Translations under genes and position numbers: made by a program
Notes under the pieces: model-generated
Told to the model about the DNA's origin: nothing
Databases searched by the model: none
Seen by the model: only the letters and a program-made list of their open reading frames with translations
From: a virus
Direction: 5' to 3' (one strand)
DNA length: 37,001 bases
Virus record (IMG/VR): IMGVR_UViG_3300047372_000321
Span: 1 to 37,001 of that record
Shown: positions 1 to 37,001 of the stretch, in pieces
Layout: each line of letters starts with the position of its first letter
Numbering within the stretch: position 1 is the first letter of the stretch

Positions 1-52
1 CAGTCAGAACGCTGACATTAACTTCTTGGACAAGAAACTCAAACAATTTTAG
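1..52 (+). CDS. 3' end of a truncated upstream CDS
   Basis: One plus-strand frame is open from the left edge and ends with TAG at 50-52, encoding the C-terminal residues SQNADINFLDKKLKQF. Only the last 16 codons lie in the window, so no function can be given. The next gene starts five bases after this stop, which suggests they are co-transcribed. No separate promoter is visible between them. Confidence 0.5.
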   Translation, partial: SQNADINFLDKKLKQF

Positions 53-57
53 AACAA

Positions 58-1164
58 ATGATGAAACGTATAATCGTTACATTGCTTGCCCTATGTGGTT
101 TCTTGTCACATGGGCATTGCGAACTACCCACAGCGCCAGACGCTATTGTGCAAAATATAGAAATCCAAACAGGTTGCCTCGGAGATATTCCAGTCTATAA
201 TGTAGAATACATGGTATTAAATATAGGTGAAGAGCCTATTACTGAATATTGTATCGAATTATGGAATGAAGATTATTATCAATGCTTTGACAGCGATCTA
301 TTCGGTAGTTATGAAATACCACCAGGAGAGGGTCAAGTATTTACAACACAATTCTTTGAATTTACTGGCAGTCCAGGAGGTTTCTTCGTAGTTTCCGTAG
401 ATGGAGTTAATGATGAGATTATCACTGGTAATAATAATACGACTGTTTACTATCCAGAAGAGTGGGAAGTATGTCCGATTGAATGTGTTGCAGATACTAT
501 TGTGATAATAGAATACGAAAATGTTTACATAACCGATACTCTTTTGATAACAGAATACGAAAATGTTTACATATATGATACTACATATATTGAAGTAACT
601 GACACTATTTTAGTCGACAACTATATCTATGAGTATATAACTGATACTATTTTAGTCGATAACTATATTTACGAGACTGATACTTTGTTCTTAACTGAAT
701 ATGTAACCGATACTGTTTTTATTACCACTATCGATACTTTAATTCAATATGAGTATGTTTTAATTAATGATACTGTAACTGAATATATTGTACAAGAGAT
801 TTATATTGACTGTGATACAGGCCTACCATGCGATGAAGGGCCTGAGCTTGACTGCCCAGACTGGACTTCAATCTATATACCTAATACATTTACACCAAAT
901 AATGATGGTATTAATGATGTCTGGAAGATTATACTAGATTTAAACTGTTGGTATAATATAGAGTTTCAGATCTACAATCGCTGGGGTGACAAAATCTATC
1001 ATGGTTATGGTGACTCGTTCTATAGTTATCCATTCTGGAATGGTAGCATCGATAATGGAGACCATCATGCTATAGATGGAGTTTATACCTATATTGTAAA
1101 GGCTAATAAGTCAGGCTCTGCAGAGGTCTTCCATAAGACTGGTCATCTAACCATATTTAGGTGA
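58..1164 (+). CDS. Secreted protein with type IX secretion (type B) C-terminal sorting domain
   Basis: The 368-residue protein starts with a signal peptide (about residues 1-21, ending near GHC). Residues 30-130 are a beta-rich, CARDB-like region. Residues 140-250 are a low-complexity tract of repeated TDT-hydrophobic-Tyr units (for example TDTILVDNYIYE, twice). Residues 275-368 match the gliding-motility C-terminal domain (CHU_C, T9SS type B): IPNTFTPNNDGINDVWKI, then IYNRWGDKIY, then WNG, then DGVYTYIVKA, and a basic C-terminus TGHLTIFR. In Bacteroidota this domain directs export and surface attachment through the type IX system. I infer that the phage product is placed on the infected cell surface, perhaps for superinfection exclusion or adhesion. 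Either of the two adjacent ATGs (58, 61) could be the start. Confidence 0.85.
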   Translation: MMKRIIVTLLALCGFLSHGHCELPTAPDAIVQNIEIQTGCLGDIPVYNVEYMVLNIGEEPITEYCIELWNEDYYQCFDSDLFGSYEIPPGEGQVFTTQFFEFTGSPGGFFVVSVDGVNDEIITGNNNTTVYYPEEWEVCPIECVADTIVIIEYENVYITDTLLITEYENVYIYDTTYIEVTDTILVDNYIYEYITDTILVDNYIYETDTLFLTEYVTDTVFITTIDTLIQYEYVLINDTVTEYIVQEIYIDCDTGLPCDEGPELDCPDWTSIYIPNTFTPNNDGINDVWKIILDLNCWYNIEFQIYNRWGDKIYHGYGDSFYSYPFWNGSIDNGDHHAIDGVYTYIVKANKSGSAEVFHKTGHLTIFR

Positions 1165-1179
1165 CCGAATATATAATTA

Positions 1180-1548
1180 ATGAAGCTATTAGATTTAGAC
1201 TGGTACTCACAACCTCCAATTGATTTTGAACATAAGCAATATCTACTTTATGCTTATATGTCAAAGGTAGACCAGAAATATCTAGAGCAAAAGGTATCTC
1301 CACATCTATTACATCTTGAAAGAATGAAAGAGGAGATGGATTACTTTATTTCTAAGTGGATCGTTATGCAGAAAGTCTTTGATAAAAACAGATATGCCTG
1401 GTTTGATAATCCTAAACTAGAGGGTGAGGATAATATAGAATTAGCTAAAATTGTTGAAATTGTAGACTATGCTAGTCCGGTCGTAGATGCTAAGATTAGA
1501 CAAGGTTATCTCCTATTTGAGAAGTACCCGAGACAGGTATTGTATTAA
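1180..1548 (+). CDS. Hypothetical protein
   Basis: A 122-residue soluble, charged and aromatic-rich protein that appears mostly helical. It has no motif I recognise. The start is 15 bases after the T9SS cargo gene, so the two are probably co-transcribed. Its TAA (1546-1548) overlaps the stop of the convergent minus-strand gene by three bases, so no intergenic terminator can exist between them. Function unknown. Confidence 0.7.
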   Translation: MKLLDLDWYSQPPIDFEHKQYLLYAYMSKVDQKYLEQKVSPHLLHLERMKEEMDYFISKWIVMQKVFDKNRYAWFDNPKLEGEDNIELAKIVEIVDYASPVVDAKIRQGYLLFEKYPRQVLY

Positions 1549-2471
1549 ACCCTAATAATACTTGTTGTAAACCAAGCATAATCTGGAATTCCGGAGCTAG
1601 GGGGCCAAGCACTTATTTGTTGAAAAGTGCCTATACCACCTGGGGTTATAGTTCCAGGAATTGAAATTTCACCTGATACAGAAGAATTATATTCATCAAA
1701 AAACTCTACTCCAGCTCCAACTGGTACTGTTAAAAGCATTTCAGCATAACCGGTATTTCCGGTAGCAATGTCTTGTTCAAATATTATCTTTAATGTAGTT
1801 TCAGTATTAATAGTATACGTGTGCTTGCCCATCCAATGTCCAGGGTTATTCTCCACAGCTGTTCCCTGTGCCAATCCTAAACTTTGTACCAAAGACGAAG
1901 CTTTCTTATCAGCTAAATTTGTAAAAATAAAACTAGTTGGTGCAATAGTCTGTGTAATTGCGTCAGTAAATATTTTTACGCCACCTAGACCTGAAGTAAT
2001 AAGTCCGTCACCATTTGTATTGATGCCAGTAAAATCATAATCATAAGCAAAATATTGAACTCTATTATTAACATTATCTACTGCAGTAATTTGAATTCTT
2101 TCTATTTCTGTACCCTGTAAGTTTTTAAACTTAGATGTTTCAGCAGGATCTATATACAAATAATCACCAACATTTAAAGCAATCCCATTAATTACGTTGT
2201 TATTATTAATTGGTTCTTCAAAATACATATTACCAAATACTTGGATATTGTATGTAGGGTCACCACCTCCTGTATTGGTACTTTGTTGGAAAGTCTGTTC
2301 TGTAGTAACTAACGATGAATAGCTTGTATCAAGTGTTCCGACGCCTGTTTCGCAATTAATAAATTTAAAAGAATTAGGACCGCGCACTTCTTGACCGAAC
2401 GCCTGACCTGAATTATTATTTATTGAAATTGCATTTAACGGAGTAGCTCCGTGACTATTTAGACCAAACAT
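1545..2471 (-). CDS. Putative virion/fibre-like structural protein
   Basis: A 308-residue protein rich in Thr, Asn, Gly and Ser with predicted beta structure, no signal peptide and no membrane segment. Residues about 100-150 (NVGDYLYID ... ITAVDNVNNRVQYFAYDYDF) resemble the small beta modules found in phage tail and fibre proteins. It lies three bases after the 122-aa gene that begins at 2843 and shares its transcription from a GATATATA-type late promoter. Composition and late context favour a decoration, whisker or fibre component. No specific family is recognised. Confidence 0.6.
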   Translation of the reverse strand: MFGLNSHGATPLNAISINNNSGQAFGQEVRGPNSFKFINCETGVGTLDTSYSSLVTTEQTFQQSTNTGGGDPTYNIQVFGNMYFEEPINNNNVINGIALNVGDYLYIDPAETSKFKNLQGTEIERIQITAVDNVNNRVQYFAYDYDFTGINTNGDGLITSGLGGVKIFTDAITQTIAPTSFIFTNLADKKASSLVQSLGLAQGTAVENNPGHWMGKHTYTINTETTLKIIFEQDIATGNTGYAEMLLTVPVGAGVEFFDEYNSSVSGEISIPGTITPGGIGTFQQISAWPPSSGIPDYAWFTTSIIRV

Positions 2472-2474
2472 ATA

Positions 2475-2843
2475 TTAAACAGTGTGATTTTTAATATAGT
2501 GTACTTCTATAACGTCGACTGAATCAATATCATATCCTAATCCGTTAAATGTAATTACCTTATTATTAACACTTGCTGTTAAGCTAGATCTCATTTTAAA
2601 TCCATTAACAAATAAAGTAACTAAACTTGCAGAATTATTTTGAACATTATGTGTTACAGTTAATGTCCATTGAGCTGATGTTGCAGTGATAGTTTGATTC
2701 GTGAATTCTTCGATTATCATAGAATTCTCAGGTACAAATTGATTTTGTATATCCTTAGAATTAGGAATTTCTTGATTTGTAGCGGATGTCCAAGTTACAC
2801 TATTGTTAAAATCCCCTATTTGTTTTGATTTTAATGTACCCAT
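2475..2843 (-). CDS. Putative small virion protein
   Basis: 122 residues, beta-rich and Asn/Thr-rich. The central part (TLTVTHNVQNNSASLVTLFV then NGFKM ... VIEVHYIK) reads like a fibre or adhesin beta-sandwich repeat ending in hydrophobic strands. It is the first gene after a late-type promoter at 2871-2879 and is followed after three bases by the 308-aa structural-looking gene. A virion role is an inference from composition and context. Confidence 0.6.
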   Translation of the reverse strand: MGTLKSKQIGDFNNSVTWTSATNQEIPNSKDIQNQFVPENSMIIEEFTNQTITATSAQWTLTVTHNVQNNSASLVTLFVNGFKMRSSLTASVNNKVITFNGLGYDIDSVDVIEVHYIKNHTV

Positions 2844-2870
2844 TTTAAATAATTATATTTTGGTTATAGT

Positions 2871-2879
2871 GTATATATC
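2871..2879 (-). promoter_or_regulatory. Late-type promoter element GATATATAC
   Basis: On the minus strand AAGATATATACACTATAACC lies 27 bases upstream of the ATG at 2843. The GATATATA core matches the elements before the tail tube, sheath, small terminase and neck genes. A second candidate, TATAAC (2863-2868), overlaps the same region. Confidence 0.5.
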
Positions 2880-2915
2880 TTATACTATTAGTGCTTGAAC
2901 TACAATACTATTAAA

Positions 2916-3056
2916 TTATACTGTTCTCCACCTGCGTCTGTTAGACCATTGAACTTTCTTAGTTCTACCTAACATACTATAAGCTCCTACTTTCTGGTTA
3001 AAAATTGCTCTTTCGTTATTAAGTTGCGTATTACCATTTGTTTGTTCTGTACTCAT
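2916..3056 (-). CDS. Small basic protein (46 aa), hypothetical
   Basis: The minus-strand ORF encodes 46 residues beginning MSTEQTNGNTQLNNERAIF and ending in a basic, Trp/Arg-rich tail (KKVQWSNRRRWRTV). Its ATG (3054-3056) overlaps the TAA of the upstream cytidylyltransferase gene by one base (TAATG), a coupling arrangement seen throughout this operon and the main reason to believe the ORF is real. It is the last gene before the late promoter at 2871. Function unknown; the basic tail could bind nucleic acid or another phosphate-rich partner. Confidence 0.55.
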   Translation of the reverse strand: MSTEQTNGNTQLNNERAIFNQKVGAYSMLGRTKKVQWSNRRRWRTV

Positions 3057-3457
3057 TACTTGATTCTTTTTCTTAATTCACTCGAGGACCAGTTATGATC
3101 TCGACTATTATATATTATCTCTATTTCTCTTTTTAGACAGATGTCTTTTGCTGTAAAATGCTTAGTCTTATATTCATCTCCAATGATTCTACAATCTAGT
3201 TTAAATGACATAAAAATATCTTCTAAATCCTCTTCAGTTGTATAAGGTACTATCTGATCTACCCATTTACAAGCATTAACTTGAACCCATCTTTCTACTA
3301 CAGATTGAATAGGTTTATTCTTTTCTGGTCGATCGATTGTAGGATCTGTTTGTAGTGCAACAATTAGATAGTCACAATGTTGTTTTGCCTCTTCTAACAT
3401 TTTAACGTGACCTGCATGAAATAGGTCAAATGAAGAACATGTAATTCCTATTTTCAT
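3056..3457 (-). CDS. Cytidylyltransferase-family nucleotidyltransferase
   Basis: The 133-residue protein has the HIGH-type nucleotidyltransferase fold. It starts MKIGITCSSFDLFHAGH, with the HxGH nucleotide-binding motif HAGH at about residues 14-17, and ends with SSSELRKRI, equivalent to the ISSTxxR motif. This matches the glycerol-3-phosphate cytidylyltransferase / RfaE C-terminal group, which transfers CMP or AMP to a phosphorylated sugar or alcohol. The substrate cannot be told from sequence. The gene overlaps its neighbours by four bases upstream and one base downstream. Neighbouring SHMT and a glycosyltransferase suggest a role in making an activated sugar or polyol. Confidence 0.85.
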   Translation of the reverse strand: MKIGITCSSFDLFHAGHVKMLEEAKQHCDYLIVALQTDPTIDRPEKNKPIQSVVERWVQVNACKWVDQIVPYTTEEDLEDIFMSFKLDCRIIGDEYKTKHFTAKDICLKREIEIIYNSRDHNWSSSELRKRIK

Positions 3458-3783
3458 TTCTTTTTCTTTTGAAATAATGGTATAGTAACTGTAAATACGG
3501 CACCTCCCATCGAAGTAGCTAGAACATCTCTACCTTCTACTGTTCCTCCAGTTCTATTATCATATAGTTCTTTTAATATGCCAGCGGAAACTGAAGCAGC
3601 CATGGCTGTTATTTGTGCTCTTGTTTTATTACCATGTTTTTTATATGACCAATGATAACCTAAGGCTCCTGCTGCAATACCTGCTGCAAAATGTGCCTGT
3701 TTATCTTTTTCTTGTAAAATAAAATTTTGTCCAACCATGTTTGTCGTTAACATAAACGCAATAATAAGTAAGAGTTTTCTCAT
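3454..3783 (-). CDS. Exported YfiM/DUF2279-like protein
   Basis: A 109-residue protein with an N-terminal signal sequence (about 1-18, MRKLLLIIAFMLTTNMVGQ). It then carries EKDKQAHFAAGIAAG, two Gly/Ala-rich hydrophobic stretches, a central KELYDN and a GRDVLATSMGGAV segment. This DKxxHFxAG ... KE..D ... D..ATxxGG pattern is that of the YfiM-like (DUF2279) periplasmic or lipoprotein family, whose biochemistry I do not know. It overlaps the SHMT gene and the cytidylyltransferase gene by four bases each. It probably acts in the cell envelope. No lipobox Cys is seen. Confidence 0.65.
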   Translation of the reverse strand: MRKLLLIIAFMLTTNMVGQNFILQEKDKQAHFAAGIAAGALGYHWSYKKHGNKTRAQITAMAASVSAGILKELYDNRTGGTVEGRDVLATSMGGAVFTVTIPLFQKKKK

Positions 3784-4925
3784 AGTTTAATTGTATTGCT
3801 GATAGTATCTGCTATATTTTTAAAGTATTCTTTGTCATCTCCATACTTAGTAACCATCGCTGCAGTACCTATTCTAATACCAGATGTTTCCCATACTCCT
3901 CTTGGATCGTTAGGAATTGAGTTTTTATTTACTACTATATTATGCTCAGCTTCTAATCTATCTGCAACTTCAGCTCCTGATTTATTTCCAGTGTGAATTA
4001 AAATAATATGCGAGTCTGTTCCTCCTGTTGTCAGCTTAATACCATTTTGTTTGAAGGTCTGACACATTAATTCAGCCATTTCAACTACTTGTTTTGAATA
4101 CTCTTTAAATTCAGGTGCAGATGCTTCATGGTATGATTGTGTTTTACCAGCAACTTGATTCATCAGAGGTCCACCTTGTGTTCCTGGGAAAACACCTGAG
4201 TTAATTTTCTTAGTGTAGTCTTCATTGTTCCAAAGAATCATTCCACCTCTAGCTCCTCTTAGAGTTTTATGAGTAGTAGAAGTAACGAAATCTGCATGTG
4301 GTAGAGGTGACTCGTAAACACCACCTGCAATTAGACCACTATAGTGAGCCATATCTACTAGAAGCAAAGCACCAACTGAGTCTGCTATCTTTCTGAATTT
4401 TAAGAAATCAATTTGACGAGGATATGCAGATGCTCCAGCGATAATCATCTTAGGTTTTAGATTATGTGCTTTCGCTGAAATTTCACCGTAGTCTAACCAA
4501 CCATCTTCATCGACTCCATAGAAATGATTGTCAAACCATTTTCCACTTAGATTAGCTGGTGAACCATGAGATAGGTGACCACCTGCCGAAAGGTCCATAC
4601 CTAAAATAGTATCTCCTGGTTTAAGAAATGCTTTAAAAATTGCTAAGTTAGCATTAGCTCCACTATGAGGTTGTATATTTGCAAAATTACAGTCATATAG
4701 TTTAGTAACTAATTCAATACCATAATTCTCTAACTCATCATAGTTACCACAACCATTATAGTATCTCTTGCCTGGAAAACCTTCAGCATATTTATTAGTA
4801 AATACAGATCCACAGAAATATCTTACATCTTCTGATGCAAAGTTTTCAGAAGCAATAAAATTATGTTCTTCTATCTGTCTAGTTTCTTCTTCTCTTAGAA
4901 TATTAAGTATTTTATCGTTTATCAT
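3780..4925 (-). CDS. glyA: Serine hydroxymethyltransferase
   Basis: A PLP enzyme that interconverts serine plus tetrahydrofolate with glycine plus 5,10-methylene-THF. All main SHMT motifs are present in order: ASENFAS (25-31), KYAEGFPGKRYYNG (45-58), IQPHSGANAN (84-93), GHLSHG (116-121), VDMAHYSGLIAGG (190-202), STTHKTLRGARGG with Lys220 as the Schiff-base lysine, FPGTQGGP, GGTDSH and TSGIRIGTAA. At 381 residues it is about 35 shorter than most bacterial SHMTs (about 415), with the loss mainly in the C-terminal part. The catalytic core is intact. It is in an overlapping operon with glycosyltransferase and cytidylyltransferase genes. It probably supplies one-carbon units for dTMP or hydroxymethyl-pyrimidine synthesis. 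Confidence 0.95.
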   Translation of the reverse strand: MINDKILNILREEETRQIEEHNFIASENFASEDVRYFCGSVFTNKYAEGFPGKRYYNGCGNYDELENYGIELVTKLYDCNFANIQPHSGANANLAIFKAFLKPGDTILGMDLSAGGHLSHGSPANLSGKWFDNHFYGVDEDGWLDYGEISAKAHNLKPKMIIAGASAYPRQIDFLKFRKIADSVGALLLVDMAHYSGLIAGGVYESPLPHADFVTSTTHKTLRGARGGMILWNNEDYTKKINSGVFPGTQGGPLMNQVAGKTQSYHEASAPEFKEYSKQVVEMAELMCQTFKQNGIKLTTGGTDSHIILIHTGNKSGAEVADRLEAEHNIVVNKNSIPNDPRGVWETSGIRIGTAAMVTKYGDDKEYFKNIADTISNTIKL

Positions 4926-5167
4926 CTATTAGCTTTTTGATTTTTGGATTTAAACTTTGTTGACGGATTTGATTTACCGTGTTTTGTTTTTCTACCTTTA
5001 ACTCTTTCTCTCCACATTTTAAATGAAGACTCTTTCATATTCGCCCTCATTATTTTTCTAACATCATTCTCTTTAAGGCCAAACTGAAATTCTATAGCCT
5101 CAAATGGGGTTCTATCTTCCCATGCCATCTCTATAATTCTATCAACGTCTCTATCAGTTAGTTTCAT
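4922..5167 (-). CDS. DUF2805 / TIGR03643 family protein
   Basis: 81 residues. The core LTDRDVDRIIEMAWEDRTPF, then EAIEFQFGLKENDVRKIMR, SSFKMWRERVKGRKTKH, closely follows the TIGR03643 (DUF2805) family, which is common in Bacteroidota and has no assigned function. Its first half looks like a small helix-turn-helix. The C-terminal 25 residues are Lys/Ser/Asn-rich and probably disordered. It overlaps the genes on either side by four bases, placing it inside the GT25-SHMT operon. Confidence 0.8.
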   Translation of the reverse strand: MKLTDRDVDRIIEMAWEDRTPFEAIEFQFGLKENDVRKIMRANMKESSFKMWRERVKGRKTKHGKSNPSTKFKSKNQKANR

Positions 5168-5892
5168 TCTGGCAATCTATCTTTGTCAACCCTTTGTGGA
5201 GTATGTGTACTTACTCTTGATGGAGATCCGTCTTGATTAAACCAGTCATCACGCGTTGCAATAGCATTTATTGTCTTAATAGGATATAGTTCATCTATAT
5301 CTGGTCTTGAATGCTTCATATATGTAGCTGTAATAAATTCATCATTAGGGAATAAATTATCTTCTAACTTATAGTCTACTAGTTTCTGTGCCCCTGTTTT
5401 TGTTAGGACATAAGATTGCATATTGTAATGTAAAGAGGGTATACACCATGTATCATCTAATTTAATATCATTACCATAATCGAAAACCCATCTTCCTAAA
5501 GTACAATAATCCCACACAAATGGCCAATTAGGATTAGGTTCTGGTAATTCGCTTAACGTTTTAATAGACCAAAAGTCTTCTTCTAGAATTAAACATCTTT
5601 CTTCTTTACCTTTTGCAATTCTTTTCCAAGCATTAATATGACTTAATGCACATCCTATTTCTCCTGGTTGTGGTGGTAATTTCCAATGTGGATTATCAGT
5701 TTTTTCACCTAATCCGAATTTATTAAAAACAGTAACTCCTTCTGGAATAGGTTGCGTCCAACCATTATGGCCTGATAAAATCTCACATTCGATTCTACTT
5801 TCAAAGCCACATTTATCTAGTTTAGACTGTATTTTATCTACCTTTGGTTGATCTATACCTAAGGCTAAAATATAAACCTTATCAATTCTCAT
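5164..5892 (-). CDS. Family-25-like glycosyltransferase
   Basis: A 242-residue protein with the GT25 (LPS/collagen galactosyltransferase-like) layout. It has an N-terminal strand IDKVYILALG, a GEIGCALSHINAWKRIA segment (about 96-112) as in GT25 enzymes, LILEEDFW (about 120-127) as the DxD-equivalent acidic metal site, and a SYVLTKTGAQKLVDY segment. Such enzymes transfer a sugar from a nucleotide donor. The acceptor here is unknown and could be host glycan, phage protein or modified DNA. It is first in a run of genes that overlap by one to four bases. Confidence 0.8.
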   Translation of the reverse strand: MRIDKVYILALGIDQPKVDKIQSKLDKCGFESRIECEILSGHNGWTQPIPEGVTVFNKFGLGEKTDNPHWKLPPQPGEIGCALSHINAWKRIAKGKEERCLILEEDFWSIKTLSELPEPNPNWPFVWDYCTLGRWVFDYGNDIKLDDTWCIPSLHYNMQSYVLTKTGAQKLVDYKLEDNLFPNDEFITATYMKHSRPDIDELYPIKTINAIATRDDWFNQDGSPSRVSTHTPQRVDKDRLPE

Positions 5893-5895
5893 TTA

Positions 5896-6426
5896 TTACT
5901 TGTCTATTTTTTTGGTTTCATCAGGTGCTGCTTCACCACCTACTGCCTTTGGATCTTGCATCCAAGCAATATATTGGTCAATCATTCTTGATAGAGCTTC
6001 TGGTTTTTCATCTTTCTTAAATTTTACTTTAATAGATGACATACCGCCTTCGCCCTGTTTATGAATACAAGGTGCTCCGTGATCTACTTTAATAGATGCT
6101 ATATTATGTTCGTAATTCTTTTTTCTAAATAGACCTAATAGATCTTTTTTAACATCAGATACTTCTTTTGGATCGTCGCCAAATTGTAGTCTTGCAGAAA
6201 AGTCAATCTCTAATTCTGATAGCCCAATAGAACCATGGTCTGCAAGAATAAAGAGTGGTATAACCATTTCCTTCTCGCCGACTTTAAATGTTTTACAGAT
6301 AGGAGTACCATCATCATTGAAGTAGTTACGAATTGCATTGATGTGTTGCCTCTCAGATATACCCTGAGCAACCATTGCTGCTTCTAATAGACCACCAATT
6401 AATTCTTCGACATTTAGTCTTGCCAT
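5896..6426 (-). CDS. DUF2589-like protein A
   Basis: 176 residues. It has an N-terminal amphipathic helix (NVEELIGGLLEAAMVAQGIS), a VIPLFILADHGSIGLSELEI strand region leading into EIDFSARL, and a C-terminal SSIKVKFKKDEKPEALSRMI segment. The same architecture occurs in the clearer DUF2589 protein at 7412-7996, so the two look like distant paralogues flanking the glycosyltransferase cassette. DUF2589 has no established function known to me. Its start is in the divergent gap shared with the plus-strand gene at 6509. Confidence 0.6.
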   Translation of the reverse strand: MARLNVEELIGGLLEAAMVAQGISERQHINAIRNYFNDDGTPICKTFKVGEKEMVIPLFILADHGSIGLSELEIDFSARLQFGDDPKEVSDVKKDLLGLFRKKNYEHNIASIKVDHGAPCIHKQGEGGMSSIKVKFKKDEKPEALSRMIDQYIAWMQDPKAVGGEAAPDETKKIDK

Positions 6427-6466
6427 GCTTATCTAACTTAAGTTACTAATTATACCTTAATTATCC

Positions 6467-6489
6467 AAAATGTTTCATTGATAAATATA
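6467..6489 (+). promoter_or_regulatory. Plus-strand promoter element shared with 36292-36314
   Basis: AAAATGTTTCAT-T-GATAAATATA differs at one base from the element before the only other isolated plus-strand gene (36319). The GATAAATATA part (6480-6489) resembles a T4-type late -10 (TATAAATA). It lies 19 bases upstream of the ATG at 6509. Confidence 0.6.
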
Positions 6490-6508
6490 ACAACTAATAT
6501 CAATTTCC

Positions 6509-7312
6509 ATGGACAAAAAAGTGAGTTTTATTTGTACATCATATCGTAGATATAGATGTGTACAAAGAATTATTAAACAGTATCTACTACAAGACTATCC
6601 TAATAAAGAATTAGTCATATTAAATACCGACCCTGAATATTTATTTACCTTAGATTCTAGCCTAAAAGATGAAAACATCATAGTGGTTAATAATCATGTT
6701 GATTATGCAAAGGGTGAATTTTATACGAACAGGGGTGATATTTGTAGAGATGCAGTCGATCATGCAACTGGTGATTATTTCATGCTAGCAGACGATGATG
6801 ATATTTACTTACCATGGCATATTCGACAGGCTGTAGATGGCATTAATAGAAATGGCTTAGATTCATGGAAACCTGAAAGAAGCTTTTTTAAAAATGACAA
6901 TAAGTTAGAAACCGCTAGGAATACTATGGAAGCTTCTATAATAGTTAAAATGCAACGTATTAGACATATTGGTTTTAGATCAGATTTAACTGGATATGAA
7001 GGTATTAGCTGGTATACACAACTTAGAGATGAAGGTCAGTTAAATGAACATGAAAAATATTACATTCCATCATATTGTTTTAACTGGGCATCCGATCCAT
7101 TTGCTGGACATAAACAATCTGGTGATATTGATAATCCTGATAACTTTGAGAATCATAAAAAAGAATCTACAGATTTTTCAAGTGAGCCTTTAACTCCATG
7201 TACAGATAGTATTGTAAATGAATTATATAAAGATCTTTACGATTATTTAAAAACACACCAAGACCAGTACGACCCAGAACTTTGGCAAAAATACATTGCC
7301 AAATACATTTAA
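6509..7312 (+). CDS. Family-2-like (GT-A) glycosyltransferase
   Basis: 267 residues. The N-terminus VSFICTSYRRYRCVQRIIKQ and KELVILNTD are the usual GT2 nucleotide-binding strands. ADDDDIY (94-100) is the DxD metal site, preceded by RDAVDHATGDYFML. It is on the strand opposite to both neighbours, has its own upstream promoter element, and is followed by a rho-independent terminator. That self-contained arrangement between two DUF2589-like genes is typical of a phage moron. The acceptor is unknown; host surface glycan modification is one option and glycosylation of phage components another. Confidence 0.85.
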   Translation: MDKKVSFICTSYRRYRCVQRIIKQYLLQDYPNKELVILNTDPEYLFTLDSSLKDENIIVVNNHVDYAKGEFYTNRGDICRDAVDHATGDYFMLADDDDIYLPWHIRQAVDGINRNGLDSWKPERSFFKNDNKLETARNTMEASIIVKMQRIRHIGFRSDLTGYEGISWYTQLRDEGQLNEHEKYYIPSYCFNWASDPFAGHKQSGDIDNPDNFENHKKESTDFSSEPLTPCTDSIVNELYKDLYDYLKTHQDQYDPELWQKYIAKYI

Positions 7313-7320
7313 CTAAAAAT

Positions 7321-7350
7321 ATGCCAGTAAAACAAAATACTGGCATTTTT
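7321..7350 (+). terminator. Rho-independent terminator for the GT2 gene
   Basis: Perfect 9-bp stem ATGCCAGTA / TACTGGCAT (7321-7329, 7338-7346), 8-nt loop, then TTTT. It starts eight bases after the stop of the glycosyltransferase gene. Confidence 0.85.
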
Positions 7351-7355
7351 ATACT

Positions 7356-7380
7356 AAAAAAGCCATCCGAAGATGGCTTT
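7356..7380 (-). terminator. Rho-independent terminator for DUF2589-like gene B
   Basis: Read on the minus strand: AAAGCCATC-TTCG-GATGGCTTT followed by more T. This is a 9-bp stem capped by a C(UUCG)G tetraloop, 31 bases beyond the end of the gene at 7412-7996. Together with the neighbouring plus-strand hairpin it insulates the two convergent units. Confidence 0.88.
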
Positions 7381-7411
7381 AATACTTTTGTATAAACTTA
7401 GTTCTTACTAC

Positions 7412-7996
7412 TTATTCGCCGCCTTTGTCTTTTGGTGGAGTAACAGTTGGATCAATCATTTCGATTAGAGCATCAGATAATTTCATCATACCTTCCGTTG
7501 GAGGTAATTGTTCAGCGTGTACGTTTACAGTATACTTAGCAGAATTATCTGTCTTTCTAGTGTTTTCTTTATGAGTTGCAACTTTACCAGACATTTGCGC
7601 TGAGTATTTCATACCGAACCAACCACCTGAAGCCTTAACAGTAACATCTGTTTCTGTGTCTGTAGATGAAGTTGATTGATTTGAAGTTTGTACTTCCATT
7701 TCGAAAGTAATGTCAGCGGTTTTAACAGCTAAAGCAGGTAGTGGAACTAACGGTAACATTGGTACTTTTGCGTAGTGAGTTACCCATGACTGTGTTCCGT
7801 CATCTGGGTTAGTCATCACCTTATTGATCTGTACGTCAAGTGCTCTTGTCTCACCTTTACCTTGAAAGGCAATGTCCTTGATGTATTTCCAAGTTACCTC
7901 GTTTAATTTTGCTTGTCCTTTCGCCATACCGACTAGAGGAGAAACGATTAAGTCTTCAATAGGAAGTCCTTTAAATTGATCTGCTATGTTTGCCAT
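7412..7996 (-). CDS. DUF2589 family protein B
   Basis: 194 residues. It has an N-terminal LPIEDLIVSPLVGMAKGQAK helix, the family hallmark VPMLPLVPLPALAV leading into ADITFEMEVQ, a Ser/Thr-rich linker (about 105-120), and the C-terminal KYTVNVHAEQLPPTEGM element. This fits DUF2589, a family of unknown function. It is a single-gene unit with a late-type element 29 bases upstream and a UUCG terminator downstream. A virion-associated or late host-interaction role is an inference from the promoter only. Confidence 0.75.
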   Translation of the reverse strand: MANIADQFKGLPIEDLIVSPLVGMAKGQAKLNEVTWKYIKDIAFQGKGETRALDVQINKVMTNPDDGTQSWVTHYAKVPMLPLVPLPALAVKTADITFEMEVQTSNQSTSSTDTETDVTVKASGGWFGMKYSAQMSGKVATHKENTRKTDNSAKYTVNVHAEQLPPTEGMMKLSDALIEMIDPTVTPPKDKGGE

Positions 7997-8025
7997 GTTT
8001 TAAAAATTTGATTAAGTTATACATA

Positions 8026-8034
8026 GTATATATC
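8026..8034 (-). promoter_or_regulatory. Late-type promoter element GATATATAC
   Basis: Minus strand GTGATATATACTATGTATAAC, 29 bases upstream of the ATG at 7996. It shares the GATATATAC core with the element at 2871-2879. A TATAAC hexamer (8016-8021) follows. Confidence 0.5.
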
Positions 8035-8060
8035 ACGGCTAATATAATAATTTGTTACAC

Positions 8061-8285
8061 TTATATTAACTTAGATTTGTGATCTCCGAATGTCGCGATG
8101 TCTTTATATTCATCCTTGATATTCTCTATATTTCTAAAAGCTGCACTAACCTGTTGTTTCACATCATCAGGTACTTCAAACTCCATAATAGATTTACAAT
8201 GTGGGCATTGAGCAACTGGATGTTGCATTAAAAAAAGTAGGTCTACACCTAATTGTTGTTTACAAGATGGACATGGTAATGGCAT
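8061..8285 (-). CDS. Small zinc-ribbon protein
   Basis: 74 residues with two CxxC knuckles, CPSC (5-8) and CPHC (27-30), forming a probable zinc ribbon. A charged helical C-terminal half follows. The ATG is one base after the stop of the 81-aa membrane protein gene, so translation is probably coupled. It is the last of five small ORFs downstream of methylglyoxal synthase. Zinc binding is inferred from the motifs; the partner or target is unknown. Confidence 0.7.
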   Translation of the reverse strand: MPLPCPSCKQQLGVDLLFLMQHPVAQCPHCKSIMEFEVPDDVKQQVSAAFRNIENIKDEYKDIATFGDHKSKLI

Positions 8286-8286
8286 A

Positions 8287-8532
8287 TTATTTCCAGGGTA
8301 GCATTGTTATGCCTATTTTATTAAATATAAATTCAAAGATGATTACGAAAAGAATTCCACCTACTATTTGCCAAGCCCAGAACTTCCAGCCAGTTAAGCC
8401 CTCTTGCCATTTACGAAATCTAGACTCTTTAGCCTTTTCATAAAGACCTAACTTAGTATTAATTTTATTTGCCCACCAACCTATATCGAATAGATTGCCA
8501 AAAGCTATTAGTATTTTTCTCAGTAGTTTCAT
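8287..8532 (-). CDS. Small membrane protein, hypothetical
   Basis: 81 residues: an N-terminal amphipathic, basic segment (MKLLRKILIAFGNLFDIGWW), a charged middle, then one clear transmembrane helix (about 53-72, WAWQIVGGILFVIIFEFIF). The first 68 bases overlap the 3' end of the upstream zinc-finger ORF in another frame. The ATG is the only reasonable start, since no downstream ATG leaves a useful protein. Function unknown. Confidence 0.6.
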   Translation of the reverse strand: MKLLRKILIAFGNLFDIGWWANKINTKLGLYEKAKESRFRKWQEGLTGWKFWAWQIVGGILFVIIFEFIFNKIGITMLPWK

Positions 8533-8680
8533 GGCCTATATTAGTAGTTTCTTTAATGTACTTTTCTTTATTTTCTGATTCCCACCACTCATCAATATGT
8601 TTATCGAAGTGCCATCTGTAATCTAAGCCTGTACAGAACTCTTCTTCGCACCTACTACATTTAATAATGGGTTTGCACAT
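8465..8680 (-). CDS. Small C2H2-like zinc-finger protein
   Basis: 71 residues. CSRCEEEFCTGLDYRWHFDKH gives a CxxC ... HxxxH arrangement (Cys8, Cys11, His24, His28), a plausible single zinc finger. The rest is charged. Its ATG overlaps the stop of the preceding membrane-protein ORF by one base (TAATG). Its 3' end overlaps the next ORF by 68 bases, unusually long for this phage. Role unknown. Confidence 0.6.
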   Translation of the reverse strand: MCKPIIKCSRCEEEFCTGLDYRWHFDKHIDEWWESENKEKYIKETTNIGHETTEKNTNSFWQSIRYRLVGK

Positions 8681-8832
8681 TATATGCCTTGTACAATTGC
8701 ATTGTAGATTACCAATCCAACAACCATAGCAATAACTGCTATCATAGAAATACCTGCTAAAGTCTCACTAGTTTCTACTTGTTTTCTTGATCTACCTTGC
8801 CAATCTTCTCGGTTCCAGTTTTTATCTTCCAT
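8680..8832 (-). CDS. Small single-pass membrane protein
   Basis: 50 residues starting MEDKNWNREDWQGRSRKQ, with a hydrophilic N-terminus and one transmembrane helix near the C-terminus (TLAGISMIAVIAMVVGLVIY). An ATG 39 bases further upstream is in frame. I prefer the internal start because the longer form would overlap the 3' end of the zinc-ribbon ORF at 8844-8969. It ends in a TAATG overlap with the next gene. Confidence 0.6.
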   Translation of the reverse strand: MEDKNWNREDWQGRSRKQVETSETLAGISMIAVIAMVVGLVIYNAIVQGI

Positions 8833-8843
8833 ATTAATTATAG

Positions 8844-8969
8844 TTAATAATTGTATTTTGTTTCTGGGCAACAGTCTACGCGATTACACTCTTTGCAAAT
8901 CCAATAACTATCTCCTTGCGCTGTCATGACCTGCATTGGTATTTCGCATTTCTTACAATACTTATCCAT
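8844..8969 (-). CDS. 41-aa zinc-ribbon microprotein
   Basis: The ORF reads MDKYCKKCEIPMQVMTAQGD, then SYWICKECNRVDCCPETKYNY. It contains two CxxC knuckles (CKKC, CKEC) and a further CC pair, so a zinc ribbon is likely. The ATG overlaps the stop of the methylglyoxal synthase gene by one base (TAATG). That coupling and the paired CxxC motifs support it despite its size. Confidence 0.6.
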   Translation of the reverse strand: MDKYCKKCEIPMQVMTAQGDSYWICKECNRVDCCPETKYNY

Positions 8970-9358
8970 TAAGTATTTATCGTCCTCAAATGTTTATACC
9001 ATTTGATTAGATGTGAAGCTGTCTTATAGTTAGTGGCTAGTGGTACATTGTGAACATCACAAAGTCTCATCAACATAGAAATATCTACATCATGGGCATG
9101 TTTGCCTAGTGGATCTCTCATAAATATAACCAGATCGATTTCACCTCTGGTTACCATTGCTGCAATTTCTGCATCTCCACCTAGTGGTCCACTCTGTACT
9201 GGTTCTACCTTCTTAATACCAGCTCTTTTACAATGAGAGCCAGTTGTGCCTGTGGCTACAATGTAAATATCATCTTGATTAAAGAAGGCCAATCTCTTTG
9301 ATACGAAAGCAACCATATCTGCTTTCTTGTTGTCGTGTGCTATTAAAGCGATTTTCAT
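8969..9358 (-). CDS. mgsA: Methylglyoxal synthase
   Basis: Converts dihydroxyacetone phosphate to methylglyoxal plus phosphate in the cytosol. The 129-residue protein begins MKIALIAHDNKK (His8, Asp9) and carries ATGTTG (35-40), SGPLGGDAEI with the catalytic-site Asp62, and FMRDPLGKHAHDVD (79-92), where His89 and Asp92 match the conserved HDxD of the family. VPLATN follows. Length is close to the usual 130-150 residues. I start at the ATG ending at 9358, because the frame extends upstream only into tRNA-derived sequence. It lies just downstream of tRNA-Pro and is coupled to a zinc-ribbon ORF. All catalytic residues I know are kept, so the enzyme is probably active. Confidence 0.92.
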   Translation of the reverse strand: MKIALIAHDNKKADMVAFVSKRLAFFNQDDIYIVATGTTGSHCKRAGIKKVEPVQSGPLGGDAEIAAMVTRGEIDLVIFMRDPLGKHAHDVDISMLMRLCDVHNVPLATNYKTASHLIKWYKHLRTINT

Positions 9359-9372
9359 ATATTTTGTTTTAG

Positions 9373-9447
9373 TCGGGGTGGCAGGATTCGAACCTGCGGC
9401 CTCCACGTCCCAAACGTGGCGCGATAACCGGGCTACGCTACACCCCG
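9373..9447 (-). tRNA. tRNA-Pro (anticodon TGG)
   Basis: A full cloverleaf on the minus strand: acceptor CGGGGTG / CACCCCG, D arm GCG ... CGC with GG, anticodon stem CCACG / CGTGG with loop TTTGGGA (anticodon TGG), T arm GCAGG-TTCGAAT-CCTGC and discriminator A. CCA is not encoded. The first 15 bases overlap the 3' end of the CDS at 9433-9849. Confidence 0.95.
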
Positions 9448-9849
9448 TTCGTGTAACTCTTTTTTCTTTTGAGGAAGATCTCCCTCTTCGATTTGCCTTA
9501 ATAAATAAAGAGAATTGCTAGTTCTAAATAACCAGTAATTCTCTCTTGATTCTATAATTTCTTGAACTGCTGTTGTCAGCCATGTAAAAGATGTATTGAA
9601 TGGCGACATCATAAGACTTAGCCCCTCTTTTGGTAATTTATGTCTTTTTTTATACGTAAGATCATCATTAAACTCTAACCAAATAACCTTTGCTGATATT
9701 TTTTGAAAGCCAGGTTCTTCTGGTTTTGTCAATATCCACTTAGGCTCACATTCAGTCAGGCCAATTAATTCAGCCTGATCTCGATCAATCTTAAATTTAC
9801 CATCTTCATCATAACCTAAGATGAGTTTGGGATGACGTCCGCCTATCAT
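9433..9849 (-). CDS. Hypothetical protein overlapping tRNA-Pro
   Basis: 138 residues, soluble, mixed alpha/beta. It has no recognised motif; notable segments are PKLILGYDEDGKFKIDRDQA at the start and SFTWLTTAVQEIIES later. Its last codons (ERGVA-stop) are read from the 5' strand of the tRNA-Pro acceptor and D region, so the mature tRNA and the complete mRNA compete for the same transcript. Between the ATG and the upstream RNA gene is a 60-base AT-rich gap with a TATAAC element (9879-9884). Confidence 0.6.
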   Translation of the reverse strand: MIGGRHPKLILGYDEDGKFKIDRDQAELIGLTECEPKWILTKPEEPGFQKISAKVIWLEFNDDLTYKKRHKLPKEGLSLMMSPFNTSFTWLTTAVQEIIESRENYWLFRTSNSLYLLRQIEEGDLPQKKKELHERGVA

Positions 9850-9910
9850 GTCTTCATTACTTTATGTAATATTTATGTGTTATAGATAAAATATGTGAAT
9901 AGTTTCACGG

Positions 9911-9987
9911 TAGTCAAGGAGAGACTTGAACTCTCATGTAACCAATTACTCTTTCGACAAGGTATAAGCTTGAGGAGATACTTGACT
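9911..9987 (-). tRNA. Noncanonical tRNA-like RNA (77 nt), no normal D arm
   Basis: On the minus strand a perfect acceptor stem (AGTCAAG / CTTGACT, discriminator A) and a perfect T arm (GAGAG-TTCAAGT-CTCTC) are joined at tRNA-like length. The expected D arm is absent after TA at positions 8-9. The best anticodon-like hairpin is CAAG-CTTATAC-CTTG, which would give UAU (Ile, AUA). A 22-nt region with a GTAA-TTGG-TTAC hairpin sits where a variable arm would be. It may be a D-armless tRNA, a decaying tRNA gene or a tRNA mimic. Confidence 0.45.
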
Positions 9988-10012
9988 ATAACATTTACTT
10001 ATGAATTCTCCA

Positions 10013-10080
10013 CTTGGACTCTCCTTTCGGTTGTAGGCGTGAGATTTGACGCCTCGTTGTTCGGCTTTCGCCTATCCAAG
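10013..10080 (-). ncRNA. Candidate structured RNA between two tRNA-like genes
   Basis: Minus strand: a closing stem CTTGGAT / GTCCAAG encloses three hairpins, GGC-GAAA-GCC, AGGCGT-(8)-ACGCCT and CC-GAAA-GG, giving a four-way junction of tRNA size (68 nt). The two GNRA loops form only on this strand, which argues that it is the sense strand. There is no T-loop (TTCRANY), so it is not an ordinary tRNA. It sits three bases after the tRNA-like RNA at 10084-10199. Fold drawn by eye. Confidence 0.3.
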
Positions 10081-10083
10081 AGC

Positions 10084-10199
10084 TGGGGAGTAGGGGACTC
10101 GAACCCCTACTTCTGCCTAACCAACTTAATCACATCGCGTAACTAGTATGATGCTTTCAGTCTTAAGGTTGGAGCGTCGTACCGTTTGACTAACTCCCC
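10084..10199 (-). tRNA. tRNA-like RNA with an expanded anticodon region (116 nt)
   Basis: Minus strand: acceptor GGGGAGT / ACTCCCC with discriminator A, a good D arm (GTC ... GAC with an AACGGTA loop) and a perfect T arm (AGGGG-TTCGAGT-CCCCT). The presumed anticodon stem CCAAC / GTTGG is separated by 42 nt instead of 7. That segment begins CTTAAGA, which reads as a normal loop with anticodon TAA (Leu), and contains an inner stem (GCATC / GATGT). This could be a tRNA carrying a roughly 35-nt insertion or intron, or a tRNA-derived RNA. A normal tRNA-Leu(TAA) already exists at 10294-10379. Confidence 0.5.
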
Positions 10200-10208
10200 G
10201 TGTTTTAG

Positions 10209-10282
10209 TGAACCAGACAGGATTCGAACCTGTGACCGTCTGCTTAGAAGGCAGATGCTCTATCCAGCTGAGCTACTGGTCC
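10209..10282 (-). tRNA. tRNA-Arg (anticodon TCT)
   Basis: Canonical 74-nt cloverleaf: acceptor GGACCAG / CTGGTTC (one G-U pair), D arm GCTC ... GAGC with a TGG-containing loop, anticodon stem TCTGC / GCAGA with loop CTTCTAA (anticodon TCT, reads AGA), T arm ACAGG-TTCGAAT-CCTGT and discriminator A. No encoded CCA. AGA is a common codon in this AT-rich genome. Confidence 0.97.
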
Positions 10283-10293
10283 ATATTGTTTAG

Positions 10294-10379
10294 TACCCGA
10301 GGACGGGCTCGAACCGTCACGGACATTACTGTCCAAGGGATTTTAAGTCCCTCGTGTCTACCAATTCCACCACTCGGGC
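10294..10379 (-). tRNA. tRNA-Leu (anticodon TAA)
   Basis: Canonical 86-nt class II tRNA: acceptor GCCCGAG / CTCGGGT, D arm with a TTGGTAGAC loop, anticodon stem AGGGA / TCCCT with loop CTTAAAA (TAA, reads UUA), a long variable arm GGACA-GTAA-TGTCC, and T arm GACGG-TTCGAGC-CCGTC. It is the first RNA downstream of the early/middle-type promoter at 10424-10452. Confidence 0.97.
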
Positions 10380-10423
10380 ATTTGGTACTAAATCTAGATG
10401 TCAAAGAGCCTTGTTGTTAATTA

Positions 10424-10452
10424 CAGTACTAATATACGAAATTAATCTGACA
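10424..10452 (-). promoter_or_regulatory. Early/middle-type promoter of the tRNA cluster
   Basis: Minus strand TGTCAG, ten bases, TATATTAGTACTG. It shares its spacing and sequence with three other copies (12218-12246, 12332-12360, 35244-35273). It lies 45 bases upstream of tRNA-Leu and oriented toward it. Confidence 0.7.
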
Positions 10453-10485
10453 ATAAAAAATCTGAGGGCAACTAATTTGTTAAAA

Positions 10486-11526
10486 TTATGAAATTAAGTG
10501 AGGTTTGGCTTCAGCTAGTCCTGCATTTGTAACTACATTATATTCTGCTCGATTAAAATATTCAAGTAGATCATTAGCTCCAGCGTATGAGAATGCTGAT
10601 TTGATTCCATCGGTTAGTCCATTGATAATAAACCTAGCGCCACCTTTAAATGGAATTGTAGTAGACTCGCCTTCAACATTACGTTGCTTTTGAGCGTGTG
10701 TAATTTTAGTCTCTAAAGATGCAGAACCACGGTAGCGTTTGAAAAGACCTGCTGGAGTTTCAAGAATGGCTCCTGGCGACTCCTTTGTACCTGCTAATAG
10801 TGAACCAACCATTACACAATCAGCACCCACTGCGAGCGCTTTTGCAATGTCTCCGGATGATTTAATACCACCGTCTGCCATGATCGGTACTCCACCAGAA
10901 TCTGCAGCTTTAAATACGTCTTCAATTGAGGTTACATTAGGTACACCGAAACCAGTCTTAACACGAGTGGTACAAAGAGAACCTCCCCCAATACCAACTC
11001 GTAGACCATCAGCTCCCCAAGCAATCAGATCTTCTGCTGCTTCTGCCGTTGCGATATTTCCGGCAATAATATCTGTAAAATCTTCCAGATTTGCCTTTAA
11101 TTCAGCTAGAGCGACTTCCATATTGCCATGGTGTCCATGCGCAACATCAACGAGTATGATATTACAACCTGCTTCTTCAAGTGCGGCAGCGCGGTCCAGG
11201 TAGTCTCCTACGACGCCCACTGCTGCCATGATAGGTAGATGTGAAAGTGAAATATCACCATCTCTAAAAGCTACTAGCTTTTTAACCTGTTCTACTTGCT
11301 CTTCAATAGACATAAACCTATGAATACAGCCAACTCCACCCATTTCCATTAGTGTTGCTGCCATTTCATACTCAGTTACTGTGTCCATACAACTACCTAC
11401 AATTGGAATATCAATTGACCAGTTTCTACTAACATTGACTGCTAGTGAGATATTCTGGCGTGTTGGAATGTCAGAAAAGTTAGGGATGAGTTGAATATCA
11501 TCGTACGTTAGTGCTTGCTTTCGCAT
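10486..11526 (-). CDS. GMP reductase / IMP dehydrogenase family enzyme
   Basis: A 346-residue TIM-barrel purine enzyme. It has LTYDDIQLIPNFS (6-18), DVAHGHHGNM (127-136), GNIAT (156-160), the catalytic loop GIGGGSLCTTRVKTGFGVP (178-196) with the catalytic Cys185, MADGGIKSSGDIAKALAVGA and GESTTIPFKG. No CBS domains are present. Its length, the RVKTGFG loop and the lack of an Arg-Tyr dyad before the PFKG flap favour GMP reductase (GMP to IMP, NADPH) over IMP dehydrogenase. The choice needs phylogeny. Guanylate kinase is encoded 3 kb upstream, so purine flux is apparently a target of this phage. Confidence 0.85.
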   Translation of the reverse strand: MRKQALTYDDIQLIPNFSDIPTRQNISLAVNVSRNWSIDIPIVGSCMDTVTEYEMAATLMEMGGVGCIHRFMSIEEQVEQVKKLVAFRDGDISLSHLPIMAAVGVVGDYLDRAAALEEAGCNIILVDVAHGHHGNMEVALAELKANLEDFTDIIAGNIATAEAAEDLIAWGADGLRVGIGGGSLCTTRVKTGFGVPNVTSIEDVFKAADSGGVPIMADGGIKSSGDIAKALAVGADCVMVGSLLAGTKESPGAILETPAGLFKRYRGSASLETKITHAQKQRNVEGESTTIPFKGGARFIINGLTDGIKSAFSYAGANDLLEYFNRAEYNVVTNAGLAEAKPHLIS

Positions 11527-11587
11527 TTTGTTTTAATTTAAAAGGTAAGAATTTAATAGTTATACTATGACTATCTGTGTTTGTTTC

Positions 11588-12184
11588 TTAAACTTTACCA
11601 GCAATTATAGCTTTTCCTCTACGAATTCTATTTTTAATAGTCTGAAGAGGTAAGTCATACTTCTTAGCAATATCTTCATATTTCATATTGTTAAGTAGTC
11701 TATCTTCTAGAATACCTTTGTACATTGGCTTAAGAGTTTCGATACCTTTAAGAGCTTGTTCGTATCTATTCATTAACTCATCATCTTCATCAATCCAATC
11801 TTGCTCAGATTTATATTCCATTTCAACAAGTAGATCTTTTGCAGAAGTTCTAGCATAATACCTAGATACTTCTATTCCACTATCTTGAAGTGCATCAATA
11901 GATCTTTTCTTATTTCTTTGGCGAATCCAGCCTAGACATTCATTGAATGCAATTCTGTAAAGCCATGTTGTGATTTGATATTGTGGATCGTATTGGTCTA
12001 TTTTAGTCCACATTTTAGTAAGTGTATTTGTGACAATGTCATCTTTAGCCTCATTGTCTTTGACTACGTTAAAGACGTAGTTCTCTAAGCCTGGTTTTAT
12101 TTTATCATATAAGACTTTGTAGTCTTTTTCTGATCTGGATGTTGTAAAATTTTCTGCTAGTTCGCGATAGGATTTTTTAGACAT
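11588..12184 (-). CDS. ECF-like sigma factor, candidate late sigma
   Basis: 198 residues. Region 2 (about 22-98) contains KDDIVTNTLTKMWTKIDQYD and ITTWLYRIAFNECLGWIRQR, the core-binding and -10 recognition helices. An acidic linker (105-145) follows, and then region 4 (about 150-195, YKGILEDRLLNNMKYEDIAK, LPLQTIKNRIRRGKAI), a helix-turn-helix for -35 binding. This two-domain layout is that of ECF sigma factors. By analogy with T4 gp55 it may direct host RNA polymerase to the GATATATA late promoters. It has two tandem early/middle-type promoters upstream. Confidence 0.88.
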   Translation of the reverse strand: MSKKSYRELAENFTTSRSEKDYKVLYDKIKPGLENYVFNVVKDNEAKDDIVTNTLTKMWTKIDQYDPQYQITTWLYRIAFNECLGWIRQRNKKRSIDALQDSGIEVSRYYARTSAKDLLVEMEYKSEQDWIDEDDELMNRYEQALKGIETLKPMYKGILEDRLLNNMKYEDIAKKYDLPLQTIKNRIRRGKAIIAGKV

Positions 12185-12217
12185 ATATGCTTTTTTTTAG
12201 GTTAAACTTCTTAATAA

Positions 12218-12246
12218 CTGTACTAATATAATAAAAATAACTGATA
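12218..12246 (-). promoter_or_regulatory. Early/middle-type promoter, proximal copy before sigma gene
   Basis: Minus strand TATCAG, ten bases, TATATTAGTACAG, ending 33 bases upstream of the sigma-factor ATG. It is the most divergent of the four copies (TATCAG for TGTCAG, no CG before TATATT). Confidence 0.65.
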
Positions 12247-12331
12247 TAAAAAAATGTTTTTGCAATTATTTTGTAATTAGTTTGTCTGTTAGTAGTATTA
12301 TTACATGCTTTTTCGCAAACTTACATAATTA

Positions 12332-12360
12332 CAGTACAAATATACGAAAAAAAACTGACA
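12332..12360 (-). promoter_or_regulatory. Early/middle-type promoter, distal copy before sigma gene
   Basis: Minus strand TGTCAG, ten bases, TATATTTGTACTG. Here the core matches the Bacteroidota -7 consensus TAnnTTTG exactly. The flanking sequence is similar to that of the proximal copy, so the 220-base gap 12185-12405 looks like a duplicated promoter unit. No ORF is supported in that gap. Confidence 0.7.
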
Positions 12361-12405
12361 TAGAAAAATACTATGGCAGTTATTTTGTAAAAGTTATTAA
12401 CAATT

Positions 12406-12924
12406 TTAGAAATCTTGAAAAATTTCAATAAGTTTAGGTAACTCTTGTGGTTTGTGTCCCCATAGATCTGTTGACACATTAATAATCCTTTTTTTAGGAT
12501 CTGATTTGAATTGTTTAGCTGGATAACCAATGAAAGAATACCATTTCTTTCTTTTACCTGGCCATGCTGCTAATGGATAGTAGGATAGAGCTGTTTTATT
12601 TTTTGCATCTTCTTCGATACACTTTATGATTTTACAACCAGGTCTTAGCATATTCTTATTATCTAATAATTCTAAAGCTTGGTCATGTTCTCCTAAACAG
12701 AATAAGATTTTACCATTTAATCTTAACATTGCATCTTGTCCAGTTTTAGGGTCATGTGCAAAATTACCTAAATGATAAACTGTATCATTTTTTGTAACTG
12801 TTTCATTCCAAAGTGAAACTAATTTATCTGTCATCTCATCGACACTTTCAAAGTCTCGATTATATTTTTTGATAGCTGTCGGTCTACCTAATTGTAGATT
12901 TGATGTTACGAATATTTTACCCAT
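12406..12924 (-). CDS. Metallophosphoesterase-fold protein with degenerate active site
   Basis: 172 residues following the calcineurin-like phosphoesterase layout of small phage enzymes: an N-terminal strand, FESVDEMTDKLVSLWNETVT, DTVYHLGNFAHD, LRLNGKILFCLGEHD and an ALSYYPL strand. The metal-binding residues are mostly changed. The expected TSDTHFGH is TSNLQLGR (Asp to Asn9, His to Gln11), GDF is GNF (Asn54), GNHD is GEHD (Glu79) and SHYP is SYYP. Only His80 and Asp81 of that last motif remain. It is probably a pseudoenzyme with a binding role, or a hydrolase with altered chemistry. Its stop-start overlap with the gene upstream suggests co-translation. Confidence 0.7.
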   Translation of the reverse strand: MGKIFVTSNLQLGRPTAIKKYNRDFESVDEMTDKLVSLWNETVTKNDTVYHLGNFAHDPKTGQDAMLRLNGKILFCLGEHDQALELLDNKNMLRPGCKIIKCIEEDAKNKTALSYYPLAAWPGKRKKWYSFIGYPAKQFKSDPKKRIINVSTDLWGHKPQELPKLIEIFQDF

Positions 12925-13466
12925 TAGGCTACTATAAATTTTATATTGTAATTATCCCAAAGCTCGTTACAAACTGCCTGTTCGTTTACACCACCCTGTG
13001 CATTTTGAATTCTCTTATCATCTGATATATCTACAAAAAGATAGAGTACAAAATCATAATGAGTTGCATAAATTAAAGACTGTCCAATACCAGCTCTAAG
13101 GTCTGAACCTCTTTTTCCTTTCTTGAATTCAATAGCAATTTTAATACCATTCATTTCAACTACCATGTCGGGTCTATTTCTAGTACCCATAAAAAGGATA
13201 TGGCTAACTGTTGTGTTAACATCACCTTCCCATTTAACAGAAGACTTAACTATTTCTTTTGCCTTCTCTTTATCATCCTCACCTTCAGAGACTAAATAAT
13301 TTGTTAAGTCTCTAACAAGGTGTGGGTAAATAAATTGTTTGATCTGATCTTCTGACTTTTTCTTATAGTTCAGTGTTCCGAATATATCTTCATGTGTGAT
13401 AGACTCAGAAATAAGATCTAAAAATTCTACTCTCTTCGAGGATTTACTTGCTTGTTTCATTTGCAA
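12924..13466 (-). CDS. PD-(D/E)XK nuclease-fold protein
   Basis: 180 residues. RPDMVVEMNGIKIAIEFKKG provides Asp100 and the E113-F-K115 motif, the pattern of PD-(D/E)XK nucleases, followed by helices and a strand (HYDFVLYLFVDI). The N-terminal 90 residues are helical. It overlaps the coiled-coil gene upstream by 23 bases and meets the phosphoesterase-like gene in a one-base overlap. It may degrade host DNA, resolve recombination intermediates or be a regulatory nuclease. Either Met1 or Met3 could be the start. Confidence 0.65.
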   Translation of the reverse strand: MQMKQASKSSKRVEFLDLISESITHEDIFGTLNYKKKSEDQIKQFIYPHLVRDLTNYLVSEGEDDKEKAKEIVKSSVKWEGDVNTTVSHILFMGTRNRPDMVVEMNGIKIAIEFKKGKRGSDLRAGIGQSLIYATHYDFVLYLFVDISDDKRIQNAQGGVNEQAVCNELWDNYNIKFIVA

Positions 13467-13953
13467 CTGGTTCTACTTCCGCTTCTACCTCTTCAGCACC
13501 TTGAATTTGAGTTTCTAATTCAGCTAATTCTTTATGTAAATCAGCTATTTCTTTATTCATAGTTGCTAATTCGGTCATAGCTATAGATACAGTTTCTCCT
13601 ACATGTGTTAACATAGTAATGAATTTTCTTGCGCTTTCAATACCAGTGCCTTCTACATTTAGTAGTGCTTGATAAAGAGCGTTTAGTTCATGTCCTCTTA
13701 GACTGATGATAGTATCTTCGCTATCGGATTTTAATAATTCTTTATTTTGCAATTTAAGTTGGTCATATAAAGTAACAACTACTGCTGCGTTATTAGTTTT
13801 CCAGGTATAACCTTTATTAAGGTGTTCCATTAAGGTTTTAACCATTTTTCTGTCATCAAACTTGATTTCAAATGTTTTCTCAGCTGCAGAAATCTGCATT
13901 TGGTCAACCTTTTTGGTTAATTCTTCTTTTTGTTTTGTTAGCGTTTTGCTCAT
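13444..13953 (-). CDS. Coiled-coil protein, hypothetical
   Basis: 169 residues, mostly helical. An N-terminal coiled coil (about 3-25), a central domain (DDRKMVKTLMEHLNKGYTW), and a C-terminal coiled coil (about 128-152) with an acidic tail. No known family recognised. It overlaps the PD-(D/E)XK gene by 23 bases, so the two may work together. Upstream is an AT-rich stretch with AATATATAAATTAG (13971-13985), similar to but weaker than the late-type elements. Confidence 0.6.
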   Translation of the reverse strand: MSKTLTKQKEELTKKVDQMQISAAEKTFEIKFDDRKMVKTLMEHLNKGYTWKTNNAAVVVTLYDQLKLQNKELLKSDSEDTIISLRGHELNALYQALLNVEGTGIESARKFITMLTHVGETVSIAMTELATMNKEIADLHKELAELETQIQGAEEVEAEVEPVANETSK

Positions 13954-13990
13954 TTTAATAAAAATTTAATCTAATTTATATATTGTTCTT

Positions 13991-14464
13991 TTAAAAGTCA
14001 TCATTTCTGACTCGTAAATCGAAGTCTTTAAAGTTTTTAAACTGGTCATCATCAGTATTCATCCTTCTAACGATAGAGTCATTTAGATCGTTTCTATATT
14101 CTAACCTTTCAACTCTAGAGATTCTAGGTGGATCTAAATATATTACCATACATTGGTCTCTATACTCTTTTGGTAAAACATCTAAGCCGTCTTTTGACAT
14201 TATCATTACATCGGCAAGATCGAAATCTTTCTTTGTTTGACCATAATACCAACCATTGAATTCCATATACTCTACGAAGTCTCCACAAGAAATCATATCT
14301 TCAAATTCTTGTTTATCAACAAAGTGATAGTCTTTATGATTCACTTCATTCTCTCTAGGAGGTCTAGTAGTGTGGCTAACACCGCTTACAAATCCTTTCT
14401 TAGCTAGTCTATTCTTTAAAAAATCTTTGCCTGCGGCTGCTTTACCTACTAGTATTAACTTCAT
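13991..14464 (-). CDS. gmk: Guanylate kinase-like nucleoside monophosphate kinase
   Basis: 157 residues: P-loop GKAAAGKD (7-14), then VSHTTRPPRENEVNHKDYHF, the guanylate-kinase GMP-binding region (Ser-His-Thr-Thr-Arg-x-x-Arg, with the downstream NxxDY), EYMEFNGWYYGQ and a C-terminal lid (ERLEYRND). It is shorter than cellular Gmk (about 200 residues), with a reduced lid and C-terminus. It would phosphorylate (d)GMP to (d)GDP for phage DNA synthesis. It sits in a run of minus-strand genes with two small membrane proteins upstream. Confidence 0.85.
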   Translation of the reverse strand: MKLILVGKAAAGKDFLKNRLAKKGFVSGVSHTTRPPRENEVNHKDYHFVDKQEFEDMISCGDFVEYMEFNGWYYGQTKKDFDLADVMIMSKDGLDVLPKEYRDQCMVIYLDPPRISRVERLEYRNDLNDSIVRRMNTDDDQFKNFKDFDLRVRNDDF

Positions 14465-14469
14465 AGTTC

Positions 14470-14718
14470 TTATACTGATTCTTTAGTTTTTGTTTTATTC
14501 TTCTTAGTTCTTTTTCTTTTCTCAGGAACTGTACTAGGAGTCCTACTAAAATTACCCATGCCGTCGTAATCCATATTATCAGGCTGGCCATGTCTAGCAT
14601 AGTAATCTGGATAGTTCTCTTCTCTATTTCTTTTAGAATTATGAAATATATTCCAAATTAAGAAATACAAGTAAGCTGCAAAAATAATACCACCTACAAG
14701 GAACATTACCGGATTCAT
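14470..14718 (-). CDS. Small membrane protein, hypothetical
   Basis: 82 residues. One N-terminal transmembrane helix (about 4-24, VMFLVGGIIFAAYLYFLIWN) and a long basic, Tyr/Asn-rich cytoplasmic tail ending in KKNKTKTKES. It overlaps the upstream 65-aa gene by four bases (ATGA). The function is unknown. Confidence 0.6.
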   Translation of the reverse strand: MNPVMFLVGGIIFAAYLYFLIWNIFHNSKRNREENYPDYYARHGQPDNMDYDGMGNFSRTPSTVPEKRKRTKKNKTKTKESV

Positions 14719-14912
14719 AATTTTCTATTTTTACTATTGTTTTGAATTTGATTTGCAGCGATTGCAAATAGAAGAATAGTACCTGGCCAATGTGCAGAAT
14801 ATTGTGCTTCTGCAAAACTACCTGTTAAACCCAGTCCTACTGAGTAAAGCAAACAGCCGAATGCAAAGATAACTGCATACCATTCGAATAAAATATTTTT
14901 AAGCTTTTTCAT
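14715..14912 (-). CDS. Small membrane protein, hypothetical
   Basis: 65 residues with two predicted transmembrane helices (about 10-32, WYAVIFAFGCLLYSVGLGLT, and 40-55, HWPGTILLFAIAAN) and a basic C-terminus. Its start overlaps the 3' end of a 44-aa ORF by 14 bases and its stop overlaps the next membrane-protein ORF by four. Three consecutive overlapping membrane microproteins suggest a shared envelope role such as lysis or superinfection control; this is inference. Confidence 0.6.
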   Translation of the reverse strand: MKKLKNILFEWYAVIFAFGCLLYSVGLGLTGSFAEAQYSAHWPGTILLFAIAANQIQNNSKNRKL

Positions 14913-15033
14913 ATTTGTTTTTTATTGATTTAATAACTAATGAAGCTATGAGTGCCATAGCCGTGATGTTAATTGCATTAGGATGCCAATGTTCTCCACA
15001 AAATCCCATTGCATGATAGATTATTTCTGTCAT
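14899..15033 (-). CDS. 44-aa membrane microprotein
   Basis: The ORF begins MTEIIYHAMGFCGEHWHPNA and continues with one hydrophobic helix (INITAMALIASLVI) and a basic end (KSIKNKYEKA). Its ATG overlaps the stop of the flavodoxin-fold gene by three bases (ATGA), and its end overlaps the next gene by 14 bases. Coupling on both sides and the clean hydrophobic profile support it. The function is unknown. Confidence 0.55.
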   Translation of the reverse strand: MTEIIYHAMGFCGEHWHPNAINITAMALIASLVIKSIKNKYEKA

Positions 15034-15659
15034 TTTATTTTTGTTTGATGTTTCTTTAAGTCTTTTACCACGTCTTTACGAACTGTTTCTAAATACTTCT
15101 TTCTCTTTGCTGTAGAAACGAATGGCACAGACCAAAATTGTTTAGTCTTAGTCCATAAACTTGCTCTCCAACCGAAGACAAATGTAAATACTCCCATTAC
15201 TAATCTAAGTTTAGGAGAGTTCAAATAAAGCGTTCTAACGGGCAGAGCAGGTGCACCATGTGTTATATAAGTTCTTACCTTTTTGTCGTTTAGAAACGGT
15301 CTGGGATATGCATACGGACCTACCACTGGTACAAATTGATATGCATAACCTGGAGTGAGTACTTCATCGAAGAAGATCTCCATTCTTGGCGTTAATCTAA
15401 ACCACCATACTGGTGAGACAAAGTAAATACGATCTGCCCATTTAACTAGTTCTTTATACTTGTCAATTAAATCTGTTCTAGGCCTAGCAAAACTATCTCT
15501 ATATAGATCGATAACTTCAATTTCATTTAGATAGCCATCCTCTTCTAATAGAGTTTTCTTAATCGTCTTAAATATACCGTTGTAACAGAATGATTTCTCA
15601 TCTGGATGTCCAACGACTATTAAGTTCTGCATTCTTTCTTTCTTCTTACAAATTGCCAT
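15030..15659 (-). CDS. Flavodoxin-fold NAD(P)H oxidoreductase (NQO1-like)
   Basis: 209 residues. The core NLIVVGHPDEKSFCYNGIF is the NQO1-family FMN-binding N-terminus. IDLYRDSFARP, WADRIYFVSPVWWFRLTP (the PLYW-type flavin contact) and a TPGYAYQF segment follow, then YITHGAP. These enzymes reduce quinones or similar substrates with NAD(P)H. The C-terminus is basic. An internal ATG (codon 10, MQNLIVVGHP) fits the family start better. The ATG at 15659 lies one base after the preceding stop and fits the operon spacing. The phage role is unknown; redox protection is plausible. Confidence 0.8.
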   Translation of the reverse strand: MAICKKKERMQNLIVVGHPDEKSFCYNGIFKTIKKTLLEEDGYLNEIEVIDLYRDSFARPRTDLIDKYKELVKWADRIYFVSPVWWFRLTPRMEIFFDEVLTPGYAYQFVPVVGPYAYPRPFLNDKKVRTYITHGAPALPVRTLYLNSPKLRLVMGVFTFVFGWRASLWTKTKQFWSVPFVSTAKRKKYLETVRKDVVKDLKKHQTKIK

Positions 15660-15660
15660 T

Positions 15661-16089
15661 TTATTTTAATAAATTTAAGAGCCAAGAGCTCGATTGTATT
15701 TTATCTCCTAGACCATCTACCAATTCTATTCCAAGCTCTTTACAAATTTGAGCTTCTGGTATTGAGTGGTTATTCTGGTCTCCGCCGTTTGCAAACATAA
15801 ATTTACGGTGGTGTGTATTATTATTTTTAACTATATCTTCAATAGTCTTACAAACTGTTTTATCATGATCGATCGATATAAAGGCTTTATCAACTACTCT
15901 TAATGAGCTGACAATTTTTAGTCTCTCGTTTTCATCTTGGAACGCAGCAGAACCTTTCATATCCCTCTGTAGATCTGAGTTAACAATAACCCAAAGTTGG
16001 TCACCGCATTTTTTAGCATTCTCAAAATACTCAATGTGACCCTTATGGATTGGATTAAAATATCCACTAACGATTACTACTCTTTGCAT
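15661..16089 (-). CDS. Nucleotidyltransferase, cytidylyltransferase-like
   Basis: 142 residues: VVIVSGYFNPIHKGHIEYF carries the HxGH motif (HKGH, about 14-17). NSDLQRDMKG follows, and a FANGGDQN segment corresponds to the second nucleotide-binding loop. The C-terminal SSSWLLNLL resembles the ISSTxxR motif but lacks its Arg. It is a second, distinct member of the family found at 3056-3457. Pantetheine-phosphate, nicotinamide or sugar-phosphate adenylyl or cytidylyl transfer are all possible. It overlaps the 80-aa gene upstream by one base. Confidence 0.8.
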   Translation of the reverse strand: MQRVVIVSGYFNPIHKGHIEYFENAKKCGDQLWVIVNSDLQRDMKGSAAFQDENERLKIVSSLRVVDKAFISIDHDKTVCKTIEDIVKNNNTHHRKFMFANGGDQNNHSIPEAQICKELGIELVDGLGDKIQSSSWLLNLLK

Positions 16090-16331
16090 TAGGGTGTATT
16101 TTCTGGTGCGGCTTGCACTTCTAGAATTTTATTGTAAGCTATTATATCATTTTCTTTTGTCCAAGCTTTCCAGTGCTCCACGTATTTCATAGCCTCGGCT
16201 TTACCGCTGCCTGGAGTTATCCCCCATTTAATAAAACGTACTGCATCTAATACGTCTTCTAAGTGTAGTGTTTTGTAAGCCTCTTCCATGGTTTGTGGCC
16301 TATCATCATAATGTTCGTGGAGTCCCATCAT
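16089..16331 (-). CDS. Hypothetical protein (80 aa)
   Basis: A small acidic, mostly helical protein with LHLEDVLDAVRFIKWGITPG and a Trp-containing second helix. No family recognised. Its ATG overlaps the stop of the 59-aa ORF (TGATG) and its stop overlaps the nucleotidyltransferase start by one base, so all three are probably translationally coupled. Confidence 0.65.
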   Translation of the reverse strand: MMGLHEHYDDRPQTMEEAYKTLHLEDVLDAVRFIKWGITPGSGKAEAMKYVEHWKAWTKENDIIAYNKILEVQAAPENTP

Positions 16332-16507
16332 AAAAATTTAGTATATTTAGTTAATTCTTGTTTTCTTGCTTCTTCTAATCTCTTTGCATGATATTCTTTT
16401 GCATACTGCTCCATGATTTTACTCATTTGAGTGTAATGTGAAAATGCATCACTGTCGACAGCCAGATCTGGCCATTCGTTTTTATCTAGCCAATCCGCCG
16501 CGCTCAT
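16328..16507 (-). CDS. Hypothetical protein (59 aa)
   Basis: The ORF begins MSAADWLDKNEWPDLAVDSD and continues into a long charged helix (MSKIMEQYAKEYHAKRLEEA). The ATG lies inside the last 26 bases of the Nei-like glycosylase gene and the stop overlaps the next start (TGATG). That double coupling supports it. Function unknown. Confidence 0.65.
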   Translation of the reverse strand: MSAADWLDKNEWPDLAVDSDAFSHYTQMSKIMEQYAKEYHAKRLEEARKQELTKYTKFL

Positions 16508-17318
16508 ATAAATACTCTCCTAAATCGTCTCTACTTGTTGGTACATCATCCCATTTTGAATCATACCAAAACGTTCTACCATTTCTATCTTTTCTCTTTG
16601 ACATTTCGGCATTGCCATAACACAACATAAACCGCTCCTGGATAGCTTCATCTCCAAATGGATTATCCCAATCCTTAATGCTTCCGCCACCTTTAGCATA
16701 CGCTAGAAGTGGAATATCACGGCATAGATCTAGTAGTTTAGGGTATCTTGCGAATTGCATGCCTGCTGGTAAGAATGGATCTACATCACCAGCTCTATAA
16801 ATAATTTCTGCTCTTAGGTAATTACCAATACCATTAAAATATTTTTGGTCCATTAGCATTTCATAAAGCGGCTTCTTTAGTTTAGTCAAGTTAGTCATGA
16901 CTTTATCCCAAAATGCTTTATACTCTGTTGTTGGATCTGGACCTCTATTATCAGACCATGCTACACCCTGTTTCCACTTGCCAAAACGTCTGACATCTAC
17001 AAAGGACATTGTAGTACCATCAGATCTATAAAATTTTAGGTGCGAATGTTTTGGCTCTTGTCCAGAATTGGTCAGTTTAAAATGCCCGGACATGCCCATC
17101 GTGATTCTCACAGGGATGTATTGGTCTGAATGTTTATCTAAAAAGTAAAGTACCATTTCTTTACCTTTAGAAACTGCTTTAATTTTAAATGTTTCAAATG
17201 GAATATTAAGGTCCTCGCATTTATGGATTGGATTCTTCTCCACTCTCACGTAAGTTTGGTCTTCTGATACTTGATTGACGTAGTCTGCTGTAAATTTGAG
17301 TTCCGCTAACTCTGGCAT
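16482..17318 (-). CDS. Fpg/Nei-family DNA glycosylase
   Basis: 278 residues. It starts MPELAELK, giving the catalytic Pro2 and Glu3. SKGKEMVLYF carries the conserved beta-clamp Lys. ITMGMSGHF, VDVRRFGKW and the helix-two-turn-helix KYFNGIGNYLRAEIIYRA (Asn contacts DNA) follow. The C-terminal finger (CYGNAEMSKRKDRNGRTFWY) lacks the four zinc cysteines but keeps GRTFW, as in the zincless-finger (NEIL1-like) branch. The enzyme excises oxidised bases and nicks the strand by beta/delta elimination. It is complete and probably active, protecting phage DNA or acting on unusual bases. Confidence 0.9.
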   Translation of the reverse strand: MPELAELKFTADYVNQVSEDQTYVRVEKNPIHKCEDLNIPFETFKIKAVSKGKEMVLYFLDKHSDQYIPVRITMGMSGHFKLTNSGQEPKHSHLKFYRSDGTTMSFVDVRRFGKWKQGVAWSDNRGPDPTTEYKAFWDKVMTNLTKLKKPLYEMLMDQKYFNGIGNYLRAEIIYRAGDVDPFLPAGMQFARYPKLLDLCRDIPLLAYAKGGGSIKDWDNPFGDEAIQERFMLCYGNAEMSKRKDRNGRTFWYDSKWDDVPTSRDDLGEYLYERGGLAR

Positions 17319-17361
17319 AATAAACTGATTTAGTTATTATAGAGAATTAGCGGGACTTGTT

Positions 17362-17907
17362 TCAATCTTTTGGCCAAAGTACCTCTTTAATATTATCGGC
17401 TAAATTAGGCCCATGCTTGAATGCATCAATTTCCCATTTACGGTCTGGATAGTTTATCTTAGTAATATCATAGATTGTATCACCTTTCCAAACCACTGCT
17501 TTACCACCTAAAGTCTTTAACCAATTCATCTCATATTGTTGTAGATGAATTAACTCATGTGCAATCGTGCTGATTGCTGTAGATCTGCTGATTCCCGTTT
17601 TTACGAAAATAACATACTGATCGCCGTTCGTTTTAATATATGCGTCAGTTTCATAGTCACCACCAAGCGATTGAGCCTGGTCTTGATTTCTAATAATCAC
17701 CACCACATTATTAATCGACATTTTGTCTAGGCCAACTTGCACAATCGTGTCAAGGTAAGCCTTCTTATGTAGATTAAATACTGCGTTACGATTATTGAAC
17801 TCGTAGTTTTCAAATTTGCGTTCTGGACGCGAAGCTAGATAAATGATTAGAGCTATAACTAATAGAACTATTACACCTATCCAGTGTTTAGTCTTCATAT
17901 TCGCCAT
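17362..17907 (-). CDS. Membrane-anchored zinc metallopeptidase (zincin)
   Basis: 181 residues. An N-terminal signal anchor (about 9-25, WIGVIVLLVIALIIYLA) is followed by a periplasmic domain with AISTIAHELIHLQQYEM. The HExxH motif is His117, Glu118 and His121, and a WEIDAF segment about 38 residues later supplies Glu159 or Asp161 as likely third ligand. A short FVKTGISRS strand precedes the active helix. It could cleave envelope proteins or peptidoglycan-linked substrates. It is not a recognised endolysin. GGGAGG-like purines lie upstream (GGGAGG about 20 bases before the ATG). Confidence 0.75.
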   Translation of the reverse strand: MANMKTKHWIGVIVLLVIALIIYLASRPERKFENYEFNNRNAVFNLHKKAYLDTIVQVGLDKMSINNVVVIIRNQDQAQSLGGDYETDAYIKTNGDQYVIFVKTGISRSTAISTIAHELIHLQQYEMNWLKTLGGKAVVWKGDTIYDITKINYPDRKWEIDAFKHGPNLADNIKEVLWPKD

Positions 17908-17972
17908 TCCATTTTTGAGAACCTCCCGAATTGTATATATTCCAGGACTCTTCCCAATAAATGTGGTCGTTG

Positions 17973-18134
17973 TTAGAACTGATAGTCGTCGTATTCATCT
18001 AGGTCTTGTAAAGATTTAACATTTTTGAGATTTACTCTCGGTTCTTGGTTGCGTTGCTTTTTCTTTTTAAACTGCAACTTTCTCCGGCGTTCGCCGTCGT
18101 CTAGGGCCTTCTCTGGCTTGCTCGACTTTTTCAT
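17973..18134 (-). CDS. Small basic protein (53 aa), hypothetical
   Basis: The ORF begins MKKSSKPEKALDDGERRRKL, has a lysine-rich centre (FKKKKQRNQ) and an acidic end (DLDEYDDYQF). The first 25 residues are highly charged and probably disordered. No family recognised. It fills the gap between the zincin gene and the Pro-rich 83-aa ORF in the same orientation. Support is codon usage and lack of a competing ORF rather than homology. Confidence 0.5.
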   Translation of the reverse strand: MKKSSKPEKALDDGERRRKLQFKKKKQRNQEPRVNLKNVKSLQDLDEYDDYQF

Positions 18135-18153
18135 TAGAAAATTTATTTGAAAT

Positions 18154-18405
18154 TTAGTTTTCTGTAGGAGGGGTAAATTTGGTATCTTTATACTCCCAGC
18201 TATTTCCTGCTGCTGGAGTATTAAGAGTATCTGTTGAACACCAAACTGGAGGCGGTGTTATATTTGGAGTATCATAATATGGGTTAGGAGTATACATTGG
18301 ATAAGCAGGTGGGATGTAGGTATCATCTTTAAGAAGTACTACTGCTTCTTCTGCAGTAATTTGCTTTTCGTCTAATAGTCTTTGTACAATGCTTGCCTTT
18401 GTCAT
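18154..18405 (-). CDS. Pro/Tyr/Thr-rich protein (83 aa), hypothetical
   Basis: The N-terminal third is a helical SHOCT-like segment (SIVQRLLDEKQITAEEAVVL). The rest is Pro/Tyr/Thr/Asn-rich (YIPPAYPMYTPNPYYDTPNI) and probably disordered, with one Cys. Short helix plus flexible tail suggests an adaptor or a virion-bound peptide, but this is inference. The ATG lies three bases before the stop of the gene at 18409. Confidence 0.55.
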   Translation of the reverse strand: MTKASIVQRLLDEKQITAEEAVVLLKDDTYIPPAYPMYTPNPYYDTPNITPPPVWCSTDTLNTPAAGNSWEYKDTKFTPPTEN

Positions 18406-18408
18406 ATT

Positions 18409-18717
18409 TTATATATTTACTTTATGTGCATTAATAGCATTCATAATTTCAGAAATATTATCAGGGCTTAACCATCCTACTACATCGTCTTCTGCACCTG
18501 GTAGAATTTCTTTAGTAGCCCATTCATTATTATTATCTAAAATTGCAATTTCAAATGATTCATATTCTTCAATTAATTTTAAGTATAATTTAGGAGTACA
18601 GTATGCCATCTCACCACATACCACAGAGAGTCTATATCCATTTTCAAATGTATACCATCCTGCCCATCCTCTTCCGTTTGGATGTTTCTTAAATTTTAAA
18701 TCGTTAAATGTTATCAT
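18409..18717 (-). CDS. Hypothetical protein (102 aa)
   Basis: Begins MITFNDLKFKKHPNGRGWAG, with WYTFENGYRLSVVCGEMAYC, and ends in a helix (NISEIMNAINAHKVN). The open frame continues upstream through tRNA-Ser, so I start at the ATG at 18717, after the tRNA. Alpha/beta, soluble, no family recognised. It follows tRNA-Ser by 13 bases. Confidence 0.65.
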   Translation of the reverse strand: MITFNDLKFKKHPNGRGWAGWYTFENGYRLSVVCGEMAYCTPKLYLKLIEEYESFEIAILDNNNEWATKEILPGAEDDVVGWLSPDNISEIMNAINAHKVNI

Positions 18718-18730
18718 AATTTTAATTTTG

Positions 18731-18815
18731 CGGAGAAGGAGGGATTCGAACCCCCGGATCCGTGAAGATCGCCAGTTTTCAAGACTGGTGCATTCGACCA
18801 CTCTGCCACTTCTCC
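18731..18815 (-). tRNA. tRNA-Ser (anticodon TGA)
   Basis: Canonical 85-nt class II tRNA: acceptor GGAGAAG / CTTCTCC, discriminator G, D arm GGCAGAGTGGTCGAATGC, anticodon stem CCAGT / ACTGG with loop CTTGAAA (TGA, reads UCA), a long variable arm GATC-TTCACG-GATC, and T arm GGGGG-TTCGAAT-CCCTC with one G-U pair. It lies alone, 8 kb from the tRNA cluster. Confidence 0.95.
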
Positions 18816-18820
18816 TATAT

Positions 18821-18919
18821 TTACATTAAAGGTCCTGCACTACATGAATAGATAGCAGCCTTCATTCTCTGCTCTTCTAGCCATTTCATATAGGTCCAAA
18901 TTTGTTTTAATCTTTTCAT
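18821..18919 (-). CDS. 32-aa microprotein, hypothetical
   Basis: The ORF reads MKRLKQIWTYMKWLEEQRMK, then AAIYSCSAGPLM. It forms one amphipathic basic helix with a small Gly/Ser tail, and lies snugly between the KTSC gene (one base away) and tRNA-Ser. Support is position and composition only. Function unknown. Confidence 0.45.
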   Translation of the reverse strand: MKRLKQIWTYMKWLEEQRMKAAIYSCSAGPLM

Positions 18920-18920
18920 A

Positions 18921-19229
18921 TTAATTATCTAATTGATAATCATCTGGTGGCAATTGCTCCAAATAACTTACAGGTACTTTATTCCATTTAGCTTCTGTTG
19001 TACTATTCTCATCAACTAATTTATCATAATCGTATTTACCTTTAATAAATTCGTTTAGTGCTTTACCTTGACTTTCAGCATTATTAAAAGACTCGAAATC
19101 AGAACGACTAACGCCGTTATATAAGTAGCTTGCATGATTAAAATTTACAATTAGTGTTTTAGTTTTGTAATTATACTCAGCTGATGTCAGTGTAGAACTG
19201 TCGTAATGTGATGTGATGTTGGTAATCAT
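18921..19229 (-). CDS. KTSC-domain protein
   Basis: 102 residues. The first 65 follow the KTSC pattern: SSTLTSAEYNYKTKTLIVNF, then ASYLYNGVSRSDFESFNNAE with S-QGKALNEFI. This small domain is found in phage and bacterial proteins, sometimes next to DNA or RNA processing domains; its function is unclear. The C-terminal 35 residues are acidic and Pro-containing. It is directly downstream of the tape-measure-like gene but in its own short unit. Confidence 0.75.
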   Translation of the reverse strand: MITNITSHYDSSTLTSAEYNYKTKTLIVNFNHASYLYNGVSRSDFESFNNAESQGKALNEFIKGKYDYDKLVDENSTTEAKWNKVPVSYLEQLPPDDYQLDN

Positions 19230-19272
19230 AAAATGTAATTTATGACTTATATCTGATATTTAGTAAAAGTTT

Positions 19273-22200
19273 CTAAGCTAATGCGTCGATATTCTTAATT
19301 TTAACACCACTTGAAGTAAGTGCCTTATTAAGTTGTTTAATTGCAGATATTACTCCAGAGTTATCTCCACCAGAAGAACTTGAACCACCGCCAGTAAATG
19401 CTGATTTAAGACTACCCATTGCGTTAGATATTGCATTACCAGAATCTGCAGTTGCAGTCATACCATCACCTACTGTAGTTTTAAATTCACTTAACATATC
19501 TGCTAGATTTTGTAGAGCCTCTTCAAGAGATTCTCCCATTGCAGCAAGTATATCAGTTGGTTCTCCACCTTCTGAAAGTACACCAAGTGCTTCAAACATT
19601 TTTCTAGTCTCAACAAGTTTATCAAGATCCATCGCATTAATTGCACCACTAATCTCTGGCATTGAATCTCCCATTCTAACAGTATTAGCACCAATTGTAG
19701 CCCATAACGTAGCCTGTTTAGCATAACCCTCTGCTCTAGATTTTTCATCAACTGGACCTACAAATGCTCCAAAGAACAATTTACCTTTTTCTGGATCGAA
19801 TGTATTAATTGCTGATATAATACCTGGAACGGAATTACCCATTTTCTCAAAAGTATTTCCAACAGCAGAAATCATCCATCTTTGTTCTTTAATAGTTTGC
19901 GCATCTGTCCCCTCGTCTGGATTAGTAAATACTCCAATAATATCTGCCATTTTACCAGCAAACGCTTTAGAGTCCATCTTACCTACTATTTCAATAATGG
20001 TTTTTACAGATTCACCTAATTTCTTATATGGCTCGCCAATCATACTAACAATTTCAATACCCTTTTCAAAAGTGGTTTCGCCTTGCCACCATGATGATGT
20101 TTTAGCCTTGCCACCACCAATTGCCATAAGAGTATCTGTTAGAGCCTCGATTAACATTTGAGTATTGGTTTTTATCTTTGCTTTTAGACCTTCTGTATTT
20201 CCAATAGTCTGATAACCAGTAATTTTACCGTCTTTATCGTAAATAGGGAACTTTAACTTGGCCATAGCTTCTACACCTTTCGCTAGGTTTAATAGAGGCT
20301 CACCAATACCTGTTACAATTGCAATACCTTTTTCAATAGTAGATTTACCACCCCACCATGAACCGTCATTTGCATCTGGATTAGAACCAATTTGTGCAAA
20401 AGTACCGGAAAGTGAACCAACTAACATTTGAGTATTATCAGCAACTGCTTTAGCATCGTCTACGCTAAATTGTCTAAAGCCTGTAGCTTTACCTTCTTTA
20501 TCAAAACCAGTTGGGAATTTAAGCAATGCCATATCTTGTACACCACCTGCAATATTACTTAAGGCTTGTCCCATATTCATTACAGATTCAATACCTTGTT
20601 GAACAGCACCGCCACCTGCTAAGAAGCCTAATAGACCGCCTGAACTTGGTTTACCAAAATCAACCTTCATTTTATTACCATCCGGGCCAATAATTTCTTG
20701 TTCACCACCCATTCCAATCTTAGCGAAAGGAACTGCAAGTGAACCAACCATCATCATTGTATTAGTAATTACTTTCTTGAATGCATCACCACCAATAGTC
20801 TCAAATTTTGTTGGGTTACCTTCTTTATCAAAGCCAATTGGGAATCTAAGATTGGCCATAGCCTGAACACCTTTAGCAATACCTGTAAGTGCCCTACCCA
20901 TATTCATGGTTGATGCAACACCTATTGCAACTGTATTCTTTTTACCTAAGCCAAATAAGCCGCCACCGCCACCTCCAAATTTAACTTTAGTAATTGTGCC
21001 GTCTGCGCCTAGAACTTCCATCTCTTCACCAGCACCAATTTTATGGAATGGTACTGCTAATGTACCTAACATTAACGAGATATTTTTACCTAGTTCTGGT
21101 AAATCAAGTCCATCATTTTGTAGTTTAGCAAATCTTTTAAGACCAAGACCAACTGTCATTAAAGCAACACCTGCTGCAACCATTGCGCCTGAACCTAATA
21201 AGATACCTGCTGCTGTCCACGGCCACATAACAAATGCTTCACCAATTGCTTTAAAGACGGGTACTAAACCAGTCTTTTCATCGGTTAGTTTATCAATATT
21301 ACCACCAGATAAAACTTTAGATATAACAGCAATACCCGCTCCTACTGCTAGTAAAGCAACACCTGCAACTATCATTGCTCCTGCTCCTAATGCAATAAAC
21401 GCTGGAATTGGTCCTGCGCCTGCAATACCAAAGACTACACCTAGACCTCCAATCAGGGCCATTGTAGCGCCAATCATTGGCCAAGGATTTGAACCTAATG
21501 CTGCTGTAATAATTTTAAAACCTATTCCTATGACTATTAAGGATGCTCCGACAAGTATCATCGCGATAGCTCCTTTCTTAATAAATGATTCACCAACGCC
21601 AATTAATGCAAACGCAGCTGCTAATAGACCTATTACTAAGAGTGCTCCTAAACTTTTAGCAGCCTCTTCACCAGTAATATTGCCAATTATTTTACCAAAG
21701 AATAGGAGTGAAAGACCTAATACGATAATGGATAAAGAAACCCATAGCATTGATTTAGCTCCTGATTCAATATAATCTCCAGCAATGCCGATTAATGCAA
21801 ATGCAAGTCCAATTCCTATTACAGTACCCATAACCATTAATACTGTTCCAATATTTGGCATAAGTACTTGGAATAGAGCTAAAGAAACACCTAATGCTAA
21901 AATTGATAGACCAGCAAACATAAGCCCTTTACCGGCTTTTTCCATGTTATCTACAACACCAAACTTTTCTAATACATAAAATGCTAATGCAATTGCACCA
22001 ATTACAAATATTGATAAGATAGCACCTTTAATCGCAGGACCTGCAATTATACTAACTAGTGCAAATGTAACTGATAATGCTAATAGACCTAATGCAACAT
22101 CTAGAATGGCATTACCCATGGTTTGCATTTTATCTAATACTTTGTCTGGAACTAAATATGCAATTAATGCAATAGTACCTATTAATAGAACACTTACTAA

Positions 22201-22827
22201 AGCTCCCTCAAGTGCAGATTTTGAAATTAAAGTAGTTAATGCTAAAGTAGCTGCTAACATCAGTATTGATTTACCGACATCTCCCATCATTTTAACCTTC
22301 TCTAGCTTTTCTTGATCTAAATTCTTAGTACCAAAATTAATACCTGCTACAAGTGCTCTTAATGTAAGTGCTATGAGTGGAGTACCTATTACTGCCACCA
22401 TTAATAATGGGGCGGCTAATACCATATATCCAGCAAACTTTAGTATTGATTTACCAACATCTCCTAGTAGAGTAAAACCTGATGCTAAGCCTTCCATTTT
22501 GGCTTTAACTTCTTCTCCGGTATCGTCTAGATTATTTATAGCGTCTACAACAAATTGCAAACCAGTACCAAGCGGCTCCATGGCAGGTGCTATGAGTGCA
22601 ATTGCCATTGAATTAGCAAGAGAGCCCATACCTTTTTTACCACCTTTTCCGTCTCTAATATCTTCAATGGCAGTGGCCATGGCATCCATTCTATCATAGA
22701 ATTCGCCACCTACTGCTAATGATACTGCAGTATTTTCAGTATTAACTGCTATTTGACCTAGAACATTGCCCTGGCTACCTAACTTGTCGAAGGCGCCAGC
22801 TAATGATTTCATGAAATTTTGAGCCAT
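19273..22827 (-). CDS. Large hydrophobic tail protein, candidate tape measure
   Basis: 1184 residues. Residues 1-70 are soluble (AQNFMKSLAGAFDKLGSQGN). Residues about 80-560 are a long succession of Gly/Ala/Ile/Leu-rich hydrophobic helices, typical of tape-measure proteins. Residues 570-1000 hold about four repeats of a module (TNTMMMVGSLAVPFAKIG, then MNMGQALSNIAGGVQDMALL). The C-terminus ends in a Ser/Gly-rich linker and helix. It lies downstream of tube and hub genes, where a gp29-type tape measure or hub protein is expected, and is about twice the T4 gp29 length, implying a longer tail. A membrane-acting role in DNA entry is compatible with the hydrophobic part. Confidence 0.7.
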   Translation of the reverse strand: MAQNFMKSLAGAFDKLGSQGNVLGQIAVNTENTAVSLAVGGEFYDRMDAMATAIEDIRDGKGGKKGMGSLANSMAIALIAPAMEPLGTGLQFVVDAINNLDDTGEEVKAKMEGLASGFTLLGDVGKSILKFAGYMVLAAPLLMVAVIGTPLIALTLRALVAGINFGTKNLDQEKLEKVKMMGDVGKSILMLAATLALTTLISKSALEGALVSVLLIGTIALIAYLVPDKVLDKMQTMGNAILDVALGLLALSVTFALVSIIAGPAIKGAILSIFVIGAIALAFYVLEKFGVVDNMEKAGKGLMFAGLSILALGVSLALFQVLMPNIGTVLMVMGTVIGIGLAFALIGIAGDYIESGAKSMLWVSLSIIVLGLSLLFFGKIIGNITGEEAAKSLGALLVIGLLAAAFALIGVGESFIKKGAIAMILVGASLIVIGIGFKIITAALGSNPWPMIGATMALIGGLGVVFGIAGAGPIPAFIALGAGAMIVAGVALLAVGAGIAVISKVLSGGNIDKLTDEKTGLVPVFKAIGEAFVMWPWTAAGILLGSGAMVAAGVALMTVGLGLKRFAKLQNDGLDLPELGKNISLMLGTLAVPFHKIGAGEEMEVLGADGTITKVKFGGGGGGLFGLGKKNTVAIGVASTMNMGRALTGIAKGVQAMANLRFPIGFDKEGNPTKFETIGGDAFKKVITNTMMMVGSLAVPFAKIGMGGEQEIIGPDGNKMKVDFGKPSSGGLLGFLAGGGAVQQGIESVMNMGQALSNIAGGVQDMALLKFPTGFDKEGKATGFRQFSVDDAKAVADNTQMLVGSLSGTFAQIGSNPDANDGSWWGGKSTIEKGIAIVTGIGEPLLNLAKGVEAMAKLKFPIYDKDGKITGYQTIGNTEGLKAKIKTNTQMLIEALTDTLMAIGGGKAKTSSWWQGETTFEKGIEIVSMIGEPYKKLGESVKTIIEIVGKMDSKAFAGKMADIIGVFTNPDEGTDAQTIKEQRWMISAVGNTFEKMGNSVPGIISAINTFDPEKGKLFFGAFVGPVDEKSRAEGYAKQATLWATIGANTVRMGDSMPEISGAINAMDLDKLVETRKMFEALGVLSEGGEPTDILAAMGESLEEALQNLADMLSEFKTTVGDGMTATADSGNAISNAMGSLKSAFTGGGSSSSGGDNSGVISAIKQLNKALTSSGVKIKNIDALA

Positions 22828-22864
22828 GTATAAGTACCGCTGATTATTTTTTAGTATATAAGAA

Positions 22865-22884
22865 CACCACTGTAAAAAGTGGTG
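22865..22884 (-). terminator. Rho-independent terminator before the tape-measure gene
   Basis: Minus strand CACCACT-TTTTAC-AGTGGTG (7-bp stem, 6-nt loop) then TTCTTATAT, 26 bases beyond the stop at 22910. It separates the hub/chaperone unit from the tape-measure gene. A weak GATATATA-like TTATATACTAAA follows it and may start the next unit. Confidence 0.65.
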
Positions 22885-22909
22885 CTCCTTATTACTATAT
22901 TATATATCT

Positions 22910-23221
22910 CTACAACTTCGGCATCTTAATAGATGGAGACTTGAGAGATGGGGTGCTTGGCATCTTAGGCGTTTTATATTGAGATTTCATTGATGACATC
23001 TGATTCGCCTGTTGTTCTTGTTGCTCCCCTTGCTGTTTATTCTTATTCTTGATGTATTCCGAAAGATTCTTAACGTAGTACCAAAATTCGTAGTAATACA
23101 TATTTTCAATCTCGCTCGGTTGCATCCTAAGATGAATACCCAGGTAGAACTTTGTCTTAAAGTAATTCTCCAGCGAGATCTGAAATAATGAAAAGACTTT
23201 TGATGCCACCTGGGAACTCAA
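22910..23221 (-). CDS. Tail/baseplate assembly chaperone-like protein, TTG start
   Basis: 103 residues. Residues 1-55 (FYLGIHLRMQPSEIENMYYY, then EFWYYVKNLSEYIK) resemble short tail-assembly or baseplate-hub chaperones. The rest is Gln/Lys/Ser/Pro-rich low-complexity sequence. The first codon is TTG at 23219-23221, inside the 3' end of the gp26-like gene (65-base overlap). A TGA lies just upstream in the same frame. Translation therefore needs either TTG re-initiation or a +1 frameshift within the overlap. Compare gp51 or tail chaperones of other myoviruses. Confidence 0.55.
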   Translation of the reverse strand: MSSQVASKVFSLFQISLENYFKTKFYLGIHLRMQPSEIENMYYYEFWYYVKNLSEYIKNKNKQQGEQQEQQANQMSSMKSQYKTPKMPSTPSLKSPSIKMPKL

Positions 23222-24161
23222 GAGGGGCTTTCACCAACTCTCCTTCAAAGGTAGTTTCTAGTGTAGTAGATACACCAATTTTCATTCTTTCAGCTAATCT
23301 ATAGATTACCATGAACTTTTTCTCATCCCATGCTTTATAGTCAACTTCGTGTTGGAAAATCTTACTTAAACCTAAAGTTCTCCAATCTGGTTGCATATAA
23401 GGCAATACCTGAATAAATGCTCTATCAAAATCTTGATCTTTTTCTTGTCTATCTTTAAGATATGAAGTAATCTCTTGCATAACACCAATTGTAGGTGGTT
23501 TCATTCTAACTTCACCAGCAGAACGTGTTTTGATTACATAAGTTCTTTCTTTTTCAGAATAATATCTTTCGATTTCTTCATCAATTTCACTTGGAACTAA
23601 ATTCTTAACAGCTAATTCAACGTCAACTTGTTTTTTAGTTTTTTCAGTTTTACCTTTTAAAACTAATTTGTTTTCTGGCTCAGGAAAGGTAAGATCTCTA
23701 ATACTTAATAAAACAACAATTCTATCCTCTTCTAAAAGATCTTTCCAAGAAAGTCTTTTCTTATCTGCAGTTATCTGCATACAAGTTTCAACAATAGAAT
23801 TTAACTTTTCTTCCATATCGATGTAATTATTTTCATCCATAGTTGAAAAGTGTCTAATTTCTGCAGCCTTTGCAGATCTAATTTTAATTACAGCATTAGC
23901 AGGATAAAATTTACCCTGAGATGGTAATGTAGTTAAATCTAATACATGCCATCCTAAAGCAGAATCAGTAGATTGTGCTTTTTCTGGTGTAAAATTACCC
24001 ATATTAACTTTGCCTAAACCGCCTTCTGTAATCGCGTCTTCAATATTTGAAGCCTGTTCATCAGTAGATTCAACCTTAGGATTGTTAATAGCATCTTTAG
24101 TCTCTAGTGCTTTTGCCATCTTTTGCTCTTCCGGAGTCAATTTGTTTTTGTCTTCGCTCAT
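23157..24161 (-). CDS. T4 gp26-like baseplate hub protein
   Basis: 334 residues. After an acidic, disordered N-terminus (1-65) comes LPSQGKFYPANAVIKIRSAK, then AAEIRHFSTMDENN, followed by LNSIVETCMQI and DLLEEDRIVVLLSIRDLTFP. This is the pattern of the T4 gp26/hub family (LPSxGxxYP, then Cys-Met-x and a LLxxDR helix). The C-terminal part is helical. It lies between the tail tube and the tape-measure-like protein, as expected for hub assembly. T4 gp26 is shorter (208 aa); the extension is mostly N-terminal. Confidence 0.75.
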   Translation of the reverse strand: MSEDKNKLTPEEQKMAKALETKDAINNPKVESTDEQASNIEDAITEGGLGKVNMGNFTPEKAQSTDSALGWHVLDLTTLPSQGKFYPANAVIKIRSAKAAEIRHFSTMDENNYIDMEEKLNSIVETCMQITADKKRLSWKDLLEEDRIVVLLSIRDLTFPEPENKLVLKGKTEKTKKQVDVELAVKNLVPSEIDEEIERYYSEKERTYVIKTRSAGEVRMKPPTIGVMQEITSYLKDRQEKDQDFDRAFIQVLPYMQPDWRTLGLSKIFQHEVDYKAWDEKKFMVIYRLAERMKIGVSTTLETTFEGELVKAPLEFPGGIKSLFIISDLAGELL

Positions 24162-24163
24162 TT

Positions 24164-24382
24164 TTATTTACTTTTTAAGTTTTTAAGATTTTGTTTAATG
24201 TAGGATCTCTGCTCTACAGTTCTCCTATCAAGTTCTAATTGTATAAGGGATCTGATAAATGCACTTACAGATACAGGACGTCTTTCCTGATCCAGGGCGT
24301 CATTTAAAATAACCCTATTAACTTCTCGGACCTCGTCCTCGGTCAATAGAACCTGTAGTTTTTTTGTTAGTTTATCACTCAT
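24164..24382 (-). CDS. Small protein, possible ribbon-helix-helix
   Basis: 72 residues: KKLQVLLTEDEVREVNRVIL (strand then helix), an AL-DQERRPVSVSAFIRSLI segment (turn and second helix) and a basic C-terminus. The strand-helix-helix order fits a ribbon-helix-helix DNA-binding protein. It precedes the gp26-like gene by two bases and follows a strong terminator, so it heads the hub unit and might regulate it. Not confirmed. Confidence 0.5.
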   Translation of the reverse strand: MSDKLTKKLQVLLTEDEVREVNRVILNDALDQERRPVSVSAFIRSLIQLELDRRTVEQRSYIKQNLKNLKSK

Positions 24383-24428
24383 AATCTCTTATTATTAGGA
24401 TATTATATTATGTTTTTCAAAGTTAAAA

Positions 24429-24457
24429 AAAGAACGTGTTGTTTAGACACGTTCTTT
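24429..24457 (-). terminator. Rho-independent terminator after the tail tube gene
   Basis: Minus strand AAAGAACGTGT-CTAAACA-ACACGTTCTTT (11-bp perfect stem, 7-nt loop) followed by TTTTAACT. The stem begins 20 bases after the tail tube stop at 24477. It is the strongest terminator of the tail region. Confidence 0.9.
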
Positions 24458-24476
24458 ATGATTTAATTCTATTAAA

Positions 24477-25034
24477 TTACGCTAATTCTTCTGAGTAAGT
24501 ATCACACTTCCAAGTTACATCCATTGATACTGCATCTTGAGTTTCGTAATTTAGATCTGCGTTTAAGTTTACACCTGATGTAATGAAACAGTCATCTAAA
24601 GTTACTTTTCTGTAAATGTCACCTTCTCTATTGAATTGTACAACAACAATAGTACCTACATAATTCTTCTTAAGACCCATTTCGCCAGTTTCAGGATTGT
24701 AAGCTGCTCTGTACCATTGTCTTAATGTTTTGTATATGTAAGCCTGATTCGAATCGTTTAGGTTTAGAGAGAAATTAATCGTAATGTCTAGCGATGTAGT
24801 CCCAGGCATACCTGCGAAATTTCTTTCTGCAAATTTATATTTTTGTGGAACTGCAGCTAATTCAACACTAAGTCCGTCTAAACCAGTGATTGTATTAACT
24901 TGCTGTAAGAGCATCTCTGCGCCAGTAACACCTGCTGGAGGTAATAATGTTACCTCAAATAGGTTACCTTGTACTGGTTCGAAATTCCTACCTTTCTTTT
25001 GAGTTTGGTCCTCTGAATAATGTGGTAAAGCCAT
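24477..25034 (-). CDS. Tail tube protein, T4 gp19-like
   Basis: 185 residues. It has the gp19 features: an N-terminal segment GNLFEVTLLPPAGVTG, GLDGLSVELAAVPQKYKFAE for tube stacking, TTSLDITINFSLNLNDSN, and the alpha-loop YIYKTLRQWYRAAYN. VTLDDCFITSGVN and a final TWKCDTYSEE strand follow. Its length is near T4 gp19 (163). It follows the sheath gene on the same strand and has the best late promoter in the window 19 bases upstream, with a strong terminator after it. High-level expression as a major structural protein is expected. Confidence 0.9.
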   Translation of the reverse strand: MALPHYSEDQTQKKGRNFEPVQGNLFEVTLLPPAGVTGAEMLLQQVNTITGLDGLSVELAAVPQKYKFAERNFAGMPGTTSLDITINFSLNLNDSNQAYIYKTLRQWYRAAYNPETGEMGLKKNYVGTIVVVQFNREGDIYRKVTLDDCFITSGVNLNADLNYETQDAVSMDVTWKCDTYSEELA

Positions 25035-25052
25035 ATCTTTTATTTCTTATTT

Positions 25053-25064
25053 TATTTATATATC
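25053..25064 (-). promoter_or_regulatory. Late promoter of the tail tube gene
   Basis: Minus strand GATATATAAATA contains TATAAATA, identical to the T4 late consensus. It is 18 bases upstream of the ATG at 25034, within the 39-base gap between sheath and tube genes. Confidence 0.75.
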
Positions 25065-25073
25065 GTTATTTTA

Positions 25074-27926
25074 TTATGCAAAGTTACCTGTTGCGATCTC
25101 TCCTGTATTTAATACAGTTACCCTAGATACTAGAATCTCAAGACCTTTAACTGGTTCAACGAATGTATCAAGAATACCCATGTTGTTATCGATCACCTCA
25201 GTTGTGTTGTTTGAAGTGTCCATGATGTTCTTGTAGTCGTATACACCACCATCTTTCTTAACTGATTCCATAAAGTTATCAGCTAAAGTTTTGATTTCTA
25301 ATCTAGTTTGAGCTGTATTAAACTCGAATAGATAGTTTTTAAGAATTTCAGCTAAACCATCTTCAATATAGATAAGAACTTCTCTTACGTGTGCTGAAGA
25401 TAAGGCTGATTGAATTCCTTGCTGTGCAGTTTTATTACCTTTGATTGTTAAACCAACGCCTCTTTCAAATACGATTGGGTTGTAACCAAATGGTTCAAGT
25501 ACATCTCTATCATTCTTATCGAATGAGAATTCTAAAGATTGAACACCTGTTCCACCTACAACACCTCTTCTTGGGCCTGCGATGATTGACCATGGTAATG
25601 CATCTAAATATTTGTCAATATAGTTATTTGATACGTAAGCTGCTGGTGGAATAACTTTAGTTCTACCGTTCTCAATTACGTTAAGACCAGGACCGTAGTA
25701 GAATGCATAGTTTGCACCTTCATTGATCGATGGTAATGTGTAAAGAGCTGTTGGGTTTAACTCTAAGTTACCTCCTGTTGCAACGTTATTCACGTCAAAT
25801 GCACCAGTGATAGCATTTAAGAATGATGGGTTTGTAGAAGCTTTTAATTCTTTCACCATTGGTGCGTTAAGAATTGCAGAAGCGTTCTGTCTTTCTTTAC
25901 ATAAGAATGATAATTCTTCTTTGTTTAAGATTCCACCGTTCTCTAATGAACCGAATGTATCAACTACATATCTAAATGTAATATTATCTTTATCTACTAA
26001 AGCGTTACCTAAACCAGTACCTGGCTTAATTGCTGATAGTAATTCTGCAATACTTTTTGCAGTTTGAGTTGCTCCTTCTAATGGGAATGTCTTATAGAAT
26101 CCACCTGCATCCTCATATCTCTTAAGAGAGTATGATGGTCTTGAAGAAACTGCTCTATGTGTTTCAAATCTGTAGTAAGTAGTTCCGTTAACAACAGTTT
26201 TAACGATCTTTTTAATTCTAGATAGTTTACCACCGTCACCTGGTACATACATGCCTACTTTAATATCTGAATTCCAAGTTGCATCATTTGAACCTGATAA
26301 TGTGAAGATACCTGCACCGTTATCAGTAAATGTCCATCCTTCTGATAATGTTGGGAACATTTCTGCTCTTGCATTTGGAGTTAACGTCCATACATCAAAT
26401 GATGTATTAATACCCGCAAAGAAAGCTGTTAATGAATTACCAACACCACCGTATTGAGTACTAAATGAAAGTCCACCTGCACATGAGATTGTTAATTCAC
26501 CATCTTCTACAGAAACATTTGAGATAGCAACATACTCACCAGCGTTAACTGATTCTAAGAAGTTACCAACTACAATTGATTCGTAAGATGTTGGTGTTGC
26601 ATCAACTACAATATTACCATCTTCATTAACAATAAAGTTAGCGTTAGATGCCCATGGAGCTGGAGTACCTGGATTATATTTTTCATAAGATTTTGAAATA
26701 GCACCAGAAGCAACGATTGTTACTTGACCTTCACCATTTGCACCCGAACCAGTATTAGTGATACTTTCGATCTTAACATATTCACCTCCAACATAAGCTT
26801 CTAAGTATTTAGAATCTGTAATACCATGTAAAGAGGATAAGTTAGCTGCACTTAAAGCAGGATCGTTACCTTGGATGGTTAATGTTGAACCAGCAACTGA
26901 TACGATACCAGCCTGTGCTGTTAAATCTACGATAGATTCTGCAGCTACTTGCTTCACTTTATGAGAAAGAATCTCATAATCTTGGTAGATGTCAAAGTTG
27001 TTACCTACTAGATCAATTTGTGGAAGTGCATCTTCTTGTACTGCACAGAATAAACCAGTTCTTCTAGCCTCCATATTAATTAGAGTCTCGATATACATTT
27101 GGTTACCTTCTGCATCAATAAATTCAGGAATTAATGATACACCATTATATTGTGCTAACAGAGTTACTTCTCTTAAACCAGCAAACTTAGCGAATTCTGA
27201 TTTTAATAACCCGTCTTGAGTAAAGTAGTTTCCGTAGTTTGGATCGTTATTTAATTCAGCAGCGTCAAACTTGCCTTTAAATACAAATACATCTACTAGG
27301 TAATCTGATACGTACTCATCTGCATCAATACCTTCTGGAATATTTGATTCACCATACCATTCTCTTGCTGTTAATTCAAAACCTCTAACATCTCCAGCTT
27401 GTCTAATGATAACTGTGATTGGATCTTGTTTGATATTAACAAATGAGATTGCGTGGTTTGTGTCTTCTGCAGCAGCAGATAAAAGTTTTTCATCTGAAGG
27501 ATTCCAAAACTTGTCTGTATCAAATACAGCATTAAATTGCTTTGAAGCAGCATTTGATGCTTGTAATGAATTAGCTGATAAACCTTCTTGTGATGAGTTA
27601 GTTGCTGGAGAGAAAATTGATACTCTATCAGCAGTATCTGCACCAGTTAAGTTTAATGCTAGAATAGGACCTCTAGATAAAGCCTCGATAGCTGATCTGT
27701 GGAAGAACATTCCTTTCTTTTCTAACGACTTGTCTACACCACCGAAAACTTGCTTGAATTGTTCTACATCTTCTACTAATACTGGAGTATTGTAAGGACC
27801 CTTTTTAGATCTACCTACAACTAGTCTAATAGTTTCTGCAGGGATGTTAACAGTCTGTGACTTGTCAAACTCTAAGCGATATACGCCCGAGCTTTTGAAC
27901 TGTAATAATTGAGGACTTAATGCCAT
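25074..27926 (-). CDS. Tail sheath protein, T4 gp18-like
   Basis: 950 residues. The N-terminus GVYRLEFDKSQTVNIPAETI and LVVGRSKKGPYNTPVLVEDV, with EQFKQVFGG, matches contractile sheath proteins. The C-terminal half has NNYIDKYLDALPWSIIAGPR, the conserved KNDRDVLEPFGYNPIVFERG, HVREVLIYIEDGLAEILKNY and VEPVKGLEILVSRVTVLNTG. The middle (about 330-640) carries extra Thr/Asn/Gly-rich beta-like sequence, absent from the 659-residue T4 gp18, probably a surface domain on the sheath. It has its own late promoter 28 bases upstream. Confidence 0.9.
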   Translation of the reverse strand: MALSPQLLQFKSSGVYRLEFDKSQTVNIPAETIRLVVGRSKKGPYNTPVLVEDVEQFKQVFGGVDKSLEKKGMFFHRSAIEALSRGPILALNLTGADTADRVSIFSPATNSSQEGLSANSLQASNAASKQFNAVFDTDKFWNPSDEKLLSAAAEDTNHAISFVNIKQDPITVIIRQAGDVRGFELTAREWYGESNIPEGIDADEYVSDYLVDVFVFKGKFDAAELNNDPNYGNYFTQDGLLKSEFAKFAGLREVTLLAQYNGVSLIPEFIDAEGNQMYIETLINMEARRTGLFCAVQEDALPQIDLVGNNFDIYQDYEILSHKVKQVAAESIVDLTAQAGIVSVAGSTLTIQGNDPALSAANLSSLHGITDSKYLEAYVGGEYVKIESITNTGSGANGEGQVTIVASGAISKSYEKYNPGTPAPWASNANFIVNEDGNIVVDATPTSYESIVVGNFLESVNAGEYVAISNVSVEDGELTISCAGGLSFSTQYGGVGNSLTAFFAGINTSFDVWTLTPNARAEMFPTLSEGWTFTDNGAGIFTLSGSNDATWNSDIKVGMYVPGDGGKLSRIKKIVKTVVNGTTYYRFETHRAVSSRPSYSLKRYEDAGGFYKTFPLEGATQTAKSIAELLSAIKPGTGLGNALVDKDNITFRYVVDTFGSLENGGILNKEELSFLCKERQNASAILNAPMVKELKASTNPSFLNAITGAFDVNNVATGGNLELNPTALYTLPSINEGANYAFYYGPGLNVIENGRTKVIPPAAYVSNNYIDKYLDALPWSIIAGPRRGVVGGTGVQSLEFSFDKNDRDVLEPFGYNPIVFERGVGLTIKGNKTAQQGIQSALSSAHVREVLIYIEDGLAEILKNYLFEFNTAQTRLEIKTLADNFMESVKKDGGVYDYKNIMDTSNNTTEVIDNNMGILDTFVEPVKGLEILVSRVTVLNTGEIATGNFA

Positions 27927-27954
27927 AATCTTTTAGTTATTATTTTTTATTCTT

Positions 27955-27966
27955 TTATTATATATC
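27955..27966 (-). promoter_or_regulatory. Late promoter of the tail sheath gene
   Basis: Minus strand GATATATAATAA, 28 bases upstream of the ATG at 27926 and immediately after the terminase gene. Ten bases after GG-ATATATAATAAAAG the transcript would start in the leader. Confidence 0.65.
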
Positions 27967-27983
27967 CTTGTCTTTCTGCAAAT

Positions 27984-29816
27984 TTATTTCAATAGGTCAT
28001 AAATATCATATTGTAAATCACCCTGCTGATCACTATCTTTAAATAGTATCGCTTCCATCTCGTCATGGAGCTCAGGGTCTATGAAATCTAAGATCTCTTC
28101 CACAAAGTCTGCATAGTCTGTTGTATTAAAAAATTCGGTTGCAGTGATGCAAGTCATTATCACGTCATCATTGCCCATTTGGGCTCCATAACTTCCATTT
28201 GGTAAAGTACCAAAAAGACTAGCTTCCGTCACTGTAACTTCATCAGTTAAATCTAATCTATTTATCTTATACAATTTTGCGAAATTCTGGCAGAAGATAG
28301 CTTTATTGTCAGATTTTAGTTTAATACCTGGTTTTAATGACCTTCCATCATGTCGGTGTTTAAATTTAACTATCATCTCATCATCAAAGTCATTTCTTTG
28401 TGGAAATATACTTCTTAGATATTGGAATAGAACTGTACCATAAGTATTATACTCCACGATCATCTTTACGTTTTCTGGATAAAATACATCTACTGCTAAA
28501 GTATATAGTACTTTTGCAAAATCTTCAATCACATGTTCGTTTGATCTAAATCTAGCTACTTGTGTAAATTTAAAAAAGTCATACATCGCACCAGGATTAA
28601 TAACGTTCTTAATTTCTTCTGTGTTCATTGGATTAACCTGAAAGACATTAATTACCGATGAGTCACCACCATTACCTTCTGCAATATCTACAGAGAATAC
28701 CCAAAAGTTTTCTGGGTCCTTACATGTATCAATATCAAAGTCTGGATCCCATTCTAAGAAACCTTTTGTATCAATTGAAATATAATCAAATTCATCAAAG
28801 TCATGATAAACATAGGGCTTCATTCTCTTTCTCATCTTCTTCATATCGACTGGGTCTAATAGGAGGTTAGATGAGCTGACGAACTCATTTCCATATTGTT
28901 TATTAAATGCTTCAATTGAACCTAAGTTCGCTAATTCTCTTTCATACCAAGCCTCATCTCTATCTGGGTGTTGCCACCAGTCAATTCTTGTCCCTAAGTA
29001 TTCATTATCACCACGTTCTGCCGCAGCATAGATTTGATAGAACTTATTAAATCCATTTGGCGTAGATGTAATTGTTATTCTTGAGACTTTCGACGAGGAC
29101 AACGTAGGATATACGTTCTCATAGAAAGAGTCTGCTATCGATGGATGGACGTGGGCAAACTCATCTAGGTATAGATTATGGATTGTAAAACCAATACCGG
29201 ATTTTGCCGTGGTAGACTGTCCTATTAGTCGACAACCATTATCACATCTTACATTCATCACATCATATTTGATAATACCAGGTTTCATAAAGAACGGTAA
29301 GTTCTCAATTACTGTTTTGGCTTTATCAATAATTTCTTTTGTTGAATCAGATTTGTTGGCAAGTAACAGAGTGTTCTTATCCATATTAAATGTCAAGTAC
29401 CATGCATTAAAAATAGATGCAGTTACTGTTTTACCCATCTGACGAGATGCTAATACAATATTAAATCTATCTTTTTGGAAATTCCTCAACATATCTACCT
29501 GATAATCTCTCAGCTTTACCTGTTGAATACCCTCATCTGTCATTACCACCGCATACTTCTCTGCAAAATAGACAATATCGTTGGCGCATCTAGCTAACTC
29601 TTGAATTTCCTCATCAGTATATTCAAATACAATATTACCCTTCTTTAGAAATTGTCTACCCTCGTAGAATGGTAACTTGATCTTAGGGCGATAACCCTGG
29701 TCCATAGCAACCAACAAGTCGTTGATTTGCCTGGTAGACCAGACAATTCTCTCCGAGGCTGCCTGTGGCCCTTCCTCTTTGGGAATCCATTTATTATCTC
29801 CTATTCCGTCTGACAT
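27984..29816 (-). CDS. Terminase large subunit, T4 gp17-like
   Basis: 610 residues, the same length as T4 gp17. The ATPase domain has Walker A ASRQMGKT (123-130) and Walker B LYLDEF (215-220). The nuclease domain has FSVDIAEGNGGDSSVI (about 368-383), VEYNTYG and GNDDVIM, supplying the metal-binding Asp/Glu set. The enzyme cuts concatemers and powers packaging into the prohead. It follows the small terminase gene with no gap. All catalytic motifs are present, so it should be active. Confidence 0.95.
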   Translation of the reverse strand: MSDGIGDNKWIPKEEGPQAASERIVWSTRQINDLLVAMDQGYRPKIKLPFYEGRQFLKKGNIVFEYTDEEIQELARCANDIVYFAEKYAVVMTDEGIQQVKLRDYQVDMLRNFQKDRFNIVLASRQMGKTVTASIFNAWYLTFNMDKNTLLLANKSDSTKEIIDKAKTVIENLPFFMKPGIIKYDVMNVRCDNGCRLIGQSTTAKSGIGFTIHNLYLDEFAHVHPSIADSFYENVYPTLSSSKVSRITITSTPNGFNKFYQIYAAAERGDNEYLGTRIDWWQHPDRDEAWYERELANLGSIEAFNKQYGNEFVSSSNLLLDPVDMKKMRKRMKPYVYHDFDEFDYISIDTKGFLEWDPDFDIDTCKDPENFWVFSVDIAEGNGGDSSVINVFQVNPMNTEEIKNVINPGAMYDFFKFTQVARFRSNEHVIEDFAKVLYTLAVDVFYPENVKMIVEYNTYGTVLFQYLRSIFPQRNDFDDEMIVKFKHRHDGRSLKPGIKLKSDNKAIFCQNFAKLYKINRLDLTDEVTVTEASLFGTLPNGSYGAQMGNDDVIMTCITATEFFNTTDYADFVEEILDFIDPELHDEMEAILFKDSDQQGDLQYDIYDLLK

Positions 29817-30476
29817 TTATTCTTCTGTTGGTTCAACGTCTTCAATATCCTCTTCTTCAGCAGCTCCGTGTATACCTGCTTGAATTGCGGCCATTAAGTC
29901 TTTTGTACCTCTTTGGATATTTTTATTACCAGTATCTCCACCAGCACCTTCGATTTCAGATTGATTTGCTCTTTGCTGATATATCTCAATATCTCTAGCA
30001 ATTCTTTTTGTACCCTCTTCTGCTGCCATTAAGTACATTGTCTGAGATTTAATAATATCTAACATTGACTTTTGTAGAGTTGCTAACACCTCGAACATTC
30101 TTGGTGCTAATTCGCCAGAGTCAATTGTTTCTAATAGAGTGGTTAAGGCTTTTTCACCGGCTTGTAGCTGATATATCAAAGATGACATAGTCATCTCATC
30201 CATTTGCTTTTTAGCTTTAATATACTCGTCTTTCTCAATAATATCTGCATCCAGATAGAATTTCATTAAAGAAGTTATAGTTCTTTGTGCCTTCTTTGTT
30301 GCACCAGCTTTTAACTCAGTATAATTAACTAATGGCGCTAAAGCAGTAGGCTTAGCCTGAATAGGCAAATCCTTAGGATCGTTATCAACATCAAGAGGAG
30401 AGTCTCCAATTAATGCATCTAATTCCTGCCTAATATCATCTGCTTGTTCTGCTATTGTTTTTTTCTTTTCACTCAT
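29817..30476 (-). CDS. Terminase small subunit, T4 gp16-like
   Basis: 219 residues, mostly helical. The central TSLMKFYLDADIIEKDEYIK, then AKKQMDEMTMSSLIYQLQAG, is the pattern of T4-type small terminases (a FYLD-DIIxKDxY helix pair). The N- and C-terminal tails are acidic and disordered (C-terminus EDIEDVEPTEE). It is directly upstream of the large terminase, its usual partner. It would assemble as a ring, recognise phage DNA and stimulate gp17. Identification rests on motif and position. Confidence 0.8.
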   Translation of the reverse strand: MSEKKKTIAEQADDIRQELDALIGDSPLDVDNDPKDLPIQAKPTALAPLVNYTELKAGATKKAQRTITSLMKFYLDADIIEKDEYIKAKKQMDEMTMSSLIYQLQAGEKALTTLLETIDSGELAPRMFEVLATLQKSMLDIIKSQTMYLMAAEEGTKRIARDIEIYQQRANQSEIEGAGGDTGNKNIQRGTKDLMAAIQAGIHGAAEEEDIEDVEPTEE

Positions 30477-30492
30477 AATATAATATTATATT

Positions 30493-30501
30493 CTATATAT
30501 C
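30493..30501 (-). promoter_or_regulatory. Late-type promoter element of the terminase genes
   Basis: Minus strand TAGATATATAGAATATAATA, 16 bases upstream of the ATG at 30476, so leader length is very short. It lies between the 54-aa ORF and the small terminase gene and shares the GATATATA core. Confidence 0.55.
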
Positions 30502-30536
30502 TAGAAAATTTTATAGCAAAATTTAATGATAAAAAA

Positions 30537-30701
30537 TTAACCAAGTGGTTCAATGCCGTTAGGTGGCGTAAGGTGATGTTTAGACTCTGGTTTCCAGTCT
30601 TTTAAATAATATTCTCTTAACTTTTTTCCTAGTTCGGAATCATTTGGCGTGTCTTCTACAAGTTTCATAACTTGTTTAAATCTATAATACGTGCCGTCCA
30701 T
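30537..30701 (-). CDS. Small hypothetical protein (54 aa)
   Basis: The ORF begins MDGTYYRFKQVMKLVEDTPN, continues SELGKKLREYYLKDWK and ends in a Pro-rich tail (TPPNGIEPLG). The start lies six bases after the stop of the neck protein gene, the usual spacing in this region, which supports a real gene between gp14-like and gp16-like genes. Two helices plus tail. No family recognised. Confidence 0.6.
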   Translation of the reverse strand: MDGTYYRFKQVMKLVEDTPNDSELGKKLREYYLKDWKPESKHHLTPPNGIEPLG

Positions 30702-30707
30702 AATTTA

Positions 30708-32672
30708 TTATCGGTTTTGGTTATACTTTCTTAATTGAATAGAAGGAACTGCATTGTCAATAATCTCTGCTAGGTGACTATCTCTTACAATATATTGCTG
30801 TAACATATTTGTATGCTGATCCTTTCCTATTGTTTGGTTAAATAATCTAATATTCGTAACAGCTAAATTACCAGGCATTAGCGAATATTGTTTTTGAGTT
30901 ACCCATCCTTGCGCAGCTGTAATTTCAAAATTGTGATCCATCACATTTTCTAATGTATCTGAAACTGGCATAGATGTTAATTTATTACTATTTGGATTTA
31001 GCTTGTATACATTGGCTGAAGTATTTAAGTACTTATTATTTAGATTATACACTAAGCCGTACCAATTACCATTAACTGGTGGTGTAGCAAATCCATATTC
31101 TAGAATTAAATCATTAATATATGCTTTAATAAAAGTTTGATTTACTGTTATTTTTATACCTTTACCTCCTTGCCATCCATCAAATATAGTTTGCTCTTGG
31201 GTAGCAGAAGTCATATTAGGTTTGAACCATGTGGTTATTGCTAAATTATTAGTATTCGGTAGTTGTGAAAATTTCTTGTATAATAAACATTCAATACCTC
31301 GATCTTTTACAGATTCTAAATCATAATGGTTTTTTGCAACAATCGTCCACTTGTTTCTAAGTTCTTTATCTGATATAACTAAACCGTTATGAATTCTATC
31401 TCTAACTCCATCTCCTACCTCAGAGAATACAGTTTGATATTGTGTAGATTTAGTAGTTTTTTCAAATTCATCTTTTTGCTCAGCACCAAATACTTCTTCA
31501 ACACCAGTATAAAGATCATCTAATTGTTGTTCCATTGCTTGACCCTCAGCAGTATCTGTATCTATAATACTTGACGTACGTTCTTCATATTTAGATAACA
31601 TTAATCTCCAGTAAGTCATGGTTTGATTAAACTCATCAGCAAAACTTACAGAAGATACTTCATACATTCTATTCATAATTGGAATGTACATATAGTCTCT
31701 AGGCCTTGGATGAATACCTGGTCCAAATGCTGCTTCCATTTGACCTTTTGTAATATGGATTTCAAAATCCTCGAAGCCCATTCCAAAAATATCATATTGG
31801 AATTCTCTAGTAGGCATCTCATTATCAGGAACCATAATCTTTAGGTTCCCTTGTTCTTTTACATTATATAGAGAATATTCTTTTAAGATTACATCTCTAG
31901 ATCTTTGATCAGGTTCAACTCTAAAATACTGAGTATCATGTCCCCACATATTAGCAGATAATTCACTAATCTCTGAATATATCGCAGTAGGTTTACTTAA
32001 ATTATATGGATCGTAAATAGGGTCTGAACAATCAATTACTACATTTGTACAACCTGCTAGATATGGGTCATCACAATCTGTACAAAGTTGTGGACAAGAT
32101 TGTATTGTACCGTCTGCTGTTTCTAATTCGAAAGTAACTGAAAGTAAACTTAAACTATGTAAAGATGAAAGTCTATGAACTTCTGCTTTTACATCAATCC
32201 AAAGTGGTTTTGTTGGATCAAAAGTCATACCTAGTAAATCTCTTGGGCCAATACTATTATTCAAAGGCCTTAACTCCGACATCTGTCCACCATCACTAGA
32301 AACGCTATCCTGTGACCATCTGAAATCATAGTTAAAATAATTATCTGCGTCTGTATATTCATAAAATTTTACAGCACTTGCAGAAAAACCAGCAGAGTCT
32401 ACAGTAGTAATAACATTTCCGTCAACGCTATTAACCTGAAATATTTGAGACCCTGCAATAAACAAATTACCGGGACTTAAATTAAAATTAGTACCAGTAC
32501 CAATAATTGTCGTACTACCTTGAGTTATTGCTAAAGTACCTACTGAATTAGGTGAGTTTACACCCACTAAAATATTCCAAGAAATAATACGATTAACATT
32601 CGTATATGGTTCCTGTAATTTAGCGAAGAAGTAATCCCCGATAGCATTCGCTGTAAAATTTGTTACTGCCAT
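30708..32672 (-). CDS. Neck protein with T4 gp14-like core and added domains
   Basis: 654 residues, far longer than T4 gp14 (256). Residues about 45-105 (GTLAITQGSTTIIGTGTNFN ... IFQVNSVDG) match a beta module common in phage tail proteins. Residues 190-215 hold a Cys cluster (CPQLCTDC ... CTNVVIDC). Residues 285-365 (FQYDIFGMGFEDFEIHITKG ... YIPIMNRMYEVSSVSFADEF) resemble the gp14 core. Residues about 470-580 (AITTWFKPNMT, GIKITVNQTFIKAYINDLIL) look like a LamG/concanavalin-type beta-sandwich that could bind glycan. Position upstream of gp16-gp17 matches the T4 order 13-14-15-16-17. Confidence 0.7.
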   Translation of the reverse strand: MAVTNFTANAIGDYFFAKLQEPYTNVNRIISWNILVGVNSPNSVGTLAITQGSTTIIGTGTNFNLSPGNLFIAGSQIFQVNSVDGNVITTVDSAGFSASAVKFYEYTDADNYFNYDFRWSQDSVSSDGGQMSELRPLNNSIGPRDLLGMTFDPTKPLWIDVKAEVHRLSSLHSLSLLSVTFELETADGTIQSCPQLCTDCDDPYLAGCTNVVIDCSDPIYDPYNLSKPTAIYSEISELSANMWGHDTQYFRVEPDQRSRDVILKEYSLYNVKEQGNLKIMVPDNEMPTREFQYDIFGMGFEDFEIHITKGQMEAAFGPGIHPRPRDYMYIPIMNRMYEVSSVSFADEFNQTMTYWRLMLSKYEERTSSIIDTDTAEGQAMEQQLDDLYTGVEEVFGAEQKDEFEKTTKSTQYQTVFSEVGDGVRDRIHNGLVISDKELRNKWTIVAKNHYDLESVKDRGIECLLYKKFSQLPNTNNLAITTWFKPNMTSATQEQTIFDGWQGGKGIKITVNQTFIKAYINDLILEYGFATPPVNGNWYGLVYNLNNKYLNTSANVYKLNPNSNKLTSMPVSDTLENVMDHNFEITAAQGWVTQKQYSLMPGNLAVTNIRLFNQTIGKDQHTNMLQQYIVRDSHLAEIIDNAVPSIQLRKYNQNR

Positions 32673-32699
32673 ATTAAAAGAGTCTTAACTCTACTATTT

Positions 32700-32711
32700 T
32701 TATTATATATC
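32700..32711 (-). promoter_or_regulatory. Late promoter of the neck protein gene
   Basis: Minus strand GATATATAATAA, 27 bases upstream of the ATG at 32672. The element overlaps the last codons and stop of the preceding gene (Asp-Ile-stop at 32703-32711). An AGAGT-TAAG-ACTCT hairpin lies in the leader. Confidence 0.65.
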
Positions 32712-33371
32712 TGACTCCCAATCGGTGATTAAAAGCATTTCAGGATTATCTTGTTCGTGGTGTTCTAATGCGTGAATAAATGCATTAGTTACACCCAAAG
32801 TTTCAACTGTATTATTCTCAGATTGAAATAAATCTAAAGACTCTAAAAAGTCTTTTACTCTAAATATACTAAACTTATCTCCTTCTTTTAAAAGACCAGC
32901 TCTTACTAATATAGAATTAGATAAATGTAATTCGTGCATATTAAATAGATCAAACATACGAATACTCCCTCGTAGTGTTTTAATATCGTATTTAATAGTC
33001 TTAGCTTGATCTACTGTTACAATTCTATTATAGCTAGAATTTTTATTTAGATTAACTTTAATATATTTTAGGTTTGGCATAGTATCAAAAATCTGCCAAA
33101 TAAAATAAATTGATGTAGCCTCTTTATGTATGTTTATACCACTAACAGATTTAAATCTATTAACATCTTTCTTAAAACCATATTCTAAATATTGAAGCAT
33201 ACGGTCTTTACTAACTAATACTACGTCATCGCTAGTTCTTTTTGCCTCGCTATCTCTATTTAATATACCCCATAATTTAAGATCTATTGAGTTATATTTG
33301 TAAAGAGTAATGTCTATGATCTCTGTAAAATAGTCTTCAACTTTTTGCATAAACTTGTATCTGTTCTTCAA
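32703..33371 (-). CDS. Hypothetical protein (222 aa) in the neck position
   Basis: A soluble alpha/beta protein without recognised motifs. Segments of note are SVSGINIHKEATSIYFIWQI, LKYIKVNLNKNSSYN and LEHHEQDNPEMLLITDWES. It overlaps the preceding 143-aa gene by 35 bases, or 14 bases if the internal ATG (codon 8) is used. It occupies the slot between replication genes and the gp14-like neck gene, where T4 has gp13 or gp15, but I cannot match it to either. Confidence 0.65.
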   Translation of the reverse strand: MKNRYKFMQKVEDYFTEIIDITLYKYNSIDLKLWGILNRDSEAKRTSDDVVLVSKDRMLQYLEYGFKKDVNRFKSVSGINIHKEATSIYFIWQIFDTMPNLKYIKVNLNKNSSYNRIVTVDQAKTIKYDIKTLRGSIRMFDLFNMHELHLSNSILVRAGLLKEGDKFSIFRVKDFLESLDLFQSENNTVETLGVTNAFIHALEHHEQDNPEMLLITDWESDI

Positions 33372-33768
33372 TTTTTTTCAAATCAGCGAAAAGATGGTCT
33401 TTAGCAAAAAGTTTTAATTCATTAAATTCTCTGCTTCCAATCTCGTTCCTGTCCATATATATGGTAACAGCCCTTTCACTTGGAATATATTTATCTGCTT
33501 TATTTTTAGCAGCCTTTTTGGTTTTAGTATAGAACCAACCTGGAACAGATTTGAATCGAGAAGCAACAGTTGCCCAGCATTCTACTACATTACCACCATT
33601 AATACCATTAATATTAAATAGTTGAGCATTACTAGGATATTTAATAGACATAAAACGATTAATCATAAAATGATGTCGCTTCTTTGTACTATTCTTTAAT
33701 GTATTATATTGGGCTCTTTTCGTGAACATTATCTTCACGAAGTCAAATAGTTTAGTTTCGTCTAACAT
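33337..33768 (-). CDS. Candidate clamp-loader small subunit (gp62-like)
   Basis: 143 residues. The core KRHHFMINRFMSIKYPSNAQ, then an FKSVPGWFYTKTKK segment and a helical C-terminus, resembles phage gp62 proteins, which share a FxINRxLS motif and a basic WxxK stretch. T4 places gene 62 next to gene 44; here a gp44-type gene is 2 kb upstream with RNase H between. gp62 would scaffold the gp44 ATPase for loading the sliding clamp. Family match is by eye and weak. Confidence 0.45.
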   Translation of the reverse strand: MLDETKLFDFVKIMFTKRAQYNTLKNSTKKRHHFMINRFMSIKYPSNAQLFNINGINGGNVVECWATVASRFKSVPGWFYTKTKKAAKNKADKYIPSERAVTIYMDRNEIGSREFNELKLFAKDHLFADLKKIEEQIQVYAKS

Positions 33769-33797
33769 GTTTATTATATGTTAATAAGTGGTAAAGT

Positions 33798-33956
33798 TTA
33801 CTTACACCACTCGAGGAATGCCATATTATATGCTTCCTCATAAGAATATCCTTCTTTTAAAAGTTTATTAGCCCATTTGGTAACTTCAGCTTTTAAACCA
33901 TAAGCATTAGCTTCAGCTAGAATTTCTTCAATTAATAAATGTTCATCTAAAGTCAT
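33798..33956 (-). CDS. Small helical protein (52 aa), hypothetical
   Basis: The ORF begins MTLDEHLLIEEILAEANAYG and continues TKWANKLLKEGYSYEEAYNM, ending AFLEWCK. Its ATG overlaps the RNase H gene stop by one base (TAATG), which supports translation. Acidic, all-helical, no family recognised. Confidence 0.6.
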   Translation of the reverse strand: MTLDEHLLIEEILAEANAYGLKAEVTKWANKLLKEGYSYEEAYNMAFLEWCK

Positions 33957-35221
33957 TAGAATAACTTTTTAGTTGGATCTTTTTTTGATGTCTTCTTAGT
34001 CTTTTTACCTACTAACTTCATAGGAGACTTTGGATCTTCTTTTGGAATATCCATACCTGCGAAAGGGTCTGGTGCAAAGTTAGCTTTCTTAGCTCCTTCT
34101 AACCAATCAGTACCTTCTAGTATTTTATCCATCTCCATAATAGACTCTTTTGATTCAATTGCTCCTTCCCAATCTCTTTCAATAGCTTCATAGATAGCTT
34201 TTTGAATTGGATCTGGGATAGTTTTATTATGCAATAACATTAGAGCAATATTGGTAGTAAGATTAGTCTTAATTAAAGTAGTATTAGTATGTCCTATTAC
34301 TCTATAGATAATATCTGATAGAATATCTTTTGCTTCTGATGAAAACAAGAAGTCAATTGTAAAGTTGTCATACTCTTTAATGTATTGTTTCCAGATAGTC
34401 TCTGCAGTTTTATCTGTGATAGAATAGTTTCTAAGTTTACCATTCTTCATTTCTTTTTGCCATGTAACAACTGACTGGATATTATCTGATTTATCACCTA
34501 CAAGTATTTTCTTAAAGATAAACTCATCACAGTCAATCTCTTCTGTTTTAATCTTATTAGCTTTTATCCAGTCCATAATATCGTTTTGATAATTATCACG
34601 CAACATAGACTGACCGCCCATATTGAATAACATATCATCATTTGAAATTTCTGCAGTAGCTGAAGTATTCATATCCCTTTCGAAACCTTTATATGCATAA
34701 AGTGTTTTCTTAGTATTGTAATACCACAGTGTATGTGCATCGTTGGTTTGTGAATAGTTAACTAATTGAATTAGATCGCGATCACCTGACCATACAATAC
34801 ATGATTTACCTCTAGCATTTAGAGCGGCTGACCATCCGAAGATAACATCATCTGCTTCTGCGCCTTGGATCTGGTGTACAGTAACACCCTTGCTTGCTAC
34901 AATCTTTTGAAATTCTTCATAGACTGCATATACCGATGGCCAGTCTACAGTTTGGTTTTGCTTTCTTGTACCTTTATAGTCTGATGCTGGAAATAGATCT
35001 TTACGCCAAGACTTTGAGTCTACAGCTAATAATACATCATCTACAAACATCTTAAGCTTACGCATCTCTGATGCAAAGTCAATAGATAATTTGCGCATAA
35101 ACTGCGCTCGTTGTTTATCATCAGCAAGTAATTTGCCTTGCTTTGGTTTCGGTAATACGAATAGTCTACTGAAGACAAAGTAGTTACCGTCGATTAATAG
35201 TGTATGTTTTCCCACTTTCAT
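33956..35221 (-). CDS. rnh: T4-type RNase H / 5'-3' exonuclease (FEN family)
   Basis: 421 residues, versus 305 in T4. The FEN/PIN nuclease core carries TLLIDGNYFVFSR (Asp11), AVDSKSWRKDLFPASDYKGT (Arg/Lys cluster around the second Asp), QGAEADDVIFGW (Glu/Asp-Asp), SGDRDLIQLV and KKILVGDKSDNI. The extra C-terminal about 100 residues are Lys-rich (KKTKKTSKKDPTKKL) with a DPFAGMDIP segment, perhaps for clamp or SSB contact. It removes RNA primers and flaps during replication. An early/middle-type promoter lies 22 bases upstream. Confidence 0.9.
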   Translation of the reverse strand: MKVGKHTLLIDGNYFVFSRLFVLPKPKQGKLLADDKQRAQFMRKLSIDFASEMRKLKMFVDDVLLAVDSKSWRKDLFPASDYKGTRKQNQTVDWPSVYAVYEEFQKIVASKGVTVHQIQGAEADDVIFGWSAALNARGKSCIVWSGDRDLIQLVNYSQTNDAHTLWYYNTKKTLYAYKGFERDMNTSATAEISNDDMLFNMGGQSMLRDNYQNDIMDWIKANKIKTEEIDCDEFIFKKILVGDKSDNIQSVVTWQKEMKNGKLRNYSITDKTAETIWKQYIKEYDNFTIDFLFSSEAKDILSDIIYRVIGHTNTTLIKTNLTTNIALMLLHNKTIPDPIQKAIYEAIERDWEGAIESKESIMEMDKILEGTDWLEGAKKANFAPDPFAGMDIPKEDPKSPMKLVGKKTKKTSKKDPTKKLF

Positions 35222-35243
35222 ATCTTATGTTTGTTATGCTTTT

Positions 35244-35273
35244 CTAGTACTAATATACGAAAAATATCTGACA
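35244..35273 (-). promoter_or_regulatory. Early/middle-type promoter of the RNase H gene
   Basis: Minus strand TGTCAG, ten bases, TATATTAGTACTAG. It shares the CG immediately before TATATT and the TTTTTCTA run upstream of TGTCAG with the copy at 12332-12360. Confidence 0.7.
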
Positions 35274-35297
35274 TAGAAAAATTATTTAACACTTTTT

Positions 35298-36254
35298 TTA
35301 GCCTTTAATTATTCCTTGTATCTCATAAACGCAACTTAACATTGTGATTACGGGATCTATTACATGAACTCTCTGCTGTTGGTGTTTAGCTACAGAAATA
35401 ATGATCTGTGGGATATGCTTAACCGATTGCAATTGTTCTTGTTGTATATATTCTATAAACTCTTCGCCTAACGATTGTAGAATATCATCGACTCTATTAG
35501 AATAATTACTAACTAGTAGTTGATAGTTTTTAGCTGGATCAGTCTCGTTAAAGATTAATTCAAATACGTCTTTATAGACTGAGTTAAATCTCTTTACATC
35601 TCCAACTGTAATATTATTTGTACCTTGAGTTTTAAACCCTTGTAATTTGTTAAGCGTAGATCTAAGATCTGGGAAGTTACGCCTAACAAATTCTACTAGA
35701 GCATCTTTCTCAATTGTCATTTCTTCCTGTTTACAAATATCATATACTCTACGAATATACTTCTTTGTTAACTCGGTCTCCTCTTCTTTATCAAAGTCAA
35801 AGTTAATGACTTCAAATCTAGATAGGATTGGGTCTGGCAACTTATTGATATAGTTACAAGTTGCGATAAATCTTGAATTGGATGCAAATTGCTCCATAGT
35901 AGCACGAAGTGCTTTAAAGAACTGATCTGATACACCATCGACCTCATCTAGGATAACTACCTTAAACATCCCAGGCCCATCCATAATTGAGACTGTAGAA
36001 CAGAAATCTGTAATTCTAGTTCTAATTACATCTACAGAGGTATCTGTGGACGCGTTGATGTACAAATAAGGCAATCCAAACTGATTGACAACGGCTTTTG
36101 CAGTAGAGGTCTTACCTGTTCCTGGTGAGCCTGCAAATAGCATATTCTGGACTAGTCCGTCTTTGAACTTATTCATTACTGCATCAGGCAGTATTAGTTC
36201 TTCTAAATTTTTTGGCCGATACTTCTCGGTAAAAAGTTGGTTTATTGATTGCAT
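35298..36254 (-). CDS. Clamp-loader large subunit, T4 gp44-like
   Basis: 318 residues (T4 gp44 is 319). It is an AAA+ ATPase with KYRPKNLEELI (11-21), Walker A AGSPGTGKTS (41-50), Walker B VVILDEVDGV (99-108), sensor ATCNYINKL and the arginine-finger motif LSRFE (144-148). DLRSTLNKLQGF lies in the C-terminal domain. It loads the sliding clamp onto primed DNA. It is separated from RNase H by 76 bases containing the promoter. Upstream is a divergent intergenic region; a TATAAC element (36273-36278) on the minus strand could start its transcript. Confidence 0.95.
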   Translation of the reverse strand: MQSINQLFTEKYRPKNLEELILPDAVMNKFKDGLVQNMLFAGSPGTGKTSTAKAVVNQFGLPYLYINASTDTSVDVIRTRITDFCSTVSIMDGPGMFKVVILDEVDGVSDQFFKALRATMEQFASNSRFIATCNYINKLPDPILSRFEVINFDFDKEEETELTKKYIRRVYDICKQEEMTIEKDALVEFVRRNFPDLRSTLNKLQGFKTQGTNNITVGDVKRFNSVYKDVFELIFNETDPAKNYQLLVSNYSNRVDDILQSLGEEFIEYIQQEQLQSVKHIPQIIISVAKHQQQRVHVIDPVITMLSCVYEIQGIIKG

Positions 36255-36291
36255 ACAACTATAAGTTTAATTGTTATAGTATCAGATGGCT

Positions 36292-36314
36292 AAAATGTTT
36301 CATAGATAAATATA
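36292..36314 (+). promoter_or_regulatory. Plus-strand promoter element shared with 6467-6489
   Basis: AAAATGTTTCAT-A-GATAAATATA, 22 of 23 bases identical to the element before the GT2 gene. It ends only four bases before the ATG at 36319, so the transcript may be leaderless or nearly so. Confidence 0.6.
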
Positions 36315-36318
36315 CTAT

Positions 36319-36813
36319 ATGAGTATACGAATTGAGAAGACAGGAGGCCCATGGCCAGCAAACCGATACGGTATTGTTCTAAAGTACTTACCAAGATTCT
36401 TAAGAAAGTTTCTAATAACTCACAGGAATCTTGCTAAATGGTCTGATGATGACCAATTCATGGAATGTGTTTTAAAGATACAGCGACCGAATTCTAGAAC
36501 TAATACTAAGATTTATTGGGATGTGATAAATGATAGAGCAATAGATGAAAAAGGTCTAGAGCGTTCCTATAATACTATTGATTGGTATTGCGCCATTTCA
36601 CTTAAACCTATTAGGGCTAAGTTTATGAATTTCGATTTAAAGAATTTCATACACCCTGAATATTACGATGTCTTAGAAGCGCCAATGGTGGATAGTCGTA
36701 TACTTAAATCATCAGTTGACTTTCGCAAGAAATGCAAAAAACTCCTGCTCGCAGAACGAGAGGAGTTTCTTAAACTTGCTAAAAAGAACGCTAAGTCTAA
36801 TTTATCTACTTAG
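36319..36813 (+). CDS. Hypothetical moron-like protein (164 aa)
   Basis: A soluble, basic protein with KYLPRFLRKFLITHRNLAKW, WDVINDRAIDEKG and a Lys-rich C-terminus (KKCKKLLLAEREEFLKLAKK). No family recognised. It is the only plus-strand gene in the right-hand 29 kb, has its own promoter element (shared with the GT2 moron) and overlaps the convergent partial gene by 12 bases. Its 3' coding region contains the terminator of that opposing gene. Confidence 0.65.
   Translation: MSIRIEKTGGPWPANRYGIVLKYLPRFLRKFLITHRNLAKWSDDDQFMECVLKIQRPNSRTNTKIYWDVINDRAIDEKGLERSYNTIDWYCAISLKPIRAKFMNFDLKNFIHPEYYDVLEAPMVDSRILKSSVDFRKKCKKLLLAEREEFLKLAKKNAKSNLST
36739..36768 (-). terminator. Terminator of the opposing gene inside a coding region
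   Basis: Minus strand AAACTCCT-CTCG-TTCTG-CGAG-C-AGGAGTTT followed by TTT: a 12-bp stem with a single bulged C and a T-run. It is antisense to codons near the 3' end of the 164-aa gene and would end transcription of the gene at 36802. On the plus strand there is no T-run, so it acts in one direction. Confidence 0.75.
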
Positions 36814-37001
36814 AATTATTTTCATTTTATCAGCAATTGACATTGACTCATGTAATTCAATTTTCTGATTTATACCTAAGTCTTCTTTTAAAGAATCCCA
36901 AGTTAATTCTTTAGATTCGTTCTTGGTTTTTTGTTTTTTCTTAATTTCATCGAATTCTCCCTTCTTAACTGCTTTTAAATCTTTTGCAGCCTGGTCTACA
37001 T
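36802..37001 (-). CDS. 3' part of a truncated CDS running off the window
   Basis: The minus-strand frame is open from the right edge and ends with TAA at 36802-36804. The 65 visible residues include VDQAAKDLKAVKKGEFDEIK, NESKELTWDSLKEDLGI and a C-terminus MSIADKMKIILSR. Charged and helical, no family recognised. T4 order would put gene 45 upstream of 44, but this end does not look like a sliding clamp. Confidence 0.6.
   Translation of the reverse strand, partial: VDQAAKDLKAVKKGEFDEIKKKQKTKNESKELTWDSLKEDLGINQKIELHESMSIADKMKIILSR

Follow-up and report, generated by a model that had tools for sequence, protein, structure and literature searches.

To our knowledge, hardly any work has dealt with gene timing in the T4-like phages that infect Bacteroidota. 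Among the promoters recognized by ECF sigma factors, such as E. coli sigmaE and B. subtilis SigW, those of SigW read TGAAAC-N16-CGTA, combining a 16-bp spacing with CGTA. The SigW -35 sequence, TGAAACxTTT, is followed by Ts (PMC6713349). T4 middle promoters, which need MotA and AsiA, carry a MotA box, (a/t)3TGCTTtA, at 12 ± 1 bp from the -10 element (PMC2988021), whereas T4 late promoters (TATAAATA), which depend on gp55, sit at structural genes. Bacteroidota sigma-A promoters, as in F. psychrophilum and the Tenacibaculum phage PTm1, have the form TTG...TAnnTTTG; in Flavobacterium, sigma-A recognizes TAnnTTTG at -12 to -5 (PMC9723704).

Genes and predicted host

The window, that is, the whole 37,001-nt stretch of viral DNA from IMG/VR analysed here, encodes on its minus strand a 198-aa ECF-type sigma factor (11588-12184; Pfam Sigma70_r2, 1.8e-10, and Sigma70_r4_2, 1.4e-6), the AlphaFold model of which finds its best matches in E. 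coli sigmaE, Mtb SigH and SigW. By Pfam profile and predicted fold, this protein is a two-domain (sigma2-sigma4) ECF factor. Also on the minus strand are a 5'-3' exonuclease gene of the T4 RNase H-like kind (33956-35221; PF02739, 6e-16; phrog_107 exonuclease) and genes for tRNA-Arg and tRNA-Leu detected by ARAGORN (10208-10379), and genes of T4 type encode a tail sheath, a large terminase and a gp44-like clamp loader. A dehydrogenase-family gene (10486-11526; phrog_9582, 1e-95), with a product that we take to resemble IMP dehydrogenase or GMP reductase, lies between the sigma gene and the promoter of the tRNA genes. The contig edge (58-1164) encodes a protein with a CHU_C type IX secretion (T9SS) signal domain (8e-16), and, among named isolates, Tenacibaculum and Flavobacterium phages supply some of the best terminase relatives; on account of these two features, the host of the virus is probably a member of the Bacteroidota. 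At the DNA level, comparison of the region with named phages revealed mostly tRNA-level similarity.

Four related predicted promoters in the window

The pattern TRTCAG-N10-TATATT, reported in four copies by the first-pass annotation, matches the window exactly four times, always on the minus strand, at 10431-10452, 12225-12246, 12339-12360 and 35252-35273. The chance expectation from 100 dinucleotide-preserving shuffles of the window is 0.04 matches, with a maximum of one, and the reversed control of the longer form described below gave zero matches, which together exclude a chance origin of the four copies. Permitting two mismatches added window matches at chance level only, four thus being the full count. 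The annotation had also placed a T-rich run 5' of the copies, TACTGTAATTA or TACAGTTATTA 3' of three of them, and the tRNA cluster, the sigma factor (twice) and RNase H as their neighbours. All of these were found, the tRNAs being tRNA-Leu/-Arg and the RNase H a 5'-3' exonuclease of the T4 RNase H kind.

The first copy (10414-10477, 71.6 bits), located 5' of the tRNA genes, has its box at 10452-10448, the -10 element TATATT at 10436-10431 and a predicted +1 at 10424. Two copies precede the sigma gene. The proximal one (12208-12271, 71.8 bits), with the box TATCA at 12246-12242, a -10 element at 12230-12225 and a predicted +1 at 12218, is situated 35 nt 5' of the ATG (12184) that opens the sigma gene, and the distal one (12322-12385, 78.9 bits) has its box at 12360-12356, the -10 element TATATTTG from 12344 and a predicted +1 at 12332. 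The fourth copy (35235-35298, 57.7 bits), 5' of the RNase H-like exonuclease gene, comprises a box at 35273-35269, a -10 element at 35257-35252 and a predicted +1 at 35245, and the copy stands 25 nt 5' of the ATG at 35221. These four motifs are almost certainly members of one phage promoter class, hereafter class E.

An equivalent of the distal sigma promoter was also found in several close sigma loci. In the closest relatives that carry it (loci L171, L172, L180, L182 and L184), the distal promoter has TATATTTG and the proximal one TATATTAG, as if one form were suited to the host sigma and the other form to the phage factor. Because the copies are orthologous, the split may reflect a single event.

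The complete element and its distribution

Alignment of copies from 11 records showed TGTCR, a T-rich 11-bp stretch and TATATTWGTAC followed by TGTAATTAAAA, with conservation that sets in 25 bases 5' of the TGTCA box and, measured from the box's first base, continues for about 38 bases in the 3' direction. The full element is therefore an indel-free unit of about 64 bp, AAATAATTGCC-N5-ATTTTTTTA-TGTCR-N11-TATATTWRYA-CTGTAATTAAAA, and an ATG lies about 20 nt after the predicted transcription start. The core proposed in the first-pass annotation is real, but its consensus was drawn too tightly: TGTCR, the box, comes in lineage variants (TGTCA, TTTAA, TTTGA and GTTCA), and TATATT alone is near-constant. 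The spacing between box and -10 element is 11 bp in 112 of 114 sites.

A PWM scan of the 11 records identified 64 sites above 14 bits, compared with 0 in first-order Markov-shuffled controls. Of 68 sites, 60 fell outside ORFs (at least 80 aa) in sequence that is 85-96% coding, contrary to the location mainly inside genes that the first-pass annotation had named as refuting its proposal, and most sites ended about 20 nt 5' of an ATG (modal distance 20-21 nt). Related phage contigs contain more than 300 distinct copies. A scan of viral contigs with the short pattern, in which the counts for each record were compared with those of the reversed pattern, mixed true family members with likely chance matches in unrelated contigs. 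A 24-base long form gave at least 119 matches in viral contigs against 0 for its reversed control, and a single match among 84,980 bacterial genomes. That match (L400, 659-693) comes from a metagenome bin assigned to Bacteroidales, where it lies on a contig of 5 kb that is probably a misbinned phage contig.

The carriers of class E form a large, broad group of mostly uncultured T4-like viruses of Bacteroidota. No earlier description was found in the open-access literature searched, which left most subscription papers beyond reach. Class E is a widespread promoter family and amounts to a variation on early/middle promoter strategies already known from phages, not to a new kind of system. Its compact promoters could be usable as genetic parts for Bacteroidota. 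In one record (G066), class E copies occur at 170449, 171494 and 172539 (L377 10449-12564, corresponding to 170449-172564), 1045 bp apart, and a second pair of sites has the same 1045-bp spacing, which suggests tandem duplication of a promoter-gene unit.

Two proposed promoter classes with nearly separate gene sets

In related genomes, unsupervised motif discovery in the sequences 5' of ORFs recovered class E, or its upstream half, as a leading motif in the genomes carrying it, and RATATATAA (class L) as a second element. The two classes precede nearly disjoint gene sets, with at most one common downstream gene per genome: class E is found ahead of the sigma factor, polynucleotide kinase, RNA ligase, DNA ligase, the RNase H-like exonuclease, helicase-like proteins, small ORFs and tRNAs, whereas class L is found ahead of the portal, major head protein, head protease and a tail tube-like protein. 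The window follows the same division, with class E at the tRNAs, the sigma factor and RNase H, and GATATATA at the tail sheath and other large ORFs. Its class L cores, all on the minus strand, read GATATATAA at 27958-27966 (5' of the tail sheath gene, 25074-27926), 25056-25064 (5' of the ORF 24477-25034), 32703-32711 (5' of the ORF 30708-32672) and 22900-22908 (upstream of the 1184-aa ORF 19273-22827), and GATATATAG at 30493-30501 (5' of the ORF 29817-30476).

The intergenic position and the non-structural gene set bear out the proposal of a promoter family ahead of early/middle-type genes, and by analogy with T4 class E very probably represents an early/middle (non-late) class, and class L would be the late class. 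Like T4, the motif-bearing phages encode a gp55-like protein, and they carry a short late-type promoter rich in A and T, RATATATAA. T4 late promoters sit at structural genes, however, whereas class E is a different element that avoids such genes, RATATATAA filling that role. With a two-class promoter map (class E at non-structural and RATATATAA at structural genes), likely gene timing becomes readable from metagenomic contigs alone. In the Flavobacterium phage MaF61 (PQ858689, 1-100000; L395, L396), a different conserved, promoter-like motif, TGCAAC-N15-GCATT, precedes 24 of 55 intergenic-led ORFs, and some of its copies fall within hairpins.

Predicted transcription start and -10 register

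ATG positions were counted from the first base of the box at 243 sites followed by an ORF of at least 55 codons. They peak at 48 and cluster at 40-60; four lie at 27, 28, 28 and 30, and a single one (34) falls within 31-39. For two of the four early ATGs there is no later in-frame ATG within 40 codons, and leaderless starts at 27-30 would place the 5' end of the transcript at these positions. The ordinary host-type promoters of PTm1 share TATATTTGYAnnGTAATTAAAA in the same register as class E. Given the leaderless ATGs, the initial sequence in common with PTm1 and the sigma-A register of TAnnTTTG, TATATT would be the -10 element and transcription would start near position 28, about 12 nt after the first base of TATATT, which would place the T-tract at -36 to -30 and TGTCR at -28 to -24.

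This histogram also bears on a canonical ECF geometry, in which TGTCAR would be the -35 and WRYA the -10 element, 16 bp apart, with TATATT as a mere AT-rich spacer. The spacing TGTCAR-N16-WRYA equals that of SigW, and Ts follow the upstream box in class E as they follow the SigW -35 TGAAACxTTT (PMC6713349). However, such a promoter would require a start at about 34-36, and the ATGs at 27-30 fall upstream of it; in addition, no other part of the element is as constant between lineages as TATATT, and the tail is variable. In view of the histogram, this geometry is considered quite improbable.

Class E shares with Bacteroidota sigma-A promoters the predicted -10 position, much of the -10 sequence and the initial transcribed GTAATTAAAA, in agreement with the resemblance of the core to the Bacteroidota -7 box seen in the first-pass annotation. 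Unlike them, class E lacks the -33 TTG and has a TGTCR box, and the host TG, at -6/-5, follows TATATT in only 19 of 152 sites (12%), TATATT itself being always present; the tail of the -10 element is instead a lineage-specific AG or TA. Exact TTG-TAnnTTTG pairs number 20 in PTm1, at spacers 18-20, but 0-4 in each motif-bearing genome, scattered over spacers 15-23. The earlier statement that TRTCAG differs from the -33 TTG therefore stands, and a host-type TTG-N19-TAnnTTTG promoter was dropped, TTG being missing about 19 bp upstream of the -10 element.

These observations have to be weighed when class E is read as an ordinary strong early promoter that host sigma-A recognizes unaided and that, like T4 early promoters, has additional conserved regions. 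Such a reading accounts for the host-like -10 element and initial sequence, for A-rich and T-rich upstream blocks resembling UP elements, and for the fact that no other early class was seen in the motif-bearing genomes. However, TTG is missing at 18-20 bp in class E, though PTm1 does use it (20 exact TTG-N18..20-TAnnTTTG pairs), and AG or TA tails are fixed by lineage in place of the host TG. Unaided sigma-A is accordingly an unlikely reader, and class E probably needs a phage factor.

Candidate specificity factor

In the favoured explanation, host core RNA polymerase would begin transcription 12 nt past the first base of TATATTWR, the -10 element; the host -33 TTG would be replaced by the T-tract (-36 to -30) and then by the phage-specific TGTCR (-28 to -24), at a fixed 11 bp and with an A-rich block upstream; and specificity would come from a phage factor, most likely the phage ECF-type sigma. 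As the ECF sigma gene itself lies under a class E promoter, positive autoregulation would follow, and the structural genes would have a promoter of their own, RATATATAA, with the gp55-like late sigma as its presumed reader. The chances that class E drives the non-structural genes with the phage ECF sigma as likely specificity factor appear evenly balanced. The identification of the phage factor with the ECF sigma falls a little short of such a balance, and it ranks ahead of an activator acting with sigma-A, which in turn ranks ahead of unaided sigma-A.

A PWM-positive site precedes the sigma gene in 38 of 55 loci, and the rest of those inspected have a diverged version with the same geometry; no clear class E was found upstream of the sigma genes of LR756500 and Lak. 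Three related phages, PTm1, MaF61 and PAU, have neither the ECF sigma nor the motif. This co-occurrence is, however, confounded by ancestry. On the sigma tree, the -10 tails clustered by lineage (11 changes vs 17.9 with shuffled labels), which fits co-evolution and common descent alike. As in the sigmaE and SigW systems, the phages encode an ECF sigma, the gene of which is led by its own promoter, here judged by the position of the motif, and a T-rich stretch follows the upstream box at a rigid spacing. Unlike in those systems, the -10 element is TATATTWR in the sigma-A register instead of GTC/CGTA, and the box would lie at -28 to -24 instead of about -35. In the large genomes the gp55-like protein is encoded separately from the ECF sigma, and a late role for the ECF sigma was dropped on that ground. 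A phage-encoded multisubunit polymerase was likewise dropped, as no RNAP of the Rpb2 type (PF00562) was found.

Several observations weigh against the ECF sigma. Its weakest point is geometry, because the box is about 7 bp closer to the -10 TATATT than in ordinary sigma region 4 binding. The box also varies, yet the sigma4 helix LQTxKNRxxRG shows almost no variation, and in G074, a record of 175 kb that may be incomplete, class-E-like sites occur although no ECF sigma was matched. The host-type -10 element and initial transcribed sequence favour host sigma-A, and, as no separate host-type early class is visible, something must start class E at time zero.

The first-pass annotation had suggested a phage activator, and an appropriation of the T4 middle kind would have sigma-A read TATATT while a separate phage activator binds TGTCR in place of the -33 contact. 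Class E resembles T4 middle promoters in having a host-register -10 element at -12 to -7, a phage box replacing the host -35, a box-to-(-10) spacing of 11 bp compared with 12 ± 1 for MotA (PMC2988021), and pre-late functions in a T4-like phage; the host-type register and initial sequence shared with PTm1 also suit an activator, as does the T-tract occupying the place of TTTTGG. However, the box is TGTCR and not TGCTT, the element is an indel-free 64 bp, and the -10 tail departs from the host optimum, whereas in T4 middle promoters the host -10 element is excellently preserved (PMC2988021); here the host TG occurs in 19 of 152 sites only. Pfam searches of 14 records, in which the T4 control was detected and which diverged proteins could escape, returned no homologue of MotA (PF09114) or AsiA (PF09010), both of which were dropped as candidates, and no candidate activator was found. 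The T4 promoters need these proteins, whereas the class E phages have an ECF-type sigma in the absence of Pfam homologues. An activator working with sigma-A is hence regarded as a less probable, though credible, arrangement. The ECF sigma, by comparison, is a named and testable specificity factor, and, if it proves true, it would constitute a third route by which T4-like phages redirect the host polymerase, besides MotA/AsiA and gp55.

Copies merged with terminator hairpins

In 34 of 309 distinct sites (about 1 in 9), the element forms a perfect 8-9 bp hairpin around a T-loop, in which the right arm is the box and the T-run is the spacer. The arms differ among sites (TGTCAGGC, TTTGGGCT, TCTCGGGC and TCTGGAG) and the left arms match them, that is, the changes compensate each other; stems of at least 5 occur at 36 sites, against a mean of 12.9 with left arms shuffled. 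The hairpin copies mostly depart from TGTCA, which implies that the box tolerates T-N-T-S-R. These perfect hairpins followed by a T-run are what would be expected if the motif were mainly a terminator, or another repeat, and not a promoter; however, most sites are hairpin-free and yet keep the box and the -10 element at a narrow distance 5' of start codons, making that interpretation highly improbable. With the ECF sigma as reader, a tentative picture is that it recognizes a non-standard promoter (TATATT as -10, TGTCR at -28 to -24) which in some copies has merged with an intrinsic terminator, giving a one-piece stop-and-start element for the early programme. Examples in which class E and a terminator are fused include L128 5541-5566 (G018 105541-105566), L375, L378 and L380, among others.
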